Origin: Neobacillus piezotolerans | Lineage (GTDB): Bacteria; Bacillota; Bacilli; Bacillales; Cytobacillaceae | Assembly: GCF_003362805.1 (NCBI RefSeq) | Contig: NZ_QNQT01000008.1 | Span: 62,001-126,000 of the forward strand | Length of the DNA stretch: 64,000 bases | Direction of reading: 5' to 3' | In this document: positions 1-64,000 of the stretch, one piece after another | Numbering within the stretch: the stretch's first letter is position 1 | Layout of the letters: every line of letters starts with the position of its first letter | Program-made: the position numbers and the translations under genes | Notes under the pieces: model-generated | Told to the model about the DNA's origin: nothing | Database searches by the model: none | The model's input: only the letters and a program-made list of their open reading frames with translations

Positions 1-1
1 A

Positions 2-103
2 ACGATTTTTCCAACGGGGGACACGGGATTCCATGTGCTCCAAACTAAGAACGGCAGGAAGATGATCCGTATACTAAACAGTCAAGTCCATCTTGAAAGC
101 TAA
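2..103 (+). CDS. C-terminal end of an unidentified protein (partial)
   Basis: An open frame enters from the left edge and ends at TAA 101-103, giving 33 residues that end in RILNSQVHLES. The composition looks protein-like and a rho-independent terminator lies about 105 bases downstream. I do not recognise the family, and the fragment is too short to rule out a chance open frame. Confidence 0.4.
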   Translation, partial: TIFPTGDTGFHVLQTKNGRKMIRILNSQVHLES

Positions 104-208
104 ATTGGGAGAGTGGGGCACAGGCACGTTCCAGGCGAAAAAATAAGGCTGAGATGGGTACATTGAAAAAGCCCTTGAACTGATAAAATATTTACAACTT
201 ATTTAAAG

Positions 209-243
209 CCATCCAGCCCTTATTTCGTTGGATGGTTTTTTTG
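209..243 (+). terminator. Rho-independent terminator
   Basis: A 7-bp perfect stem (CCATCCA 209-215 with TGGATGG 229-235) is followed by a run of T. It would end the transcript coming from the left edge. Confidence 0.75.
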
Positions 244-302
244 TTTGCTTAGTTTTCCGGAAGGAGGTTAAGTGAGAGCGATTGGGCAATAACCGGTAAA
301 GG

Positions 303-368
303 TGTCACTCAAATCCCGTTGAGTGACAAAGGTTTTCCGGAAATCCAAAAAGGTGTCACTCAAATCAT
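303..368. repeat. Two-copy hairpin repeat, 51-bp spacing
   Basis: TGTCACTCAA at 303 pairs with TTGAGTGACA ending at 328, forming an inverted repeat with a 6-base centre. The same TGTCACTCAAAT word recurs at 354, exactly 51 bases later, separated by a linker containing TTTTCCGGAAATCC. The left arm, right arm and TCCGGAAA linker resemble the eight-copy 52-bp array at 60133-60526, so both loci look like one repeat family. The second copy here is incomplete. Confidence 0.7.
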
Positions 369-436
369 GTTCTGGCCCAACCACATCCTATGGGGGACCA
401 CAACAAGCAGATATTAGTAAAAAATAACAATCCTCA

Positions 437-482
437 TTGACGGCTAACAACTGTTATCCTATAATCGAGCTAACAGTTGTTA
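437..482 (+). promoter_or_regulatory. Promoter with flanking TetR operator half-sites
   Basis: A sigma-A promoter is visible: TTGACG (437-442), 17-bp spacer, TATAAT (460-465). TAACAACTGTTA (445-456) sits in the spacer, and its exact reverse complement TAACAGTTGTTA (471-482) sits just after the -10. The two copies are 26 bp apart, start to start. This is the arrangement expected for autorepression by the TetR protein encoded at 507. Confidence 0.8.
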
Positions 483-506
483 TCTTACTAGCTGCAAGGA
501 GTAAAA

Positions 507-1166
507 ATGATGATAAAGGACCAAGAGATTGAGCAATTCCTTGATAAGGACCTAAAACCGATTATGAATGCAACAAAAAATAAGATTTTGCATGTGGCGA
601 TCGATCTTTATTCCCAGAGGGGTTACCGTGGAGTGTCAATTCGCCAAATAACCGGCGAGGTGGGGATTAAGGAAAGCTCGTTGTATAAGCACTTTCAAAA
701 TAAAGGCGAAATCCTTGATACGATATTCGCGAATTTTGAAGTGGAAGTCGTAAAAATCCTTCCTCCCGAAGATCGAATCGAACAGATTGCCGGATTGATG
801 GATCCACGCGGCGTCCTTGAACGCGGACTGCAAAATTTTATGAACCACATCAACAACCTCACAATGCGAAAAATCTGGCGGATCATTTACAATGAGCTGT
901 TTTCCGATCCACGGGCAAGGGCGATTTACTTTGAGACCATTATCAACCAGACGATTGATCGAGTTGGAGTGATTTTTCAAAAGATGATTGTTCTCGGCAA
1001 GCTCCCTAATCAGGAGGATGGGCAAATGCTTTCGGCGGAATACCATTATCCGGTTTTCGCGCTTGTCATGGAATACAATGTGCTGAAATTCGAGGGGAAA
1101 TCAACAGAGGAAATTGAAAAGCGGCTTAAGGGGCATATCGATTTTTTCATAAAAGCAGTATCTTGA
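507..1166 (+). CDS. TetR/AcrR family transcriptional regulator
   Basis: This is a 219-residue DNA-binding repressor. The N-terminal helix-turn-helix spans about residues 24-70 and contains the typical GYRGVSIRQIT and SSLYKHFQNKGEIL segments of TetR proteins; the remainder is a helical ligand-binding domain. AAGGAG (496-501) lies six bases before the ATG. It sits 19 bases upstream of the alpha/beta hydrolase at 1186 and probably shares its transcript. The inverted repeats around its promoter (437-482) suggest that it represses itself and the hydrolase. The ligand cannot be told from sequence. Confidence 0.9.
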   Translation: MMIKDQEIEQFLDKDLKPIMNATKNKILHVAIDLYSQRGYRGVSIRQITGEVGIKESSLYKHFQNKGEILDTIFANFEVEVVKILPPEDRIEQIAGLMDPRGVLERGLQNFMNHINNLTMRKIWRIIYNELFSDPRARAIYFETIINQTIDRVGVIFQKMIVLGKLPNQEDGQMLSAEYHYPVFALVMEYNVLKFEGKSTEEIEKRLKGHIDFFIKAVS

Positions 1167-1185
1167 GCATGGTCCAAAGGGGGAA

Positions 1186-2262
1186 ATGGGGATGGCGGGA
1201 ATTTTTACAAAAAAAGCGGATTTTGAAATTTCATCAAGAGGAATCAGTTCGGTGGAAAAAATAAAAATAGGTGGATTGGCGCAATCGATTTTGATTCAGG
1301 GCCAGGATAAAGAAAACCCGGTCCTGCTCGTTATCCATGGCGGGCCATCGCTGCCGCTTCCAGGTGTATCATCAAGGGGAAGGGATTACACAATCGTTAC
1401 AAATACAAAGGAATTGGTCCGGCACTTCAACGTCGTGTTCTGGGATCAGCGGGGAACAGGAAAATCCTACTACCCGGACATTCCGCAGGAAACAATGAGC
1501 CTCGCTCGGTTTGTTGAGGACACAAATGAGGTTACGGATTATCTGAGGAGCCGGTTCGGCGTCGAAAAAATCTTTCTGGCAGGCCATTCATGGGGATCGA
1601 CGGTCGCTCTTACCCTTGCCTCCACACGCCCGGAGAAATTCTATTCCTATGTCGGTTTGTCCCAAATTGTCAGCTGGACGGAAAATGACCGGCTGGCGCT
1701 CAACTGGCTAAGAGAAGAAGCGAAACGCCGCGGAAATAAAAAAGCACTAAAACAACTCGAGTCCGTCGGGGAGCCGCCGTTTCTGGAAAGCTTTGAGCAA
1801 TGGGCTGTCATCCGCCAGTGGCAGCAAAGATTCAACACGCTCATTTATACAGACGAGGAAATCAAGCATCCGGGCCTCATCAGGCTCACTTTTTCCATGT
1901 TCCAATCCCCGGATTATACGTTAAAGGATATTTACAATACGTTTGCCAAAGGCTTTAAGCTTGTCTACCACCAGGCGTTCATCGAAGAACTGGCCACGAA
2001 TAATTTCATGGAAACGGTGAAGGAGATGCCGATACCCGTCACATTTATTCACGGTCGGAAGGATTTCCATGTAAATGGAGCGCTTGTCGAACAATATGCC
2101 GGAATGTTGAAGGCCGAAAAAGGGAAGAGGCTCATTTGGGCGGAGAAATCCGCGCATGCGTTCCACCCCGACGATACGAAAATAATAGAGCGATATTTGA
2201 TTGACGAAAAAAAGCATGCCGCCAAGGCAGATACTTCAGAAAGATTTTACAGCATCCGTTAA
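1186..2262 (+). CDS. Alpha/beta hydrolase, proline iminopeptidase-like
   Basis: A cytoplasmic serine hydrolase of 358 residues. It has HGGP at 51-54 (oxyanion motif of the proline iminopeptidase group), DQRGTGKS, and the nucleophile elbow GHSWGS with Ser135. An acidic residue in GRKDFHV and His in KSAHAFHPDD complete the triad near the C-terminus. AAAGGGGG precedes the ATG. It follows the TetR gene by 19 bases, so the two look like a regulator-enzyme pair, and the substrate may be or produce the TetR ligand. Peptidase activity itself is only inferred from family motifs. Confidence 0.85.
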   Translation: MGMAGIFTKKADFEISSRGISSVEKIKIGGLAQSILIQGQDKENPVLLVIHGGPSLPLPGVSSRGRDYTIVTNTKELVRHFNVVFWDQRGTGKSYYPDIPQETMSLARFVEDTNEVTDYLRSRFGVEKIFLAGHSWGSTVALTLASTRPEKFYSYVGLSQIVSWTENDRLALNWLREEAKRRGNKKALKQLESVGEPPFLESFEQWAVIRQWQQRFNTLIYTDEEIKHPGLIRLTFSMFQSPDYTLKDIYNTFAKGFKLVYHQAFIEELATNNFMETVKEMPIPVTFIHGRKDFHVNGALVEQYAGMLKAEKGKRLIWAEKSAHAFHPDDTKIIERYLIDEKKHAAKADTSERFYSIR

Positions 2263-2438
2263 TCGTTTTCCCGCGATCTCCACCTGAATGCAGGAAAATC
2301 TTTCTTGCAAATGGCATCCGTTGTGATTAAATGATTAATAGAAGGAAGATGTTTTTAAAACGGTATTCTTTCCTGGCTTGCCCGCATTTCCATCAGGCAT
2401 GGCTCAAGGGAGAAACCTTTTCGTGCGGGGGATGCATC

Positions 2439-3023
2439 ATGTATACGTTCGTTGGCTATTTGGCTAAAGGAATCCTGGCTTTTTTTACAAGGCCAAAGGT
2501 TGTTAATCGAGGGGTTCTCCCTAAGGAAGGCGGCTTCGTCATTGCTTGTACCCATACAGGCTGGGTCGATGTACTCGTCCTCGGGACAGCTGTCCTGCCA
2601 AGGCAAATTCACTATATGGCAAAAAAACAATTGTTCGCTAGCCGGTTTGGAGCCTGGTTTTTAAAAAAGCTGAACGCATTCCCGGTCGACAGGGACGCAC
2701 CAGGTCCAAGCGTGCTGAAAATTCCGCATCGCCTCTTGTCAAAAGGTGAAATTGTCGGCATTTTTCCAAGCGGGACCCGAGTGAAGGAGCAGGCTGAATT
2801 GAAGCAGGGCGCCATCACCATTGCCACGCGCTCCAAAGTACCAATCATCCCGGCTGCCTACAGTGGCCCGAATACATTCAGGGAATTGTTTTCATTTAAA
2901 GGTTCTACGATCATTTTCGGAGAGCCAATCGAAATCCCGCCAGCCGCCAGGGAGGAGAGGGACCATTACACCCAGCTGCTCGAGGAAAAACTTCATAGCC
3001 TTCAGCAACGCATTTCCTCTTAA
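2439..3023 (+). CDS. 1-acyl-sn-glycerol-3-phosphate acyltransferase (PlsC family)
   Basis: A membrane-associated acyltransferase that adds the second acyl chain in phosphatidic acid synthesis. The acyltransferase H-x4-D motif is present (His39 and Asp44 within CTHTGWVD). The second block reads FPSGTR where most members have FPEGTR, a Glu-to-Ser change in a conserved position. I chose the ATG at 2439 (MYTFVGYL...) because homologues normally begin just before this hydrophobic helix; the open frame extends upstream to ATG 2331. A GGGGG stretch precedes the chosen start. Length is 194 residues, normal for short PlsC-like proteins. Confidence 0.85.
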   Translation: MYTFVGYLAKGILAFFTRPKVVNRGVLPKEGGFVIACTHTGWVDVLVLGTAVLPRQIHYMAKKQLFASRFGAWFLKKLNAFPVDRDAPGPSVLKIPHRLLSKGEIVGIFPSGTRVKEQAELKQGAITIATRSKVPIIPAAYSGPNTFRELFSFKGSTIIFGEPIEIPPAAREERDHYTQLLEEKLHSLQQRISS

Positions 3024-3094
3024 TGGCACAATTTGCATAGCACCGGCTCTTTTGGAAAAAATAATAGTGATATTTCCAAAAGGAGGATGTCCAG

Positions 3095-3253
3095 ATGGCC
3101 AGGAATGACAACGAAAAGAAGATTGGTACGGATAAAATGAGCGGCGGACCCGCCGGCAACGAATTCACAAGCGACAACGCGTTCAGCGACCGAGGCCTCG
3201 CCAATGAAGAACGCCTGAACAAGGCGCTGACAAAAGGAAAAAATCCGAAATAG
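3095..3253 (+). CDS. Small hydrophilic protein, 52 aa
   Basis: A short gene with a strong AAAGGAGG eight bases before the ATG, ended by its own terminator at 3266-3288. The product is charged and rich in Asn, Lys and Gly (ends KGKNPK) with no membrane segment or cysteine. I do not recognise the family. Its position between the acyltransferase and DinB genes gives no clear role, but the ribosome site and terminator make it a real gene. Confidence 0.7.
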   Translation: MARNDNEKKIGTDKMSGGPAGNEFTSDNAFSDRGLANEERLNKALTKGKNPK

Positions 3254-3265
3254 ACGTTTGCACGA

Positions 3266-3288
3266 AAGGCCGGGATTCGGCCTTTTTT
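3266..3288 (+). terminator. Rho-independent terminator
   Basis: AAGGCCG (3266-3272) pairs with CGGCCTT (3278-3284), followed by a T run. It ends the small gene at 3095. Confidence 0.85.
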
Positions 3289-3351
3289 AAATTGCCTTGC
3301 TTCAGACATAGAAAAAAAGAATACAAATGTTGGCTTCAAGGGAGAGAACCA

Positions 3352-3819
3352 ATGAATTTTAGCAAAAATACTCTAAATCAAATAAAATTCGTCCTAGATA
3401 CCATTACAGATATCGCCGATCAGCTTAAGGAAGAAGACCTGAAATTCCGCCCCACTGAAAACAAACACTCCGTTGGGGAATTGTTTGAGCACTTGGCGAT
3501 GATTTGCCTTGCGGATTTGCGGATTGCCCAAGGCTTTTCGAAGGAAGAAATGGATACGTTTTATTCCGGGCGTTCCTATAAGACAATACCGGAAATTAAA
3601 GCTTCGATTGCGGAAAACTACCAAATTTTAAAAGAAGCGTATTTGGGATTTTCAGAAAAGGAACTAAATGAACAGATCACTTCCTATTGGGGAGTGACGT
3701 ACTCCAGGTTCGAATGGCTGCTTGAAATCCTTGCCCATCTTTGCCATCACCGTGGCCAGCTGCATGCCATCCTCGTCCATTGCCTCCATAAAGACCCGGG
3801 AATTCCTCTGTTCGAATAA
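3352..3819 (+). CDS. DinB family protein
   Basis: A four-helix-bundle, metal-binding protein of the DinB/YfiT superfamily, 155 residues. The three-histidine metal site is visible as one His in the GELFEHLAM segment and others in HLCHHRGQLHAIL near the C-terminus. Members include thiol-dependent enzymes and damage-inducible proteins of unknown activity. The start at 3352 follows GGGAGAG; the frame is open upstream to 3292, but that extension is basic and unlike the family N-terminus. Confidence 0.85.
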   Translation: MNFSKNTLNQIKFVLDTITDIADQLKEEDLKFRPTENKHSVGELFEHLAMICLADLRIAQGFSKEEMDTFYSGRSYKTIPEIKASIAENYQILKEAYLGFSEKELNEQITSYWGVTYSRFEWLLEILAHLCHHRGQLHAILVHCLHKDPGIPLFE

Positions 3820-3882
3820 AACGCAGAATGGTTTACATCCAGCAACCCTTGGCTTAAGATAGCTTAAAAAGGAGGTTGCGCT

Positions 3883-4404
3883 ATGTCGATTGAAAGCGTT
3901 AAAGAGCATTTGAAACAATGGAACAGGGAACAGGATGTCATGGAGTTCGATACGTCGAGCGCGACCGTCGAGCTGGCGGCAGAAACTCTCGGCGTTATTC
4001 CCGCGCGGATTGCCAAGACCTTATCGTTTAGGGGTGAAGGTGATGAGGCCATTTTGATTGTCGCGGCCGGGGATGCAAAAGTGGACAACAAAAAGTTCAG
4101 ACAAACCTTTGGGTTCAAGGCGAGAATGCTGAATCCGGACGAGGTTCTCGAACAGACCGGCCATGCGATTGGCGGAGTATGCCCGTTTGGGTTGAAAAAC
4201 GATCTCGACGTTTATTTGGATGAATCGTTAAAACGGTTTATTACTGTTTTTCCGGCGTGCGGAAGCGCCAACTCAGCAATTGAAGTAACGCTCGAGGAAT
4301 TGTATACATATTCTTCCGCAAAAGGCTGGGCCGATGTGTGCAAGGGCTGGGATGAGCCGCATGAAAGCAGCGAATTGGCCGCCCAGGCAGCTCAAGGGCG
4401 CTAA
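3883..4404 (+). CDS. YbaK/EbsC family aminoacyl-tRNA deacylase-like protein
   Basis: A 173-residue member of the YbaK/ProRS-associated editing fold, which hydrolyses misacylated tRNA (commonly Cys-tRNA-Pro). The segments KTLSFRG, AAGDAKVDNKKFRQ, and GGVCPFGL correspond to conserved blocks including the active-site lysine and the GxxxP loop. AAAAAGGAGG gives a strong ribosome site. It is followed by a terminator, so it is probably monocistronic. Substrate specificity is not evident. Confidence 0.85.
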   Translation: MSIESVKEHLKQWNREQDVMEFDTSSATVELAAETLGVIPARIAKTLSFRGEGDEAILIVAAGDAKVDNKKFRQTFGFKARMLNPDEVLEQTGHAIGGVCPFGLKNDLDVYLDESLKRFITVFPACGSANSAIEVTLEELYTYSSAKGWADVCKGWDEPHESSELAAQAAQGR

Positions 4405-4419
4405 TGAATACAGCACAGC

Positions 4420-4452
4420 AGGCAGCCGCGTCGTTGGCTGCCTGTATTTTTT
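4420..4452 (+). terminator. Rho-independent terminator
   Basis: AGGCAGCC (4420-4427) pairs perfectly with GGCTGCCT (4436-4443), followed by TGTATTTTTT. Ends the YbaK-family gene. Confidence 0.85.
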
Positions 4453-4742
4453 AGTAAATAGAAACTATAAGAATGAAATGTGTAGTTATGAAGCAATTCA
4501 TAAACCTGCTTGCTATTTCCGTAAGCGGCAAAAACACTGGTTAAAAAATAATGATTCCACTATCATAGGCAAAAAGGCATAGTTTTCTGAATTAACTGCA
4601 AACTTTTGGGCCTATAGCGGCATGGACATCATTCTGATTCCCTGTTAGGGTAAAATTGGCGGCAGTTGTAAGCCTTTACATAGTACCTCGTTAGAGTATC
4701 GAACACAACGGCTGCCAAGGTGAAAATCGTTCCAAATACCCT
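4453..4742. other. Intergenic stretch, no gene seen
   Basis: I find no open frame with a ribosome site here. The segment 4650-4720 contains GGCGGCAG and GGCTGCC words that could pair, forming the leader of the following glucosaminidase gene, but no known riboswitch is recognisable. Confidence 0.4.
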
Positions 4743-4761
4743 AAAGGAGGAGGAAGATTTT

Positions 4762-6540
4762 TTGAAAATTAACCGATTTTTGATTGTGGCGATGGCGTTG
4801 TCCCTTGTCTTGCTTGGCATGCCATTCTACACCCATGCAAACTGGCAGGATCCTGTTAAGCCGGGATGGAAGGATGGCGAAGCCAAAAAAGGCTGGATCC
4901 AGAGCAAGCTGCAGCACATGACGCTTGAAGAAAAGGTCGGCCAGCTTTTTATTGTCCATGTATATGGAAAAAAAGCGGAGGACCAAGCTTATGAAGAGAC
5001 TAACCTGAAAAATAACCGTGGTGGCAAAAATTTTAAAGAAGTTATCGAGAAATACAAAATTGGCGGAGTCATATATTTTAACTGGAGCCAAAACATCACG
5101 ACTCCAGCAGACCCGCCGCAGGTAAATGCGTTGTCTAACGAACTGCAGAAAATAGCTATGTCCCAGCGCATGCAGATACCGCTGTATATTTCGACAGACC
5201 AGGAAGGCGGCATTGTACAGAGGCTTACATCACCTGGAACGGTCTTCCCTGGCAATATGGCGCTGGGAGCGACAAGGTCAACTGAATACGCCGCGAAAAC
5301 AGCTGATATTTTAGCAAAAGAGCTTAAGGCAATTGGCGTCAACATGGATTTCGCGCCTGTTGCCGATGTAAATATGAACCCGGCGAACCCGGTCATCGGG
5401 GTAAGGTCATTCGGGGAAGATCCGAAGCTTGTTTCCGATTTGACAGTTGCCCAGGTGGAAGCATTCCAGAACCAGAATGTCATCGCGACAGCGAAACATT
5501 TCCCTGGCCATGGAGATACGGCTACTGATTCGCATTACGGCCTGCCAATCATCAACCATGACCTTGAAACACTTCATAAAGTTGATTTAGCTCCGTTCAA
5601 AGCGGCAATCGATGCGGGCGTCGATTCGATCATGACGGCTCACATCGTTGTCCCGGCCCTTGATGATTCTGGCCTGCCGGCTACTTTGTCGAAACCGATC
5701 CTCACCGATTTGCTCCGGAAGGAACTTGGATTCGATGGTCTGATCATCACGGACAGCCTCGATATGTCAGGAGCAAATGTCGTTCCAGCGGACCGGATTG
5801 CGGTTGAAGCGTTCAAGGCTGGCGCCGATATTCTTTTGAACCCGCCAAATGTTGAGGTAGCGTACAATGCAGTTCTAAATGCCGTGAAAAACGGCGAAAT
5901 CAGCAAGAAGCGCCTCGATGAATCCGTATTCCGTATCCTTGAATACAAAATGAAGCGCGGCTTGTTCGACAATCCGTATACGGATGCTTCCGCGGTTAAA
6001 GTAGTTGGCGCTCCGGAACACCTTGCCGCCGCTGAAGAAATCGCCAATAAGAGCATCACGCTTGTAAAAAATGAGGGCGGACTGCTCCCGCTTAAGAAAA
6101 CAGATTCAATCCTGATTGCTGGCCCATCAACAGGGAAGCCTACAATGCTCGCTGATCTACTGAAAGCGAAGGGCTTCAATACAAGCGCGTCTTCCGCGTC
6201 AGCAACTCCAACAGCCGCACAAATTGCAGCTGCAGTGGAATTGGCGAAACAGGCCGATAAAGTCATTGTCACAACGTACAATGGAGCTACCAACGCAGGA
6301 CAGCAGCAACTTGTCAAAGCGTTGCAGGATTCGGGTAAAAAAGTGATTGTCGTGGCAATCCGAAATCCATATGACTTGATGGCGTTCCCGACAGCCAGCG
6401 CCTACCTCACAACATATGGCGACCGCGATGTGTCGATCCTGGCACTGTCGAGGGTCCTGGCAGGGGAAGTAAATCCTTCGGGCAAACTTCCAGTCAGCAT
6501 ACCAGGCTTGTATGGATTTGGAACTGGATTAAGTTATTAA
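4762..6540 (+). CDS. nagZ: Secreted beta-N-acetylhexosaminidase, glycoside hydrolase family 3
   Basis: An exported enzyme of 592 residues that removes N-acetylglucosamine from cell-wall muropeptides. TTG at 4762 is the likely start: AAAGGAGGAGGA lies just upstream and the product then opens with a clean signal peptide (KINRF, hydrophobic core, cleavage near THA-NW). The GH3 barrel carries KHFPGHGDT with the family Asp256-x-His258 general acid/base dyad and the nucleophile Asp331 in ITDSLDM. A C-terminal GH3 sandwich domain follows from about residue 420. Length is close to the Bacillus NagZ form. An upstream ATG at 4720 would spoil the signal peptide. Confidence 0.9.
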   Translation: MKINRFLIVAMALSLVLLGMPFYTHANWQDPVKPGWKDGEAKKGWIQSKLQHMTLEEKVGQLFIVHVYGKKAEDQAYEETNLKNNRGGKNFKEVIEKYKIGGVIYFNWSQNITTPADPPQVNALSNELQKIAMSQRMQIPLYISTDQEGGIVQRLTSPGTVFPGNMALGATRSTEYAAKTADILAKELKAIGVNMDFAPVADVNMNPANPVIGVRSFGEDPKLVSDLTVAQVEAFQNQNVIATAKHFPGHGDTATDSHYGLPIINHDLETLHKVDLAPFKAAIDAGVDSIMTAHIVVPALDDSGLPATLSKPILTDLLRKELGFDGLIITDSLDMSGANVVPADRIAVEAFKAGADILLNPPNVEVAYNAVLNAVKNGEISKKRLDESVFRILEYKMKRGLFDNPYTDASAVKVVGAPEHLAAAEEIANKSITLVKNEGGLLPLKKTDSILIAGPSTGKPTMLADLLKAKGFNTSASSASATPTAAQIAAAVELAKQADKVIVTTYNGATNAGQQQLVKALQDSGKKVIVVAIRNPYDLMAFPTASAYLTTYGDRDVSILALSRVLAGEVNPSGKLPVSIPGLYGFGTGLSY

Positions 6541-6565
6541 GGGTAGAAAAAAGGGGATAGTGAAG

Positions 6566-6596
6566 AAGCAGGCTGCGTTTTGCGCGCCTGCTTTTT
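6566..6596 (+). terminator. Rho-independent terminator
   Basis: AAGCAGGC (6566-6573) pairs with GCCTGCTT (6586-6593) followed by T; ends nagZ. Confidence 0.85.
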
Positions 6597-6659
6597 GTAA
6601 TGGATTAGAAAAGTGGTAATTGCCCGTACGAAGGCGATTGTTTATTTTGCTCTTTTTCA

Positions 6660-7043
6660 TCAATCCATAAAAATCGTCGAAGACACGTCGATTCGCTGTA
6701 GGATATCGGTTTCAAGTCCGAATGAAAAGAGAATATATACATTTTCACTGGAATAAGAAAGAAATTTATATTGGCTTGTCGTGTTCACTTCTCCCTCGCC
6801 GAAAAGCGAAAGGACATCAGGGAGAGAAACTTCCTTTTCGGGACGCATCCGGATTACGAGGATAACATCTTCGTATCTTTCAACAACGAACTGGCCATAA
6901 TCGTAATTGTTTTTTTCAATCTTTAATGGTTCCGAGAATTCGGGCCTTGAAAGAAGCTCGTTAAAATCTCCTCCGATTGGAATACCGAACAATTCATTTG
7001 TTTCTAGAGCATCCTTAATTTCGCAAAGTATTTTATCCAACAT
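6660..7043 (-). CDS. Hypothetical protein, 127 aa
   Basis: A cytoplasmic, mildly acidic protein with no membrane segment or known motif that I recognise. Two adjacent ATG codons occur; GGAGG (7048-7052, complement) is only one base from the first and four from the second, so I place the start at the second. It is convergent with nagZ and divergent from the sirtuin gene, so it is probably transcribed alone. Confidence 0.7.
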   Translation of the reverse strand: MLDKILCEIKDALETNELFGIPIGGDFNELLSRPEFSEPLKIEKNNYDYGQFVVERYEDVILVIRMRPEKEVSLPDVLSLFGEGEVNTTSQYKFLSYSSENVYILFSFGLETDILQRIDVSSTIFMD

Positions 7044-7154
7044 CATTCCTCCAAAAAATTGGTTTAGGACTTAATTCTAGATTGAATTTGTTTATCCTTC
7101 CTCTAAATGAGTATTATTCTAATTAGACACTAATAATTTTCGGGGGTGAACCTT

Positions 7155-7922
7155 ATGAAGTTTGCAAAAGCGGCGGAAATAATCGCGAAATCAAGGAACA
7201 TAGCCGTCCTTACCGGGGCGGGGATCAGCACGGAGTCGGGAATCAAGGACTTCCGGTCCCGAACAGGCATTTACAAAATGGCGCCGGAATACATCCTCTC
7301 GCTGGATTACTTCTTTAATAAACCAAAAGAGTTTTACCAATTTGCCTTGGAAAATTTATATCACCCCGATGCTCATCCGAATGTTGGCCATGAGATTTTA
7401 GCAAAGTGGGAGAGGGATGGCCGGGTCGGGCAGGTCATCACGCAGAACATTGACGGCCTCCACCAGAAAGCAGGGAGCAGGGAGGTCATCGAATTTCATG
7501 GCTCGATGAATACCGCCAGCTGCCTTAACTGCGGAACAAAGTACAGTGCGGAGGAAATGATGCGCCGCTACCATGAACTGGACGATTTTTATGTGTGCAG
7601 CGAGTGTGATACTCGTAAGGAACGTGACCGGTACATCAAGCCGGATGTTGTCCTGTTCGGTGATGCGGGTGAGTGGTTCACGCCGGAAGGCTTCTCAGCC
7701 ATACTGGGGCGGATTGGAGAGGCTGACTGCATTTTGGTGCTCGGGACCAGCTTGAAAGTAGTCCCGTTTTCATCATTTCCGCAGCATCGTGGGCCGGATG
7801 TGCCGCTAATCATCATTAATATGGATGAAACTCCGTACGACCACGCCCATAACACCGTTGTGATCCATGATTCGATAGGGAAAACCCTGTTGGAGATCGA
7901 TAAATTGCTTTTGAATTTTTAG
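7155..7922 (+). CDS. Sir2-family NAD-dependent protein deacetylase (sirtuin)
   Basis: An NAD-dependent lysine deacylase of 255 residues. The NAD-binding motifs GAGISTESGIKDFR and TQNIDGLHQKAG are present, with catalytic His in EFHGSM. The zinc ribbon is CLNCG followed about 28 residues later by CSEC. The C-terminal GTSLKV motif is also present. The GTG at 7146 overlaps the ribosome site GGGGGTG, so the ATG at 7155 is the start. Bacillus counterparts (SrtN/CobB) act on acetyl-CoA synthetase and other acylated proteins; the target here is not evident. Confidence 0.92.
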   Translation: MKFAKAAEIIAKSRNIAVLTGAGISTESGIKDFRSRTGIYKMAPEYILSLDYFFNKPKEFYQFALENLYHPDAHPNVGHEILAKWERDGRVGQVITQNIDGLHQKAGSREVIEFHGSMNTASCLNCGTKYSAEEMMRRYHELDDFYVCSECDTRKERDRYIKPDVVLFGDAGEWFTPEGFSAILGRIGEADCILVLGTSLKVVPFSSFPQHRGPDVPLIIINMDETPYDHAHNTVVIHDSIGKTLLEIDKLLLNF

Positions 7923-7934
7923 GTCGGGGAAACG

Positions 7935-8039
7935 ATATCGCCCACTTTTTTTGATTTATCGAAAGTTTTAGCAAGGTTATCGAAAATTTTTACCCAGTTA
8001 TCGAAAATTTCAGGGCAGATATCGAAAACTGCCACATTC
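7935..8039. repeat. Five tandem 21-bp repeats around TTATCGAAAA
   Basis: The core (T/A)TATCG(AAAA) starts at 7935, 7956, 7977, 7998 and 8019, an exact 21-bp period (two helical turns). The three central copies share TTATCGAAAATTT-like sequence; the outer two begin ATATCG and are more degenerate. The array lies between the sirtuin stop codon and the des operator and contains no open frame of interest. Confidence 0.75.
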
Positions 8040-8103
8040 CCGCCAAATTTCAAGCCAATTAGCACTAAATATTAGCACCAAATCATAAAAAAAACTCTAA
8101 AAT

Positions 8104-8132
8104 ATGACATTTGTCATGTGACACACATGACA
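8104..8132 (+). promoter_or_regulatory. Probable DesR operator
   Basis: Three half-sites form two overlapping palindromes. ATGACA (8104-8109) and TGTCAT (8112-8117) make the first. TGTCATGTG (8112-8120) and CACATGACA (8124-8132) make a perfect second one. The site lies about 45-70 bases upstream of the expected start of transcription of des. In B. subtilis DesR-phosphate activates des from palindromes in this region, and a DesK/DesR pair is encoded directly downstream. Confidence 0.75.
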
Positions 8133-8140
8133 GCTGCTAC

Positions 8141-8169
8141 TGCACAGCGATTTGAATTTCTTTTATAAT
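8141..8169 (+). promoter_or_regulatory. des promoter
   Basis: TGCACA (8141-8146), 17-bp spacer, TATAAT (8164-8169). The perfect -10 with a poor -35 fits a promoter that needs an activator bound upstream. Confidence 0.65.
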
Positions 8170-8208
8170 CATAGTACTAAGATTGTAAAGGAAGGGGCTT
8201 TTTACTCA

Positions 8209-9255
8209 ATGACTGTACAAAACCAGCAAAAAGCACTCAAGAAACAGGTTGCTCCTTATGAAAAATCGGACACTAAAAAAAGCGTATTTCAAATTTTGAA
8301 CACACTCATCCCTTTTATGGGCTTATGGTTCCTTGCTTATAAAGCACTGCCTGTCAGCTATTTGTTAACGCTCGCACTTGCAATACTGGCATCTGGCTTT
8401 ATGGTCCGGACCTTCATCATTTTCCATGATTGCTGCCACCACTCTTTTTTCAAAAACAGGAAAGCGAATAAATTCGTCGGCACCATTACAGGCGTATTGA
8501 CGTTTTTCCCATACAGCCAATGGGGGCGCGACCATAACATCCACCACGCGACAAGCGGAAACCTGGACAAGCGCGGCACTGGCGACATCTGGGTCATGAC
8601 TGTTGAGGAATATGCTAACGCAACGCCAATGAAAAAATTGGGGTACAGGCTATACCGAAACCCACTTGTCATGTTCGGACTCGGACCAATCTGGCTGGTC
8701 ATCATCAAAAACAGGTTCAATCGCCGCGATGCGCGCATGCCTGAAAAAATGAACACATGGCTGACAAACGTCCTGATCGCAGGCATCGTTACGATTTTGG
8801 TTTTGGCGATTGGCTGGAAAGCGTTCCTGATGGTTCAGCTTCCAATCATGTTCGTTGCTGGCGTCCTCGGCATCTGGCTGTTCTACATCCAGCATACTTT
8901 CGAGGATTCGTACTTCGAACATGATGCTGAATGGGAATACGTCCTTGCCGCTGTTGAAGGCAGCTCGTATTACAAACTTCCAAAAATCCTGCAATGGGTG
9001 ACAGGGAACATCGGTTACCACCATGTCCACCATCTGGCGCCAAGGATTCCGAACTACAATCTTGAAGAAGTGCACAACAACACACAGCCGCTTCAGCATG
9101 TGCCGACAGTGACCCTGTCCACAAGCCTTGAATCGCTGAAATACCGCCTTTGGGATGAGGAAAAGAAACGCTTCGTCGGCTACTCTGCCGCGAAAACTTT
9201 TTCAAAAAAACCAGCCGGTATCAAAATGAATCCGAAAACCGAATACGGCGATTAA
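8209..9255 (+). CDS. des: Membrane fatty acid desaturase (Des)
   Basis: An integral membrane acyl-lipid desaturase of 348 residues that introduces a double bond into phospholipid acyl chains on cooling. The three diiron histidine boxes are present: HDCCHH, HNIHH and HHVHH, arranged between hydrophobic pairs of helices. The ATG at 8209 follows AAGGAAGGGG; an upstream in-frame ATG at 8152 overlaps the promoter and is rejected. The DesK and DesR genes lie directly downstream behind their own start, reproducing the B. subtilis des-desK-desR order. Expression is probably cold- or membrane-rigidity-induced through the operator at 8104-8132. Confidence 0.93.
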   Translation: MTVQNQQKALKKQVAPYEKSDTKKSVFQILNTLIPFMGLWFLAYKALPVSYLLTLALAILASGFMVRTFIIFHDCCHHSFFKNRKANKFVGTITGVLTFFPYSQWGRDHNIHHATSGNLDKRGTGDIWVMTVEEYANATPMKKLGYRLYRNPLVMFGLGPIWLVIIKNRFNRRDARMPEKMNTWLTNVLIAGIVTILVLAIGWKAFLMVQLPIMFVAGVLGIWLFYIQHTFEDSYFEHDAEWEYVLAAVEGSSYYKLPKILQWVTGNIGYHHVHHLAPRIPNYNLEEVHNNTQPLQHVPTVTLSTSLESLKYRLWDEEKKRFVGYSAAKTFSKKPAGIKMNPKTEYGD

Positions 9256-9271
9256 GTTAAAATCATTCCTG

Positions 9272-9298
9272 CTCCCCTTACAAAAGGGGAGTGTTTTT
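9272..9298 (+). terminator. Rho-independent terminator
   Basis: CTCCCCTT (9272-9279) pairs perfectly with AAGGGGAG (9284-9291), followed by GTTTTT-like sequence. It separates des from desK-desR. Confidence 0.85.
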
Positions 9299-9373
9299 GT
9301 ATGGCCAGCGTGGAGGAACCAATGTTCTATGGTAAAATACCGGTAAGAGATTTCACAAAAACGAGGTTGGCAT

Positions 9374-10510
9374 ATGTTTAAAAAATATTGGGCTTTGCTA
9401 GGGAGTACCGGGATTTCACCTTATATATGGACAATCCTCGGGATCCTCCCGTTTTACTTTATTTACCTGTCCTCTTCGACAGTAAGAATAATGGCAGGAA
9501 TCATCCTGACATTGGCATTTTTCGCGATTTACAGGCTCGCCTTTATCTCAAAGGGCTGGACGGTTTATGTATGGACTCTGCTCCTTATTGGGATTTCCAT
9601 CGCGCTTACAAGCCTGTTCAGCTATGTATATTTCGCTTTTTTCATCGCCTATTTCATCGGGAATATTAAAAACAAAATACCCTTCTATATCCTGTATTCC
9701 ATCAACCTTGCAGGGATGGTCATCGCGATCAATTTAAAAATCATCCTGCGTGACGAATTTTTACTAAGGCAATTGCCGCTCGTGATTATCGTCTTACTCA
9801 GCCTGATCCTCCTGCCGTTCAGTCTCCGCCACCGGAACGAGCGCGGCCTGCTTGAGGAAAAGCTTGAGGACGCGAACAAACGGATTTCCGAGCTCATCAA
9901 AATCGAGGAGCGCCAGCGGATTGCCCGCGACCTCCATGATACACTCGGCCAAAAGCTCTCGCTGATCGGCCTGAAAAGCGATCTCGCGCGAAGGCTTATT
10001 TCAAAAGACCCTGCCCGCGCCGCCGACGAATTGAAGGACGTCCAGCAAACCGCCCGGACAGCCTTGAACGAAGTAAGGAAAATGGTCGCCGAAATGCGCG
10101 GCATCCGGCTCAGCGAAGAAATCGTCCGCGTCCAGGAAATGCTTAAAGCAGCGCAAATCAAATTTTCGGGCAGCCAGGAATGGTCGCTTCCAAACGTGCC
10201 GCTCCTCGTCGAAAATATTTTAAGCATGTGCCTGAAAGAAGCCGTCACAAACGTGGTCCGGCACAGCAAGGCGACCCACTGCGAAATCACACTTTCGCAC
10301 ACAAATAAAGAAATTTCGCTTTCTGTTAAGGATAACGGCATAGGAAATGTCGGAAAAGAGCATTTTTTAAAGGGAAGCGGACTTTCCGGGATGAGGGAAC
10401 GTCTTGACTTTGTTAATGGGACACTTGAAGTTGTATCCGACGACGGGACCGAACTTTTGATTCGCGTGCCGACCATCGTCAAACATTTAGAAAGGGAGGG
10501 TATGAGATGA
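9374..10510 (+). CDS. desK: Sensor histidine kinase DesK
   Basis: A membrane thermosensor kinase of 378 residues. The first about 150 residues form four or five transmembrane helices. A linker coiled coil (ERGLLEEKLEDANKRIS) leads to the HisKA_3 phosphoacceptor motif RIARDLHDTLGQK, with His at 188, the same number as in B. subtilis DesK. The HATPase domain with NVVRHSKAT and DNGIGN follows. The stop overlaps the DesR start by four bases (ATGA at 10507-10510), indicating translational coupling. It phosphorylates or dephosphorylates DesR depending on membrane fluidity. Confidence 0.95.
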   Translation: MFKKYWALLGSTGISPYIWTILGILPFYFIYLSSSTVRIMAGIILTLAFFAIYRLAFISKGWTVYVWTLLLIGISIALTSLFSYVYFAFFIAYFIGNIKNKIPFYILYSINLAGMVIAINLKIILRDEFLLRQLPLVIIVLLSLILLPFSLRHRNERGLLEEKLEDANKRISELIKIEERQRIARDLHDTLGQKLSLIGLKSDLARRLISKDPARAADELKDVQQTARTALNEVRKMVAEMRGIRLSEEIVRVQEMLKAAQIKFSGSQEWSLPNVPLLVENILSMCLKEAVTNVVRHSKATHCEITLSHTNKEISLSVKDNGIGNVGKEHFLKGSGLSGMRERLDFVNGTLEVVSDDGTELLIRVPTIVKHLEREGMR

Positions 10511-11106
10511 TTCGGATTGTCATAGCGGAAGACCAGCGGATGCTTCTCGGCGCATTCGGGTCTCTGCTGAACCTTGAAGAAGACATGGAGGTTGTCGGAA
10601 TGGCCGCGAACGGGGAAGAAGCCGTCACGCTCGTCCGCTCGCTCCAGCCGGATGTATGCATCATGGATATCGAAATGCCCAGCAAAAGCGGCCTTGAAGC
10701 TGCGGAGGAATTAAAGGACACAGACTGCAAAATCATCATCCTGACAACATTCGCCCGGCCCGGGTACTTCAAACGCGCATTGAAAGCCGGAGTCAGCGCC
10801 TACTTGCTTAAAGACGGCCCAAGTGAAGAACTAGCCGGCTCAATCCGGAATGTCATGGCAGGGAAACGGATCTACGCACCGGAACTGATGGACGATTTGT
10901 ACAGCGAGGACAACCCGTTGACAGATAGGGAAATGGACGTCCTCGGGCTCATCGCTGACGGCAAAAACACAAAAGAAATCGCCAGCGAACTCACCTTATC
11001 CGCCGGTACCGTCCGAAACTACATCTCCACCATACTCGACAAGCTCCAAGTCAAAAACCGGATCGAAGCCATCACCCACTCAAAGGAAAAAGGCTGGTTT
11101 AAATAG
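10507..11106 (+). CDS. desR: Response regulator DesR
   Basis: A NarL/LuxR-type response regulator of 199 residues, the same length as B. subtilis DesR. The receiver has acidic residues Glu8-Asp9 and phospho-acceptor Asp54 in CIMDIEMP, Thr in ILTTFARPGY and Lys in LLKDG. The LuxR-type helix-turn-helix is in LTDREMDVLGLIADGKNTKEIA. It is coupled to desK by a 4-base overlap and has GGGAGGG upstream. Its target is very likely the palindromic operator upstream of des. Confidence 0.95.
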   Translation: MIRIVIAEDQRMLLGAFGSLLNLEEDMEVVGMAANGEEAVTLVRSLQPDVCIMDIEMPSKSGLEAAEELKDTDCKIIILTTFARPGYFKRALKAGVSAYLLKDGPSEELAGSIRNVMAGKRIYAPELMDDLYSEDNPLTDREMDVLGLIADGKNTKEIASELTLSAGTVRNYISTILDKLQVKNRIEAITHSKEKGWFK

Positions 11107-11109
11107 AAG

Positions 11110-11135
11110 GCGTCGGGCCCAACCCGCCGCTTTTT
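11110..11135 (+). terminator. Rho-independent terminator
   Basis: GCG-T-CGGG (11110-11117) pairs with CCCG-C-CGC (11123-11130) with one mismatch, then TTTTT. Ends desKR. Confidence 0.7.
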
Positions 11136-11223
11136 CTATTTCACGGAAATTCGGCGTCCTAACGCACTCGGCACGCCCCATATGAATAGCCTAAGGCAAA
11201 CAACATCTTAAGGAGGACCAAGG

Positions 11224-12153
11224 ATGTTCTTTTTTCGGAAAAATGCCTTCGGCGCCCACAACCGTATGGGGGCGGAATTCAAAAAGCAAGCGATTGCCCA
11301 CCGGTCTTCGGCCCATGTAAACCCCACCAAGCGGCAACTCCCAATTGAAGTGTATTTTAGGCCATCCTGTTCGGCTGTTTTGAACAACCGTTTTGCTGAA
11401 TCCAGCTTTTTTACCCCTTTTTACGGAAAAAGCCATAAAGAAATCGTAATACCGCGTTCACTAGTAAGCTCCCCGCGTGATACCGTTCTGAATTATTTCA
11501 GCATTTTACGTGACGCCGAAAACTTGAAGATGGGAAAAATGGGGGGATGCGGGACGGTTGGAATGGCGAGGATCCCATTTCCCTTTGCATATAATATGCT
11601 AACTGAACAATACCGTAAAAAACTTAGCTATCCTAACTACCTGAAATCATTCGAAGGGGTGGGGCGGACACATTTGATCCTTTTGGAGCAAGTTCCAGCC
11701 GACAAACCAGGCAAGGATTATTTTTTTATCGAATTGGAAACGATCGAAGGGTCGGATAAGGACGTCACATACTTTGCCTATTATTATGGGTATGTCGATG
11801 TGGGAAAAGAAAAAGGGGTCTATAAAATTAGTTCGATTCGGCTCTTCGGTGAGGATTTCCTTTGCGCGGCCTTTCATGGATGGGATCACGACGCGCTGGC
11901 AGTCGTTGAAATTAAATTCGGTGAATGGTGCAAGCTTGTTAAGAAAATCAAACCCGTCGAGCAGGAGGGGCATCGTAAAACGATCGAATTTTCTGGAACA
12001 GATGGAAACGAATATCGGTTCATCTTTTTTCAGCTCACAAACCATACCGATATCCTCGCCGCCCAGTACAGGAAGAAACCGGGCGGGGGGTGGGAAGGAA
12101 TCCATATCGTGCCTGAAAAATGCCTTCAGCAAGGCGGGGGCGGAGGACTCTAA
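11224..12153 (+). CDS. Hypothetical protein, 309 aa
   Basis: A cytoplasmic-looking protein with AAGGAGG seven bases before the ATG. The first about 75 residues are basic and poorly structured. From about residue 80 the sequence (SSPRDTVLNYFSILRDAENL) resembles the start of NTF2-like or DUF4829-type folds that follow a helix with strands, but I cannot assign a family. The C-terminus ends in a run of glycines (QQGGGGGL). It is convergent with the gene at 12197. No signal peptide or membrane helix is visible. Confidence 0.7.
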   Translation: MFFFRKNAFGAHNRMGAEFKKQAIAHRSSAHVNPTKRQLPIEVYFRPSCSAVLNNRFAESSFFTPFYGKSHKEIVIPRSLVSSPRDTVLNYFSILRDAENLKMGKMGGCGTVGMARIPFPFAYNMLTEQYRKKLSYPNYLKSFEGVGRTHLILLEQVPADKPGKDYFFIELETIEGSDKDVTYFAYYYGYVDVGKEKGVYKISSIRLFGEDFLCAAFHGWDHDALAVVEIKFGEWCKLVKKIKPVEQEGHRKTIEFSGTDGNEYRFIFFQLTNHTDILAAQYRKKPGGGWEGIHIVPEKCLQQGGGGGL

Positions 12154-12196
12154 TGATGCGCGGATAAATCGGATTTATTTGTTTTGACTCTGTTGG

Positions 12197-12499
12197 TTAG
12201 TCCTTGATTTCGTCCGAAAGAATGATGGCCTGATGCCTCGTATAAAAGTTCGAATACCGGTAAAACAGCTCCAGCTGCACTTGCCGATTGTTGTATTCTG
12301 CTAGATACATAGTTTTCAGGGCGGAACTCTTTTTAGTGAATTGAATCGACGAGGCTTTTGCCAGGCCTTCCAAATACGCTTCCAGTTCATTTTTCTTTAT
12401 TGTTGGCGATTTGCCTGGCGCCAGCTTACTTTCCTGTTTTTCTTTAATTACTCTGTCTATTTTTTCTATAATCTCATTTTCCCCGTAATTTTTTATCAT
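12197..12499 (-). CDS. Hypothetical protein, 100 aa
   Basis: A charged, helical protein (lysine/glutamate-rich first 60 residues) ending in a beta-like segment with many tyrosines. The ATG has only a weak ribosome site upstream (AAAGGG further away), so the start is uncertain. No motif is recognised. Codon use looks coding and no better frame overlaps it. Confidence 0.55.
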   Translation of the reverse strand: MIKNYGENEIIEKIDRVIKEKQESKLAPGKSPTIKKNELEAYLEGLAKASSIQFTKKSSALKTMYLAEYNNRQVQLELFYRYSNFYTRHQAIILSDEIKD

Positions 12500-12550
12500 T
12501 ATGGTGTTAGTCTCATCCCTTTCCGTTGCATGATGAAAAACAGTAAATGC

Positions 12551-12599
12551 AAAAAGAAAAAGCCAGAAAAGGAGAAGCGGCGGCGCTTCCCCTTTTCTG
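12551..12599 (-). terminator. Large hairpin, terminator on the minus strand
   Basis: AGAAAAGG-GAAGCG (12565-12579) pairs with CGCTTC-CCTTTTCT (12584-12598) with one mismatch. Read on the minus strand it is followed by GGCTTTTTCTTTTT. It would end the transcript of the DUF2294 gene at 12761. Confidence 0.65.
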
Positions 12600-12760
12600 A
12601 CTTATGTTTGGCTCGTGTCCATCCATTGCTATCAGAATGAATTCTATTTAACTGTTTAACTTATTTGTACAATTGGCTAGGTAAGATTTTTGTCTTACCC
12701 TTCCACTATTGTAACATTGCCAATAAGGGCAATCAATACAATTCCGGGTTTTAATCATAC

Positions 12761-13447
12761 CTAGCCTTTTAAAATTATCAGGATATAGCTCAAATCCTTT
12801 TGGAAATTCCAGTCGACGAATACATCTTCAATCTGGGTGTAAAGGTAGTTTTCAAAAGCCGGCTGGTGCTCACCAAGCAATTTCTTTTCAAGGCTTCGTT
12901 TCGCAAGCTTTAACGTTTCTTCAAAGCCGAGCAGGATTAACTCTTTCTCGATTTGGACAAGGATGCCTGTCCTCGCAATCAGAAGCACCCTCGGGCTCAG
13001 GAGCTCGGAATAGGTTTCCTCAGGTGGCTTCTGTGCATCGATGCTTATATCGACGATTTCCCTGTGGACCTTTTCCTTGTTTCTGTATGGTTCACGAAGC
13101 CCGGTGAAACCTGCGGGGGAGAGCACGACAATGAAGGCGCCTGTTTGGGAGTCCAGGTTCCAGTCATAGTAAAATTCTTCAACCGTACGCCCAATATTTA
13201 ATGTGAAATAGCTTTTAATTTCCTCAATCAATGTTTCCATAAGAAGGTCGCGTGTTTTTTCAACATACACGTTTTGCTTGCTGTACATAAGCGATTTTTC
13301 CATCGGAGAAAGGAAATTCGTGATATGGACAGTGATGAATGGCTCAGCGTACGTGCAATGAACCGCTCCAGGGCCCCGCCCGAAATTATCCCGAAGAAGC
13401 TTTCCAATGTAACCGCCAACTTCTTTTTCAAGGCCAATGACTTCCAT
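12761..13447 (-). CDS. Protein with two DUF2294 (YbcI-like) domains
   Basis: A 228-residue soluble protein made of two related halves. The first (residues about 1-110) contains the typical GGYIGKLLRDNFGRGP, a TRDLLMETL helix and EEFYYDW. The second (about 125-228) repeats the pattern in degenerate form, ending EDVFVDWNFQKDLSYILIIL. Most family members, such as B. subtilis YbcI, have a single domain of about 120 residues, so this is a duplicated form. The ATG at 13447 follows GGAGTGG; a TTG five codons upstream overlaps that site. Function is unknown. Confidence 0.75.
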   Translation of the reverse strand: MEVIGLEKEVGGYIGKLLRDNFGRGPGAVHCTYAEPFITVHITNFLSPMEKSLMYSKQNVYVEKTRDLLMETLIEEIKSYFTLNIGRTVEEFYYDWNLDSQTGAFIVVLSPAGFTGLREPYRNKEKVHREIVDISIDAQKPPEETYSELLSPRVLLIARTGILVQIEKELILLGFEETLKLAKRSLEKKLLGEHQPAFENYLYTQIEDVFVDWNFQKDLSYILIILKG

Positions 13448-13545
13448 AAATATCCACTCCAAACAGTATTTACCCTACTTATCTTTCCACCTTTCGTCCT
13501 ATTTAAACGTTTTGTTAGTCAGCTCCACTGCTAGAGAATGAAAAA

Positions 13546-13565
13546 AAGCCCGCCGGAAGCGGACT
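13546..13565. terminator. Bidirectional hairpin terminator
   Basis: AAGCCCGC and GCGGACTT pair with one wobble around GGAA-type loop; A7 precedes and TTTT follows, so on the minus strand it has a T run. It lies about 180 bases downstream of pheA. Confidence 0.6.
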
Positions 13566-13744
13566 TTTGACATGAGAGTAATGTAATTGGCACCGGGAAG
13601 CCGGTCCCATCCTGCAATGAAGTTTCAATTGCGAATATCAAACATACCCCACCATAATTTAAAGAAGCTTTAACGACCGAACAGGAGTGGGCACCCGGTG
13701 CTCCGGGCACAAAAAAGAATGCTTAAAAAGGTGCGAAAATCACT

Positions 13745-14575
13745 TTAAAGACGGTTCGTATCATAGCTTCCGAGCACCTGGACTTCATGGCCAAACGCCC
13801 GCAGGATTTTCAGTGCCTTTCCTGTTTTCGCTTCGTCCTTGCCTGTTTCGGCTTCGATGAAGAAATGGTATGTGCCAAGCCTTTTCTTCGTCGGTCGTGA
13901 TTCAATCCAGGTCAGGTTGATGGACAGGGCCGAAAAGACGTTCAAAATGGATGACAGGACGCCTGATTGATCTAGCGCCGGGGCGATCAATAGCATGATT
14001 TTGTTCCTTTTATGGAAAGGGAGGACATCCGCGCTCCGTTTTCCGACAACAAGGAAACGAGTATGGTTTTCTCCATTATCCTGGACCTTGGTGCTGGCGA
14101 TTTGCAGGCCAAACAGCCTTGCAGCTGCGCTTGAGGCAATAGCCCCTGCATCGATTCGGCCCTGTTCTTTAAGCGCTTTTGCCGCCGAAGAAGTACTGTC
14201 GAATTCTTTTGTTTTAACCTGGTTTTCGCGGATGAATTCCTTGCATTGGGCAAGGGCGGGGGTGATCGACCATACTTCCTGGACATCCTCCAATTGCACC
14301 CCTTCGTTGACAAGCAGCCGAAGGGAGACAGGGAAGATGACCTCCGATTCAATAAAAAGGTTATTGGCCAGCAGGCCGTCAGCGGTAATATTGATAGTTC
14401 CTTCAATTGAGTTTTCGATTGGGACAATTCCTTTATCCACTTTCCTGTCACCTACAGCTTCGAGAACTTCAAGGATTGAGCCGCACAGCTGCCAATCAAT
14501 AGTTGAATCAACAAATGTTTTTAGTGCGGCTTCTTCCGAAAAACTTCCATTAGGTCCTAAATACGCTACTTTCAT
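13745..14575 (-). CDS. pheA: Prephenate dehydratase
   Basis: Converts prephenate to phenylpyruvate in phenylalanine synthesis. The protein has 276 residues: a catalytic domain starting KVAYLGPNGSFSEEAA with the conserved HTRF motif, and a C-terminal ACT domain from about residue 195 (LSSILNVFSALSINLTWIESRP) for phenylalanine feedback inhibition. The ESRP motif is intact. AAAGGAGTG precedes the ATG. It is monofunctional, with no chorismate mutase domain, as in Bacillus. No T-box leader was found upstream. Confidence 0.95.
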   Translation of the reverse strand: MKVAYLGPNGSFSEEAALKTFVDSTIDWQLCGSILEVLEAVGDRKVDKGIVPIENSIEGTINITADGLLANNLFIESEVIFPVSLRLLVNEGVQLEDVQEVWSITPALAQCKEFIRENQVKTKEFDSTSSAAKALKEQGRIDAGAIASSAAARLFGLQIASTKVQDNGENHTRFLVVGKRSADVLPFHKRNKIMLLIAPALDQSGVLSSILNVFSALSINLTWIESRPTKKRLGTYHFFIEAETGKDEAKTGKALKILRAFGHEVQVLGSYDTNRL

Positions 14576-14860
14576 CTGTAAACACTCCTTTTTGCCATGT
14601 TATTAAGTATACACAATGGCAGCGGAAGGTCTAGCCTTTTTCGGATTTTTGAAAATTTACCGGCAATTTAATAACCTTTTTACAATTCAAAAACGGGTTC
14701 GCTTTTCGTATAAAACACTAAATTGCCATGTTGATTGAAATGCGAATTCCCATTCTAAAATTCAGAAGATGTTAATTCGGTATTTATAGGCAAATTTCAT
14801 GAACCATAGCGACTTATTAGTTAAAACGTACAAGAAGAATACGAGTGTACCCGTAAGCAT

Positions 14861-15357
14861 ATGATTATTCCGAGGTTAAATGCGAGGGGGCCGTTAACTT
14901 GGAAAAACCAGGTAACAGAGGACAACACACGATTGTTTTTAGGAAACAAGGTTTCCGTTTTAGTTAGCGGTGGGGATACAAAAGGCAAGTATGCCACAAT
15001 TTTAACTGAGGAAAGAAGAGGATTTGAACCGCCACCACACACTCATCTGAGGGAAGATGAAACTTTTTTTACGTTCTTGAAGGTGAAATAACTTTTTGCA
15101 TAGATAAAACTGTTATTCACGCTGTTCCAGGAACGTATGTATATGCTCCTAAAGGAATTAAACATACCTTTAAAGCCAACACGGAAACATCTAAGGTTTT
15201 ACTTACTGTTTATCCCTCTGGATTTGAGCAGTTTGTAAATGAACTTAGTGAACCTGTACCTGAACAATTACCTCTAGCCCCAGATGGCCCACCTAGCCCT
15301 GAAGCCATTCATGCCTTGATTTCAATTGCTGCGAAATATGGGATTGAAATGAAATAA
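14861..15357 (+). pseudogene. Cupin-domain protein, frameshifted
   Basis: The first frame (14861-15091) gives a cupin N-terminus with PPPHTHLREDETF, the first metal-binding motif. At 15064-15070 there is a run of seven T. Reading it as six restores a continuous second half: YVLEGEITF, the second cupin motif PKGIKHTF, and an end at TAA 15355. The restored protein is about 164 residues and looks complete. So one extra base in a homopolymer breaks the gene, or is a sequencing error. No good ribosome site precedes ATG 14861. Family members are small dioxygenase-like or sugar-binding cupins. Confidence 0.8.
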
Positions 15358-15400
15358 TGAATGATTTAGTTAATTGGGTTTAGATGGACATATTTACAGC

Positions 15401-15430
15401 AAACTCCCAAAATGACTTGGGAGTTTTTTT
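15401..15430 (+). terminator. Rho-independent terminator
   Basis: AAACTCCCAA (15401-15410) pairs perfectly with TTGGGAGTTT (15417-15426), then T. Ends the cupin locus. Confidence 0.85.
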
Positions 15431-15433
15431 AAT

Positions 15434-15481
15434 TAAAAGAAAAACCGTTGAAAAGCCTGTTTCCAATCTTTTCAACGGTTT
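15434..15481 (-). terminator. Rho-independent terminator (minus)
   Basis: AAACCGTTGAAAAG (15442-15455) and CTTTTCAACGGTTT (15468-15481) form a 14-bp perfect stem, with TTTTTCTTTT following on the minus strand. It ends the nfo operon. Confidence 0.85.
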
Positions 15482-15570
15482 GCATGCTAATACGAGCGCC
15501 AATGTATGTGCGAAAAGTACCGTTAATTTTCACTTCAAAATAGATCCCATCAAGAAATGCGGTTATTTTT

Positions 15571-15792
15571 CTACTCTAAAATAACGCCATCCTGATAGCC
15601 GGCCATGAAGCTTCCTAGTGTTTCTTCAAGAGCAGCGTTATTTTCGGGTATCTGGACAATGAGTTCGTTCCACAGGTCAACGGCTGTTACTTCCACATCG
15701 ATGAAACGGTTTATGTCCAGTTGGGTTTTAAGTGCTTCGGCAATTTTATTCGCTTCATATTCGTCCTGGATGATATAGCGAACGTTTTTCAA
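15571..15792 (-). CDS. Hypothetical protein, 73 aa
   Basis: A small acidic protein starting at TTG with GGAAGGAAG upstream. It lies 30 bases downstream of nfo on the same strand and before a strong terminator, so it is the last gene of that operon. No motif is recognised; it seems a compact alpha/beta protein (helix, strand, helix pattern with DLWNELIVQIP). Confidence 0.75.
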   Translation of the reverse strand: MKNVRYIIQDEYEANKIAEALKTQLDINRFIDVEVTAVDLWNELIVQIPENNAALEETLGSFMAGYQDGVILE

Positions 15793-15822
15793 CTTTGTCA
15801 GCTTCCTTCCTAATAATCGTTA

Positions 15823-16650
15823 TTAAGTTTCTAATTCCTTAAGGGCCGCAATTTCCTCCTCATGCGAAATCCCAAGGTCCGATGGAGTCTCCAATATGAA
15901 AGGCACATCCGAAAAGGCGGTGATGAATCCTTCCATTTGCCCTGCGGAAATAAACCCGCCTTTGTAAATATTGGCGTGGCGGTCCTTCCGGGAACCAAAT
16001 GGATGCATGGAATTATTCAAATGAATTGCCTTCAGGTGAGCGGTGTAGCCCAGCGCGTCTGCTTTTTCACGGAATTGCGCCGTATCAACGCCATTCCACA
16101 TTCCGCTTGCGAATGCATGGCATGTATCGAGGCAAAAACCAATTTTTTCAGGGTACTCGCAGAGATTTCTCACCTGGGCAAGTTCCTCCAAGTTTGTTCC
16201 GAGCGCTGCCTGCTTGCCCGCATTATTTTCAAGGAGAAGAAGGCATTTTCCTTCCCATTTTGACAAAACGGAATTGAGCATTTCGAGCATAAGGTGGTAG
16301 CTCGCCAAGGGATTTTCCCCCTCAATCCTGCTCCCGAAGTGGACGACGATTCCCGCCGATCCACATGCATCCGCGATGGCGAGATCATTAAGGATTGAGG
16401 CGATGTTAAGCTCTTTTTTATTGGGAGAGGGGGTGATGCTTGTCGGATAGGGAGTATGGGCAATCGTAAACAGCCTTTTTTCCTCACAGAACTGCTTGCA
16501 GGCGGCCGCATCGGCTTGGTTGTACTCCTTGACGGAAAGATTGCGAGGATTTTTCGGGAAGTATTGATACGCCTCGGCCCCGATTTGTATGGCATGTTTC
16601 GCGGCAGCTAAATACCCGCCCCTGATGCTCACGTGGCAGCCGAATTTCAT
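15823..16650 (-). CDS. nfo: Endonuclease IV (AP endonuclease)
   Basis: A zinc-dependent apurinic/apyrimidinic endonuclease of base-excision repair, 275 residues. The metal-binding blocks of the family are visible: GFCLDTCHAFASG, the IHLNNS segment (usually HLNDS), DRHANI, and ILETP near the C-terminus. GGGAGGG precedes the ATG. It is co-transcribed with the 73-residue gene downstream. The form is slightly shorter than B. subtilis YqfS and reads RHANIYKGGFI where many have RHANIGEG, a local variant. Confidence 0.92.
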   Translation of the reverse strand: MKFGCHVSIRGGYLAAAKHAIQIGAEAYQYFPKNPRNLSVKEYNQADAAACKQFCEEKRLFTIAHTPYPTSITPSPNKKELNIASILNDLAIADACGSAGIVVHFGSRIEGENPLASYHLMLEMLNSVLSKWEGKCLLLLENNAGKQAALGTNLEELAQVRNLCEYPEKIGFCLDTCHAFASGMWNGVDTAQFREKADALGYTAHLKAIHLNNSMHPFGSRKDRHANIYKGGFISAGQMEGFITAFSDVPFILETPSDLGISHEEEIAALKELET

Positions 16651-16794
16651 CCCGGAACCCTCCCAATCCCAATTTTACTTAGCGTTTGCAGTAAGGAGTT
16701 TTCTATTCGTTAACGTAACTATCCTGAATAATGATCTAGATATAAGGGGCAAAATACCGTGGGATTGATATCTTGCGGAAAAAGGGGATTGGAC

Positions 16795-17085
16795 ATGAAG
16801 GAAATTTTGCAGCAAGTTAAAAAGGAATTGGAAAAAGCCTTCGACCATCCGGAGATGCATAATCTGGACGAGAGCATTTCCAAGCTGAGGTCTGCGCTTG
16901 AAGAACATGGCGACAAAGGAACGATGATCGAGGATGCCATCACCGCGCTTACTCAAGCGAGAAATGCTGCGGTTGAACTTGAGCAGGCAGGCACCATTTC
17001 ATCTTCGGCGGCATTCGGTGAAGCATTTAATGCGTTGGACCAGGCGATCGAGTCGTATATTGACCCAAATAACGACCCATACTAG
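16795..17085 (+). CDS. Hypothetical helical protein, 96 aa
   Basis: An acidic all-helical protein (KEILQQVKKELEKAF, DAITALTQARNAAVELEQ). The ATG at 16795 follows AAAAGGGGAT; the open frame extends upstream to 16759 but without a ribosome site. It is divergent from nfo and followed by a perfect terminator, so it forms a single-gene unit. Function unknown. Confidence 0.75.
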   Translation: MKEILQQVKKELEKAFDHPEMHNLDESISKLRSALEEHGDKGTMIEDAITALTQARNAAVELEQAGTISSSAAFGEAFNALDQAIESYIDPNNDPY

Positions 17086-17092
17086 ATGCAAA

Positions 17093-17121
17093 AAAAGCAA
17101 CCGCGCTGGTTGCTTTTTTTG
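17093..17121 (+). terminator. Rho-independent terminator
   Basis: AAAAGCAACC (17093-17102) pairs with GGTTGCTTTT (17108-17117), loop GCGCT, then T. Confidence 0.85.
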
Positions 17122-17141
17122 TTTTTCAAAAACCTTCAAAT

Positions 17142-17839
17142 TCATGCGATAAACCGGCATTTAGGATAATTTGAACATCCTTTGAACGATCCGCCTTTTC
17201 CAATCCGGGTGATGAGATGGCCGCCGCAGCGCGGGCAAATATTATTGGCGATGTGGAGCTTTCTTTCTTCCATGCTGCTTTTTATATTCCTGATATGATT
17301 TTGGCTTTGAATTTTCCTTGCATGCCTGTCCTGTATGTATAATTTTGAAAGGAGGAGCCTTATTTTTTCCATCCGGAATTTAGTAAGCCGTTCATCTGCC
17401 TGTTTCGATGCAACCAGGGGAAGGAGATTCCCGATGTGGACGACATCGGCATCCCGAATCGGCTGTTTTACTTTAAGGGTGGCGTTGTGGCAAAAGACCA
17501 CCACGGAATAAAAAGGGATGCCGTCAGCCGTGTCATCTAGATAGTCCTGGATTGATTTAATGTGCCCGTAATTTTGCCATATCGGGTTTGGAAAATAAGA
17601 ACGGTGCTTATATTTAATTAACGTCCAGGCGTCTGCAAAAGCCTGCCAACCTGCTTTTCGCCCATCCTTCCCTTGAAGGAAGCCGGATTCATTATAAGAT
17701 CCTTCAAAGTATCCATTAGTTCCGCAATAAAAGAACCCATACTAACCACTCCCACTAAAAAAGCATATAGGACCATCATACCATAATTACCCAGCAGTTT
17801 AAGGATAAATTTCACAAGGAGAAGTCTCCGTAAAGGCAT
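17142..17839 (-). pseudogene. NERD-domain / topoisomerase zinc-finger protein, internally deleted
   Basis: Two fragments of one gene are seen in different frames. The upstream part (17839 to about 17630) has a membrane helix and the FKGRMGEKQVGRLLQ start of a NERD nuclease domain, then runs into a stop at 17618. The downstream frame starts abruptly at about 17630 with ADAWTLIKYKHRSYF and NPIWQNYGHIKSIQ, the late NERD blocks, and ends in a topoisomerase-type C4 zinc finger (CPRCGG ... CSNYPKC). The middle of the NERD domain, holding the D...ExK nuclease residues, is missing. I infer a deletion of roughly 45-55 codons that also shifted the frame. Confidence 0.7.
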
Positions 17840-17916
17840 TTTCCTACGGTTTTACGCATTTCATATTTGTCGGGAAAGGTGAAATCATTTATCTTATAAA
17901 AGGGGAGTGGGAAAAA

Positions 17917-17994
17917 ATGCCTAAAATTCAATTGCAGAATCTGGTCCAGGGTAAAAAAGCGAAGGAATCGATGCACGAATTTATAGTCTTGTGA
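17917..17994 (+). CDS. Possible 25-aa small protein
   Basis: ATG preceded by AAAAGGGGAGTGGG, coding for 25 residues, basic in the middle, ending TGA at 17992. It may be a real small protein, a remnant, or a leader for the gene that follows. No conservation can be judged. Confidence 0.3.
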   Translation: MPKIQLQNLVQGKKAKESMHEFIVL

Positions 17995-18097
17995 TGGAAT
18001 GAAAAAATGGTTCCAACCCGCAAAAGCTTAGGCGAGGAAAGAGATAAGCTGCTTTTCTACTATTATTTAATTTTAAAATCTTTTAAGGAAGTGTTCT

Positions 18098-18832
18098 ATG
18101 AAAGGAAAATCCGCTAATACGGCAGTTATAATCATCATGCTTTTATTGGGAGCGGTCCTCTTCGCAAATTATTTTTATTTCCAGCCCAAAAAGGAGCAGG
18201 CAGCAGCGAAGGAAAACATGCTTGAGCAGCTTTCCGCAACCTAAGGGATGAAATTCAAAGTAAGTGAAATAGACTATAGCAATGCGCTTGGCGATAAAGT
18301 AGGTACATACACGTCCATGGTTTATCCAACAGTAGACAAAAATTTAACGTTCCAGGTCCACGTCGCTGAAAACGGTAAAATTATTGATGAATCGTTAAAG
18401 GAAACAAAATGGAGAAGGGAAGCAATCCAAACCTGGAAGCCATTCATGGGCAAGTTCGGACACGTTTCCTATGCGGTTAACATCAGTATTCCTGAAGAGA
18501 TTGCCAAACAATTTGATTTGGAAGATACATATAGTGAAATCTATCAAAAACACAAACATTTAATGAGCGAGTACATCTTCATTGCGGAAATTGAGAAATC
18601 CTTTGAGAAAGAAAAAGAAAGAGGCAAGGTTTCCAATTTACTTGATTACACTTTGCAGCGGGGACTTAAAGATTTCTCAATTGAATGGCTCTACTACGAA
18701 GAAGGAAACCAGGATCCTGATGTTTTTAAAATGAAAAAAGAAATTCCTTCCTTCAGCTGGCGCACCTCAAAACAACAAGTGCAGGAGAATACGGATGAGA
18801 AAGATCTTGATCAATTTTTTATAGAGCATTAA
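18098..18832 (+). pseudogene. Membrane-anchored hypothetical protein interrupted by TAA
   Basis: ATG 18098 (AAGGAA upstream) opens a 48-residue segment with one transmembrane helix (TAVIIIMLLLGAVLFANYF) and a QAAAKENMLEQLSAT helix, ending at TAA 18242-18244. The same frame continues after the stop with GMKFKVSEIDYSNALGDK and runs to 18832. The continuation has no ribosome site of its own (only CCTAAGGG). So this looks like one gene of about 244 residues in which a tyrosine codon became TAA. The C-terminal part would be extracytoplasmic. I do not recognise the family. The second segment alone (18248-18832) may still be translated by reinitiation. Confidence 0.65.
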
Positions 18833-18886
18833 GCAATGGAGAATCGAGGCATGAAACTTTAATTTTATCATCAGGGGGATATGCAT

Positions 18887-20182
18887 TTGTCACCAACAGA
18901 AAAATTAACAAAATGGCTCAAAGCTTATGCCGAGAATGGCTATTTGAATGGCGCGATGCTCATATCGGTAGGGGGCGAGCTAATCGTGAATGACGGTTTT
19001 GGCATGGCCAACTGGGAGCACCGCGTACCGAATACAAAAGCAACAAAGTTCCGGATTGGCTCACTTACCAAAAGTTTCACGGCCGCGGCCATTTTCCAAT
19101 TGTATAAAAAGCAAGCCGTAGATTTGCATGACCCAATCGGCAAATATGTTGAAGGCGTACCGAATGGGGACTTTATTACCATTTATCATTGCCTGACCCA
19201 TACGTCCGGAATTCCAGATTTCGCCGCGGCCCCGGATTTCTGGGCAAAAACAATGAGGCTGCCTTCAACCCTGGGCCAATTGCTTGAATCTATAAAAAAG
19301 CGTGAGCCGGGATTCCCGCCAGGCGTAGAATTCGAATACTCAAATTCAAACTATTCAATTTTAACAGCGATTATCGAAGAAGCCTCAGGTTTAACATATA
19401 GGGATTACCTGCAGGAACATATTTGCGGCCCGCTCGCCATGGAAAATACAGGCTGTGACGATGGCACAAAATTGATTCCGTTCCTTGCCTCGGGCTATAC
19501 ATTCTGGGAGGAACCGTTGCTTGCGGCTTATGCCGATATGTCGTTTCCGCTTGGAGCTTACGGAATGTATTCAACCGTTGGCGACCTTTTCACATGGCAG
19601 TGCGCGCTCCTGTCCGATGATTTCCTCGATGGAAGACTGAAAGAAATCATGTTCAAGCCGAATCTTGAGGGTTATGCATGCGGGTGGATGGTATCCGAAA
19701 TTTCCGGTAAGAGGTGCCTGAACCATTTTGGCGACGTTAGCGGTTATTTTAGCGATTTTCTCACGTTTCCGGATGAGGATATGGCAATCATTTTCCTTAG
19801 CAACATGAACATCACGCCTGTCACACATTTAACAAGGCAAGCTGCGAACATTCTTTTCGGGGGAGATGCTGCTTGTCCAGCCCCACTGGCTCCGGTCAAG
19901 ATTGAGGACGCGATTGATTATGTAGGAACATTCTCTTTGGAAAATCGTCCCGGAATGCCACTTACCGTGTATTTAGAAAAAGAGGCGCTTTACCTTACAG
20001 TCCCGAAAATGTATGGAGTGCCATATAAATTCAAGCTAATTCCGATTCATAACGATAGAGAGGCAACTGTTTTTGCGACGGAAATGGTCAACGAGCAAAT
20101 CATTTTTGTGAAACAAGACAAGAGTTCCGTTCAATATATCGATTACCATGGAAAACGGCACAACGCATTTCGTGAGATCTAA
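18887..20182 (+). CDS. Serine hydrolase, class C beta-lactamase / S12 family
   Basis: A penicillin-binding-protein-like serine hydrolase of about 431 residues. The SxxK motif is SLTK (Ser near residue 59), the second motif YSN is in EYSNSNYS, and an HFG motif in NHFGDVSG replaces KTG. It has no signal peptide, so it is probably a cytoplasmic esterase or peptidase rather than a beta-lactamase. AGGGGG at 18873-18878 is two bases from ATG 18881 and eight from TTG 18887; I favour TTG, which changes only two residues. A C-terminal lipocalin-like domain seems present after residue 330. Confidence 0.85.
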   Translation: MSPTEKLTKWLKAYAENGYLNGAMLISVGGELIVNDGFGMANWEHRVPNTKATKFRIGSLTKSFTAAAIFQLYKKQAVDLHDPIGKYVEGVPNGDFITIYHCLTHTSGIPDFAAAPDFWAKTMRLPSTLGQLLESIKKREPGFPPGVEFEYSNSNYSILTAIIEEASGLTYRDYLQEHICGPLAMENTGCDDGTKLIPFLASGYTFWEEPLLAAYADMSFPLGAYGMYSTVGDLFTWQCALLSDDFLDGRLKEIMFKPNLEGYACGWMVSEISGKRCLNHFGDVSGYFSDFLTFPDEDMAIIFLSNMNITPVTHLTRQAANILFGGDAACPAPLAPVKIEDAIDYVGTFSLENRPGMPLTVYLEKEALYLTVPKMYGVPYKFKLIPIHNDREATVFATEMVNEQIIFVKQDKSSVQYIDYHGKRHNAFREI

Positions 20183-20231
20183 AAAAGGGGTTCCAGCATA
20201 GTCCTGAGCCCTCGCACTTTTATGAGCACGA

Positions 20232-20268
20232 AAAAGATGGCTCCCAGTGTAGGCGGGAGCCATCTTTT
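20232..20268. terminator. Bidirectional terminator
   Basis: AAAAGATGGCTCCC (20232-20245) pairs perfectly with GGGAGCCATCTTTT (20255-20268). It serves the hydrolase (+) and uppP (-), which converge here. Confidence 0.85.
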
Positions 20269-20270
20269 GG

Positions 20271-21098
20271 TTAAAAATAGATGAAATAGATCAAGCCCGC
20301 AAGCAAAATCCTGTAAATCGCAAATGGTACAAGTTTAATCCTGTTAATCAGCTTCAGGAAGAAGCGGATGGATATAAGCGCCACAACAAAGGCTGCGAGG
20401 AATCCTGCGATAAAAAAGGGCAGGGCGTCAAGGCTGAAGTACTGCCAGTTTTTTAAAAGAGAAATTCCGCTCGCTCCCGCCATAATTGGGACAGCCATGA
20501 TGAACGTAAAGTCGGACGCCGCCCGGTGGCTCATCCCGAGAATGACGCCGCCCGCTATGGTCGAGCCTGAGCGAGAAAAACCTGGCCACAGTCCGAGGCA
20601 CTGGAATAACCCGATTCCGAACGCCTGCTTGTAGCCAACCTGATCGACCGTTTCCGCTTTCGGCTCTTTCGGGCGGACAAAATCGGCTAAAATCATCAGA
20701 ATTGCTCCAAGGACAAGCCCGACCACGACTGTTTTGACTGAGAATAAATGCTCATCGATATAATCTTCGAACAAGACGCCTATGATTCCAGCCGGTACGA
20801 GTCCTACAAAGATTTTCATAAGGCTTAATTTTTCTCCGCCTGTCTCTGTTGATGTTTTTATTGAAAGGCCGAGCAAGCTTAAAATCCGCTCTTTAAAGAC
20901 GATGACGACGGCCAGTATGGAGCCAAGCTGTATGACAACCTTAAACGTGTTGGCGACCGGCGGCGAAAAAAGGTCCTTTGAATGAAGCCACAAGTCATCG
21001 ACGATAATCATATGGCCTGTGGAGGAGACTGGCGCGAATTCAGTTAATCCTTCTACAATTCCCAGTATAAGTGCTACAATAATTTCCCAAATATTCAT
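20271..21098 (-). CDS. uppP: Undecaprenyl-diphosphatase
   Basis: An integral membrane enzyme that recycles undecaprenyl pyrophosphate for peptidoglycan synthesis and gives bacitracin resistance. The protein has 275 residues and several membrane helices. The two catalytic blocks are EGLTEFAPVSSTGH near the N-terminus and GFSRSGSTIAGG in the middle. ATG 21098 follows GGAG by seven bases; TTG two codons upstream overlaps that spacing and is rejected. Single-gene unit ending at the shared terminator. Confidence 0.93.
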   Translation of the reverse strand: MNIWEIIVALILGIVEGLTEFAPVSSTGHMIIVDDLWLHSKDLFSPPVANTFKVVIQLGSILAVVIVFKERILSLLGLSIKTSTETGGEKLSLMKIFVGLVPAGIIGVLFEDYIDEHLFSVKTVVVGLVLGAILMILADFVRPKEPKAETVDQVGYKQAFGIGLFQCLGLWPGFSRSGSTIAGGVILGMSHRAASDFTFIMAVPIMAGASGISLLKNWQYFSLDALPFFIAGFLAAFVVALISIRFFLKLINRIKLVPFAIYRILLAGLIYFIYF

Positions 21099-21303
21099 GT
21101 TCAAACTCCAATTCTAGCGATTTTTTCTTTTGCCTAAGAGTAAATGATATAGGAATTTTCGGAATCAGACAAGGAAAAGGAAAGGAGCAAAACGAAAGTT
21201 TACATAACATAACTATAGTAAACAACATAATATTTCCCAATTAAAAAAGAGTTATGGTAAAGTAGCTACTAGGGAAGGTTCGGAAATTCCGGGAGGTAAA
21301 CTG

Positions 21304-21918
21304 ATGGTTTTTTGGTACTTGGGTTTATTCATGATTGCGTTCTTAATGGGAATGCTGGATGTCCCATCGTTTTTCACCTTTTTGGCGGTGGCGCTTTACA
21401 TCATATTGAGCGTACCTTATATCATGCCTATTTTATGGAGCAAAGATCCCGAGAGGATGTACGCTTATTTAAAAAAGTCGCGCAATCTGTTTTATCGTTT
21501 TCTGTACTTCTATTTAAAAGAGGATATCGAGTCTGCAAACCAGATTGCCGGCAAGATGCGTCCTGGAAAACTAAAGGATATGGCTCTTGTCATGCTGGAC
21601 CTGAAGCAAAAGCGATATGGGGAAGCCAGGAAAATTCTTACCAACATAAAGGACGGCGTGTTTAAACATTATTACCTGGCAGTAATCTCCCTTGAAGAAG
21701 GGGATGAATCGGGCTACGCCGCCCATCGCGAAAAAGTAACAGACAGGGATTACCGGACATGGCTAGAAATCGAGGAACTCGCCAAGAGGGGTAAGTTTTC
21801 AGAAGCATTGTCCTTGGTGGACACGCAAATTTCGATTTTAAGAGGCATAAAGTTATTATCAGCCATACATTACAGAAATGAATTGGTAAATAGAAAAGAT
21901 AGTGAACAGGAAGGGTAA
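21304..21918 (+). CDS. Membrane-anchored hypothetical protein with TPR-like tail
   Basis: A 204-residue protein with two N-terminal transmembrane helices (first about 50 residues) followed by a soluble helical part (RYGEARKILTNIKDG, GKFSEALSLVD) with the spacing of tetratricopeptide-like helices. GGGAGGT precedes the ATG. It runs one base from the DUF2500 gene at 21920, so the two form an operon. Function unknown. Confidence 0.8.
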   Translation: MVFWYLGLFMIAFLMGMLDVPSFFTFLAVALYIILSVPYIMPILWSKDPERMYAYLKKSRNLFYRFLYFYLKEDIESANQIAGKMRPGKLKDMALVMLDLKQKRYGEARKILTNIKDGVFKHYYLAVISLEEGDESGYAAHREKVTDRDYRTWLEIEELAKRGKFSEALSLVDTQISILRGIKLLSAIHYRNELVNRKDSEQEG

Positions 21919-21919
21919 A

Positions 21920-22306
21920 ATGGGGGGATTCGGAGATGAACCGTTTTTCTTTTCAGTTTTTCCGGTTTTTTTCATAGTCATTTTTGCCATTGTCATTGGG
22001 GTCTTTCTTTTTACAATCGTTAAAGGAATTGGCGAATGGTCGAGCAATAACAAGCAGCCACGGCTGACTGTTAAGGCGGTGGTCGTCTCAAAAAGGGCGG
22101 AAGTAAGCGGCGGCTCAGGCGACTCCTCTTCGTCAACATGGTATTATGCCACCTTTGAGGTGGAGAGCGGAGACAGAATGGAACTTGCGCTGAACGGGCA
22201 GGAATATGGCCTGCTCGCGGAAGGCGATACAGGAGAACTGGCTTTCCAGGGCACACGGTATCTCGGGTTTAGCCGCACAAAAGCCATAGCCTCGCCAACC
22301 ATTTAA
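21920..22306 (+). CDS. DUF2500 family membrane protein
   Basis: A 128-residue protein with one N-terminal transmembrane helix and an extracytoplasmic or cytoplasmic beta domain of the DUF2500 type (VKAVVVSKRAEVSGG, YYATFEVESGDRMEL, GLLAEGDTGELAFQG). The ATG at 21920 follows AGGAAGGG inside the end of the previous gene; the upstream GTG at 21902 is less likely. Function unknown; co-transcribed with 21304. Confidence 0.85.
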   Translation: MGGFGDEPFFFSVFPVFFIVIFAIVIGVFLFTIVKGIGEWSSNNKQPRLTVKAVVVSKRAEVSGGSGDSSSSTWYYATFEVESGDRMELALNGQEYGLLAEGDTGELAFQGTRYLGFSRTKAIASPTI

Positions 22307-22331
22307 AGCCGGTCCAATTGGGCTGGCTTTT
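22305..22331 (+). terminator. Rho-independent terminator
   Basis: AAAGCCGGTCC and GGGCTGGCTTT pair with two G-T wobbles around AATT, then TTTT. Confidence 0.7.
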
Positions 22332-22570
22332 GAATTTGAATGACTCTTGAAATGTGATGAGTTATCAAGACCGTTTTGAATGGAAATTGAGCACTAAATT
22401 GCCATTTGGCGCTTCATCACGATGGTTTTGTATCATCCTTTTTGTTGTACTGGAATTTTTCAAGCTGATAAATTATACTGAAAAGTAAGAATTTTATAAA
22501 ATATACTGGCTCCTTGAATGAATAAAACATTCACCTCGTGGAAAAGTAAGCTGACAAGGAGGGACAACAA

Positions 22571-22717
22571 ATGGAAATGAAACCAATTCATTTTGATGGC
22601 AGCATGCATCCTGAAGGAAACGGCGAGAACCAGCCACTTTCACAGCCTTTCACACTTACGGATGAGGCGAGGCTGAACATTGGCAAGAATCCTTATTCTC
22701 TGGATCAAGGCGAATAA
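22571..22717 (+). CDS. Small hypothetical protein, 48 aa
   Basis: AAGGAGGG (22556-22563) seven bases before the ATG makes this a convincing small gene. The product (starts MEMKPIHFDG, contains GNGENQPLSQPF, ends SLDQGE) is polar with no helix-rich stretch, cysteine or membrane segment. It is not recognised. It lies 75 bases before the helicase-loader-like gene on the same strand. Confidence 0.65.
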   Translation: MEMKPIHFDGSMHPEGNGENQPLSQPFTLTDEARLNIGKNPYSLDQGE

Positions 22718-22792
22718 GCGGAGGTTTCTCTATAAGTGTACTGGGCAGGCAGGCCACTAGGATTTGGGAGATTATAGCGGGAGGTAGAGTGG

Positions 22793-23125
22793 ATGGAGAA
22801 GCATGAATTGATGAAAATTCTGGTGCTGATCGAATCTGTTTATCCTGAGTTTACGGTAAGAGATGAAACGGTCGAGAACTGGTTTGCAGTTTGCCGGGAA
22901 ATGGATTATCCGCTGGTCATGAAGAAGCTTTCCGCCCATATAAGGAAAAGCCCTTATCCGCCCCTTATGGCTGAAATAGCTGCTTATGATGAGGATGATT
23001 CAACAATTGAAAGGGAAGGCCTTCTTTTGGAGGAAGAGGGATGGATAAGAACGAAACATGACCGGCTCCTGCCAAAAGAGCCGCCACAAATGCCCTGGCA
23101 GAATGAATATTTTGCCGGCCTTTAA
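22793..23125 (+). CDS. Replicative helicase loader/inhibitor-like protein (G39P type)
   Basis: A 110-residue protein whose first about 70 residues (MKILVLIESVYPEFTVRDET, VENWFAVCREMDYPLVMKKLSAHIRKSPYPPLMAEI) match the pattern of the phage SPP1 G39P N-terminal domain, which binds replicative helicase. The Pro-Pro-x-x-Ala-Glu-Ile end of that domain is clear. GGGAGG precedes the ATG. No other phage genes surround it, so it is an orphan, either domesticated or a remnant. Assignment rests on pattern recall. Confidence 0.65.
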   Translation: MEKHELMKILVLIESVYPEFTVRDETVENWFAVCREMDYPLVMKKLSAHIRKSPYPPLMAEIAAYDEDDSTIEREGLLLEEEGWIRTKHDRLLPKEPPQMPWQNEYFAGL

Positions 23126-23198
23126 AAACTTTGACGAGCCGCCATCCGGTTCTCAAGCATGTGAACAGCCTATTTAATCAGCATGTGAACACTTAAGG

Positions 23199-23224
23199 CC
23201 TGCCCTCGCGCGGGCTGTTTTTGT
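23199..23224 (+). terminator. Weak terminator
   Basis: GCCC (23202-23205) and GGGC (23212-23215) form a short GC stem followed by TGTTTTTG. It would end the helicase-loader-like gene. Confidence 0.45.
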
Positions 23225-23280
23225 TGTCTGGGAAATTATAAAATGGAACCTTGTGAATAACTCGAAACAAGTTATTGTAA

Positions 23281-23396
23281 TCCAGCTCCAGCGCCTAGCC
23301 CCTCGAGGTCATAAGCCAGTTCCCTCCGGAGGGCAGGCCCGTCCTACGGGCCCTGTCTTATGCTGGTCGGGGCTGACCAAGGCGCTTGCGCATTTT
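23281..23396. repeat. Palindromic intergenic repeat element, about 115 bp
   Basis: The element folds on itself through nested inverted segments. AGCGCCT (23290-23296) pairs with AGGCGCT (23380-23386), AGCCCC (23297) with GGGGCT (23369-23374), and CATAAG (23310-23315) with CTTATG (23357-23362). Inside are the self-complementary CCCTCCGGAGGG and AGGCCCGT/ACGGGCCT. It has no open frame. I recall near-identical blocks (starting AGCTCCAGCGCCTAGCCCC) in other Bacillaceae intergenic regions, so this looks like a dispersed repeat family. Confidence 0.75.
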
Positions 23397-23439
23397 GTTC
23401 TTAGGGAACTTTCATTTTATGAAGTAGAGAGACGGAAAA

Positions 23440-23469
23440 TTGTCGCATTTCCCCAAATTCCGGTACAAT
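23440..23469 (+). promoter_or_regulatory. Sigma-A promoter of the RsbR-type gene
   Basis: TTGTCG (23440-23445), 18-bp spacer, TACAAT (23464-23469), about 33 bases before the start codon at 23503. Confidence 0.55.
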
Positions 23470-23502
23470 GGAATGGACAATGGTAAAAATGGGGGAAACT
23501 GC

Positions 23503-24342
23503 ATGACACTAAACAAGGAATTATATGATTTTTTTATGAGCCAATCATGGCAGTTATCAGAAGACTGGTATGCCATGGTCGTTGACAAAGACCCTTCGTC
23601 CGTTTACTCAACTGAAAATCCAGAAATCATTGCCGAACTGAAAAAGCAGAATCAGGAATATTTCCTTCACTTTTATAAGCTGTTTACGGAAGACGAAACC
23701 CACTTGCACGGCGAATTCAGAAAATGGTCGCAGGATTTGGCAGATGACCTCAAGCATTTGGACACTCCACTCCATTTTATAATCCGCGAGTATATGAACA
23801 GCCAGAAGGTTGCGTTAAAATACATAAACAAGTTTATCGAGCTAAATGAGGAAAGGGTCTCCCTTAAGCAGGCGCTTTCCTGGTATGAAACAACCATAAA
23901 TGCATTCAATCTCTCAATTGCAATATTTGTGGAAAGCTACCACAAAAACACGATGATCCGCCTGATTTCCCAAAAGGATCTCATCAATGAATTGAGTTCA
24001 CCTGTCATTAAACTCCAGGGCAATTCAGCGCTTTTGCCGCTAATAGGGGATATCGATACGGCGAGGGCGAAAATCATTCTTGAAAACACACTTGTCCAAT
24101 GCGTGGAACAAAGCGTTTCTAGCTTGTGCATCGACCTTTCCGGGGTTGCGATCATGGATACTATGGTCGCCAATGAGCTGTTTAACCTTATTAAAGCACT
24201 GAAATTAATCGGCGTCCGCACAACCTTATCAGGAATCCGGCCTGAAATCGCACAAACTGCCGTCCTGATTGGCCTTAAATTCGAGGATGTATCAATACTG
24301 CCATCGCTTTCCCAAGCGCTCGATGCGGTTAAGGAGATATAA
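23503..24342 (+). CDS. RsbR-family stressosome protein (STAS domain)
   Basis: A 279-residue co-antagonist of RsbT type. The N-terminal about 150 residues form a non-heme globin-like helical sensor; the C-terminal STAS domain begins near PVIKLQGNSALLPLIGDIDTARA. It keeps both phosphorylatable threonine positions of the family, one in GDIDT and one in DLSGVAIMDTMVANEL. Such proteins build the stressosome that controls sigma-B or related pathways. GGGGGAAA precedes the ATG. It stands alone, without rsbS or rsbT nearby, like the B. subtilis paralogues YkoB, YojH and YqhA. Confidence 0.85.
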   Translation: MTLNKELYDFFMSQSWQLSEDWYAMVVDKDPSSVYSTENPEIIAELKKQNQEYFLHFYKLFTEDETHLHGEFRKWSQDLADDLKHLDTPLHFIIREYMNSQKVALKYINKFIELNEERVSLKQALSWYETTINAFNLSIAIFVESYHKNTMIRLISQKDLINELSSPVIKLQGNSALLPLIGDIDTARAKIILENTLVQCVEQSVSSLCIDLSGVAIMDTMVANELFNLIKALKLIGVRTTLSGIRPEIAQTAVLIGLKFEDVSILPSLSQALDAVKEI

Positions 24343-24345
24343 ACA

Positions 24346-24386
24346 AATGGCCCCCATCCGGCAAAAGGGTGGGGACCATTTTTTTT
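24346..24386. terminator. Bidirectional terminator
   Basis: AATGG-CCCCCATCC pairs with GGGTGGGG-CCATT (24346-24380) with one mismatch and a wobble, then TTTTTT. Shared by the RsbR-type gene and the convergent DUF4236 gene. Confidence 0.75.
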
Positions 24387-25480
24387 AGGGAAGGATAGGC
24401 TCCACCTCGGCAAAGCCCTTTGTTTTCTTGAACGACATCTCATGTGGGAAATTCTCAAGCGCTTCAGACGGATCCAGCTTTGTAAAATGGAGGCCGTTTA
24501 ATGTGTCGCGATCGTATTTTACTGAAAGGACAAGGATTTTTTCCACATGCCCGGTCGCTCGATCAAGCTGTTCCTCGTATGCATGGACAAAGACAAATTT
24601 AACCGGAAGGAGGGCGAACATATCCCGTGCAATCCGTAGGGCACAGCTGCAAACATAATCCTGTGCAAGATCGTAATATTTCGTCTTTGTCATCGCTTTT
24701 TCTGAAAGTTTGCCCGTTTTTGTCAACGATAGTTCCTTTCCGGGTATGACAGTTTGCGCATTCACATCAACGGAAACGTGAATTTCATCGGGATTATCCG
24801 CTGCAAATTCAAACCCGCTGCCGAATTCGACAAGATCCTCAAGCGGGCCAAATTCCTCGATGACTTCAAAGTAAGCATCGATGTCCCCTTGATTGATGCG
24901 GTTTGCGATAGCAGTCATGTGTTTCCAGTCCTTGTAGGCTTCCAGGTCCTCTTTTTTTCGCTAATTCAACATTCGCCTCAAGCTCTCGCCGCTTTTTTTC
25001 GTCCCTCCTGAAAAGCCTTTCGAAAAAACCCGGCTGATACGATGCAAGCCTTGCCTGTGCTGCTATTTCATTAGGCCCTGGTGAATTTATAGCAAAGTCT
25101 AGCTTTCTGCTAGCAACCTCTAGCCAATCGATAGCCACATCGCATTCATGGTGAATCGATGTAAGCATCGCCAGTTTGTTTTCAAACAATTCAACCTGTA
25201 GGCGGGCATACTCCTGCTCCTGTAGCTTCCTGCTTTCTCGCTCTTGCCTCGCCAATTCCGTTCTCCTTCTATATGATGCGGATTGATAAGTCCTGCCGCT
25301 GCTTGTAGAGGAATAGGACAGGCCGCTTCCTGGAATTCCGACCGTTGAAGTCCTTCTGCCGCTCGAATGTACTGAATAGCGAAGCCCTCTCCCGCCAACG
25401 CTCACACCAACGCCTGTCTTTCCAACCGTCATTCGCACACCAGGAGCAATTTTAAAACTTTTTCGAAACCGCAATCCCAT
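24385..25480 (-). pseudogene. DUF4236-domain protein, frameshifted in an A7 run
   Basis: The first frame starts at ATG 25480 (GGGAGGG upstream) with a typical DUF4236 domain: MGLRFRKSFKIAPGVRM, TVGKTGVGVSVGGRG, and a Ser/Gly-rich segment. It continues through a charged coiled coil to ELAKK. At 24952-24958 (T7 on the plus strand, A7 in the gene) the frame shifts. Removing one A joins it to EDLEAYKDWKHMTAIANRI and a conserved-looking C-terminal half ending EVEPILP. The restored protein is about 364 residues. The extra base may be a mutation, a sequencing error or a slippage site. Function of DUF4236 is unknown. Confidence 0.8.
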
Positions 25481-25577
25481 AATCCTGTCCCTCCCGAAAT
25501 TAACTTGTATTATAATTATCACATCGAGGAAAATCATTTACAATGGATAATGACAACCGTAAAGGAGGGCGTACCAG

Positions 25578-26024
25578 TTGAAGAAAACGATGGAACCATT
25601 GGTTTGGGCGGTTTTTTCATTTTATATGACCATATTAGTTTATCTTCTGTTTTTCTCCGCCTACCGGAACGGAATTAAGGGAATCGTTGACTTTAACCTG
25701 ATTCCGCTACACACAATCCTTCGGTATTTTTCCTCTTGGGAAGGATTCTCGCTGACAGATGAATTTTTCGGAAACATCCTTGCATTCCTTCCATTCGGTT
25801 TTTTCATGCCCCTTCTTTTTGGAAAATTGGCCACCCGGGCCAGGATTGCCGCTTGTTCCTTTTTGCTGTCCCTTTGCGTCGAAACTGTCCAATTCTCTTT
25901 CAGGGTCGGCGCTTTTGACGTGGACGATCTAATCCTAAACACAGTGGGAGGGATGATCGGATATGGAATTTTCGCATTGTCCAAAAAAATTTTATCAAAG
26001 GTAAATGAATATCCTTTACATTGA
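25578..26024 (+). CDS. VanZ family membrane protein
   Basis: A 148-residue protein with four predicted membrane helices. It carries the VanZ pattern NLIPLHTI, FFGNILAFLPFGFFMPLL and the C-terminal DVDDLILNTVGGMIGYG. Start is TTG at 25578 with AAAGGAGGG eight bases upstream. VanZ of Tn1546 gives low-level teicoplanin resistance; chromosomal homologues in bacilli mostly lack a known role. It is followed after 56 bases by the PadR operon. Confidence 0.88.
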   Translation: MKKTMEPLVWAVFSFYMTILVYLLFFSAYRNGIKGIVDFNLIPLHTILRYFSSWEGFSLTDEFFGNILAFLPFGFFMPLLFGKLATRARIAACSFLLSLCVETVQFSFRVGAFDVDDLILNTVGGMIGYGIFALSKKILSKVNEYPLH

Positions 26025-26051
26025 CATGGGTTTCATTGTAGTATTTCTATA

Positions 26052-26070
26052 TACCTAATAAACCTAGGTA
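26052..26070 (+). promoter_or_regulatory. Inverted repeat before padR, possible operator
   Basis: TACCTA (26052-26057) is mirrored by TAGGTA (26065-26070), with CCTAGG in the middle. It lies immediately before the ribosome site of the PadR gene. PadR proteins usually repress their own operons. Confidence 0.45.
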
Positions 26071-26080
26071 GGTGAGAAAA

Positions 26081-26428
26081 ATGTTCAATCGTGAACTTGT
26101 TAAAGGAAGTACATCGCTTTTGCTCCTTCAAATGCTTGGGGACAGGGATATGTACGGATATGAGCTTGTAAAGGAACTGGAAGCAAGGAGCGGGAATGGA
26201 TTTACCGTGAAGGAAGGAACGCTTTACCCGGCACTTCATAAGCTCGAGAAGCAAGAATACATCGAGTGCTACTGGCAGGAACAAGAAAAAGGCCCTGCCC
26301 GTAAATATTACCGGATCACAGATGAAGGCAGGGAGCTCCTTAAAGAAAAAACTCGTGAATGGCAGGATTTTGTTCAAATGATGAACAAAATGATTGGGAG
26401 AACGGACCATGGAACAGCTGAAGAATGA
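26081..26428 (+). CDS. PadR family transcriptional regulator
   Basis: A 115-residue winged-helix repressor: [21 protein letters not shown] is the signature of the PadR N-terminus, followed by [19 protein letters not shown]-like recognition helix and wing ([14 protein letters not shown]). ATG 26081 follows AGGTGAG; an upstream GTG at 26072 is within that site. Its end overlaps the next gene by 20 bases, typical for padR-HAAS pairs that control membrane proteins. Confidence 0.92.
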
Positions 26429-27044
26429 ATTTTTGAATGAGCTTGGCCGAAAACTAGGATCCGTAAAGGAAAAAGAATCTATCCTTTTGGAATACGAGTC
26501 CCATCTGGATGACATGCTTATTGAACTTTTAACCTACGATGTGGAAGATGCCCGCGGGATTGTTTACAACCGGCTTGGAAGCCCGGAAGAGATTGCCGCA
26601 ATGTGGAAGGAGGAACTGTCTGTCACGCCAAGCAACATGAAGTGGCTGTTCGTCCTCCTCAATGTCTTCCTCTTCGCGGGAGGGGCGGCGCTTACGGCGG
26701 CGCACAACATATTTGAATGGAAGTGGGCCACATTTGTATGGAGCTGCCTGACATCAATCCCGTTCATTATCGCATTTGTATACATATTTTTTTGGGCGCT
26801 GCTCGGCTACGAAATCGGCCGGAGCTTCGGCCATAAAGGAAGGGCGCTTGTCAAAAAAACTTTCCTGCTAGCGCTCATCCCAAATTTAACGCTCATGGTG
26901 CTGACTGTTTCCGGGGCGATTCCCCTCGAATGGTTTCATCCATTATTGACCAATACCTTTATCGCCGCTTGTATCGTCCTAACTGCCGCGCTTTATCCGA
27001 TCTGCCTATTTGCATACAAATGGGGGCGCAGGGCTTCGGTATAA
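26409..27044 (+). CDS. HAAS/DUF1700 domain membrane protein
   Basis: A 211-residue protein with an N-terminal soluble HAAS domain ([41 protein letters not shown]) and four transmembrane helices afterwards. HAAS domains are commonly encoded right after PadR genes, as here, where the start lies inside padR (GGGAG upstream). The PadR-HAAS pair probably controls or serves the DUF4173-like membrane protein encoded next. Confidence 0.85.
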
Positions 27045-27114
27045 GTTTTTTCGCAAATATAACCCATAATATAGAGAATAAATGGGGGGCACAGTTGATC
27101 GTTTATGCTTTTTT

Positions 27115-27144
27115 TTGCACATATACATAGAATATCTATATATA
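27115..27144 (+). promoter_or_regulatory. Promoter with palindrome before the DUF4173-like gene
   Basis: TTGCAC (27115-27120), 18-bp spacer and a TATATA -10 (27139-27144). ATAGA-ATA-TCTAT (27127-27139) forms an inverted repeat in the spacer and is a candidate PadR site. Confidence 0.4.
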
Positions 27145-27184
27145 AAGAATAACTATGTATTTTAACAATTAGGAGGATATTGAT

Positions 27185-28639
27185 ATGGAATTAAGAATGA
27201 GGAAAGAGGATTGGCTCTTTTTAGTAGCCTGTCTTGGCATTGGGATTTTAGCTGTGGAAGCTTTTACATGGGGGCGGATCGGGATTTCCTATTTTGTTTT
27301 TATCGCGGCATTCTATTCTGTTTTCTTTTGGAGGTTCCGCGGCTTCCAGTTCAGGCATCAGCGCCTGGGCTGGCTTGTGCTCGGAGCAATCTGGCTGCTT
27401 TCGGCAAGTTATTTCCTGTTTGATTCAGATGTTTTTTATGGATTGAATATCCTTGCAATACCAGCGCTTGTCGTGTTCCATATTGCCCTGATCACAGGGC
27501 CAAAACAAGCGCATTGGGCTCACCCTGTTTTCCTGATCTATATCTTGAAAAGGATTGGCGCAAGCATTGCCTATAACACGGCCGTCGCCCGATTGTTTGG
27601 ACGGATTGCCATCCGAAAAACAGGGGGAGGGAAAGGGGTCGTGGCAAAGAAGGTCCTGATTGGAGCCGTCATTTCCCTGCCTGTCCTCGCGGTTGTCCTC
27701 AACTTGCTGATTTCCGCGGACAGCCAATTTGAACGTATTTTATCCGGATTTCCGGATTGGTTTAGCATTGATGGCGAGATGGTCTTCCGGATAGTGGCTT
27801 CTTTGATTTACACTTTTGCGTTTTTCGGGTACCTCCAGATCAATTTAAAAAGGAGGCTCGAAATCCAGCAGCTGAAAAGCGGCGGGCCAAGCGGGGTAGT
27901 CGATCCGGTTACAGCTTTGACTGTCCTCATAATTCTCGATGCGGTCTATGTCCTGTTTGTTGCTGTCCAGTTTAAATACTTTTTCAGCGGGACGCTTGGC
28001 GAAGAGTTTACGTACGCGGAGTACGCGCGCCGCGGGTTTTTCGAACTTGTTTTCGTTTCATTGATAAATTTGAGTGTCACGATATTTGTTCTTACTTTTT
28101 CAAAAATTGGGGGCCAGCGGCTTTGGAGGACGGTGCAGGGCGCGCTCTCGATTCTTGTGGTGGCGACCGGCGTCATCCTGACATCCGCTTTCATGAGGCT
28201 AATGATGTACGAAGCGGCATACGGTTTTACTTTTACAAGAGTGCTCGTCCATTCGTTCATGATTTTCCTGCTCGTCATTTTTTGTTACACGTTCGCGAAA
28301 ATCTGGCTCGCCAGGCTATCCCTGCTGCATTTTTACTTCATATCCGCGCTTGTTTTTTATACAGCGATTAATATAGTCGGCGTGGATAAAATCGTGGTGG
28401 AACGGAACCTGGACAGATTTGAGGAAACTGGAAAAATTGACCTCCATTATCTTGCCTACATGTCGGATGCAGGCACACTCGGGCTGATTAAACTGTACCG
28501 TGAACAGCCTGAAACACCAGGTCTTAGGGGATTGCTTTTGGAAAAGAAAAAATCTCTGCCGGAAAGTGAGCGCTGGCAATCTTATAACCTGACAAGGGAA
28601 AAGGCGAAAGAAGCATTGAAGCAGCTTCAATTTGATTAG
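27185..28639 (+). CDS. Polytopic membrane protein, DUF4173/DUF4153-like
   Basis: A 484-residue membrane protein with about eleven hydrophobic helices and a soluble C-terminal tail of about 90 residues. The segment LNLLISADSQFERIL and the central RRGFFELVFVSLINLSV are typical of the DUF4173 family. AGGAGG lies nine bases before the ATG. It probably belongs to the PadR regulon, given its position and the palindrome in its promoter. Function unknown. Confidence 0.78.
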   Translation: MELRMRKEDWLFLVACLGIGILAVEAFTWGRIGISYFVFIAAFYSVFFWRFRGFQFRHQRLGWLVLGAIWLLSASYFLFDSDVFYGLNILAIPALVVFHIALITGPKQAHWAHPVFLIYILKRIGASIAYNTAVARLFGRIAIRKTGGGKGVVAKKVLIGAVISLPVLAVVLNLLISADSQFERILSGFPDWFSIDGEMVFRIVASLIYTFAFFGYLQINLKRRLEIQQLKSGGPSGVVDPVTALTVLIILDAVYVLFVAVQFKYFFSGTLGEEFTYAEYARRGFFELVFVSLINLSVTIFVLTFSKIGGQRLWRTVQGALSILVVATGVILTSAFMRLMMYEAAYGFTFTRVLVHSFMIFLLVIFCYTFAKIWLARLSLLHFYFISALVFYTAINIVGVDKIVVERNLDRFEETGKIDLHYLAYMSDAGTLGLIKLYREQPETPGLRGLLLEKKKSLPESERWQSYNLTREKAKEALKQLQFD

Positions 28640-28683
28640 GAAAGTTTGGCAGTGTCCCCCTGAGCAGGTGAGGGACCATAAAA

Positions 28684-28717
28684 AGCAAAGCGGCCCCAAT
28701 CAGGAGGCCGCTTTGCT
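28684..28717 (-). terminator. Terminator (minus, possibly bidirectional)
   Basis: AGCAAAGCGGCC (28684-28695) pairs with GGCCGCTTTGCT (28706-28717); five T follow on the minus strand. Confidence 0.8.
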
Positions 28718-28756
28718 AATTATTCAAGCTAACATACATTTTTAAAAAAGAGCCAG

Positions 28757-29428
28757 CTATTCCAAGACCCCCGCAATCTGGGCGTCCCTGTTTTCAATTA
28801 GCCTTTGGTAGAACGACGCAAGTGATGCGGTAATATAAGGAGCCAGCCAGATAAAGCCGATTCCAAGTGTCAAAAGACAGAGCAAGCCCCAGCCGATGAA
28901 GCTAAGGTTAAGCAGGAAGTACTTGCCTTTGTATCCGTCCATAAGCTTTCTGCTTTGCGTAATCGCGTCGTTGAGGACGATACCCGGATTGTCCTTAAGG
29001 ATAAAGTATGTCTGTGAATAGGCGAGTCCTTTTACAATGCCAGGGATGATCAAAAGGAGTGTCCATAGGATTGTATAAATGGATACAAGCAAGTTAAGGC
29101 CAATCATTTTGATATACATCTTGCCGGACAAATTGCTAAAAAGGGTGCCGATACTCACTTCGCGGCCACGCCGTATATCCAGGAAGACCCAATAAAAGCT
29201 GAGCAGCAACGGAGCAAGCGCCAATGAAACGACAGTAGACAGCCCCGAAGCAGCCGGTGTGGCGTTTTCCTGGTTAATCCAAACTCCAAAGCCTCCGCTA
29301 GCGATTATTTCAGCCGTACTAGGGACAATAAAGTAAATCGCATACGTAACAATCATCAATAGAATCGCGATTCCCCAGCGACCTTTAAGGGAAGCTAGGG
29401 CGTCTTTTTTAATATCTCTTATTCTCAA
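28757..29428 (-). CDS. DUF975 family membrane protein
   Basis: A 223-residue integral membrane protein starting at TTG (GGGGGAAAGGAA upstream). The N-terminus RDIKKDALASLKGRWG and the central RGREVSIGTLFSNL, LLIIPGIVKGLAYSQTYFIL and DAITQSRKLMDGYKGKYFLLNLSFIGW are the family blocks. Six or so membrane helices are visible. Members are widespread in Firmicutes with no assigned biochemical role. Confidence 0.88.
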   Translation of the reverse strand: MRIRDIKKDALASLKGRWGIAILLMIVTYAIYFIVPSTAEIIASGGFGVWINQENATPAASGLSTVVSLALAPLLLSFYWVFLDIRRGREVSIGTLFSNLSGKMYIKMIGLNLLVSIYTILWTLLLIIPGIVKGLAYSQTYFILKDNPGIVLNDAITQSRKLMDGYKGKYFLLNLSFIGWGLLCLLTLGIGFIWLAPYITASLASFYQRLIENRDAQIAGVLE

Positions 29429-29533
29429 TTCCTTTCCCCCTATAAAAATTATAAATACAAAATCTAGTATAAAGCAAAACGAATGGGAAATGTTGTGGGA
29501 TTTTACTGGAAATTGAAAAGTTTAATTTTTACC

Positions 29534-29565
29534 GAAAAAAATCCCGCTGATTTTTAGCGGGATTT
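29534..29565 (-). terminator. Rho-independent terminator (minus)
   Basis: AAATCCCGCT (29539-29548) pairs with AGCGGGATTT (29556-29565); a T run follows on the minus strand. Ends the luciferase-like gene. Confidence 0.85.
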
Positions 29566-29580
29566 AACAGAATTGGCGAA

Positions 29581-30615
29581 TTAAAAAGAGGTTTCATTTA
29601 GCTCATTCATAATTTCGGCTGCTGTCTGGAATGATTTAAGCCGTTCCTGATGGTCAAAAATCTGGGCGTTGATGATAACTTCATCTACAGATGTTTCTTC
29701 CAGGAAGGAATTGAGCTTTTTTTTCACCGTTTCCTTTGTCCCGGTAATCGTCGAGGATAGCCTGCCTTCGAGAAGGGTTAATTCATATGGGCTGGCAATA
29801 TCTTTAATGTTTTCCACTGGCGGCTGAAGTTTAACCGGACGGTTCCTTAGCAGCGAAAGGAACTGCTGCTGCATGGAGGTTGCGAGGAATTCGGCATTTT
29901 CTTTTGAATCGGAAACAATGATATTGACCCCGGCCATGCTGTAGGGTTCTACCAATACCTCTGAAGGCTGGAATGTTTGCCTGTAAAGCCTTAAGGCTGC
30001 AAGGGTATTTTCAGGTGCGAAGTGGCTGGCGAAAGCGAATGGCAGTCCGAGCCTGCCCGCAAGCTGCGCGCTGAAGCCGCTTGAACCAAGGAGCCAGATC
30101 GGGATATTCAATCCTTCTCCTGGTATTGCCCGGACATGGATGACGCCTTCTCTTCTTGATGGATCGAAATACGCCCGTAATTCTTCCACCTGGTTAGGGA
30201 AATCATCCGCGCTCATTCGCCAATCTCTTCGGAGGGCGGAGGCGGTAAGCTGGTCGGTGCCGGGCGCGCGTCCAAGGCCAAGGTCGATCCTGCCTGGAAA
30301 TAAGGACTCAAGCGTGCCGAACTGCTCGGCAATAACCAAAGGAGAATGGTTCGGAAGCATGACGCCTCCGGATCCGACCCGAATTGTGTCCGTATGGGCC
30401 GCGACTTGGCCGATCACAACCGCTGTGGCGGAGCTTGCAATGCCGGGCATATTATGGTGTTCAGCGAGCCAATACCGTGTGTATCCCCACTTTTCCGCGT
30501 TCCTCGCGAGATCAATTGTATTACGGAGAGAGTCCGCCGCCGTGCCGCCTTCAATGATAGGGGAGAGGTCAAGAACCGAAAAACGGACAGGCTTCTTTTT
30601 ATCATTTATCGTCAT
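29581..30615 (-). CDS. LLM class flavin-dependent oxidoreductase
   Basis: A luciferase-like monooxygenase of 344 residues, TIM-barrel fold. Blocks visible: FSVLDLSPI near the start, [51 protein letters not shown], and [23 protein letters not shown]. These match the MsnO8/YhbW-type subgroup. ATG 30615 is preceded by AAGAAGTG; a TTG six codons upstream overlaps it. Substrate is unknown. It is divergent from the aldehyde dehydrogenase at 30787. Confidence 0.9.
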
Positions 30616-30786
30616 TAATATCACTTCTTTCAATTATTGCTTTCAAAGTGATTGTAACAAGGAAACGCCTATTCTCAAAACGGGTTGCTCTGCAAGGCTG
30701 GAATGGAAATGCCATAATCTTGCGCCCGTCAAAGGGAAACTTTACGATAGAAGCAACAGACATGCAATATGAAGGGGGCTTCTCCT

Positions 30787-32157
30787 ATGAGTACATATTC
30801 TGGCCTGGTCGAGAGGCAGAAGGCATTTTTTGAAAAAGGTATGACGATGGAGATCGGTTTCAGGAAAGAGGCCATGTCAAAACTACGCAGCCTGATAAAA
30901 GGGCATGAACGTGAATTGATGGACGCACTGAAGCTGGATTTGAATAAAAGTGAATTTGAAGCCTATCTAACAGAGATTGGCGTCGTCCTTAGCGAGCTGA
31001 ATTTTACCGAAAAACACCTTAGTAAATGGGCAAAACCTCGCAAAGTGAAATCCACTGTCGCCATGGCCGGCTCTAAAAGCTATATTTATCCTGAACCATA
31101 TGGGGTCGCACTCATCATTTCTCCGTGGAATTATCCGTTCCAGCTCGCGGTCGCTCCGCTGATTGGCGCGATTGCCGCAGGTAACTGCGCGATTCTCAAA
31201 CCTTCCGAACTGACGCCGGCAACATCGAGGATTTTGGCGGAACTGGTTGGGAAAACATTCCCCGAAGACTATATCGCGGTTGTTGAAGGGGACAGCGAAG
31301 CAAGCCAAGGCTTATTGCAGTCGAAGGTGGATACTATTTTTTTCACGGGAAGTGTGCCTGTCGGAAGGGCCATCATGGAAGCGGCCGCCAAAAACCTCAC
31401 CCCGGTAACATTGGAACTTGGCGGTAAAAGCCCCTGTATCGTCCATAGCGACGCGAATCTTGAACTCGCAGCGAAACGGATAGCGTGGGGAAAGTATATC
31501 AATGCAGGACAGACTTGCGTCGCCCCTGATTACCTTTACGTGGAAAAATCGATTAAAAATCAGTTCATCCGCCTGCTTGGCGAAGCAGTTTCGACAATTT
31601 ACGGTACGGCGCCTCATGAAGGGGATACGTTCACACGAATCGTCAGCAAACGCCATTTCGACAGGCTCGGAAGCTTCCTTGGGAACGGCAGGATACTCTT
31701 TGGCGGGAGGATAAATCGCGAAAAACTATTAATTGAGCATACCGCGATTGACGGAGTGGACTGGGAATCTCCTGTCATGCGGGAGGAAATTTTCGGGCCA
31801 ATTTTGCCGGTGCTCGAATATGATTCGCTATCAGAAGTTGTCACAATGGTGAATAACCAGCCGAAACCCCTGGCCCTGTATCTATTTTCCGAAACCAAAG
31901 AGATCCAGGAGGAGATTCTCGCAAAAATCTCCTTTGGAGGCGGCTGTATCAATGATACAGTCATGCATCTTGCTTCTCCGTATCTTCCGTTTGGCGGTGT
32001 AGGGGAGAGCGGGATAGGGGCATACCATGGAAAGGGCAGTTTCGATGTTTTTTCCCATGAAAAAAGCATCATGAAACAAACAACCAAATTCGATTTGCCC
32101 TTCCGCTACCAGAAGACAAAGGACGCGCTTAAAAAGATTAAACTGTTTTTAAAATAG
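30787..32157 (+). CDS. Aldehyde dehydrogenase (class 3-like, YwdH type)
   Basis: An NAD(P)-dependent aldehyde dehydrogenase of 456 residues. The cofactor block SPWNYPFQLAVAPLIGAIAAGN and KPSE, the general base Glu210 in LELGGKSP, and the nucleophile Cys244 in NAGQTCVAPDY are intact, as is the EEIFGPILPV block. Length and the short N-terminus match the class-3/fatty aldehyde group, like B. subtilis YwdH. GAAGGGGG precedes ATG 30787; the frame opens slightly upstream. Probably detoxifies medium or long chain aldehydes. Confidence 0.92.
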   Translation: MSTYSGLVERQKAFFEKGMTMEIGFRKEAMSKLRSLIKGHERELMDALKLDLNKSEFEAYLTEIGVVLSELNFTEKHLSKWAKPRKVKSTVAMAGSKSYIYPEPYGVALIISPWNYPFQLAVAPLIGAIAAGNCAILKPSELTPATSRILAELVGKTFPEDYIAVVEGDSEASQGLLQSKVDTIFFTGSVPVGRAIMEAAAKNLTPVTLELGGKSPCIVHSDANLELAAKRIAWGKYINAGQTCVAPDYLYVEKSIKNQFIRLLGEAVSTIYGTAPHEGDTFTRIVSKRHFDRLGSFLGNGRILFGGRINREKLLIEHTAIDGVDWESPVMREEIFGPILPVLEYDSLSEVVTMVNNQPKPLALYLFSETKEIQEEILAKISFGGGCINDTVMHLASPYLPFGGVGESGIGAYHGKGSFDVFSHEKSIMKQTTKFDLPFRYQKTKDALKKIKLFLK

Positions 32158-32283
32158 GCTTTGTAAGGATGTTAAAAGAATAAGGGAAACGCAATTTGAA
32201 AGGTTTTCCCTTACCATTTCCCTCAATTGGCCGTTTCTATTTCATACTGTCTAAGTGTGGCCGATGAAAAATTATACGGTGAT

Positions 32284-32850
32284 TTAATTGCCATCCCAGT
32301 GATAGATTAGTTGGACGACCCCTGAGGAAAATGGCCTTGTATTAGCCAATTTCAAATTCACTCTTTGTTTAATATTATTAAACAGCGGTTTCCCTTCCCC
32401 TAATATGACAGGGTGGACAGATAATCTAAACTCATCAACAAGCCCTAAATCGATAAAAGTAGTAATCAGGCTGGCTCCACCATATAACCAGATGTCTTTC
32501 CCCGGCTGGCTTTTAATTTTGTTTACTTCTTCAAGGATATTGCCATTTATGAAGGTGGCCTTGTTGTCGGTTCCTTTTTGCAATCTCGAAAACACATATT
32601 TTTCTTTGCCATGGATGGATTCCCAAACTTCTTGATCAGTCTCATTAATACCTTCGGGAGTAAATTGTCCCCATAAATCATAGCTTTTTCTACCATAAAA
32701 AATCGTATCGATTTGCTCCAGGAAATCACTAAACTCCATGTCAGGATCCATTATGCACCAATCAACTTCTCCATTTTTGCCTTCTATAAAACCATCCAAT
32801 GTTACTGCTAGATCCAGTACTATTCGTCTTTTGTTAACGGTATTTGCCAT
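32284..32850 (-). CDS. Dihydrofolate reductase family protein (RibD C-terminal type)
   Basis: A 188-residue NADPH-binding reductase fold protein. It starts with RRIVLDLAVTLDGFIEGKNGEVDW, the typical opening of the YyaP/YwjB group, followed by FYGRKSYDLWGQF and DIWLYGGASLITTFIDLGLVDEFRLSVHPVILGEG. ATG 32850 follows GGAGGAGG by four bases; the open frame extends 28 codons further but without homologous character. Role unknown; relatives are often annotated as deaminase/reductase-like. Confidence 0.88.
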   Translation of the reverse strand: MANTVNKRRIVLDLAVTLDGFIEGKNGEVDWCIMDPDMEFSDFLEQIDTIFYGRKSYDLWGQFTPEGINETDQEVWESIHGKEKYVFSRLQKGTDNKATFINGNILEEVNKIKSQPGKDIWLYGGASLITTFIDLGLVDEFRLSVHPVILGEGKPLFNNIKQRVNLKLANTRPFSSGVVQLIYHWDGN

Positions 32851-32928
32851 GAAGCCTCCTCCTTCAGTCCTTTCTGCCTTCTTAAATAAAGAATAACAGC
32901 GATTAAAGATATCAGAAAGTTCTTTGCA

Positions 32929-32961
32929 AAACAAAAAGAAGGCGCACGGTTGTTGTGCGCC
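32929..32961 (-). terminator. Rho-independent terminator (minus)
   Basis: GGCGCAC (32941-32947) pairs with GTGCGCC (32955-32961), then TTCTTTTTG on the minus strand. Ends racA. Confidence 0.8.
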
Positions 32962-32970
32962 CAGCTATTA

Positions 32971-33489
32971 TTAGATATCAAAAAACAAACCCATAATTTT
33001 GCGTTTTTTCTTTCGCTTTCCTATGATTGCCGAATCAAGGACAAGGGGCGGCATGCTTTGCTGTTCTTTTGCTGCCGCAGGCTGGGCCATATTTTCAAAG
33101 GCGGCGGCCAGGGCGGCAACCTGTGCCTGAAGTTCCTCGATCTCTTTCCGGTGCTGGAGGAGCTGATAGGCAGCGACCGAGTCGGCTTTCCCGTCCATCC
33201 GCCGTTCAAGGTCCGCAAACATTAGGAGAACTTTTTCCATATCGGGATGCATTTCGGCCACTTTCACAGTTCCTTTCCTCGATTCCTTCACGGCTACGGG
33301 TGCGACGTCCTGCAAAAGCGCGCCTTTCTGGATTTGGTCGCGGATGTTTTCTAGAAGGGCGATGTCTTCTTCATTAAATGTATAGTGGCCGCGCTCATTC
33401 CGTTCCATCGGTAAATTCAGCTGTTTCACCCATCGTTGAACTGTGCTTGTGGACACTCCAAGAAGTTTGGCAACTTCGCTAGAATTCAT
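32971..33489 (-). CDS. racA: Chromosome-anchoring protein RacA
   Basis: A sporulation protein that binds centromere-like sites and tethers the chromosome to the cell pole through DivIVA. The 172-residue product has an N-terminal MerR-type helix-turn-helix (SSEVAKLLGVSTSTVQRWVKQLNLPMERNE), a central coiled coil (HRKEIEELQAQVAALAAAF) and a basic tail KRKKKRKIMGLFF, the same order as B. subtilis RacA. GGGGG precedes the ATG. It is 57 bases from another MerR-type coiled-coil gene on the same strand. Confidence 0.88.
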   Translation of the reverse strand: MNSSEVAKLLGVSTSTVQRWVKQLNLPMERNERGHYTFNEEDIALLENIRDQIQKGALLQDVAPVAVKESRKGTVKVAEMHPDMEKVLLMFADLERRMDGKADSVAAYQLLQHRKEIEELQAQVAALAAAFENMAQPAAAKEQQSMPPLVLDSAIIGKRKKKRKIMGLFFDI

Positions 33490-33546
33490 GTTTATTCCCC
33501 CGTTTTTGATAGTGAGCTTTATTTTTTTAAAAAAATTGGCTAAAAA

Positions 33547-34482
33547 TCAGCCCCAGAATTTCCACCATCTTTTTTCTTTCGCGGCGGCTGCGTCCCTGAA
33601 ACTTGAAACGATTTCCTGAAGCAATTCTTCCCTGCGGTCCATTTCCTGGCTATGTACCAGCCGTTCCATATGCAGGGTTTCAAGGTAAAATTCCCTATCC
33701 TTGATCAGGGTTTCGTTAAAGCTTTCCACTACGCTTTCGGTTACCAGATTGGCGTCAGACATTGATTTCACCAGCGCTTTCATTTCTTTTGACGACCGCT
33801 CCGCATTTTGGGCGATCCGCTTGTTGATGGTTACGAAATGCTCGGAGCTTGCCTTCGAAACATTCGAAATGCTGTTCGAAAGGAAACGGGCTGTTTCGGA
33901 AGCTTGTTCCGAAGTTCTCGCAACTTCCGAAGATAGCTCCGCAACTTCCGCGGCGACGCGTTCGCCTGATTTATAAATAGAATCAGACAGGCTTTTTACT
34001 GTGTGGAAAGAGCCTTTCGAAACTTCCTTTTTAACTTCCTCGATAAGTTCCTTACGGATGGTCCCCCGGATTTCTTCCCTTACACCGGCAAAGAAATCCT
34101 GCTTGTACACATCCATTGCGGAGAAAAATGCTTCCATATCAAAAGGGGACTGGGAAGCTTCAGCTGGCAAAGGTTTTGTTTCACCTACGACTGTAACCGA
34201 TGCTGCGAATGGTTCGGAAGTCGCTTCTGAACATTGCCTGAAATGCTCCTTGATTAAATCCCTGATCATTTCCTTTCCCAGGTTCTTTTCGCGCATTTGT
34301 TTGATTTTTTCCAATAGGTTAATCTCTGTATCAGTATAAAAACGTGAACCCTGCCTTGTCCGCGGAATCGTCAACAGCCCGTTGAAATCTCGCTCCCACT
34401 GGCGGAGTGTGCCCTGGGGAACATTGATAAGCCTCGAAACCTCCTGGATTGTATATGCCTTCATGATTTGCCCATCTTTCAT
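33547..34482 (-). CDS. MerR-type coiled-coil protein with DUF3967 tail
   Basis: A 311-residue protein. A MerR-like winged helix (YTIQEVSRLINVPQGTLRQWERDF) is followed by a long heptad-rich region (residues about 130-290) and the DUF3967 end ETLIKDREFYLETL ... AAAKEKRWWKFWG. The start at 34482 is chosen because AAAGGATG lies seven bases upstream; ATG 34464 begins closer to the DNA-binding domain but lacks a site. It is encoded directly before racA and shares its architecture (HTH plus coiled coil), suggesting a related chromosome-organising or regulatory role. Confidence 0.78.
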   Translation of the reverse strand: MKDGQIMKAYTIQEVSRLINVPQGTLRQWERDFNGLLTIPRTRQGSRFYTDTEINLLEKIKQMREKNLGKEMIRDLIKEHFRQCSEATSEPFAASVTVVGETKPLPAEASQSPFDMEAFFSAMDVYKQDFFAGVREEIRGTIRKELIEEVKKEVSKGSFHTVKSLSDSIYKSGERVAAEVAELSSEVARTSEQASETARFLSNSISNVSKASSEHFVTINKRIAQNAERSSKEMKALVKSMSDANLVTESVVESFNETLIKDREFYLETLHMERLVHSQEMDRREELLQEIVSSFRDAAAAKEKRWWKFWG

Positions 34483-34818
34483 CTGCATGCATCCTTTCAT
34501 CCCAAATTGTTTTTCCTTGTCGGCGGGGTAAGACATTCGATTGATATTAAATAAGTTTAGCCGTAAAATAGACGATTTCCTGCATCATGACAAAAGCTAT
34601 CAAAACTAGTGGGAAACTGAGCGAATTAAACAAAGGCCAAAGAATTTGCCAACTGGACACGAAATAGGGAGCAGGTGAAATACTTATCGCGGCATACAGA
34701 CAAATTTTTCGGATTTCGGATCTCCATAAAGTTGTGGCTGCTTAAATCGTTCCCTGCAAGCAGCACTCACCAGTTCTCCGATTCGCCCATATACTGGAAT
34801 GAAAGAGGAGGGATGAGG

Positions 34819-35256
34819 ATGTATCCAAATTATTATGAGAATGATTTTTACAGACAGCAGGAAAAGCTAGCAGCGGATGTATTGCGGGCAATCAATGGGG
34901 AATATTCAGCAATCCAGTGTTATGAGCGGATTGCCAGGCTCGCCCCAAATGACCGGGTCCGGCGGCAAATCAATGAAATAAGGGCTGATGAACAAAGGCA
35001 CTACCAGGAATTTGTGCGTATTTACACAAACATGACAGGCAGGCAGCCAAATGTACAAGTGATTGAAGGCTGTCCGGCAACGTATCGGGAAGGGCTTAAT
35101 TTCGCGTTTCATGATGAGCAGGAAACAGTGGATTTTTATCATCGGATTGCAAAGGAAACAACATCCAATGAAGTCCGTGAAACGTTCAGGAATGCGGCGG
35201 CTGATGAACAGAACCACGCGGTCTGGTTCTTGTATTTCATGGGGGCGGGCCGCTGA
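34819..35256 (+). CDS. Ferritin-like domain protein
   Basis: A 145-residue four-helix protein with the two Glu...ExxH ligand sets of a diiron site: NGEYSAIQCYERIA with ADEQRHYQEF, and HDEQETVDFYHRIA with ADEQNHAVWF. This is the rubrerythrin/ferritin-like pattern without a rubredoxin domain. ATG 34819 lies six bases after GAGGAGGG; the ATG six bases earlier is too close. Similar short proteins in bacilli are of unknown function, possibly peroxide-related. Confidence 0.85.
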   Translation: MYPNYYENDFYRQQEKLAADVLRAINGEYSAIQCYERIARLAPNDRVRRQINEIRADEQRHYQEFVRIYTNMTGRQPNVQVIEGCPATYREGLNFAFHDEQETVDFYHRIAKETTSNEVRETFRNAAADEQNHAVWFLYFMGAGR

Positions 35257-35335
35257 GGTGTAGTCCGGAGCAGCCTATACAAAAAAAAAACGTATTATAC
35301 CATTCCTGGTAGGGAAAAGGATCCATAAGCGCAGG

Positions 35336-35368
35336 CAGGCCCACGGATATCCATGGCCTGTTTTTATT
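35336..35368 (+). terminator. Rho-independent terminator
   Basis: CAGGCC (35336-35341) pairs with GGCCTG (35355-35360), then TTTTTATTT. Confidence 0.65.
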
Positions 35369-35405
35369 TACACATCCTATGTTTCATGCACCAGGAGGAA
35401 ATCTT

Positions 35406-35492
35406 TTGTATAAAGTCTGCCAGCTGAGATCAACTGCCCGTAAATGCTTGGGTGATGTTTCACTTTATGCTCCAACTTTAATCAAAATTTAA
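35406..35492 (+). CDS. Possible 28-aa small protein
   Basis: TTG preceded seven bases upstream by AGGAGG, coding for 28 residues (starts MYKVCQLRST, ends APTLIKI). The ribosome site is strong, but a TTG start, short length and lack of a visible promoter make it uncertain. Confidence 0.25.
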   Translation: MYKVCQLRSTARKCLGDVSLYAPTLIKI

Positions 35493-35583
35493 CAATCATA
35501 AGTACTGTGGCACTATTGATTTTTCAGGGATAAAAAGGTAACATGTTGATACTTAAGCGAGAAAGGGTGGCCTGGGGCGATGA

Positions 35584-35592
35584 TGATATAAT
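35584..35592 (+). promoter_or_regulatory. Extended -10 promoter of the MFS operon
   Basis: TGATATAAT (35584-35592) is a perfect extended -10 element. The -35 is poor. Transcription would begin near 35599 and give a leader of about 150 bases before the MFS start codon. Confidence 0.6.
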
Positions 35593-35677
35593 CCTATTTC
35601 AGAAAAACGCTCGCGGTTAAACTGGAGACAAACAATTTTTCTGGAAGGGATAGGTCTTGCCTTTAGGTGAAATAAAA

Positions 35678-35716
35678 ATGATGGGGATACCCTTCATTTT
35701 CTTTTTGCCCGAATGA
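35678..35716 (+). CDS. Leader peptide, 12 aa (MMGIPFIFFLPE)
   Basis: ATG ATG with AGGTGA seven bases upstream opens a 12-codon reading frame that ends at TGA 35714-35716, exactly where the 5-prime arm of the downstream hairpin begins. The product is very hydrophobic with prolines at positions 5 and 11. Such short frames before resistance or efflux genes act by ribosome stalling. The role is inferred from arrangement. Confidence 0.65.
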   Translation: MMGIPFIFFLPE

Positions 35717-35752
35717 AAGCCTTCTGTCCAGAAAGGGGTAGGGGGCTTTTTT
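35688..35752 (+). promoter_or_regulatory. Attenuator / SD-sequestering hairpin before the MFS gene
   Basis: AAAGCCTT (35716-35723) can pair with GGGGCTTT (35742-35749), followed by T to 35752. The 3-prime arm contains the GGGGG ribosome site of the MFS gene, so the hairpin would both terminate and hide the start. An alternative pairing of TACCCTTC (35688-35695) inside the leader frame with GAAAGGGGTA (35731-35740) would break it. A ribosome held on the leader frame could thus switch the structures. Confidence 0.6.
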
Positions 35753-37003
35753 ATGTCTGAGATAACTGGAAATGAAAAACTGGGAATGGGGGCATTGTTC
35801 CGTAACCAGGTAATTAGGACAATATTGATGTCCATGCTGTTCCTGCAAATAGGAATTTGGGTTAGGAATTACTCCATTCTGTTATTTGTAATTGAAAAGA
35901 CCGATAGTGACCCGATTGCGATATCACTTATTTCGGTTGCTGAGTTTGCGCCAATCTTTTTATTTTCCATCATAGGCGGAACATTTGCAGACCGGTGGCG
36001 GCCAAAGAAGACCATGATTTGGTGTGACATTTTAAGTGCAGTGTCTGTATTTATCGTAATGTTAACGTTATTTTTTGGCAGTTGGAAAGTGATTTTCTTT
36101 GCAACGTTGGTATCTTCAATCCTTTCACAATTTTCACAGCCGTCCGGCATGAAGTTGTTTAAACTGCATGTTCCTGCAGAACTTGTCCAGATGGGGATGT
36201 CGATGTACCAAACCCTTTTTGCTTTCTTTTTAATTTTGGGACCGGTTTTGGGTACATTCGTCTATCAGCATTTTGGTATCCTTGCTGCGATTGCCATCAT
36301 GGGGGTAGCGTTTATTTGCTCGGCTGCTGTCCTGCTAATGCTTCCGGCTGATCCGGCTTTAACCGAAGAAAAGCAGAAGACTACATTGGTAGAGGAAATG
36401 AAGGCAGGTTTCCGTTATGTTTGGAACCACAGGGCCTTAACTTTGCTTGGTGGCTGTTTTGCTGTATCAGGGCTGGCCATCGGTTTGACTCAGCCGCTTG
36501 GTGTATTCCTGATTACGGAGAGGCTTGGGCTTCCTAAAGAAGATTTACAATGGCTGATGGCTGCATTTGGAGTCGGCATGATTCTTGGTGGAGGCATAAC
36601 AGTAGCAATTGCCCGAAAGGTACAGCCGCAGGTGCTTCTTGCCATTGGGATGGCGGCAAGTGCCGTTGGTTTCATCGGAATGGGCATGTCGACAACACTC
36701 TGGCTGACACTTGCAGCACAGTGTTTTTCAGGTTTATTCATGCCATGCATTCAAATCGGAATAAACACAATGATCTTGCAAAATACAGAGGAAGCGTTTA
36801 TTGGAAGAGTGAATGGATTATTAAATCCAATTTTCATGGGGGCTACTGTACTGACCATGTCGATTGCAGGCTGGCTAAAGACACATTTATCAATCGTTTA
36901 CATTTATGAAACATCGGCGATTCTTCTCATTATTGGAATTATTGTCCTGCTGCCTTTATTGAAAAAGAATTCGGGCAGCATAGGACTTAAGGAAGGACTA
37001 TAA
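35753..37003 (+). CDS. MFS efflux transporter
   Basis: A 416-residue major facilitator with about twelve membrane helices. The loop 2-3 motif is present as GGTFADRWRPKKTM, and the RNQVIRTILMSMLFLQIG and PADPALTEEKQKTTLVEEM blocks fit the macrolide/enterobactin exporter-like branch (MFS_3). The start lies directly after the attenuator; AGGGGG within the hairpin arm is the ribosome site. The leader peptide and attenuator suggest induction by a ribosome-targeting drug, and export of such a compound is a reasonable guess, not shown. Confidence 0.88.
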   Translation: MSEITGNEKLGMGALFRNQVIRTILMSMLFLQIGIWVRNYSILLFVIEKTDSDPIAISLISVAEFAPIFLFSIIGGTFADRWRPKKTMIWCDILSAVSVFIVMLTLFFGSWKVIFFATLVSSILSQFSQPSGMKLFKLHVPAELVQMGMSMYQTLFAFFLILGPVLGTFVYQHFGILAAIAIMGVAFICSAAVLLMLPADPALTEEKQKTTLVEEMKAGFRYVWNHRALTLLGGCFAVSGLAIGLTQPLGVFLITERLGLPKEDLQWLMAAFGVGMILGGGITVAIARKVQPQVLLAIGMAASAVGFIGMGMSTTLWLTLAAQCFSGLFMPCIQIGINTMILQNTEEAFIGRVNGLLNPIFMGATVLTMSIAGWLKTHLSIVYIYETSAILLIIGIIVLLPLLKKNSGSIGLKEGL

Positions 37004-37045
37004 AATAAGGTGGCATAAGTGGAAATCAACATAGTATAGAAAAAT

Positions 37046-37074
37046 AGGCCCCTGCCGATTGGCAGGGGCTTATT
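37046..37074 (+). terminator. Bidirectional terminator
   Basis: GCCCCTGCC (37048-37056) pairs with GGCAGGGGC (37061-37069) around GATT. Ends the MFS gene; also faces the convergent small lipoprotein gene. Confidence 0.8.
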
Positions 37075-37083
37075 ACCGTAAAC

Positions 37084-37230
37084 TTATTCCTCAGAATCTT
37101 CTTCGGTTTCTTCAGTTTCAGGATCTTCTGCATCAGTATCATTATCGCTGCAACCTGTGGCAATACCCGTTAACATGAAAGCTGCCAAGAACGCTAATAG
37201 CCCTTTTTTCATTCCCTTTATATCTTTCAT
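37084..37230 (-). CDS. Small putative lipoprotein, 48 aa
   Basis: ATG 37230 follows AAGGAGG by nine bases. The product begins MKDIKGMKKGLLAFLAAFMLTG, a short signal peptide ending in a lipobox-like GIATGC, and after the cysteine continues with about 19 residues nearly all Asp, Glu or Thr. It would be a tiny acidic lipoprotein on the outer face of the membrane. Family unknown. The alanine at -3 of the lipobox is not the usual leucine, which lowers certainty of lipidation. Confidence 0.7.
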   Translation of the reverse strand: MKDIKGMKKGLLAFLAAFMLTGIATGCSDNDTDAEDPETEETEEDSEE

Positions 37231-37513
37231 TTTCCTTTGCCTCCTTAATAGTTGCGAGAATGACTTACAGGTCTATCATACATGAGAATGAACTTTAAAA
37301 CGGAGAAATTAACAATTCTTTACAATAACAGCCGCGAAATGTTAAATTCTTCACCCTGGATTAACAAAATTTACCCGATCTTCAATGATACTTGATATTA
37401 AAGAAAGGGAGGGTGACATAATTGGCTCCAAGCCATAAAACCTTTTGTGAATAGAACGGGGCAGGCAACCAGCCGGGCAAACATGAATATGCTATGAAAA
37501 AGGTGTGAACCAT

Positions 37514-38002
37514 ATGGTCCATATTGTTAAACCCGGCGAAACGCTTGCCATTATCGCGATGAACTACAGGGTCAGCCTGCGTAGTCTTCAAAAAGCCAAT
37601 CCAGGGGTGGGAGCAGTAACAGCGGGGCAGCGGATCATCATTCCCGGCCTGCCAGATCCGGCAAGCATTCCATTCCGTATTGAAATTTCTGTAAAAAGGA
37701 GGAATCTCGTACTCTTTAAAGACGGAAAACTTTTTAAAATTTATCCGATTGGGGTAGGCAAAATGCTGACTGCCACGCCTACAGGCGAGTATATCATCGT
37801 AAACAGGGAACCGAATCCCGGCGGACCGTTTGGCGTCATGTGGCTGTCATTGTCTCGGGCGGGATATGGAATCCATGGAACAAACCGGCCATCCTCGATT
37901 GGGAAAGCTGTCTCTCACGGCTGCGTTCGAATGTATAACAAAGATGTTCTCGAACTTGCTTCACTTGTCCCAAATGGAACGCGGGTCATCATTCGGAACT
38001 GA
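37514..38002 (+). CDS. L,D-transpeptidase with LysM domain (YkuD type)
   Basis: A 162-residue cell-wall enzyme. A LysM domain (residues 1-45, [19 protein letters not shown]) binds peptidoglycan; the YkuD catalytic domain carries [10 protein letters not shown] followed by SHGCVRM, whose His and Cys are the active site. Size and order match B. subtilis YkuD. There is no signal peptide, as in YkuD, where it is found in spores. ATG 37514 is chosen; a GTG three codons upstream overlaps AAAGGTG. Confidence 0.9.
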
Positions 38003-38139
38003 CTCCGGTAGGATGGCCTTTCTTCTTTAAAAAATATTTTCTACATGAAAGTAACCTTTCCAGGAATAGCATCCCGCATGAACTTGGCCGGTAAACCCCA
38101 CTCCCAATTTTGGAAAAAATTGAAGGAAATACGATTCTC

Positions 38140-38147
38140 TTGTCGAA
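38140..38147 (+). promoter_or_regulatory. Candidate 0A box (TTGTCGAA)
   Basis: A perfect Spo0A-binding octamer 83 bases before the kinase start codon. An 8-mer is expected about twice by chance in a window this size on both strands, so the position is suggestive only. Confidence 0.4.
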
Positions 38148-38229
38148 TTTATAGGGGAAGGTCCTATCTATTTTGTCAAATTGGCCAACCTTCTCTATCC
38201 ATTCAATGATTTCATCGCGGGGTGCTGGT

Positions 38230-39468
38230 ATGAAGATTTACGGACGAATAACGATAGTGATCATATCATTTGGCTTGCTTTTGTTAGATAAGCTATACCA
38301 CGGGGACGATTTTTTCCGGTTCCACACACTATTCTTTCTGGCGATGGCTGTCGTAGTTGGCTGGCAATATGACCGGCTTTCCTTTTACATGAAAAAGACG
38401 AAGGAGAGTGAGGACAGTTACCGGCGTCTCGTTGAATCCTTGCCGGAAGCCGTCATCATCCACAGGAATTATCAGGTCCTCTATGTCAATGAAGCCGCGG
38501 TTAAAATGATGCGCGCAGAAAACAAGCAGCAGCTCATCGGACAAAATATTTTTAAGTGCATCGACCCCGAATATATTAACAGGGTGAAAGAAAGGATCCG
38601 CCTTGCTGAGCAGGAACGAAAACCCCTAACGGTTATGGAATACAAGATGAAGCGACTGGATGGCGATTCCTTCTTCTTCGAAGTTTCCTCGCTGGCGATA
38701 ACGTATGGGGGAAAGGATTGCCACTTATCGCTTGGAAAAGATATTACAAACCGGAAGAAGGAGACGGACCGCCTGCTTCAGAAATCGGAGAAACTCGCAC
38801 TGCTTGGCCAAATGGCGGCCGGAATTGCCCACGAAATCAGAAACCCACTCACTTCCATAAAAGGATTCATTCAACTTTTCAAAGCCGAAACGGATAAAAA
38901 GGAATATTACGATGTTGTTCTTTCCGAGCTGGATAGGATCAACAGCATTGTCAGTGAATTCCTTTTGCTTGCTAAACCAACTGCCGCGGTTTTCAGGGAA
39001 GGGAATCTCGTCCAGATCTTACATGACGTTGTCACCTTAATCAATACGCAATCCGCGATGAACAATGTGCGAATTACAACTGCTGTCGGCCCAAATATTC
39101 CGCCAATCATTTGCGAAGAGAACCAATTAAAGCAAGTTTTTATCAATCTTTTAAAAAATTCTATCGAAGCCATGCCAAATGGCGGAAATATATATATCAG
39201 TGTCCAAAAATCGCAACCGGAAGAAGTGTTTATAAAAATTGTCGATGAAGGAGTCGGTATCCCGGAGGAAAGGATGAAAACGATTGGTGAGCCATTTTAT
39301 ACTACAAAGGAAAAAGGAACTGGGCTTGGACTGATGACCTGTTTCAAAATCATTGAAGGCCACAATGGGAAGCTGATCTTCTCCAGTGAGGTAGGAGTAG
39401 GAACGACAATCATCATCCACCTGCCAGGCATGACAAGAACACACCTTAAGAAGGATATCGATGAATAG
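38230..39468 (+). CDS. PAS-domain sensor histidine kinase, sporulation-kinase type
   Basis: A 412-residue membrane kinase. Two N-terminal membrane helices (first about 55 residues) are followed by a PAS domain (about 65-185) and a HisKA domain with phospho-acceptor His201 in GIAHEIRNPLTSIKGFIQLF, nearly identical in style to KinA-KinE. The ATPase domain has NLLKNSIEAM, DEGVGIPEE and GTGLGLMTC. No response regulator gene is adjacent, so it is an orphan, probably feeding the Spo0F phosphorelay. ATG 38230 follows GGGGTG. Confidence 0.88.
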   Translation: MKIYGRITIVIISFGLLLLDKLYHGDDFFRFHTLFFLAMAVVVGWQYDRLSFYMKKTKESEDSYRRLVESLPEAVIIHRNYQVLYVNEAAVKMMRAENKQQLIGQNIFKCIDPEYINRVKERIRLAEQERKPLTVMEYKMKRLDGDSFFFEVSSLAITYGGKDCHLSLGKDITNRKKETDRLLQKSEKLALLGQMAAGIAHEIRNPLTSIKGFIQLFKAETDKKEYYDVVLSELDRINSIVSEFLLLAKPTAAVFREGNLVQILHDVVTLINTQSAMNNVRITTAVGPNIPPIICEENQLKQVFINLLKNSIEAMPNGGNIYISVQKSQPEEVFIKIVDEGVGIPEERMKTIGEPFYTTKEKGTGLGLMTCFKIIEGHNGKLIFSSEVGVGTTIIIHLPGMTRTHLKKDIDE

Positions 39469-39526
39469 TACATACCTTTTTGAATTGGCTGGGAATGCCA
39501 ATGAAAAGCTTCTAATATACAAGAAA

Positions 39527-39591
39527 CCCCTTCAGGAAACTAACCCGGGGGAGTTGGGCGGTTTCAACGGAAGGGGCTTTTTCCTATTATT
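39527..39591 (+). terminator. Terminator with long loop
   Basis: CCCCTTC (39527-39533) pairs with GAAGGGG (39570-39576), then CTTTTTCC. A second stem fits within the loop. Confidence 0.55.
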
Positions 39592-39608
39592 GACACGTTC
39601 CGCAAGTT

Positions 39609-40118
39609 TTATGCAGCGTGGTTTACGTTTCCTTTAGTTTTGAAGACTGTTTTGCGAATGAACGGAACGACCCAGCGATCAAGGCCAAAGCGGCCGGCGT
39701 TATAGCCTGCGAACAGGATAATCGCGCCAAGGAAAATATCTGTCGGATTATGGGAAATCGTTCCCGCAAGCATAAAGCTAAAGTTCATGACGAGCCCGAA
39801 GAACATAGCGGCTGTTGTCAAACATCCAAGAAGGAGGCCAAGACCTACAAGGAATTCGCCGATAGGAATCAACGTGTTAAAAATCTCTGCGTTCGGGATG
39901 GCGAATGAATTAAGGAAATCGACATACCAGCCGTATACCAAAGATCCGTCCGGTCCTTTAATGGGATTTGCGGCCGCTCCTTTCAAAAATCCAGATGCGT
40001 CGAATCCGCCTGTAAGTTTATGATAGCCTGCCGTTAACCAAGAATAACCGAGATAAAGACGAAGGACTGTAAGAATGCCTGCTGCGATTTTGTTGTTCCT
40101 TAAAAAATTGACAACCAT
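39609..40118 (-). CDS. DoxX family membrane protein
   Basis: A 169-residue protein with four membrane helices and the DoxX opening RLYLGYSWLTAGYHKLTGGFDASGFLKGA, then NTLIPIGEFLVGLGLLLG and a C-terminal GYNAGRFGLDRWV. AAGGAGTG precedes the ATG. DoxX proteins relate to thiosulfate:quinone oxidoreductase small subunits and to redox stress membrane complexes; the role here is unknown. Confidence 0.9.
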   Translation of the reverse strand: MVVNFLRNNKIAAGILTVLRLYLGYSWLTAGYHKLTGGFDASGFLKGAAANPIKGPDGSLVYGWYVDFLNSFAIPNAEIFNTLIPIGEFLVGLGLLLGCLTTAAMFFGLVMNFSFMLAGTISHNPTDIFLGAIILFAGYNAGRFGLDRWVVPFIRKTVFKTKGNVNHAA

Positions 40119-40316
40119 TTTATTTCACTCCTTAAAGGTTAATTACTGTTTCTATGGTTAGAATATATCATTTATTTTTCCGCTTGTGCGAATTATGTTC
40201 AGCATTTCACAATTCTGTAAAAATGGTTTGAACAAATTATGACTAGTGATAAAGAGCTATTGCGAGTAAAGCTTAAAAGCCAAAAAACCTGTATAAGGGG
40301 CTACAGAGAAGAGGCA

Positions 40317-40344
40317 TTAAAAAAGGCAACCGGGATGGGTTACC
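40317..40344 (-). terminator. Rho-independent terminator (minus)
   Basis: GGCAACC (40325-40331) pairs with GGTTACC (40338-40344) with one mismatch; six T follow on the minus strand. Confidence 0.7.
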
Positions 40345-40353
40345 TCATTAAAT

Positions 40354-41703
40354 TCAGGAATTGATGGAGGATCTCATTTGTATCATATTGTTAGGCGAAT
40401 AGTCGACTATGTCTTCAATGACCTGGCCATCCGTGTTGCCAAGGCTGATACCGAGCAGCCTGGCGAACGTTGGCCCCTCGTCAACAAGCCTCATAGAAGG
40501 GATGCGAACACCTTCGAGTATGCCCTTTCCCTTCGCAAAGAAGACGGTACTGTACTTTTCCTTGAGAGGGGAGTATCCATGGCAGGCAAATGAAAAGTTC
40601 CTTTTCGCAACGGCTTCCTCGGTAATATCCTCAATGAATGTTCCTTCATGGCTATCCTCGAAATAGAATCCCCTCAAGGCCTCAAGCATGAAGATTGCAC
40701 TGCCATCAGCGCCGAATCGGTCAGCTTCCATACCGGTATAGGCCGTTTCAATCCCGTTCCGTTTATCGGTTATCAGCATGTCAATAAGGCGTTCCAATGT
40801 TTTCTTTGTTTCATGATCTTTAGGGTTTTTCAGGTAAAGATACGCCGAGCCGTCACAGCTTTTGCAAAACGCTTTCCAGCTGTTGATTTTCCCTTTTTTA
40901 TCTGTTTTAATCAATCCATTTTCTTTTAATAGCACATTCATTTTTAGCGCTTTAGAGACGTCCAAGGCGCTGTGGTCCCCAAGAATAGCGATGGTCGAGG
41001 AATCCGCCAGGCCCGAATCCCTGATTGCCCCCAATATCCTTCCTAGCCTTTTGTCATGCCGTTTAAGAGCCGCGTTTGCTTCATTGGATGAAAAACCGTG
41101 GTGGTGGCGCTGCGAGTCAAGGTCAACAAAATGGACAAGCATCAAACCGGGCTTTTTAGCTTTAATCGTATGGACAGCGGACTCAAGGACAAAGTCATCA
41201 AGCTCCGGCTGCCGGATACCCTTGCGAATTTTCCCGAAACGGGCTTCCATTTCAATTTGAAATAGGGGGGAACCGTTAAAAAGTGAGACCATTACTTGAG
41301 TTTGCCAAGGACGGTTTGCGAAAATTTCAGGCATGTTGTAGTCAATTTTCGCGCGGGCGGTTACAGGCCAGAGGAGGGAGGCTGTCTCCATGCCTGCTTT
41401 TTTTGCTTCATCATACAGTGTTGTTCCGTTGATTGCCTGGCGATGCCAGTACCAGTCCGGCGACTGCCTTCCGGGCTGGATGAAGGTGTTGTTCACGACG
41501 CGATGCCGGTTCGGATAGTTCCCTGTAATAATTGAAGTATGGCAGGGATACGTAACAGACGGATAGATCGTTTCGACATTCGTGCAATAGGAGCTTCCAT
41601 TCATGAAGGTTTGAAAGTTAGGAAGCTTCAAAAGGGCCGGGATGTCGAGTGACGAGAGACAATCAAATGACAAAATGATCAGATGGTCGGTTAGCCTGGT
41701 CAT
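40354..41703 (-). CDS. Alkaline phosphatase-superfamily nucleotide pyrophosphatase/phosphodiesterase
   Basis: A 449-residue metal-dependent phosphodiesterase of the NPP type. Metal and nucleophile residues are visible: Asp14 in LSFDCL, nucleophile Thr51 in SVTYPCHTS, DLDSQRHHHG, ILGDHS, and a late His in CHGYSP. GGAGG precedes the ATG by five bases. No signal peptide or membrane anchor is seen, so it appears cytoplasmic, unlike animal NPPs. Probable substrates are nucleotide or phosphodiester compounds. Confidence 0.88.
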   Translation of the reverse strand: MTRLTDHLIILSFDCLSSLDIPALLKLPNFQTFMNGSSYCTNVETIYPSVTYPCHTSIITGNYPNRHRVVNNTFIQPGRQSPDWYWHRQAINGTTLYDEAKKAGMETASLLWPVTARAKIDYNMPEIFANRPWQTQVMVSLFNGSPLFQIEMEARFGKIRKGIRQPELDDFVLESAVHTIKAKKPGLMLVHFVDLDSQRHHHGFSSNEANAALKRHDKRLGRILGAIRDSGLADSSTIAILGDHSALDVSKALKMNVLLKENGLIKTDKKGKINSWKAFCKSCDGSAYLYLKNPKDHETKKTLERLIDMLITDKRNGIETAYTGMEADRFGADGSAIFMLEALRGFYFEDSHEGTFIEDITEEAVAKRNFSFACHGYSPLKEKYSTVFFAKGKGILEGVRIPSMRLVDEGPTFARLLGISLGNTDGQVIEDIVDYSPNNMIQMRSSINS

Positions 41704-41921
41704 AACAGCCTCCGTGAAAGAGTTTATGGTAGATTGGCAGAGTGGAAGGGCGGAAATACCTTAACAACTCTTGTGGCTATTAAGGACGGGTTCTTGCCTG
41801 AATTTTACCACAAGAGGTCCATGCCGGTTTATTTTTTCTTCTGGATAGGGATGGAGGATTCCCTTCCACCCGCAAAGATAGGGTAGAATGTTGATAAGAA
41901 GGAAAAGGCAAGGAGGAAATC

Positions 41922-42698
41922 ATGGCTTCAAAAGGATTCAAATACAAATTAGCAGCCGTTTTCACGCTGTTTTTATTTTTGGCCGCAGGCTGTTCCATAC
42001 AATTGAAGACCGGCGTCACCGAGACAGGGGATGTGCCTGCCGAGATTAAATCAGCCAATGGGTTATATAAAGCAAAGGTTCTAAAAAATATTGACGGGGA
42101 TACAGTTGTCATTTCGCTTAATGGGAAAGAAGAAACGGTGCGGCTCCTTTGTGTCGACACGCCCGAAACACAGTATCCCCGCCTTGGGGTACAGCCTTTT
42201 GGCCCAGAAGCATCGGATTTTGCAAAAACAATCCTCCCCAAGGGGAAAGAAATCGAGGTTGAACCGGGAATTAACTGGGGCAGGGACAAATACGGGAGGC
42301 TTCTCGCATACGTATTTGTGGACTGCAAAATGTTCAATGAGCTCCTGCTCGAAAACGGCCTGGCCAGGGTAGCTTATGTATATCCGCCCAATACAAAATA
42401 TGTTGACCGGCTTTATCAAATCCAGGACAAGGCGAAAAAGAAAGGCGCCGGCATTTGGTCGATTGAAAATTATGCAACCGAAGAGGGATTCGGTGCGGAA
42501 CTTCCCAAGAGGGAGGCGAACGGCGGGATACTTTCCAGCAAGCACGACAAATGCGAGGAAAAAATAAAAGGGAATGTAAAGTCGAAAATCTACCATACTC
42601 CTGGCGGTGCTTACTACCATTCCGATATAAAGGAAATTGTCTGGTTTTGCACGGAAAACGATGCCCGGAAGGCAGGTTACCGAAAATCGAAAAGGTAA
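41922..42698 (+). CDS. Thermonuclease-like lipoprotein (SNase domain)
   Basis: A secreted lipoprotein nuclease of 258 residues. The signal peptide ends in LAAGC with Cys24 as lipidated residue. The staphylococcal nuclease domain (about 50-160) has NIDGDTVVI, the RLLCVDTPET arginine-aspartate pair and NGLARVAYVYPP. A C-terminal segment (about 205-255: GNVKSKIYHTPGGAYYH, VWFCTENDARKAGYRKSKR) is a small cysteine-containing add-on found in YncB-like proteins. GGAGGAAATC precedes the ATG. Confidence 0.92.
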   Translation: MASKGFKYKLAAVFTLFLFLAAGCSIQLKTGVTETGDVPAEIKSANGLYKAKVLKNIDGDTVVISLNGKEETVRLLCVDTPETQYPRLGVQPFGPEASDFAKTILPKGKEIEVEPGINWGRDKYGRLLAYVFVDCKMFNELLLENGLARVAYVYPPNTKYVDRLYQIQDKAKKKGAGIWSIENYATEEGFGAELPKREANGGILSSKHDKCEEKIKGNVKSKIYHTPGGAYYHSDIKEIVWFCTENDARKAGYRKSKR

Positions 42699-42786
42699 AA
42701 TCGCTTGGTTTTCGGGGGGCTACCGTGGTTTTTTCCTTCAATACCGTGCGTCCGCTCGAAAAGGTTTAGGCAGAATATTGCCATTG

Positions 42787-42821
42787 AAAAAGGAAGCGTC
42801 CACAATGGATGCTTCCTTTTT
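42787..42821. terminator. Bidirectional terminator
   Basis: AAAAAGGAAGC (42787-42797) pairs with GCTTCCTTTTT (42811-42821); shared by the nuclease and the convergent mntR. Confidence 0.85.
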
Positions 42822-43239
42822 AAGATTCATTTTTATCCTGCAGTTCCCTTAGGCGGGCTGAAATGGATGGGTCGTCCTGTAGGAGCTGGACGAGGTCGCC
42901 GATCCTGTCGATGGCGTTCCAGCTAAGATGATGTTCAATTCCTTCAACATCTACGTAAATATTTTCATCGTCTACACCTATGAGTGTTAAAAATTGCTCA
43001 AGCAAATCATGCCGATAAACAAGGCGCTTGCCTATTTTTCGCCCCTTCGGTGTAAGAGCGAGGCCGCGGTATTTTTCATAAATAAGATATTGATCCTTAT
43101 CGAGTTTTTGGACCATTTTTGTAACAGCGGAAGGCTGGACAGACAAATTGACCGCGATATCCGAAACCCGGGCATAGCCTTTCTGTTCAATTAGCAAATA
43201 AATTTGTTCGATATAATCTTCCATGCTCGGTGTCGGCAT
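42820..43239 (-). CDS. mntR: Manganese-dependent transcriptional regulator MntR
   Basis: A DtxR-family repressor of 139 residues that senses Mn(II) and controls manganese import and export. All metal ligands of B. subtilis MntR are at the same positions: Asp8, Glu11, His77, Glu99, Glu102 and His103. The winged helix is [25 protein letters not shown]. The tail after residue 130 is shorter and different. Its promoter is at 43272-43300. No transporter gene is adjacent, so it acts in trans. Confidence 0.96.
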
Positions 43240-43271
43240 TTTCTTCCCACTTTCATCCTATACTATCTACT

Positions 43272-43300
43272 ATTATATAAGACTGCGACGAGGCTTACAA
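43272..43300 (-). promoter_or_regulatory. mntR promoter
   Basis: On the minus strand TTGTAA (43295-43300), 17-bp spacer, TATAAT (43272-43277). Confidence 0.6.
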
Positions 43301-43355
43301 GATATCGGACACGATGGTTCATTGTCCAGAGCCTCTCCGGGAGGTGGTGCGCATT

Positions 43356-43386
43356 AAAAAAACCGGGTCCCGAAATTCGGGCCCGG
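43356..43386 (-). terminator. Rho-independent terminator (minus)
   Basis: CCGGGTCCCG (43363-43372) pairs with CGGGCCCGG (43378-43386) and seven T follow on the minus strand. Ends the M6 protease gene. Confidence 0.85.
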
Positions 43387-43397
43387 CATCGTTCCAA

Positions 43398-45239
43398 TTA
43401 CTTTGTGGAGCTGTCGAAATTATAGAAGAACTTGGCTGTGATTGAACCGTCCTTGTTTTCCTTTATGTCTGTTAGATGGATTCCCGAGTCTGCAGCGGTA
43501 CTGCTATAGCCTTTCCAGAAATAGTAGGAACCAGTATGGACATTCCCGCTAACCGGAGTCAACTTGTTGCCGGATTTAAAGAAGTCGCCTGCGTTTCCGC
43601 GGTTCAGGTTCTTCTCTAGCTCATACAGGCCGTCCTTTTGAAGGACAGATAGGCCGTAATGGGTAACGACAGTGCCATCGCTGGCAGTCTGGGATTGATT
43701 GAACTGGAATCGCTTGTTCATCCAGTTTTCCACATTGTTCGGGCGGAACCCGGCTGTTTGATACAGGCTGATCACATTTTCGTCAACATGCCATGCCAGA
43801 AGCCCATGGGCATCTTTGCCCTGGCGGATTAAGCCTTGGTTAAAGCCTTGCTGCTGGACGTTTTCAAACAGGAAGTACTCTGTTCCGTTCGATCCCGGAA
43901 CTTCCATTTTCACAATTCCATTATTATCGTTAGCGGCATTTACAGGAGGCAGGGTGATTGTCTTGACGCCATCCTGAGGTTTTACTTCAATTGGTTCAAC
44001 CCAACCAAGGAAGACCTTGGAGAACGGGTCGAAATGGGTTGGTGAGTTGCCTGAGAATGGAGCGGCATCTGGGAATCGCATCCAGGATCCGCCAGCCATC
44101 ATCGAATAGTTTCCTACACCTTCAGAAGAATAAACAGTGTCATAGAAATCCGGTAATCCAAGCGCGTGGCCAAACTCATGCGCATACACGCCTGTCTGGG
44201 CAGGGAATGGGCCGGATTTCAAGTCTTCCTTGTAAGAATCGGTCGCGGCATCATAACCCGCAACGTTTCCGCCAATGCCCGGCTGGATGTTGTAGTTATT
44301 TACGATTACGCCATCGTAAGTCATTTCTTCTGCGACTGTTTTATTGATCCACTCTGATTGATTCATGCCAGCGTGGACATCAGCTGGTTTGCCAGTTTCA
44401 TAGTATTTGCCGTAATAAAGGGCGCTCAGCAGGCTCCATTTGTGGGACCACCATTGCGCAGGGTCGCGGCTGAATTCCGCACCGGTTCCTTCATGTACGA
44501 TGAACACATTCGGCACTTCACCGTCTTCAGCGTATTTTGAGAAGTCGATCTGTTCATCCGCGGCTTTCAACAGGTCACGCACGAATTCGCCTGTATGCGC
44601 GTCACCGTTTACATTTCCATATACATATTTTCCATTCTCAGCATATTTGCCTTCCTGGTCAAGATAGTAGGAAGCCCCTTTTGGCATTTCCACCCATTCA
44701 AAGTCGACGTCCTCGAGATGGACAAGATTCGTTTTACCATAAGAGGACTCTTTATAGGCGTTTTGCATCGTTCTATTAGTTGGCGCTTTGGCTCCATTGA
44801 TTTCCGCATATTTTTGGAATTGCGGCAATTCATAAGGATTATATTCGGTTCCGAAAATTAAATCCTCGTAATAATGGGCCGGTACTTGGCCAGGCATGTC
44901 GCCAACCGGTTCATCGCCATCCGGGTATTTGGCAAGGAGGACAAGAACAGGGATATCCCCGGTCGCTTTTTTGTACGCGACACGGCTTTCGCCTGCCTGG
45001 TTGAACTTTGCGCCAGTCTTGTCGGCGATTTTTTCAGCCGGGTCGGCTTTTGAAATGTCGATGCCAAGCTTTTTAGCCTTATCGACCAATTCAGGAGCGG
45101 CACTAATATAATGCGCAAGGCTTAGGTCGTAAGCCGCCTTTGCTTTTGCCACAGGCTCGTCCTGTGTTTGCACGCCCGCAAGGCCGATGCTTCCAGCCAA
45201 AGCAAGTGCAATTGCTGATTTTGAAAGAACTTTTAACAA
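43398..45239 (-). CDS. M6 family metalloprotease (immune inhibitor A-like)
   Basis: A secreted zinc protease of 613 residues. TTG 45239 follows AAAGGAGTGGTG. A signal peptide (LSKSAIALALAGSIGLAGVQ) and a propeptide-like region precede the catalytic domain. The zinc motif HEFGH is at 354-358 within YAHEFGHALGLPDFYD, and the downstream Met turn is NYSMMAGGSW. The protein is shorter than B. thuringiensis InhA (about 795 residues) and ends soon after a beta domain, so it lacks the usual C-terminal MAM-like module. Likely a nutritional or virulence-type exoprotease. Confidence 0.9.
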   Translation of the reverse strand: MLKVLSKSAIALALAGSIGLAGVQTQDEPVAKAKAAYDLSLAHYISAAPELVDKAKKLGIDISKADPAEKIADKTGAKFNQAGESRVAYKKATGDIPVLVLLAKYPDGDEPVGDMPGQVPAHYYEDLIFGTEYNPYELPQFQKYAEINGAKAPTNRTMQNAYKESSYGKTNLVHLEDVDFEWVEMPKGASYYLDQEGKYAENGKYVYGNVNGDAHTGEFVRDLLKAADEQIDFSKYAEDGEVPNVFIVHEGTGAEFSRDPAQWWSHKWSLLSALYYGKYYETGKPADVHAGMNQSEWINKTVAEEMTYDGVIVNNYNIQPGIGGNVAGYDAATDSYKEDLKSGPFPAQTGVYAHEFGHALGLPDFYDTVYSSEGVGNYSMMAGGSWMRFPDAAPFSGNSPTHFDPFSKVFLGWVEPIEVKPQDGVKTITLPPVNAANDNNGIVKMEVPGSNGTEYFLFENVQQQGFNQGLIRQGKDAHGLLAWHVDENVISLYQTAGFRPNNVENWMNKRFQFNQSQTASDGTVVTHYGLSVLQKDGLYELEKNLNRGNAGDFFKSGNKLTPVSGNVHTGSYYFWKGYSSTAADSGIHLTDIKENKDGSITAKFFYNFDSSTK

Positions 45240-45618
45240 TTATCACCACTCCTTTAAGATTTTACTATTCGAATATATCAGAATAATTCGCCTATTAAAA
45301 CGAGACCTTTTATTCAATTTTTAACCATACAAATGGCATAAAATGAAAAAATAATTAAAAAAGCATTACAAAGGAAGTACAGAAAAGGAAATATCTTGCT
45401 TTTGATTAGTTGAGGATAAGGACTTAGGACTCATTTTAACGGACTGGTTTACAGGTTCACTCGTTAAAAATTTTTAGGGAGGCGAAATATATTCTATTGC
45501 CATGGGGGACTTGAGAACGGCATTTTATTATTATAGAAGTTTGCTCCACCTTGTAGAGAGCCTATTTTAAAAAGGGGGCAATTTGAGGGATATGGGATTA
45601 AACCTTATCCAGGCAACG
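45240..45618. other. Long non-coding stretch, no gene supported
   Basis: The first part holds the promoter region of the minus-strand protease. A 22-codon frame (45502-45570, starting MGDLRTAFYYYR) is open but its nearest ribosome site (AGGGAGG) is about 18 bases away, too far to support it. The stretch ends in a perfect terminator, so an unannotated transcript is possible. Confidence 0.4.
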
Positions 45619-45654
45619 AAAAAAGGCGCTAACACATGTGTCAGCGCCTTTTTT
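45619..45654. terminator. Strong bidirectional terminator
   Basis: AAAAAAGGCGCT (45619-45630) pairs perfectly with AGCGCCTTTTTT (45643-45654); ACAC and GTGT extend the stem. No clear gene precedes it on the plus strand. Confidence 0.85.
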
Positions 45655-45750
45655 CTGTCCCGCTAACGCAGGACTTCGCTCAACGTCCCGAAATATCAGG
45701 ACTTACCAGACTTTAGTGAAAGTTACATTTTGCACGGGGCCGAATCGATC

Positions 45751-45864
45751 TTAAATATATCGATTATAGACGAGCGTGCCTTTCGACATCTCTGCAAATG
45801 TCCCTTCACCACTTGCAAGCCCAAGAACCAACCTTTGAGTCGCTGTTTCCATTGCGTATTGCAA
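45751..45864 (-). CDS. Possible small protein, 37 aa
   Basis: On the minus strand TTG 45864 has GGAGGG ten bases upstream and opens 37 codons (includes METATQRLVLGLASGEGTF) to TAA 45751. The composition is protein-like, and the strong terminator at 45619-45654 lies about 100 bases downstream. A longer overlapping open frame exists on each strand but without ribosome sites. Family unknown. Confidence 0.4.
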   Translation of the reverse strand: MQYAMETATQRLVLGLASGEGTFAEMSKGTLVYNRYI

Positions 45865-45880
45865 TTTAACCAGTCCCTCC

Positions 45881-46379
45881 TGTTTTGTTTTGGTCTTGCA
45901 TTATTTATATACCTCGTACAAACAACAATAAACGGAATATGCCAAAAAACCATTTACCAATATTATCCACATATTTGCAAAAAGAATGCTCAAAAAAGGA
46001 GTTTATCAAAGGCTTAACACGGCACAATTGGGATATTGGTCGGTAATAGAAGAATTATCGCTCTTGCGCATGTTTTATTAGGTACAAAAAATTAAGTTTT
46101 CTTGTTGGATTGCATGACAGTAAGGTTCTGCATATTAATCGGACTTGAAATGGCAACTTAACGCCCGAACAGCAGGGGGCAGGCTTTTGGTTCAGAATAT
46201 ATTCTATTTATACGTTTTAATATTCACCTCTTCTTTATGGTAAAGTGCCTAAAAAAATCAATAAATTTTAAAAATATAGCCAGCTATTAGTAACTGGTGA
46301 TAAATATCACGGCAAATTCAGTTTATCGGGTTTACAATTAAAGAAAAACATCTATCCGAAAAGAAATGAGGAATTTACG
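45881..46379. other. AT-rich non-coding stretch
   Basis: No open frame with a ribosome site was found in about 500 bases before the nitronate monooxygenase-like gene. I see no recognisable riboswitch or RNA gene. Confidence 0.4.
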
Positions 46380-47345
46380 TTGAAAATGCCACAATTAAAA
46401 ATCGGGCATATTGCCCCGAAATACCCAATCATACAGGGAGGAATGGGAGTCGGCATTTCGCTTAGCGGGCTTGCTTCCGCGGTTGCTTCCGCGGGAGGAA
46501 TCGGGATCATATCGGGGACGGGTATCACGAATGACGAATTGAGATACCATATCAGGCGCGCACGTGACCTATCAAACGGGAACGGATATATCGGCGTTAA
46601 TGTCTTGTTTGCAATGAATGACTTTGCCGAAAGAATGAAGGTGGCATTGGCAGAAAAAGTTGATTTTATCATTTCTGGAGCAGGGATTTCCCGGGATATG
46701 TATGCATGGGGGAAGGAAGCGGGTATACCGGTCCTCTCCATTGTATCGACAGCGAAACTTGCCAGGCTGTCGGAGCGGCTTGGCGCGGCGGCGGTAGTTG
46801 TGGAAGGATTCGAGGCTGGGGGCCACCTTGGTACGGACCGGCCGATGTTTGATATTTTGCCTGAAGTCGTCGAAGCGGTGAACATACCGGTTATCGCGGC
46901 AGGGGGCATATTAACCGGTCAGGATGTCGCAAAAGCAATCAGCCTTGGGGCATCAGGCGTCCAAATGGGGACCCGTTTTGTCGCAAGTGAAGAATGTGAC
47001 GCCCCTCTAGCTTTTAAACAAAAGTATGTTGAAGCGAAGCAGGAAGACCTTATGCTGGTTAAAACAACCGTCGGGCTTCAGGGCAGGGCAATTCGAAATG
47101 CATTTACAGACATTATCAAGGATGACGGAAAATTTAAGGTCGCAAAATGCATAGACTGCCTAAAAAACTGCTCCTACAGGTTCTGCACGATGGACTCGCT
47201 CGTCCGCTCACTCAATGGCGATGTCGACATGGGCCTTGTCTTCGCCGGGGCAAGGGTCGGAGAAATTAAAGAAATCCTTCCCGTCAGGCAAATCATTGAA
47301 ACAATCGCGGGCGAATACCATTTTGCCACTGAACAAGCTGTATAA
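46380..47345 (+). CDS. NAD(P)H-dependent flavin oxidoreductase (nitronate monooxygenase family)
   Basis: An FMN-binding TIM-barrel enzyme of 321 residues. Blocks: PIIQGGMGVGISLSGLASAVA, GYIGVNVLFAM, VVVEGFEAGGHLG, IPVIAAGGILTGQD and GASGVQMGTRFVASEEC. It resembles nitronate monooxygenase and FabK. A cysteine cluster CIDCLKNCSYRFC near residue 262 is notable for the family branch. TTG 46380 is seven bases after GAGGA; ATG 46386 is too far. Substrate is not determined. Confidence 0.88.
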   Translation: MKMPQLKIGHIAPKYPIIQGGMGVGISLSGLASAVASAGGIGIISGTGITNDELRYHIRRARDLSNGNGYIGVNVLFAMNDFAERMKVALAEKVDFIISGAGISRDMYAWGKEAGIPVLSIVSTAKLARLSERLGAAAVVVEGFEAGGHLGTDRPMFDILPEVVEAVNIPVIAAGGILTGQDVAKAISLGASGVQMGTRFVASEECDAPLAFKQKYVEAKQEDLMLVKTTVGLQGRAIRNAFTDIIKDDGKFKVAKCIDCLKNCSYRFCTMDSLVRSLNGDVDMGLVFAGARVGEIKEILPVRQIIETIAGEYHFATEQAV

Positions 47346-47353
47346 TAAACCTG

Positions 47354-47388
47354 GCGCCGGCACTTCAACTCACCGGCGCTATTTTCAT
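47354..47388 (+). terminator. Rho-independent terminator
   Basis: GCGCCGG (47354-47360) pairs with CCGGCGC (47373-47379), then TATTTTCATTTT. Confidence 0.75.
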
Positions 47389-47466
47389 TTTACAAAAATA
47401 TGCTAATTAATTTTCACGCAGCAGGTGGCATACTAACACAGAAAACAGCCGAAGGGAAGGATGCGT

Positions 47467-48159
47467 ATGTCACTGGAATGGTTTGATCGCGTAACGTCTG
47501 AACTGCAGGACCATTTGGAATCAATATGTGAAAAATATGATCAGGCAGGCCAAATGTCTGTCGAAAGGAGTTCAAAGCACCCGCGAATTGAATTCTTCGT
47601 CGAAACGGATGATTGCGACGGCCGAGATTATTTCTGCACGCTATTCTTTGACCCGCACAATGAGGAGTTTTACGTCGAAACGTTTGACGCTGACCTGGAA
47701 CAGCCGGCAAGGACAATATTGCCAGACATCGAAAATATCATTGACGCGGTCCATGAAAGCTTCCATGAATATATGAACGATGATCCAGAGGACTATGAAT
47801 ATCAGTTAGACGACTACGAAGAAGACCTCGAAGAGTTTGATGATCTGCTTGATGAGGATGACGATGTTACGATCATCGCCTATTCCGACGATGAAGTGTA
47901 TGAGGAGATCGATGTGGAGTGGGAAACACCTGAAGTTACCGCGTTCCAAAAGGAAGAAGAGGTAGAAGTAACCTACCAATTCGGACTGGTCGAAGGAACT
48001 GGTGATGGAGTCCTGAGAAGGGTGAACCGGATCTGGACAGAGGACGATGAACTAATCAAGGATGAAACGAACTTTATTTTCACTAAAGAAGAAGCGGGTA
48101 CGATCATCGCCATGATCGCCAGCCACATTGATAAAATGAAAGGCTACGAACTCGAGTAA
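47467..48159 (+). CDS. Highly acidic hypothetical protein, 230 aa
   Basis: A soluble protein with a central stretch (about residues 100-150) almost entirely Asp, Glu and Tyr, flanked by folded segments (RIEFFVETDDCDGRDYFCTLFF near the start; TKEEAGTIIAMIASHIDKMKG at the end). ATG 47467 lies seven bases after GGGAAGG; the ATG two codons earlier is adjacent to it. No family recognised. Followed by a long terminator hairpin. Confidence 0.78.
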   Translation: MSLEWFDRVTSELQDHLESICEKYDQAGQMSVERSSKHPRIEFFVETDDCDGRDYFCTLFFDPHNEEFYVETFDADLEQPARTILPDIENIIDAVHESFHEYMNDDPEDYEYQLDDYEEDLEEFDDLLDEDDDVTIIAYSDDEVYEEIDVEWETPEVTAFQKEEEVEVTYQFGLVEGTGDGVLRRVNRIWTEDDELIKDETNFIFTKEEAGTIIAMIASHIDKMKGYELE

Positions 48160-48166
48160 ATATTAA

Positions 48167-48216
48167 AATAGACGGAGCCAATCCCTTTTTGAAAAAGTGG
48201 ACCAACTCCGTCTATT
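48167..48216. terminator. Bidirectional terminator
   Basis: AATAGACGGAG (48167-48176) pairs with CTCCGTCTATT (48206-48216); a second stem CTTTTTGAAAAAG sits in the loop. It separates two convergent genes. Confidence 0.7.
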
Positions 48217-48245
48217 GTCTATTTCCTTCCACAGGGGCCATCATC

Positions 48246-48380
48246 TTATTCCGTCCATTGCTTCTTGACTTGCTCAAGAGCCAGCTGCATGATTTCCTCA
48301 TCGCTTGCCTGAGGGTCCGTAATTACATTCGTCATGTAATTCTTGCCAAGGTACTCAACCTTCACATTAACCTGTACCAT
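48246..48380 (-). CDS. BA3454-like small stress response protein, 44 aa
   Basis: ATG 48380 follows AAAGGGTGG. The product VQVNVKVEYLGKNYMTNVIT then a helix DEEIMQLALEQVKKQW matches my recollection of the BA3454 family, small stress-induced proteins of bacilli. It lies convergent with the acidic protein gene and shares its terminator. Too short to appear among ordinary gene calls. Confidence 0.7.
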   Translation of the reverse strand: MVQVNVKVEYLGKNYMTNVITDPQASDEEIMQLALEQVKKQWTE

Positions 48381-48652
48381 TTAAACCACCCTTTCTTCAA
48401 CAAAATTACTTTCCTGATATAACTTGCGGTACAATTTCTATATACCAACAATCCAGCCAGCTTAAACATTCATACTGTTCCATCCTATGCTTCATTTGGA
48501 GGGACATGCCTGTTTTTTTAAAAAAGGAAAAGCCGCCGATGCGGACTCATAGGAGTACTGCAAGAAAATACCAGTAACTCATCTTACCACGGAGTAACCC
48601 GCCCTACAACAGTATTTATTACTATATTTAACTTGTTTTTGTGACAATTTTT

Positions 48653-48682
48653 TCAAAAAAAAAGCCCCCTCGGAAGGGAGCG
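48653..48682 (-). terminator. Terminator (minus)
   Basis: GC-CCC and GGG-GC stems (GCCCCCTCGGAAGGGAGC) with T7 following on the minus strand. Confidence 0.6.
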
Positions 48683-48687
48683 GCGCG

Positions 48688-48918
48688 CTATGCTTCTACA
48701 AACAAATGCTGTTCAACAAACCTTTGGATTTCTTCCTTATTAATCGGATGCTTTTTCAACGAAGCTTCGGCGGTTTCTACGAGATGGAGCATGCCTTGAT
48801 CCGACCTAAGTTCCCGAAGGTCTTTCTCCCCATTGAGCAAATCCACAGCTTTTTCCTTCACGGCAGGGTCATCGGTGGCATGATAAAGAATAAATGCAAT
48901 GCTGGTTACCTTATCCAT
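48688..48918 (-). CDS. Hypothetical protein, 76 aa
   Basis: ATG 48918 lies eight bases after GGGGG on the minus strand; the frame is open upstream to 48942 without a site. A helical acidic protein (SIAFILYHATDDPAVKEKAVDLL, INKEEIQRFVEQHLFVEA). Family not recognised. Single gene with its own terminator. Confidence 0.7.
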   Translation of the reverse strand: MDKVTSIAFILYHATDDPAVKEKAVDLLNGEKDLRELRSDQGMLHLVETAEASLKKHPINKEEIQRFVEQHLFVEA

Positions 48919-49130
48919 TTCAACGTCCCCCTTCATAGTCACTCTTTATATAGTTTCGCCAAAAAACGCAGTTTTCCTCCCTTTTTCGCTAAAAAATACT
49001 TTTCGAAAAAAAAGAATCTCGGACTAAAGTTGTAGGCAAGTTCAAGCTTCTTTCCGAGGTTTCGTTTTTCGTAACCGGCTATCATAAAAGCATGAAACCA
49101 GTTAGCGGTTTACGATAGGGGATAGTTAAA

Positions 49131-49865
49131 ATGAGCAAAATTAAAAACGTAATGATAACCGGAGCGTCTCGGGGACTCGGAAAGGCATTGGCGCTGGCAT
49201 TCGCGAAACAGGGGGCGAGGCTTTCGATCTGCGCCAGAAATGAAGAAGCATTACTTGAAGTAAAAAAGGAAGCCGAGGCGGCCGGGGCGGCGGAGGTCCT
49301 CGCCATCCGGGCAGATATTTCAATCGCTCGGGATGTCGAGCGCTATGTTGCTTTGACTGAAGAACGGTTTGGCCAAATCGATGTCTTGATTAACAACGCT
49401 TCGATTCTTGGTCCGAGCCCGATGCCGATGCTGCTTGATTATCCTGAAGAAGATTTCGCGGAAGTAATAAGGGTCAATACGATGAGCACATTCCTTGTCA
49501 CACGGCGCGTATTGCCAGCGATGATCCAGCGGGACAGCGGTTCGATTATCAATGTGACATCTGAAGCCGGAAATACGGGGTACGCGGGATGGGGCGCTTA
49601 TGGCATCTCCAAATTCGCTGTTGAAGGACTGACTGAAACATGGGCGGACGAATTGAGCGAAACCGGGGTCAGGGTAAATATGGTCGACCCGGGGGAAATG
49701 GATACTGACATGCATCAACTCGCCGTCCCGGATTGCGATTATGAACTCGCGGACCCGAATGATGTTGTGCCTGTTTTCCTTTACCTTGCGTCGGAAGAAG
49801 CTGCCTCGGTTAGCGGACAGCGCATTTCTGCCCAGGAATTCGCTGAGGGGAAGGGGATTGCATGA
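49131..49865 (+). CDS. SDR family oxidoreductase
   Basis: A short-chain dehydrogenase of 244 residues: nucleotide motif GASRGLG at about residue 11, NNAS in place of NNAG, catalytic Ser in INVTSEAG and Tyr-x3-Lys in YGISK. The end of the gene overlaps the QueA-like start by four bases (ATGA at 49862), and the VOC gene follows, so this is the first gene of a three-gene operon. The NNAS variant is uncommon but tolerated. Substrate unknown. Confidence 0.9.
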   Translation: MSKIKNVMITGASRGLGKALALAFAKQGARLSICARNEEALLEVKKEAEAAGAAEVLAIRADISIARDVERYVALTEERFGQIDVLINNASILGPSPMPMLLDYPEEDFAEVIRVNTMSTFLVTRRVLPAMIQRDSGSIINVTSEAGNTGYAGWGAYGISKFAVEGLTETWADELSETGVRVNMVDPGEMDTDMHQLAVPDCDYELADPNDVVPVFLYLASEEAASVSGQRISAQEFAEGKGIA

Positions 49866-50878
49866 TCGCCGGAAGCCTGAAATTCAATCTGCCGCCCTCC
49901 CTGAATGCCTCCGCCCCTCCGGAAAGGCGGGGGATAAGGCGGGACCATGTCCGCATGATGGTGCTATCGAAAGAAACAGGATATGCCTGCCATGATTCTT
50001 TTTATCGTCTTGATCAGTATTTAAATGAAGGGGACGTACTTGTCCTGAACACCTCCCGGACAATCCCCGCGATTTTGCGCGGCTGCCTCACTGGCAGCCA
50101 GAAGGAAGTTGAAATCCGGCTTGCGGGCAAAATCGATGAAAGCCGCTGGCATGCCTTGATTGTCGGGCCAACCGTCCAAGCTGGGGAAAGGATTTCATTT
50201 TCAGGCAGGCTTAAAGCCGCCGTTGAACAGCCAGCCAAGGAAACACCCTTGTCGGTCATCTGTTTTTCAAAATCGGGTACAAATCTGTTTGATGAAATCT
50301 ATTCGCTGGGTGAGCCAATTCGTTACGAATACATCGATACGCCTTGGAACCTCGATTATTACCAAACTGTATTCGCTTCACATCCGGGTTCGGTTGAAAT
50401 GCCCTCCGCGGGAAGGGCGTTCAGCTGGGAACTGATTTTCAAACTTAGAAGAAAAGGAATCAAAATCGTGTTTATCCAGCTGCATACAGGCTTAAGCTAT
50501 TTCCTTGATGACAATTTTGACCACCATCCTTCGAAAAATAGAGAGGAATACGCTATACCCGAGGAGACTTTATCTATAATAGGTGAAGCAAGAAAGGAAG
50601 GCAGATGGGTTATTGCCGTCGGGACGACCGTTGTCCGCGCGCTCGAAACTGCTTTTTCAACCGGCCAGGCGCATGGGTGGACCAATTTGTTTATCCATCC
50701 CGGCTATGAACTGAAAGCCGTCGATGGTATTCTGACCGGCCTCCACGAGCCGGAAGCAAGCCATCTTGCCATGCTGTCGGCATTCATTCCCCAGGATAAA
50801 CTTTATGGCGCATACGCTGACGCCGTCGAAGCAAAATACCTTTGGCATGAATTTGGCGATATGAATTTGATTATTTGA
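49862..50878 (+). CDS. QueA-like S-adenosylmethionine:tRNA ribosyltransferase-isomerase paralogue
   Basis: A 338-residue protein with the length and block order of QueA, which transfers and isomerises ribose from SAM onto 7-deazaguanine in queuosine synthesis. Blocks: FNLPPSLNASAPPERRGIRRD, HDSFYRLDQYLNEGDVLVLNTSRTIPA, YYQTVFASHPGSVEMPSAGRAF, IQLHTGLSYF and the C-terminal GILTGLHEPEASHLAMLSAF. The blocks are diverged from canonical QueA (for example RAF where QueA has LHF), and the neighbours are SDR and VOC genes rather than ruvB or tgt. So it is probably a paralogue with a changed role. Translationally coupled to the SDR. Confidence 0.8.
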   Translation: MIAGSLKFNLPPSLNASAPPERRGIRRDHVRMMVLSKETGYACHDSFYRLDQYLNEGDVLVLNTSRTIPAILRGCLTGSQKEVEIRLAGKIDESRWHALIVGPTVQAGERISFSGRLKAAVEQPAKETPLSVICFSKSGTNLFDEIYSLGEPIRYEYIDTPWNLDYYQTVFASHPGSVEMPSAGRAFSWELIFKLRRKGIKIVFIQLHTGLSYFLDDNFDHHPSKNREEYAIPEETLSIIGEARKEGRWVIAVGTTVVRALETAFSTGQAHGWTNLFIHPGYELKAVDGILTGLHEPEASHLAMLSAFIPQDKLYGAYADAVEAKYLWHEFGDMNLII

Positions 50879-50889
50879 GAGGGAATGTG

Positions 50890-51246
50890 ATGGTGCTATT
50901 TCATCATTATGCTATCGAAACGGACCGCCTTAAAGAGGTGGAGAATTTTTATAAAAATATACTGGGGTTTCAGCTTGAAGAGACGATGGATTTTCGTGGA
51001 AAAAAGCTAATTTTTATGACGCTCGGGGGCTTTCGTCTCGAATTGGTTGAAAGCATTATGCGGGGTGGTGGGGAAGGATCCGTTCATCTTTGCTTTGAGA
51101 CCGGCTCGCTGGACAACTTGATTAAAAAACTGGAAAAGGCAGGCTTGGAAAAAGTGGAAGGGCCGTATACATTGGAAAACGGCTGGAAAACCGTTTTTTA
51201 TACAGGTCTTGGAGGAGAGACCCTGGAATTTCTGGAACAAAGGTAA
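50890..51246 (+). CDS. VOC family (glyoxalase-fold) protein
   Basis: A 118-residue vicinal-oxygen-chelate protein: HHYAIETDRLKEVENFYKNILGFQLEE at the start, HLCFETGSLDNLIKKLEKAG in the middle, and YTGLGGETLEFLEQ at the end, with metal-ligand candidates His (HHYAI), His (VHLCF) and Glu (ETLEFLE). The preceding gene ends 11 bases upstream; GAGAGGG lies before ATG 50890. Third gene of the operon; may act on the product of the QueA-like or SDR enzyme. Confidence 0.85.
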   Translation: MVLFHHYAIETDRLKEVENFYKNILGFQLEETMDFRGKKLIFMTLGGFRLELVESIMRGGGEGSVHLCFETGSLDNLIKKLEKAGLEKVEGPYTLENGWKTVFYTGLGGETLEFLEQR

Positions 51247-51252
51247 TTGCTG

Positions 51253-51287
51253 CGGAAGGAACCTCGAATTCCTTCCGTTTTTCTTTT
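51253..51287 (+). terminator. Rho-independent terminator
   Basis: CGGAAGGAA (51253-51261) pairs with TTCCTTCCG (51269-51277), then TTTTTCTTTT. Ends the three-gene operon. Confidence 0.85.
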
Positions 51288-51419
51288 GTCATGGGCCGTG
51301 CAATTGTTTTGCGGCCTTTTCATGAGTTCTTTCAATAATGAAAATAAACTATTAAATTTACGGCCTGACGGAGTTGATGTTATTTTAGAATAAGTGATTT
51401 TTAATAGGAGGATACTTGA

Positions 51420-52232
51420 ATGCAGCTACTAGCTATCACGATTGGTTCGGTCATCATCGCGGCTGCCTTTAATTGTTTCCTCATCCCGCATGAGGTCCTT
51501 TCAAGCGGTTTAAGCGGACTATCGATGATGATTGGGATGCTTACCCCTCTTGATACGGGAGCCGCGAACTTTCTCCTGAATTTGCCGCTCCTTGTAATCG
51601 GTTATCTGAAACTGGGCAGGAAATTTATTTTACACACAATTCTTTCCGTCATCGTTATCTCGCTTGGGTTGTCTGTGATTCCGGTGTATGAAATTGCCAA
51701 CAGCAGCATCCTTTCATCGGTTTTTGGCGGCGCGCTTGCTGGTTTGGGTATGGGGCTAGTATTGCGCCAGTCGGCGTCCACAGGCGGGTTGGATATTATT
51801 GCGATGATTGTATCCCGAAAAAAGGATTTCCCTATTGGAACGCTGCTTTCGGCAATGAATGCCGTCATAATTGGGATAAGCGGTTTTCTGTTTGACTGGG
51901 ATACGGCGCTGAATACGATGGTTTCAATTTTTGTGACCGGAAAGGTTATCGACGCCATCTATACCCACCATGTCAAACTAACGTTGACTATCATTACGGT
52001 AAAAGGCGAGGAAATGCGGGAGCAGCTAGTGCAAAATGTCTACCGTGGCCTGACAGTGCTGGATGGTATGGGCGGATTTTCAAAAGAAGGACGCAATATC
52101 CTTATGACCGTCATCACCCGCTACGAGCTTGCCGAGGTAAAATCATTAATCGCGGAAGTTGACCCTGATGCTTTCGTCAACATCACCAAAACAATCGAAG
52201 TTATGGGCCTTTTTCATAAACAGAGCGCCTGA
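51420..52232 (+). CDS. YitT family membrane protein (DUF161/DUF2179)
   Basis: A 270-residue protein with five or six membrane helices (AFNCFLIPHEVLSSGLSGLSMMIG, ANFLLNLPLLVIGY, GLVLRQSASTGGLDIIAMIVSR) and a cytoplasmic C-terminal DUF2179 domain (TLTIITVKGEEMREQL ... GRNILMTVITRYELAEVK). AGGAGG precedes the ATG. A second YitT gene lies at 61497, with low similarity between the two. Function of the family is not settled. Confidence 0.9.
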   Translation: MQLLAITIGSVIIAAAFNCFLIPHEVLSSGLSGLSMMIGMLTPLDTGAANFLLNLPLLVIGYLKLGRKFILHTILSVIVISLGLSVIPVYEIANSSILSSVFGGALAGLGMGLVLRQSASTGGLDIIAMIVSRKKDFPIGTLLSAMNAVIIGISGFLFDWDTALNTMVSIFVTGKVIDAIYTHHVKLTLTIITVKGEEMREQLVQNVYRGLTVLDGMGGFSKEGRNILMTVITRYELAEVKSLIAEVDPDAFVNITKTIEVMGLFHKQSA

Positions 52233-52237
52233 TTGCG

Positions 52238-52269
52238 GCCGGTTTTCCTCAAAAGGAACCGGCTTTTTC
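52238..52269 (+). terminator. Rho-independent terminator
   Basis: GCCGGTT-TTCCT pairs with AGGAACCGGC (52238-52263), then TTTTTCG. Confidence 0.8.
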
Positions 52270-52375
52270 GCGCTTTACAAAAGGGCAGTTATTCATTATT
52301 CTTTAACATACAGATTATTGCGAAAATGCGGCTATTGAGGTTTCCCAATAGTCGGCCGGGAAGTGAGGAATTACA

Positions 52376-52618
52376 ATGTTTATTTCATTCAGCAAACAGC
52401 AAAAGGAACAACTCATAGCCGATATACAGGAATTCTTTTTAAAAGAGCGCGGTGAGGAGATTGGGAATTTGGAGGCGGAAAACCTCCTCGAGTTTTTCAA
52501 AAACGGACTCGGTCCTTATTTTTTCAATGAGGGCATCAGGCAATCCAGGAAAGTGGCCGAGGAAAAAATGGCCCAGCTGGAAGAGGAATTGTATTCGCTT
52601 GAGCGGCCTTTGAAATAG
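52376..52618 (+). CDS. DUF2164 family protein
   Basis: An 80-residue helical protein: ISFSKQQKEQLIADIQEFFLKERGEEIGNLEAENLLEFF and LGPYFFNEGIRQ, the conserved DUF2164 pattern. GTGAGGA precedes the ATG. It is 12 bases upstream of the multidrug transporter gene and co-transcribed. Function unknown. Confidence 0.85.
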   Translation: MFISFSKQQKEQLIADIQEFFLKERGEEIGNLEAENLLEFFKNGLGPYFFNEGIRQSRKVAEEKMAQLEEELYSLERPLK

Positions 52619-52630
52619 GGGAGCGGTATA

Positions 52631-53596
52631 ATGAAACCAATTGTCCTTGGGATTGCCTCCGCGTTTTTTTTCGCGTTTACGTTTGTCCTGAACCGGTCGA
52701 TGGAGCTGTCGGGCGGACACTGGATATGGAGTGCTTCGCTCCGTTATTTTTTCATGGTCCCGCTTTTGCTGTTGCTTGTAGCTGGCAGGAAAAATTTAAA
52801 ACCGCTTTTTGAAGAAATGAAACAGCAGCCGGGTGCGTGGCTTTTATGGAGCACGATTGGGTTCGGTTTATTTTACGCGCCGATTTGCTTTGCCGCGGCA
52901 TTTTCTCCTGGATGGCTGATTGCCGGCACCTGGCTGGTTACAATCGTTTCGGGCTCACTGCTCTCACCTCTCTTTTTTGAAACAAGGAATGGTGAGCGGG
53001 TTAGGGGCAGGATTCCGGTAAAAGGGATGCTCATGTCCATCATCATCCTCGCTGGGGTCGCGGTTATGCAGTTGGAGCATGCAAAAACGCTTGGAATGAA
53101 GGAATTTTTGTTTGGTGTCATTCCTGTCCTGATCGCCACTTTCGCCTATCCGCTCGGCAACCGGAAGATGATGGATGTCGCGGGCGGAAGGCTCGATACG
53201 TTCCAGCGTGTGCTAGGCATGACGATTGCAAGCCTTCCGTTTTGGATCGGCTTGTCTCTTTATGGCGCAGTTACGACCGATTTGCCTTCAAAAAGCCAAC
53301 TCTTCCAGTCAGCGGGAGTCGCTATCAGCTCCGGTGTCATTGCAACGGTGTTATTTTTCATGGCAACCGACATTGTCAGGGGCGACATGACAAAAATGGC
53401 TGCCGTGGAGGCGACCCAATCCATTGAAATCCTGTTCGCTTTGGGAGGGGAAGTGTTGTTTCTGGCCACGCCGCTTCCATCAGCCCTGTCTTGGGCAGGA
53501 ATTGCCCTTGTCGTGGCCGGCATGGCGCTCCACAGCTTTTCGGCATCCATCCTTCCTGGAAAAAAGAAAAAGTCCATGGTCCAGGAACAGGCCTGA
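52631..53596 (+). CDS. EmrE/DMT-type multidrug resistance efflux transporter
   Basis: A 321-residue integral membrane protein with about ten helices in two halves, starting GIASAFFFAFTFVLNRSMELSGGHWIWSASLRYFF, the opening of the multidrug resistance efflux transporter family (PF13536 type). The second half includes SSGVIATVLFFMATDIVRGDMTKMAAVEATQSIEILFALGGE. GGGGAG precedes the ATG. It is followed by a terminator and faces the TetR gene. Confidence 0.85.
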   Translation: MKPIVLGIASAFFFAFTFVLNRSMELSGGHWIWSASLRYFFMVPLLLLLVAGRKNLKPLFEEMKQQPGAWLLWSTIGFGLFYAPICFAAAFSPGWLIAGTWLVTIVSGSLLSPLFFETRNGERVRGRIPVKGMLMSIIILAGVAVMQLEHAKTLGMKEFLFGVIPVLIATFAYPLGNRKMMDVAGGRLDTFQRVLGMTIASLPFWIGLSLYGAVTTDLPSKSQLFQSAGVAISSGVIATVLFFMATDIVRGDMTKMAAVEATQSIEILFALGGEVLFLATPLPSALSWAGIALVVAGMALHSFSASILPGKKKKSMVQEQA

Positions 53597-53643
53597 CAAA
53601 AAGCAGTATCTTTGCTTACAATTTTTAAACAACTTTAAATCAA

Positions 53644-53671
53644 AAAAGGGAACTCACTCGAGTTCCCTTTT
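53644..53671. terminator. Bidirectional terminator
   Basis: AAAAGGGAACTC (53644-53655) pairs with GAGTTCCCTTTT (53660-53671), loop ACTC. Confidence 0.85.
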
Positions 53672-54172
53672 AAATATCCATTTAATAATATCTTTAGCTT
53701 GTTCGACCGTCACACGGCGATCAGCTATTCCAAGCAAAAGGGACCTCCAGCTTGCGAGCATAATAATTTCTAATGGTAAACGATCGTTTGTATTCATTTC
53801 TTCAAAAAACACTGCAATCTTATTTTTTTTGCCTGAAATCGGCTCTTCGCCAATTAAGCGGCAACAATTCGATTTGGCTGCGAAATCCAATCCTGTAATA
53901 AGCGCAGCCTCCAAAGCTTCATTCGCATCCGCGAATAAAGAAGCGGCACCCTCCATTCTGTCTAAAATTCTTTGTTCCATTTCACTCCTGATTATCTCAT
54001 AGAGCCCGGCTTTTGAACCAAAATGATGATAAATCGCTCCGGTGGTCATATCAGCTTTTTCAGCCAACTCTGCAATATTGGTTTTTTTGTAGCCTTTTGC
54101 GCTGAATTCCTCTAAAGCTACCTGTACTAATGTGTTTTTACTTGACCCTGGAATCGGTATCCACTCTTTCAT
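53654..54172 (-). CDS. TetR family regulator, apparently leaderless
   Basis: A 172-residue TetR-type repressor. The helix-turn-helix is NTLVQVALEEFSAKGYKKTNIAELAEKADMTTGAIYHHFGSKAGLYEII. The ATG at 54172 is only seven bases after the -10 box, so the message probably starts at or next to the start codon, and no ribosome site exists. The gene is divergent from the VOC gene at 54276, and the palindrome at 54193-54203 lies in both promoters, so it likely represses both. Confidence 0.9.
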   Translation of the reverse strand: MKEWIPIPGSSKNTLVQVALEEFSAKGYKKTNIAELAEKADMTTGAIYHHFGSKAGLYEIIRSEMEQRILDRMEGAASLFADANEALEAALITGLDFAAKSNCCRLIGEEPISGKKNKIAVFFEEMNTNDRLPLEIIMLASWRSLLLGIADRRVTVEQAKDIIKWIFKRELE

Positions 54173-54179
54173 ATTTTTT

Positions 54180-54220
54180 ATTATAGCATATTGACAGCCT
54201 GTCCGTAAATCGATTATGTT
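54180..54220. promoter_or_regulatory. Divergent promoters sharing a GACAGCCTGTC operator
   Basis: Minus strand: TTTACG (54204-54209), 18-bp spacer, TATAAT (54180-54185), for tetR. Plus strand: TTGACA (54191-54196), 18-bp spacer, TATGTT (54215-54220), for the VOC gene. The palindrome GACAG-C-CTGTC (54193-54203) lies in the spacer of one and over the -35 of the other. Confidence 0.7.
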
Positions 54221-54275
54221 AAACGTAACTAATTTACGCCATGCATAATGTATTTATTTTCAAGGAGGAAATCAT

Positions 54276-54623
54276 ATGAAATTGCTGTTTTTGTACCAAC
54301 CTGTAAAAAACCTAAAGGAATCCCTGGCATTTTACAGGGACAATCTTGGCTTTGAAGAATCTTGGCGTGAAGGCGAACATACAGCAGCGCTCAAGCTACC
54401 CGGAACCGAGGTTCGATTAATGCTTGAGGATGAAATCGATAAGGAAGAAATGACTCCTGGAGGAATTTTCTTAGTCGATAGCGTTGATTCCTTTTATGAA
54501 GAATATAAGGATAGATACGAATTTACGAAGGCACCGTTTGATATCCCTCCAGGCCGGTATGCCATTTATTTAGACAATTCAGGAAACCCGATACGAATCC
54601 TGGACTTCTCCAGGGAGAAGTAA
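54276..54623 (+). CDS. VOC family (glyoxalase-fold) protein
   Basis: A 115-residue single-domain protein: LFLYQPVKNLKESLAFYRDNLGFEESW, RLMLEDEIDKEEMTPGGIFLVDSVDSFYEEYKD and the GRYAIYLDNSGNPIRILDFS end. Metal-binding histidines of glyoxalase I are mostly absent, so it may be a binding or resistance protein rather than an enzyme. AAGGAGGAAATC precedes the ATG. Probably controlled by the divergent TetR. Confidence 0.88.
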   Translation: MKLLFLYQPVKNLKESLAFYRDNLGFEESWREGEHTAALKLPGTEVRLMLEDEIDKEEMTPGGIFLVDSVDSFYEEYKDRYEFTKAPFDIPPGRYAIYLDNSGNPIRILDFSREK

Positions 54624-54628
54624 TTTTT

Positions 54629-54672
54629 CAGAAGCCCTCCGACAATACCGGAAGGGCTTCTGTTTCTTCTTC
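54629..54672 (+). terminator. Rho-independent terminator
   Basis: CAGAAGCCCT (54629) pairs with AGGGCTTCTG ending at 54662, then TTTCTTCTT. Confidence 0.8.
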
Positions 54673-54725
54673 TCATAATTCTTCGACTATACTTAAGTCA
54701 AATACTAATTTGGAGGAAAAGGCCA

Positions 54726-55661
54726 ATGGCATTCGACTGGATAGCAAAAGACATGGTTGATGTTTCCGGTAAAAGGATTTTGATTACTGGGGGGAATAGC
54801 GGCATCGGTTTCGAAACCGCCCGTGCATTCGCGTCAAAAGGCGCTGATGTGATACTGGGGGTTAGGAATATCACGAGGGGGGAGGCGGCCGTCCATAAAC
54901 TAAAATTGGAAAGCCCAAAATCATTAGTGGGTCTTATGCAGGTCGATTTAAGCGACCTTTCGTCAATTAGGAAGTTTGCCGCGGACTTTTGCGCCAATTA
55001 TTCTTCACTCGATATCCTAATAAATAACGCGGGTATAATGATGCCCCCACTCAGCAAAACCCGTGATGGCTTTGAAGCGCAATTCGGGGGCAACCATCTT
55101 GGCCATTTCGCGCTAACTGGACTTTTGTTCAATTTGTTGAAGAATACCCCTGATTCCCGCGTCGTAACAGTGAGCAGCCTCTCCGCGCACAATGCCTCAA
55201 TCGACTTTGAGAACCTTGACGGGTCAAAAGGCTATAAACGGTACCAATTTTACGGGCAAAGCAAACTGGCCAATATGCTGTTTGGGAAAGAGCTTCAGGC
55301 TCGGATTGAAAGCAATGGCCTTGGCGTAAAAAGCATTGTCTGCCACCCCGGGGTTACACACACGAATCTAGCGTCAAGGAACTCCGGAAGGGATATGAAC
55401 CTATTGTTCCAGTTGATTTCGAGGGCCATCACCCAGCCAACCGAGATGGGCGCTTTGCCGATTCTTTACGCGGCAACGGAGGATTCATTGCAAGGCGGGG
55501 AATACATCGGCCCGGACGGGAAAAAGAAGCGAAAAGGTTACCCGGTAAAGGATCCTGTCATCGACCGCCTGTACGATGCCAAAACCGCGTCCCGCCTTTG
55601 GGCGCTGTCCGAGGAGATGACGGGAGTAAACTATTTTTTCAGCAAGGGCTCTAGTAAATAG
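54726..55661 (+). CDS. SDR family oxidoreductase (retinol dehydrogenase-like)
   Basis: A 311-residue short-chain dehydrogenase of the longer, retinol-dehydrogenase/WWOX-like group. Motifs: GGNSGIG for cofactor binding, NNAGIMMPP, VTVSSLSAHN with catalytic Ser, and YGQSKLAN with Tyr and Lys. The C-terminal part (EYIGPDGKKKRKGYPVKDP) is typical for plant and bacterial homologues. GGAGGAAAA precedes the ATG. Single gene, followed by 140 bases and then the IscB element. Confidence 0.9.
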   Translation: MAFDWIAKDMVDVSGKRILITGGNSGIGFETARAFASKGADVILGVRNITRGEAAVHKLKLESPKSLVGLMQVDLSDLSSIRKFAADFCANYSSLDILINNAGIMMPPLSKTRDGFEAQFGGNHLGHFALTGLLFNLLKNTPDSRVVTVSSLSAHNASIDFENLDGSKGYKRYQFYGQSKLANMLFGKELQARIESNGLGVKSIVCHPGVTHTNLASRNSGRDMNLLFQLISRAITQPTEMGALPILYAATEDSLQGGEYIGPDGKKKRKGYPVKDPVIDRLYDAKTASRLWALSEEMTGVNYFFSKGSSK

Positions 55662-55763
55662 GTATCATCACTTGTCTGCCACAGCCCGTGATAGCCTTAA
55701 GGCAATTTTAAAGACAGCCGGGTCAAAAGTCGCCAAAAATCGCTGTTTTTACACTAGCAATGT

Positions 55764-55792
55764 TTGACTTTGCCCTTTTAAATTGAAATACT
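55764..55792 (+). promoter_or_regulatory. Promoter reading into the omega RNA
   Basis: TTGACT (55764-55769), 17-bp spacer, AATACT (55787-55792). Transcription would start near 55799, about 16-20 bases before the first omega RNA hairpin, so the first bases of the RNA would be flanking DNA acting as guide. Confidence 0.5.
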
Positions 55793-55799
55793 TAAATAG

Positions 55800-56077
55800 T
55801 AAGTTCAACCTATGGATAAGGCTGGTGGCATATGTCAATAACCCACCACTTAGCCTTTTTTAAGGCTTGAAGTGGGGGCTTGGTAAAAGCCCTTGTTGAC
55901 TACCCTCAGTCTTTTACAGGCTACGTTGGATAGGTCATGACACCTACGGATGCTCCTCAAGTCCGTTGCCCTGTCGTCTATGGTTAAAAGCTCTTAGGGG
56001 TAGGAGCGGTGCTGTAGACAGGACAATCCTTTCCAACCTTGGGTATGAGGCTATTACTCCATTAGGAGGTATACGTC
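55800..56077 (+). ncRNA. Omega RNA (guide RNA scaffold) of the IscB element
   Basis: A structured, non-coding leader of about 280 bases ending at the iscB start codon. Stems seen: AAGGCT-GGTGG (55818-55828) with CCACC-ACT-AGCCTT (55843-55857); GGGCTT with AAGCCC near 55875-55892; TAGGT/ACCTA near 55935-55950; GCTC-TA/TA-GAGC near 55992-56008; and long-range GTTGGA with TCCAAC. IscB elements carry their guide RNA in this position, with the guide at its 5-prime end taken from flanking DNA. Exact ends are estimated. Confidence 0.75.
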
Positions 56078-57304
56078 ATGTTCGTATACACAATTAACCA
56101 GCACGGAGAACCGCTTATGCCGTGTTCTCCCCGCAAGGCAAGAATCTTACTGAAAGAAAAGAAAGCAAAAGTGGTCAAACAAACACCTTTTACCATTCAA
56201 TTGCTTTATGGAAGCAGTGGCTACAAACAGCCTATTTCATTAGGTGTGGATGCAGGAACCAAGCATATTGGAATCTCTGCCACTACGGAAGCAAACGTTT
56301 TATTGGAAGGAGAAGTCCAGCTTCGCACGGACATACAGGAATTATTGGCAACCCGACTGCAATTCCGCCGAAGCAGGCGAAGCCGAACCACCCGTTACCG
56401 CAAGCCACGGTTTTTAAATCGTAAGCGTGACAAGGGGTGGCTGGCTCCTTCGGTGCAGAACAAAGTGGACAGTCATATCAAAATGGTTCATCAGCTTCAT
56501 TCCATTTTGCCGATTACCGCCATTACGGTAGAGGTCGCACAATTTGACACACAACTCCTCCAAAACCCGCTCATAGAAGGCGAAGGCTATCAGCATGGTG
56601 TACAAATGGGGTTTTGGAATGTGCGGGAATACGTCCTTTATAGGGACAATCACACTTGCCAGCGGTGCAAAGGCAAAAAGAAAGACCCAATTTTAAATGT
56701 CCATCACATTGAAAGCCGTAAGACAGGCGGGGACAGTCCAAGCAACTTAATTACGCTTTGCGAAACCTGTCATGATGAAATCCACGGAAAAGGCTTGGAG
56801 CATACCATTACGCCTCTACGGAAATCATTAAGGGATGCTTCCCATATGACCGTGATGCGGTGGTTTATCTACGAAGCATTAAAGAAAATTTATCCGCACA
56901 TTCACTTAACGTATGGCTATATCACAAAGAATACCCGCATTGGCAATGGGTTAGTGAAGTCTCATGGCGTGGATGCTCGTTGTATAAGTGGCAACCCGTT
57001 GGCAACGCCAACAGATTCCATTTATCTTTGGAAATTTGTACGCAAGAACAATCGCCAATTGCACAAAGCAACGATTTCCAAAGGTGGAAAACGCAAATCC
57101 AACAAGGCAGTACGCTTGGTCAAGGGCTACAAGTTATTTGACAAAGTAACCTACAAAGGACAAGACTGTTTTGTGTTTGGCAGACGAAGCAGTGGATATT
57201 TTGACCTTCGCCTATTAGATGGGACAAAAATTCATGCGTCTGCAAGCTATAAGAAGCTGACACTTAAAGAATGTGCATCAACCTTATTATGCGAAAGGAG
57301 GTAG
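56078..57304 (+). CDS. iscB: RNA-guided endonuclease IscB
   Basis: A 408-residue RNA-guided DNA nuclease, relative and ancestor type of Cas9. The PLMP motif is at 12-15 (EPLMPCSPRKARILL). RuvC-I has Asp58 in LGVDAGTKHIGIS; an arginine-rich bridge helix lies at about 92-116 (LQFRRSRRSRTTRYRKPR); RuvC-II has Glu152 in ITVEVAQFD. The HNH domain (about 184-238) has zinc cysteines 194, 197, 228 and 231, HH at 209-210 and Asn223. RuvC-III has His296 and Asp299 in SHGVDARC. All catalytic residues are present, so it looks active. TAGGAGG precedes the ATG, at the end of the omega RNA. Confidence 0.96.
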   Translation: MFVYTINQHGEPLMPCSPRKARILLKEKKAKVVKQTPFTIQLLYGSSGYKQPISLGVDAGTKHIGISATTEANVLLEGEVQLRTDIQELLATRLQFRRSRRSRTTRYRKPRFLNRKRDKGWLAPSVQNKVDSHIKMVHQLHSILPITAITVEVAQFDTQLLQNPLIEGEGYQHGVQMGFWNVREYVLYRDNHTCQRCKGKKKDPILNVHHIESRKTGGDSPSNLITLCETCHDEIHGKGLEHTITPLRKSLRDASHMTVMRWFIYEALKKIYPHIHLTYGYITKNTRIGNGLVKSHGVDARCISGNPLATPTDSIYLWKFVRKNNRQLHKATISKGGKRKSNKAVRLVKGYKLFDKVTYKGQDCFVFGRRSSGYFDLRLLDGTKIHASASYKKLTLKECASTLLCERR

Positions 57305-57318
57305 GGCAAGCGGTTCCT

Positions 57319-57350
57319 CCCCAACTTACGCTACCGCTTAGAAGTTGGGG
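57319..57350 (+). repeat. Right-end hairpin of the IscB element
   Basis: CCCCAACTT (57319-57327) and AAGTTGGGG (57342-57350) form a 9-bp perfect stem typical of IS605-family right ends recognised by TnpA. Confidence 0.65.
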
Positions 57351-57368
57351 TCTCCTCGCCCAACTCTG

Positions 57369-57833
57369 ATGAAAGTCAAAGATTTCATGATAACGGACGT
57401 AATCAGCGCCCATCCAGACATGATACTTACTGATGTAATGGCCCTATTTGTCGAAAAGAATATAGGGGGAGTACCGATTTGCGGAGAGGATGGAAAATTG
57501 CTCGGCATGGTAACGGATGGGGATATCCTGCGGGCAATTCAGCCGATTGACAGGAAAATATTCAATTTCCTTGTCTACATGGAGTACATGGAAGAAATGG
57601 ATGTTAAAACAAGGCTTAAAGAAACGGCTGCAACTCCAATCCTTTCTATCGCAAAAACCAAAAACCTGATTACCGTTACACCCGACGATGAGATGGACAT
57701 CGCAGTCAAGCATTTATCCACCCACCATTTTAAAAAATTGCCCGTCATTGATAAAGAGAATCGGGTAGTCGGCGTCATCAGCAGGGGAGATGTGATCAGG
57801 AAAATTCAGTCTACCATCCTGAGGGATCTATAG
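57369..57833 (+). CDS. CBS-domain pair protein
   Basis: A 154-residue protein with two CBS domains (KVKDFMITDVISAHPDMILTDVMALFVEKNIGGVPICGEDGKLLGMVTDGDIL, and ILSIAKTKNLITVTPDDEMDIAVKHL ... GVISRGDVIRKI). Such stand-alone pairs bind adenine nucleotides and regulate partners. The ATG at 57369 abuts the IscB element; no ribosome site is visible in the 20 bases upstream, so the insertion probably removed or displaced it. A frame extending back to TTG 57345 lies in the element. Confidence 0.88.
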   Translation: MKVKDFMITDVISAHPDMILTDVMALFVEKNIGGVPICGEDGKLLGMVTDGDILRAIQPIDRKIFNFLVYMEYMEEMDVKTRLKETAATPILSIAKTKNLITVTPDDEMDIAVKHLSTHHFKKLPVIDKENRVVGVISRGDVIRKIQSTILRDL

Positions 57834-57866
57834 TAGTCCCGTTGAAGGCCAGATACCATCATACAC

Positions 57867-57903
57867 AAGAGCGCGCCTCTCTAAAAAATTGGCACGCTCT
57901 TTT
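57867..57903 (+). terminator. Rho-independent terminator
   Basis: AAGAGCG-C-GCC (57867) pairs with GGC-A-CGCTCTT (57891-57901), then TTTT. Confidence 0.75.
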
Positions 57904-57968
57904 AAGATGCCGCAATATAGATAAGGCAATTGAAAACAATACACAAAGATAAAGGATAATGAACTGAT

Positions 57969-59057
57969 ATGACTTGGACCGCAGTCGCGGCCATAACGGC
58001 CGTTTTGATTATTTATGGGCTTATATGTTTTTACATTGGATTTAATGGCTGGGTTTGGCTGCGGCTGAATCGCCCGATGCGGAAATTCAAATATGCCTAT
58101 ATAGCGTTGATCATTTTTCTGTCAGTCTCTTTGTTCGCGGGAAGGTTCATACCAATCCCGTTCCTAAGCCTGATTGGCGGGTACTGGATGGTCATTGTTG
58201 GTTATGGCCTGTTAATTATGCCGATTGTCAACCTGCTCGTTTTTCTTTTAAAAAAGAGGGGGATTTAATGGATTGGCATTGGAATGGCCGTATTTTTCGT
58301 ATTTATCTTTGCATACGGTTCATTTAATGCGTGGAGTCCTGCTGTTCGTGAATACGAAGTAACAATCCAAAAGCCGGCAGCCCGGGAAGATTTGAAAATC
58401 CTGATGGCGTCGGATTTCCATTTGGGCACGATTGTAGGAAAAGACCATCTCGAACGGTTTGTCGATATTACAAGGAAAGAAAAGCCGGATATGATCATGA
58501 TTCCTGGGGATTTGATCGATGATTATATTGCCCCGTTCCTTGAAAGCAATATGGGGGACAGTCTCAAGAAAATCAATGCTCCGCTTGGTGTTTACGCTGT
58601 CCTGGGTAACCATGATTATTACGGCGGGGATAAAGACAAAATCGTTAAGGCAATGGAAAAGGCGGGCATTACGGTCCTTCAGGATGAGGCAATTCTCGTA
58701 AACAATGAATTTATACTGGCCGGGAGGAAGGATCCAACCGACCATAGCAGGGCCCGGCTCGATTCTTTTATGGCAGGAGCCGATACATCCAAGCCGGTTT
58801 TCATGATGGACCACCAGCCGATTGCCTTGGAAGAAGCGAAGGAAATTGGCGTTGATTTACTCGTTTCAGGGCATACCCACCGCGGGCAGGTCGCCCCGGC
58901 ACAATTCATAACGAAACGGATTTATGAAAATGACTGGGGATATTTAAAAAAACGCACGCTTCATTCGATTGTTACATCAGGTTTTGGCACCTGGGGACCG
59001 GCGCTCAGGATTGGCACCAGGTCGGAAGCGGTTGTCATTAACGTACATTTTCGATAA
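57969..59057 (+). pseudogene. Membrane metallophosphoesterase interrupted by TAA
   Basis: The first frame (57969-58268) encodes 99 residues with three membrane helices including YIGFNGWVWLRL. It ends at TAA 58266-58268. The same frame continues immediately with WIGIGMAVFFVFIFAYGSFNAWSP and a metallophosphoesterase domain: ASDFHLG, PGDLIDD, GNHDYY, and SGHTHRGQ. Homologues I know have these parts as one protein of about 360 residues. So a codon, probably Tyr, became TAA. The C-terminal part may still be made by reinitiation at ATG 58284, and all metal ligands are intact. Confidence 0.75.
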
Positions 59058-59063
59058 TTAACT

Positions 59064-59100
59064 GAGAAACTGCCTCGGTGAAGGCAGTTTCTCTTTTTTT
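59064..59100 (+). terminator. Rho-independent terminator
   Basis: GAGAAACTGCCT (59064-59075) pairs with AGGCAGTTTCTC (59082-59093), then T7. Confidence 0.85.
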
Positions 59101-59134
59101 GCGAAAAAAAGAAAACGCCAAATGAATGGCGTTT
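59101..59134 (-). terminator. Rho-independent terminator (minus)
   Basis: AAACGCCA (59113-59120) pairs with TGGCGTTT (59127-59134), T7 on the minus strand. Ends the Asn-rich gene. Confidence 0.75.
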
Positions 59135-59140
59135 ATGGCC

Positions 59141-59308
59141 TTATCGGTTTTTGTTATTATTGTTTTGCCGGCCTTTTTGATTACGGTTGTCGTTGTCACC
59201 TGTTACAGCGTCCACTACATTTTCAATTACCTGGCCAACCTTATTCATAAATCCGCCGTTGTTGTCGCCATTGTTATTGCCTTGGCGATTGTTGTTTTGA
59301 TTTTCCAC
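59141..59308 (-). CDS. Asn/Gly-rich small protein, 55 aa
   Basis: GTG 59308 lies eight bases after GGAGGTG (59317-59323). The product is dominated by Asn, Gln, Gly and Asp (ENQNNNRQGNNNGDNNGG, a short helix FMNKVGQVIENVVDAVTG, then a second Asn-rich tail). It has its own terminator. A plus-strand open frame over the same bases looks like a membrane protein but is only the antisense of the Asn codons. Similar Asn-rich small proteins occur in spores; function unknown. Confidence 0.7.
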   Translation of the reverse strand: MENQNNNRQGNNNGDNNGGFMNKVGQVIENVVDAVTGDNDNRNQKGRQNNNNKNR

Positions 59309-59361
59309 GTTAATTTCACCTCCATTTCTAGAATGCGCAGGTCAGGAAATATTATACTTAT

Positions 59362-59598
59362 TTAATGGTAATGTTGATTGAAAGCTCGTTCAGCTGCTTC
59401 TTCGGAACTGAATAACGCATCATTGTCCTCAATTACATGGAATGTTTCATTTAGGAACAAAGCGAGGGCATTTGGATCCTTTGGGTGTTGAACTATTTCA
59501 GCCGGCCTGATATTCGCCACCGTAGGCGTATGTGGATTGTTGTAAATCACAAAGACTTCATCGCCTACTTTTACATCGCTGGGGTCAATCATATCCAT
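59362..59598 (-). CDS. SplA-like transcriptional regulator
   Basis: A 78-residue protein: DPSDVKVGDEVFVIYNNPHTPTVANIRPAEIVQHPKDPNALALFLNETFH. This matches the pattern and length of SplA, the TRAP-like negative regulator of the spore photoproduct lyase operon in B. subtilis. AAGGAGGAAATG precedes the ATG. No splB follows; the next minus gene is the Asn-rich protein, so this is an orphan copy. Confidence 0.75.
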   Translation of the reverse strand: MDMIDPSDVKVGDEVFVIYNNPHTPTVANIRPAEIVQHPKDPNALALFLNETFHVIEDNDALFSSEEAAERAFNQHYH

Positions 59599-59744
59599 TC
59601 ACATTTCCTCCTTGCGATTCCATAATTAACGCTAGTTTTCACAAAGCAGGCAACAACTATTCATTGGATATCACTTTGGTTGTTATCTATGCAGACCTAG
59701 CCTGAAAAGGTATTAATGTCCAGACAAAAAGGGGGCCGGCTATT

Positions 59745-60023
59745 TTAAAAAGCGTCCTCAAAAAGATTCCGCAAGTGGATAACAGCGTAAAATAGGGCGG
59801 CATCTCTGCCCAGTTTTGTATGTGGATTGATTTTTTGCTTCAGGCATTGTTTAAGTTGCTCGTCACAGCATTTTGTTTGGCCGTATATGCTGAGGCATTC
59901 ATCATGCTCTTTGCAGCATGCATCTACTGCATTCAATGGCTTCCCTGGACCCGAGCACCCTGGACCGCACCATCGATAGCCGGGCACGCAAAACCTTAGG
60001 CTTGGCCGTTTTCTCCGCTTCAT
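59745..60023 (-). CDS. Phospholipase A2-like small protein
   Basis: A 92-residue basic protein with a PLA2-like core: RWCGPGCSGPGKPLNAVDACCKEHDECLS, containing the calcium-loop glycines and the catalytic His-Asp pair in ACCKEHD, followed by KCCDEQLKQCL cysteines for disulfides. This resembles the short phospholipase A2 / parvovirus VP1-type family seen in some bacilli. ATG 60023 follows GGTGAT; ATG 60041 is an alternative. No signal peptide is present, so export, if any, is unexplained. Confidence 0.75.
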   Translation of the reverse strand: MKRRKRPSLRFCVPGYRWCGPGCSGPGKPLNAVDACCKEHDECLSIYGQTKCCDEQLKQCLKQKINPHTKLGRDAALFYAVIHLRNLFEDAF

Positions 60024-60132
60024 CTTATCACCAACTTTCATACTCTTTTTACTAGCGTATGAAAATTGTTTTTTTAACGTACGGGCATTCCTTCCGTAAT
60101 CTAAATGAGTCGGTAGGGAACTGAGTACATAT

Positions 60133-60526
60133 TGTCACCCAAACCCTGCTTGAGTGACATTGTTAGGCTATAATCTGGAAAGAATGTCATACAAACCTTG
60201 ATTGAGTGACATTCTTAGGCCATAATCCTCAATGAATGTCACGCAAACTCTATCTGAGTGACATTGACAGGCCTTAATCCGGAAAGAATGTCATGCAAAC
60301 CCTATTTGAGTGACATTGTTAGGCCATAATCTGGAAAGAATGTCACGCAAAACCTGATTGAGTGACATTGTTAGGCCATAATCCGGAAAGAATGTCAGGC
60401 AAACTCTATTTGAGTGACATTGTCAGGCCTTAATCCGGAAAGAATGTCATGCAAACCCTATTTGAGTGACATTGTTAGGCCACAATCCGGAAAGAATGTC
60501 ATGCAAACCTTGCTTTAGTGACATTG
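60133..60526. repeat. Array of eight 52-bp tandem hairpin repeats
   Basis: TGTCA starts units at 60133, 60185, 60237, 60289, 60341, 60393, 60445 and 60497, an exact 52-bp period. Each unit has an inverted repeat (AATGTCAnnCAAA then TTTGAGTGACATT) and a linker of about 22 bases (GTTAGGCCATAATCCGGAAAG). Linkers are as conserved as the arms, so this is a tandem repeat, not CRISPR. Units differ by point changes only; no unit has gained or lost a base. Confidence 0.9.
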
Positions 60527-60576
60527 TAGATTAAAACGAGAAATTGTCTGGGGGCATGGATGTTTTATCATGCTAA

Positions 60577-60610
60577 AAAAAGAAAAAAACCCTTGAATTC
60601 TCAAGAGTTT
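60577..60610 (-). terminator. Terminator of the tRNA transcript (minus)
   Basis: AACCCTTGA (60588-60596) pairs with TCAAGAGTT (60601-60609) with one wobble; T7 follows on the minus strand. Confidence 0.75.
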
Positions 60611-60616
60611 TTGAAG

Positions 60617-60690
60617 CGTCCCAGAAAGGATTCGAACCTCCGACCTACAGTTTAGGAAACTGTTGCTCTATCCTACTGAGCTACTGGGAC
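60617..60690 (-). tRNA. tRNA-Arg (anticodon CCU)
   Basis: The minus strand folds as a full cloverleaf. Acceptor GTCCCAG/CTGGGAC; D arm with AGCTCAGTAGGATAGAGC; anticodon arm ACAGTTTCCTAAACTGT with CCU (reads AGG codons); T arm with GGTTCGAATCC; discriminator G. CCA is not encoded. It is followed by a terminator and preceded by a duplicated 5-prime fragment at 60817. Confidence 0.95.
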
Positions 60691-60855
60691 ATGATATAAA
60701 AATTATAAGGTATTGCTGCACGCCTTGAATGCGTGATCCCACCCCTGCCTCAGAAGGCTAGACAAGAAGCGGCTCGGCAGGTGCGCTGATGACAATTCAC
60801 CGACGCGAATTCAACGTACTGAGCTACTGGGACATGATATGAAAAATATAAAGGT
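60674..60855 (-). repeat. Duplicated tRNA-Arg 5-prime fragment
   Basis: A 24-base segment (60674-60697: tRNA bases 1-17 plus 7 upstream bases) recurs exactly at 60817-60840, and similarity continues for about 13 more bases with mismatches. Between the copies lie about 120 unrelated bases. The second copy lacks the rest of the tRNA. It is an attachment-like direct repeat or a relic of a tandem tRNA gene. Confidence 0.8.
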
Positions 60856-60898
60856 TTCATGTGCTTTCTTGTTAACCTAATGTTATGGCACAAAAATT

Positions 60899-60927
60899 AT
60901 TATAGCCTCAAAAGCAAAAAAGGTCAA
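60899..60927 (-). promoter_or_regulatory. tRNA promoter
   Basis: On the minus strand TTGACC (60922-60927), 17-bp spacer, TATAAT (60899-60904), near-consensus sigma-A. It reads through the tRNA fragment at 60840 toward the intact tRNA. Confidence 0.75.
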
Positions 60928-61120
60928 ATGAAATTTTGATTTTTTTATTAATCCAAACTAAATCTTTGAAAGGAAGCGCCAAAGACCGACTGCCATGCTG
61001 AATTTCAGAAAATCTTCATACCCTACCACTAAAGACCGATTCAAAGAGCTTCCTGATTATATCCATCTTTAAAAACCTGAAAAACTACAATTTCGTAAAT
61101 CAGCTTAACAGATGTAATCA
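60928..61120. other. Non-coding stretch
   Basis: No open frame with a ribosome site and no recognisable RNA gene between the tRNA promoter and the terminator of the zinc-ribbon gene. Confidence 0.4.
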
Positions 61121-61163
61121 AAAAGAAAAGGGAGGCTGCGCATTTTCTAGAACGGAACCTCCC
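61121..61163 (-). terminator. Terminator (minus)
   Basis: GGGAGG (61130-61135) pairs with CCTCCC (61158-61163); TTTTCTTTTT follows on the minus strand. Confidence 0.65.
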
Positions 61164-61173
61164 AGTAACACAA

Positions 61174-61314
61174 TTAAAAATAATTTTTGTATACTTCCGT
61201 GTTCTGACCGCACACGGCGCAGTGGTATTCTATTTCGAGTGAGTCTTCGATGGCAAGATGCTCTGTTTCCTGCTTGCAGTTCTCGCAGTACCTGATTTCC
61301 TTTTGATGTTCCAT
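61174..61314 (-). CDS. Small zinc-ribbon protein, 46 aa
   Basis: ATG 61314 follows AAAGGAGG by seven bases. The 46-residue product has two CxxC pairs (CENC and CAVC) separated by about 24 residues with HLAIEDSLEIEYHC between, a rubredoxin-like or zinc-ribbon knuckle. The open frame extends upstream to 61377 but the ribosome site fixes the start. Function unknown. Confidence 0.75.
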   Translation of the reverse strand: MEHQKEIRYCENCKQETEHLAIEDSLEIEYHCAVCGQNTEVYKNYF

Positions 61315-61496
61315 GATCCTGCCTCCTTTAATAAAGTCCTCATTATTGTTTTGACCTTTTTCCGTTCCGATAAACAATTTTTTTTAAAAACATTCAAAAA
61401 AACCCAAAAAAACTTCCTGTAAATGGTGTATTTTTGCAGGTAGGGTGGGCTTTGTTACTGTATAATTAAAATATGTAGTAAAAAGGAGGTCCATGA

Positions 61497-62381
61497 ATGA
61501 CAGATTTAACACAATTAAAAGCCGAACATAAACGGCTTACCAGGGTCCAGGTTCTTGCAAGGGCGATCGGGATCTTTGTAGGGGCCGTATTGACTGCGGT
61601 CGGGCTGGAAATTTTTCTTGTCCCGAATAAAGTCATTGATGGAGGGATTGTCGGTGTCTCCATTATGCTTTCCCACGTTACAGGCATCAGCCTCGGTTTA
61701 TTTATTTTTATCCTCAATATTCCATTCTTTTATTTAGGGTACAAACAAATTGGCAAAACCTTTGCCTTTTCCACGTTATTCGGCATTACAGCATTATCCA
61801 TATTCACTGCCCTTTTTCATCCGGTTCCGGCTTTTACGGCTGATATCCTGTTAGCGACCGGTTTTGGGGGAATGGCCGTCGGGGTTGGCGGCGGGTTGGT
61901 TATTCGCTACGGAGGAGCCCTTGATGGCACGGAAATCCTGGCCATTTTGATTACCAAGAAAACACCATTTTCGGTTGGCGAAATCATCATGTTCTTCAAT
62001 ATTTTCATCCTGGGTACGGCTGGATTTGTTTTCAGCTGGGATAGGGCGATGTATTCGATCCTCGCTTATGTCATCGCATTTAAATCGATTGATGTAGTTG
62101 TCCAGGGACTGGAGGAGTCAAAATCCGCCTGGATCATCAGCGACCATTACCAGGAAATCGGGGATGCCATCCTTCACCGACTTGGCCGCGGGGTCACATA
62201 TTTGGAAGGGGAAGGAGCTTTTTCGGGAGACAATAAAAAAGTTATTTTTTGTGTCATTACCCGGCTGGAAGAAGCAAAATTAAAGGATATTGTCCAGGGT
62301 TTTGACAGCACCGCTTTCCTTGCACTTGCGGATATTTCGGAAGTTAGGGGCGGCCGTTTCAAAAAGAAAGACATTCACTAA
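61497..62381 (+). CDS. YitT family membrane protein (DUF161/DUF2179)
   Basis: A 294-residue protein. Five or six membrane helices include VGLEIFLVPNKVIDGGIVGVSIMLS, FILNIPFFYLGYKQIGKTFAFSTLFG and GGGLVIRYGGALDGTEILAIL; a C-terminal DUF2179 domain (SDHYQEIGDAILHRLGRGVTYLEGEG ... CVITRLEEAKLKDIV) follows. AAAAAGGAGGT precedes overlapping ATGs (61493, 61497); the second is in frame. Second YitT paralogue in the window. Confidence 0.92.
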   Translation: MTDLTQLKAEHKRLTRVQVLARAIGIFVGAVLTAVGLEIFLVPNKVIDGGIVGVSIMLSHVTGISLGLFIFILNIPFFYLGYKQIGKTFAFSTLFGITALSIFTALFHPVPAFTADILLATGFGGMAVGVGGGLVIRYGGALDGTEILAILITKKTPFSVGEIIMFFNIFILGTAGFVFSWDRAMYSILAYVIAFKSIDVVVQGLEESKSAWIISDHYQEIGDAILHRLGRGVTYLEGEGAFSGDNKKVIFCVITRLEEAKLKDIVQGFDSTAFLALADISEVRGGRFKKKDIH

Positions 62382-62385
62382 CCAA

Positions 62386-62408
62386 AGAGGCCATATGGGC
62401 CTTTTTTT
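62386..62408 (+). terminator. Rho-independent terminator
   Basis: AGGCC and GGCCT stems around ATATG, followed by TTTTTT. Confidence 0.7.
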
Positions 62409-62557
62409 ATTTCATCTTTTAAATATACCTTTGCAAAATAAAAAACAAATCTTAATATGGGAAAATATTTTTCTCAGGAATCGACTTTCCCATGCATGCA
62501 GGTGAAAACAGCAGGGTAGAGGAATACGGAAATCTTTTTTCCAAAAGGTGGAGTTTG

Positions 62558-63706
62558 ATGAATGTAACATTAGCGTTTGGTTTATTCCTGCTAATCTTAT
62601 TTAGCGTTGGGGTCATCGGCCAAAAAATGTTTAAAATTCCGGATATCCTCTTGTTTATCGCTCTTGGGATTTTCATATCTCCTTTTTTTCATGAAATAAA
62701 AGTCATTGAGGCGGCCGGTGAAGTAGGTCTGGTCCTCCTATTTTTCCTACTCGGCATGAAATTTCCTTTAAAAAATCTCGGGGCTGGGAGCAAGAAGGTT
62801 TGGAAAGCAGGGCTTCTTGATGCAGTTCTTGGCATTGTGGCGACTACCGTGTTATCCAGGCTTTTTGGTCTTGAATGGAAAGAAGCTTTGCTCATTGGGG
62901 GAATTGTTTTCGCGACGTCTTCATCCATTACGGCAAAACTGCTAGAGGATAAAAACCGTGCCGAAACGAACGAATCGGAATTCATTCTGCTTGTTTTGGT
63001 ATTTGAGGATTTGGTGGCGCCCATCCTTTTAACTGTCCTGATCGGATTTCGTGGAGGGGATTTTACCTTTTCGGATTTTGGCTTTATTCTAACGAAGATT
63101 GTTTTATTGGCAGTTGTGGCTGTCGCACTTAGCAAAGTTTTATTTAAAAGGATTGAACATTTCCTGGAGTCGATTAAACACGAAGACTCATTTATCGTAC
63201 TCGTTGCCGGTATCGCCCTGACATATGGAGGCATTGCCATCCTCCTCGGTTTGTCGGAAGTCATAGGCGCATTTCTTGCTGGAATCATGCTTTCGGATGT
63301 AATGGTAAAAGAAAAAATAGCGAAAGTCACGCTTCCGGTCCGAAACATTTTCCTTCCGTTTTTCTTCCTTTCATTCGGAATGCAAATTAAGCTGACAGCA
63401 GAAATTCCATATTTGACCCTGCTAATTGTCCTTCTTTTCTGGTCTGTGGCACAGAAAATAATGGTCGGCTATTTTGGTGGACGTTGGTATGGCTTGTCAA
63501 AACGAGAATCGCTTAGCTCAGGCTTATCACTCACCCAAAGGGGTGAATTCTCGGTTATCATGGCAGGTCTTGCAGCGGGGCATCTAAAAATTTTCGCAGG
63601 GATCTATATCCTGGTCATCGCGCTGCTCGGAACTATCCTTTTCCAGGCCGCGCCGAAACTAAACAGAGCCATCTTCTCAAAAGTTGCCGAGAGGAAAGAG
63701 GATTAA
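62558..63706 (+). CDS. Cation:proton antiporter, KefB/KhtU (CPA2) family
   Basis: A 382-residue antiporter with about twelve membrane helices. Blocks include VGLVLLFFLLGMKFPLKNL, FATSSSITAKLLEDK, LLVLVFEDLVAPI, GLSEVIGAFLAGIML and the LTQRGEFSVIMAGLA motif of KefB-type proteins. It has no RCK domain, like B. subtilis KhtU (YhaU), and no KhtT/KhtS genes are adjacent. ATG 62558 follows AAAGGTGGAG; an upstream ATG at 62492 would add a polar extension. Likely K+ or Na+ efflux. Confidence 0.88.
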   Translation: MNVTLAFGLFLLILFSVGVIGQKMFKIPDILLFIALGIFISPFFHEIKVIEAAGEVGLVLLFFLLGMKFPLKNLGAGSKKVWKAGLLDAVLGIVATTVLSRLFGLEWKEALLIGGIVFATSSSITAKLLEDKNRAETNESEFILLVLVFEDLVAPILLTVLIGFRGGDFTFSDFGFILTKIVLLAVVAVALSKVLFKRIEHFLESIKHEDSFIVLVAGIALTYGGIAILLGLSEVIGAFLAGIMLSDVMVKEKIAKVTLPVRNIFLPFFFLSFGMQIKLTAEIPYLTLLIVLLFWSVAQKIMVGYFGGRWYGLSKRESLSSGLSLTQRGEFSVIMAGLAAGHLKIFAGIYILVIALLGTILFQAAPKLNRAIFSKVAERKED

Positions 63707-63748
63707 AAGAAAAAGCAAGGCCTAGATACGGTCCGGCTTCAGACTTTT

Positions 63749-64000
63749 TTAAATTACAACAGGCTTGCGCGCCATTTCTTTCGCGGCGATGATGGCCCGG
63801 GCTTTTGTTTCTTCGACAATTTCCGGGGCTTTTTTCGGAAAAGCATCCAGCCCCTCGGCGATTACGGAATCAAGTACACGAATCCCCATGAATCGAAGGG
63901 CGATTTTCAAATAGCGGTCTCCCGATTCCAGTTCCGCCATCGGCATCCCGGTATAGAGGCCGCCCCTTGTTTGGATATGGATTGCGGTTTTCCCCTCAAG
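63749..64000 (-). CDS. FMN-dependent NADH-azoreductase family protein, C-terminal part
   Basis: The frame is open to the right edge and ends at TAA 63749. The visible 83 residues begin LEGKTAIHIQTRGGLYTG, matching the RGG loop of azoreductase (AzoR), then RYLKIALRFMGI and a helical end KARAIIAAKEMARKPVVI. The N-terminal flavodoxin-like part lies beyond the window. Confidence 0.7.
   Translation of the reverse strand, partial: LEGKTAIHIQTRGGLYTGMPMAELESGDRYLKIALRFMGIRVLDSVIAEGLDAFPKKAPEIVEETKARAIIAAKEMARKPVVI

Follow-up and report, generated by a model that had tools for sequence, protein, structure and literature searches.

A HEARO-type IscB element that parts the SD of a CBS-domain gene from its start codon: a candidate portable ribosome-binding site on a mobile element

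Comparison with related genomes places an IscB element between the Shine-Dalgarno sequence (SD) and the ATG of a CBS-domain gene in the window, i.e. the whole stretch of 64,000 nt from Neobacillus piezotolerans that was analysed. From the sequence evidence assembled below, we consider it on balance probable that a HEARO-type IscB element in such a position borrows the host promoter and carries a portable ribosome-binding site that is bridged by a hairpin. A wider reading is put forward tentatively, at close to even probability. According to it, two distant IscB lineages would be specialised to host translation starts, one inserting before the start codon (TAM RTGA) and the other inside the SD. 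Each would bring along its own hairpin-bridged, portable ribosome-binding site to restore translation of the split gene, and would in this way obtain a host promoter for its guide RNA while harming the host little. The element itself belongs to a known kind; the arrangement of the ribosome-binding site would be the new part. If true, this would explain how the guide RNA is expressed without a promoter inside the element (it is borrowed from the split gene), why these nucleases prefer a TAM in the form of a start codon, and how elements of this kind escape purging. A mobile element would repair its target gene by supplying a ribosome-binding site; this would differ from splicing and is directly testable.

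Orthologues of the CBS-domain gene are present in 7/7 congeners, and in all seven the site upstream of it is empty. Once the element is removed from the window, the upstream regions align: TTTGAC and AAATTGAAATACT are identical in 8/8 rows (the window and 7/7 congeners), followed by the SD-like AAGGCTGGTG (AAAGCCGGTG in three), 6-8 nt and ATGAAAGT. This means that the promoter flanking the element is native to the CBS-domain gene, whose SD and ATG the insertion has moved apart. The joined flanks match the empty sites of the congeners in layout, and the last few nucleotides before the ATG are unconserved. The left boundary of the element reads GTCAATAACC; the right boundary reads ..AACTCTG, then ATGAAAG. 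In relatives inserted into other flanks, GTCAA again forms the left end and the right end precedes ATGA or GTGA. The element is therefore assigned to 55834-57368 (Table 1) and does not begin with the promoter, where the range given in the original prediction starts. It is inserted next to a fixed short motif without duplication, as is characteristic of IS200/IS605, with ATGAA at the right flank. The original HEARO report is said to have noted insertion before ATGA or GTGA.

The promoter, in which TG precedes the second hexamer, would not stand out by its consensus alone, as 2 such sites occur in 1.8 kb versus 2.8 expected by chance. It is the conservation upstream of the orthologous gene that argues for it. 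The promoter had already been proposed from the single sequence, and transcription from it is plausible; that it is native to the CBS-domain gene had been missed.

Table 1. Features of the IscB element and its host site (window positions)
Feature	Position	Strand	Basis and remarks
Promoter native to the CBS-domain gene, TTGACT-17-AATACT, upstream of the inserted element	55764..55792	+	Consensus; conservation in congeners
Displaced host SD of the CBS-domain gene, AAGGCTGGTG	55818..55827	+	Congeners without the element: motif 6-8 nt before ATG (L007-L009: AAAGCCGGTG)
Predicted 16-nt guide, AAGGCTGGTGGCATAT	55818..55833	+	Deduced from the left boundary (HEARO model start) and the known IscB layout
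Whole IscB element (IscB/HEARO type)	55834..57368	+	1535 bp; site empty in all 7 congeners; ends shared by relatives that have different flanks
HEARO / omega RNA scaffold	55834..56057	+	RF02033, 136.9 bits vs gathering score 83, E 2.4e-28
iscB, 408 aa	56078..57304	+	NF040563 380.1 bits, cut-off 175; PF14239, PF01844; phmmer to OgeuIscB 1.3e-40
Right-end SD of the element, GAAAGGAGG TA	57294..57301	+	Inside the last iscB codons; anti-SD duplex -17.2 kcal/mol
Right-end hairpin between element SD and host ATG	57304..57361	+	58 nt, -22.4 kcal/mol
Host CBS-domain gene	57369..57833	+	PF00571, two repeats; ATG is the first codon right of the element, TAM side (ATGAAAG)

The omega RNA is located directly upstream of iscB. 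The covariance search against omega RNA models that had been suggested as a check returned HEARO, the match ends 20 nt before the iscB ATG, and for the stretch 55834-56077, which reaches to the start codon, the folding z is -3.25. The structured RNA postulated earlier is supported, but instead of ~280 bases it comprises ~224 nt by the Rfam model or 244 nt up to the start codon. The claim of an intact IscB with PLMP, RuvC residues and HNH is borne out by the ORF, by the Pfam domains RRXRR and HNH and by a match above cut-off to the NCBIfam model guided_IscB. PLMP is found at residue 12, and the RuvC-type motifs GVDAG, TVEV and SHGVDA start at residues 56, 150 and 295. HH occupies 209-210, and two CxxC pairs start at 194 and 228. 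In a phmmer alignment to solved IscB chains, the catalytic residues line up with those of OgeuIscB. By sequence, the protein falls into the same fold family as OgeuIscB and OrufIscB. Known IscB/omega RNA (OMEGA) systems and HEARO RF02033 are alike in the protein family, in HEARO directly upstream of iscB, in a host-derived 5' guide and in a TAM across the element. In agreement with the original prediction, no transposase ORF is among the ORFs of the element. Taken as a whole, that prediction stands for IscB, omega RNA, promoter sequence and host origin of the guide, and fails for guide position, first hairpin, element start and RNA length.

The guide of an IscB is the sequence that abuts the 5' end of the scaffold, and the TAM lies on the other side of the element. 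Applied to the window, this layout suggests a guide that abuts the scaffold (~55818-55833). The predicted guide AAGGCTGGTGGCATAT would be the host SD region, and the TAM side ATGAAAG, i.e. the start codon in ATGAA. OgeuIscB uses the TAM NWRRNA, which ATGAAA fits. For engineered OgeuIscB a better TAM, NWRGNA, and for NovaIscB the TAM NTAAA are given in PMC13180657; in contrast to these, the TAM of the window copy is read from its flanks only.

The guide had been rightly sought in host sequence of the empty site, but at 55799-55815, off by ~18 nt from one that abuts a scaffold starting at 55834. The layout to which that guide belonged, with a scaffold starting at an AAGGCT...AGCCTT hairpin, is very improbable. 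In its favour, the host SD AAGGCTGGTGG is by coincidence complementary to two scaffold sequences, CCACC and AGCCTT. However, what it takes for the first hairpin contains AAGGCTGGTG (55818-55827), the host SD, a motif also found in congeners that lack the element, so that the layout is already contradicted by the empty sites; moreover, the HEARO model and the relatives with other flanks start at GTCAA, 55834. Since the supposed first hairpin is the host SD, a transcript from the promoter would not start 16-20 bases before the scaffold but would carry a host leader of ~35 nt. Working guides of OrufIscB comprise 13-15 nt (PMC13180657), so the 5' end of this leader would need to be trimmed or be tolerated. 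With such a guide, IscB and omega RNA of the window would be expected to cut. The host SD/predicted guide (55818-55828) is by chance complementary to part of the first stem of the scaffold (55841-55857). This complementarity may disturb omega RNA folding in the window copy. The guide was also considered as an antiviral spacer and rejected: the 16-mer has 9 exact IMG/VR matches, which by a rough estimate is the number expected by chance, 0/9 lie directly before RTGA, and a defence role is without support. A scan with the window IscB revealed no relatives in viral contigs, and a scan of genome contigs for relatives revealed only 3 loci.

At the right end of the element, an SD, 2 nt, a 58-nt hairpin, 7 nt and the host ATG follow each other. 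SD and ATG are 67 nt apart in line and 9 nt apart when the hairpin is bridged. The last iscB codons read GAAAGGAGGTAG and hold this SD with the motif AAAGGAGG. Its strength has a shuffle p of 0.01 (1/101), and no interior window of the element equals it. Folding of 57290-57380 is no better than that of shuffles (z -1.02). The predicted ensemble of the window copy leaves the SD core unpaired to 36% and the start codon to 19%; both this pairing and the fold value count against a working ribosome-binding site in this copy. Across 9 elements, the predicted unpaired fraction of the SD core ranges from 0.36, the value of the window copy, to 0.84. The SD and hairpin at the 3' end had escaped the original prediction, as had the identity of the TAM side with the start codon of the CBS-domain gene.

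A hairpin between SD and AUG that shortens the working distance is known from T4. For genes 38 and 25, it brings the SD from 22 to 5 nt and from 27 to 11 nt, respectively, and weakening of the hairpin lowers initiation (PMC3014915). In T4 the bridged SD is fixed in phage genes, whereas the version in the window would travel on a mobile element to any host gene. IStrons, which combine a group I intron with an IS, are IS-type mobile elements that render their own insertion harmless to the host gene (PMC4227781). The likeness lies in the harmless insertion; the difference is that IStrons use RNA splicing, whereas the window element would act on translation initiation without splicing. Neither an insertion between SD and start codon nor a right-end SD of IscB elements was found in the literature covered, which includes PMC9581776, PMC9755519, PMC13180657, PMC12477157 and PMC4227781; the founding IscB, HEARO and IscB-transposition papers lie outside this coverage.

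For relatives, 103 loci were read, and both ends were placed for 42 HEARO elements, the right ends by eye, either where RTGA or TTGA first occurs beyond the hairpin or through within-lineage alignment (L167 at ATGG), so that some may be wrong. Unplaceable right ends, truncated copies, the orthologous repeats L085, L087 and L148, and the SD-inserting lineage described below were left out. In 32/42 elements, the last 110 nt hold an SD that is stronger than at least 95% of dinucleotide shuffles (p<=0.05). When proteins are clustered at 50, 60 and 70% identity, the right-end SD is found in 4/6, 7/10 and 12/19 clusters, respectively. The right-end SD is absent at several loci. A hairpin separates SD and flank in 31 of the 32 SD-bearing elements. 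Among these 31, the linear spacing has a median of 62 nt (41-76), and the bridged spacing has a median of 10 nt, with 27/31 within 4-13 nt. As in the window, bridging yields a usable spacing. The sequence of the outer stem varies between lineages, and its pairing is kept. In many copies, the hairpin contains a TTCCTCC-like stretch complementary to GGAGG. Several IscB lineages have the SD 3' of the iscB stop, so coding does not account for the motif there.

Eight plasmid records have a HEARO above the gathering score; one of them, L204, repeats the organism and insertion of L172 and is not independent. In six records, the right-end SD has p<=0.05 in 5/6 and 0.059 in the sixth, with a bridged spacing of 6-13 nt; the remaining two were scored with mononucleotide shuffles. 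In 4/8 (L202, L205, L206, L209), the next gene is annotated to start with the RTGA that adjoins the element on the right. L208 runs against the pattern: its strongest SD-like site lies in the 3' side of the right-end hairpin, and its junction ORF has 3 codons.

HEARO elements land at translation starts more often than background sites do. The joined flanks form SD plus start in 13/42 HEARO sites versus 122/2296 background RTGA/TTGA sites taken from the same flanks (p 2.7e-7), an excess that may in part be due to purging, as the background is uncorrected for selection against in-gene insertions. To be counted, a joined site had to combine an SD of -8 kcal/mol or better with a start codon no more than 14 nt from the junction that opens an ORF of 50 codons or longer; the start with the best SD up to 14 nt right of the junction was taken, which leaves the start codon uncertain for L169, L170 and L167. 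The start codon lies exactly at the junction in 7/42 sites versus 69/2296 in the background (p 3e-4), and within the window subfamily 6/11 joined sites form SD plus start. The other 29/42 elements are not at a start with an SD. No association was seen between right-end SD and insertion at a start: 10/32 elements with and 3/10 without this SD are at starts. Both observations count against a portable ribosome-binding site. L083 and L087, from two species, share one HEARO insertion, located ahead of the start of a membrane-transporter-like gene. With the element 90.6% and the flanks 86-88% identical, this insertion is old and tolerated.

The carrier genome encodes a second IscB on contig 12, which is 36% identical to the window IscB; its lineage, together with relatives, is about 30% identical. 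Elements of this lineage have CTC, preceded by AGGAG, as their left end, and SD, hairpin and CCAG as their right end. The hemC site is empty in 6/8 genomes and split in two, and the icmF site is empty in 7/8 genomes and split in the genome of the window. At both sites, the element lies within the SD (AGGAG^G). Both ends were visible at 12 of the 21 listed loci, and 11 of these 12 scored joined sites form SD plus start, compared with 15/115 GGAG sites. The second lineage has the order SD-hairpin-spacer-start without the CCTCC arm, and its SD lies mostly beyond the iscB stop, where no codon requires the motif. We infer that a portable ribosome-binding site is the simplest account that covers both IscB lineages.

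In L158 (G453), a second-lineage element is nested in the SD of a HEARO-type iscB, and a sister genome has the empty form (compare L157, G432). L114 (G004) and L116 (G006) are second-lineage elements in the same hemC SD and are 95.7% identical, compared with 81.7% for hemC and 87.4% for the left flank. The hemC copy of G006 has a nearer match in the icmF copy of the window's genome (97.2%), which suggests that L114 and L116 are two separate insertions at one site. Homing co-conversion was considered for the two hemC insertions and rejected: identity beside the element is 0.86 on the left and 0.85 on the right, which is not above that farther out.

A mechanism can be proposed as follows. The host promoter of the CBS-domain gene would make one transcript. 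Its 5' part, consisting of host leader and HEARO scaffold, would be bound and trimmed with IscB into the omega RNA, with the host SD region as guide. The IscB-omega RNA complex would cut the empty allele, where the guide match lies beside ATGAA, and so keep or re-copy the element; the occupied allele would be safe because 1.5 kb separate guide match and TAM. Through the bridging hairpin, the SD of the element would take the place of the displaced host SD, so that the CBS-domain gene would still be translated. Landing just before a start codon would provide promoter and TAM and do little harm.

The main rival to a ribosome-binding role is a role of the DNA in transposition. Here, the SD-like motif and hairpin would be a signal for single-strand transposition, with the purine run pairing with the hairpin CCTCC or being read by TnpA, and landing at start codons would result from the RTGA target motif together with selection against in-gene insertions. 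The motif may indeed be structural, as the CCTCC of the hairpin in HEARO elements could pair with it; the TTCCTCC-like sequence in many copies fits this. Furthermore, the motif is present whether or not a copy is at a start (10/32 versus 3/10), and an RTGA target alone would favour starts after in-gene insertions have been purged. However, the distant lineage has SD, hairpin and start without a CCTCC arm and inserts in the SD itself, the bridged spacing is narrow (27/31 within 4-13 nt), and for the SDs after the iscB stop coding is no explanation. We regard a DNA signal as possible but rather unlikely.

Silencing of the CBS-domain gene by the insertion is improbable. In that case, the right-end SD would be too far from the ATG, and the copy would be a recent, slightly harmful insertion or a relic. 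The 67 nt between SD and ATG in line, the predicted pairing of most of SD and ATG in the window copy, the 0/7 congeners with the insertion and the lack of a detected IS200-type TnpA in the genome are in line with this. An intact CBS-domain gene may only mean that the insertion is recent, since no congener shares it. Nevertheless, iscB, omega RNA and CBS-domain gene are all intact, the core genes hemC and icmF lie behind the same arrangement in related elements, and one HEARO insertion is common to two species.

The carrier genome comprises 4.5 Mb in 36 contigs, with the window on contig 35, and contains the window element in a single copy. No IS200-type TnpA, the Y1 transposase that characterises IS200/IS605, was found in the element or in the genome. 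The window element would depend on a TnpA supplied by another source, or else may be stranded. The sole Y1_Tnp match in the genome is RAYT-like, with 74 bits as REP transposase (cut-off 80) and 20 as IS200 TnpA (cut-off 55). A RAYT-like transposase gene is located beside an array of short repeats (L075, G000:C23:208990-209313). A tRNA gene is found at 60617-60690 of the window on the minus strand.
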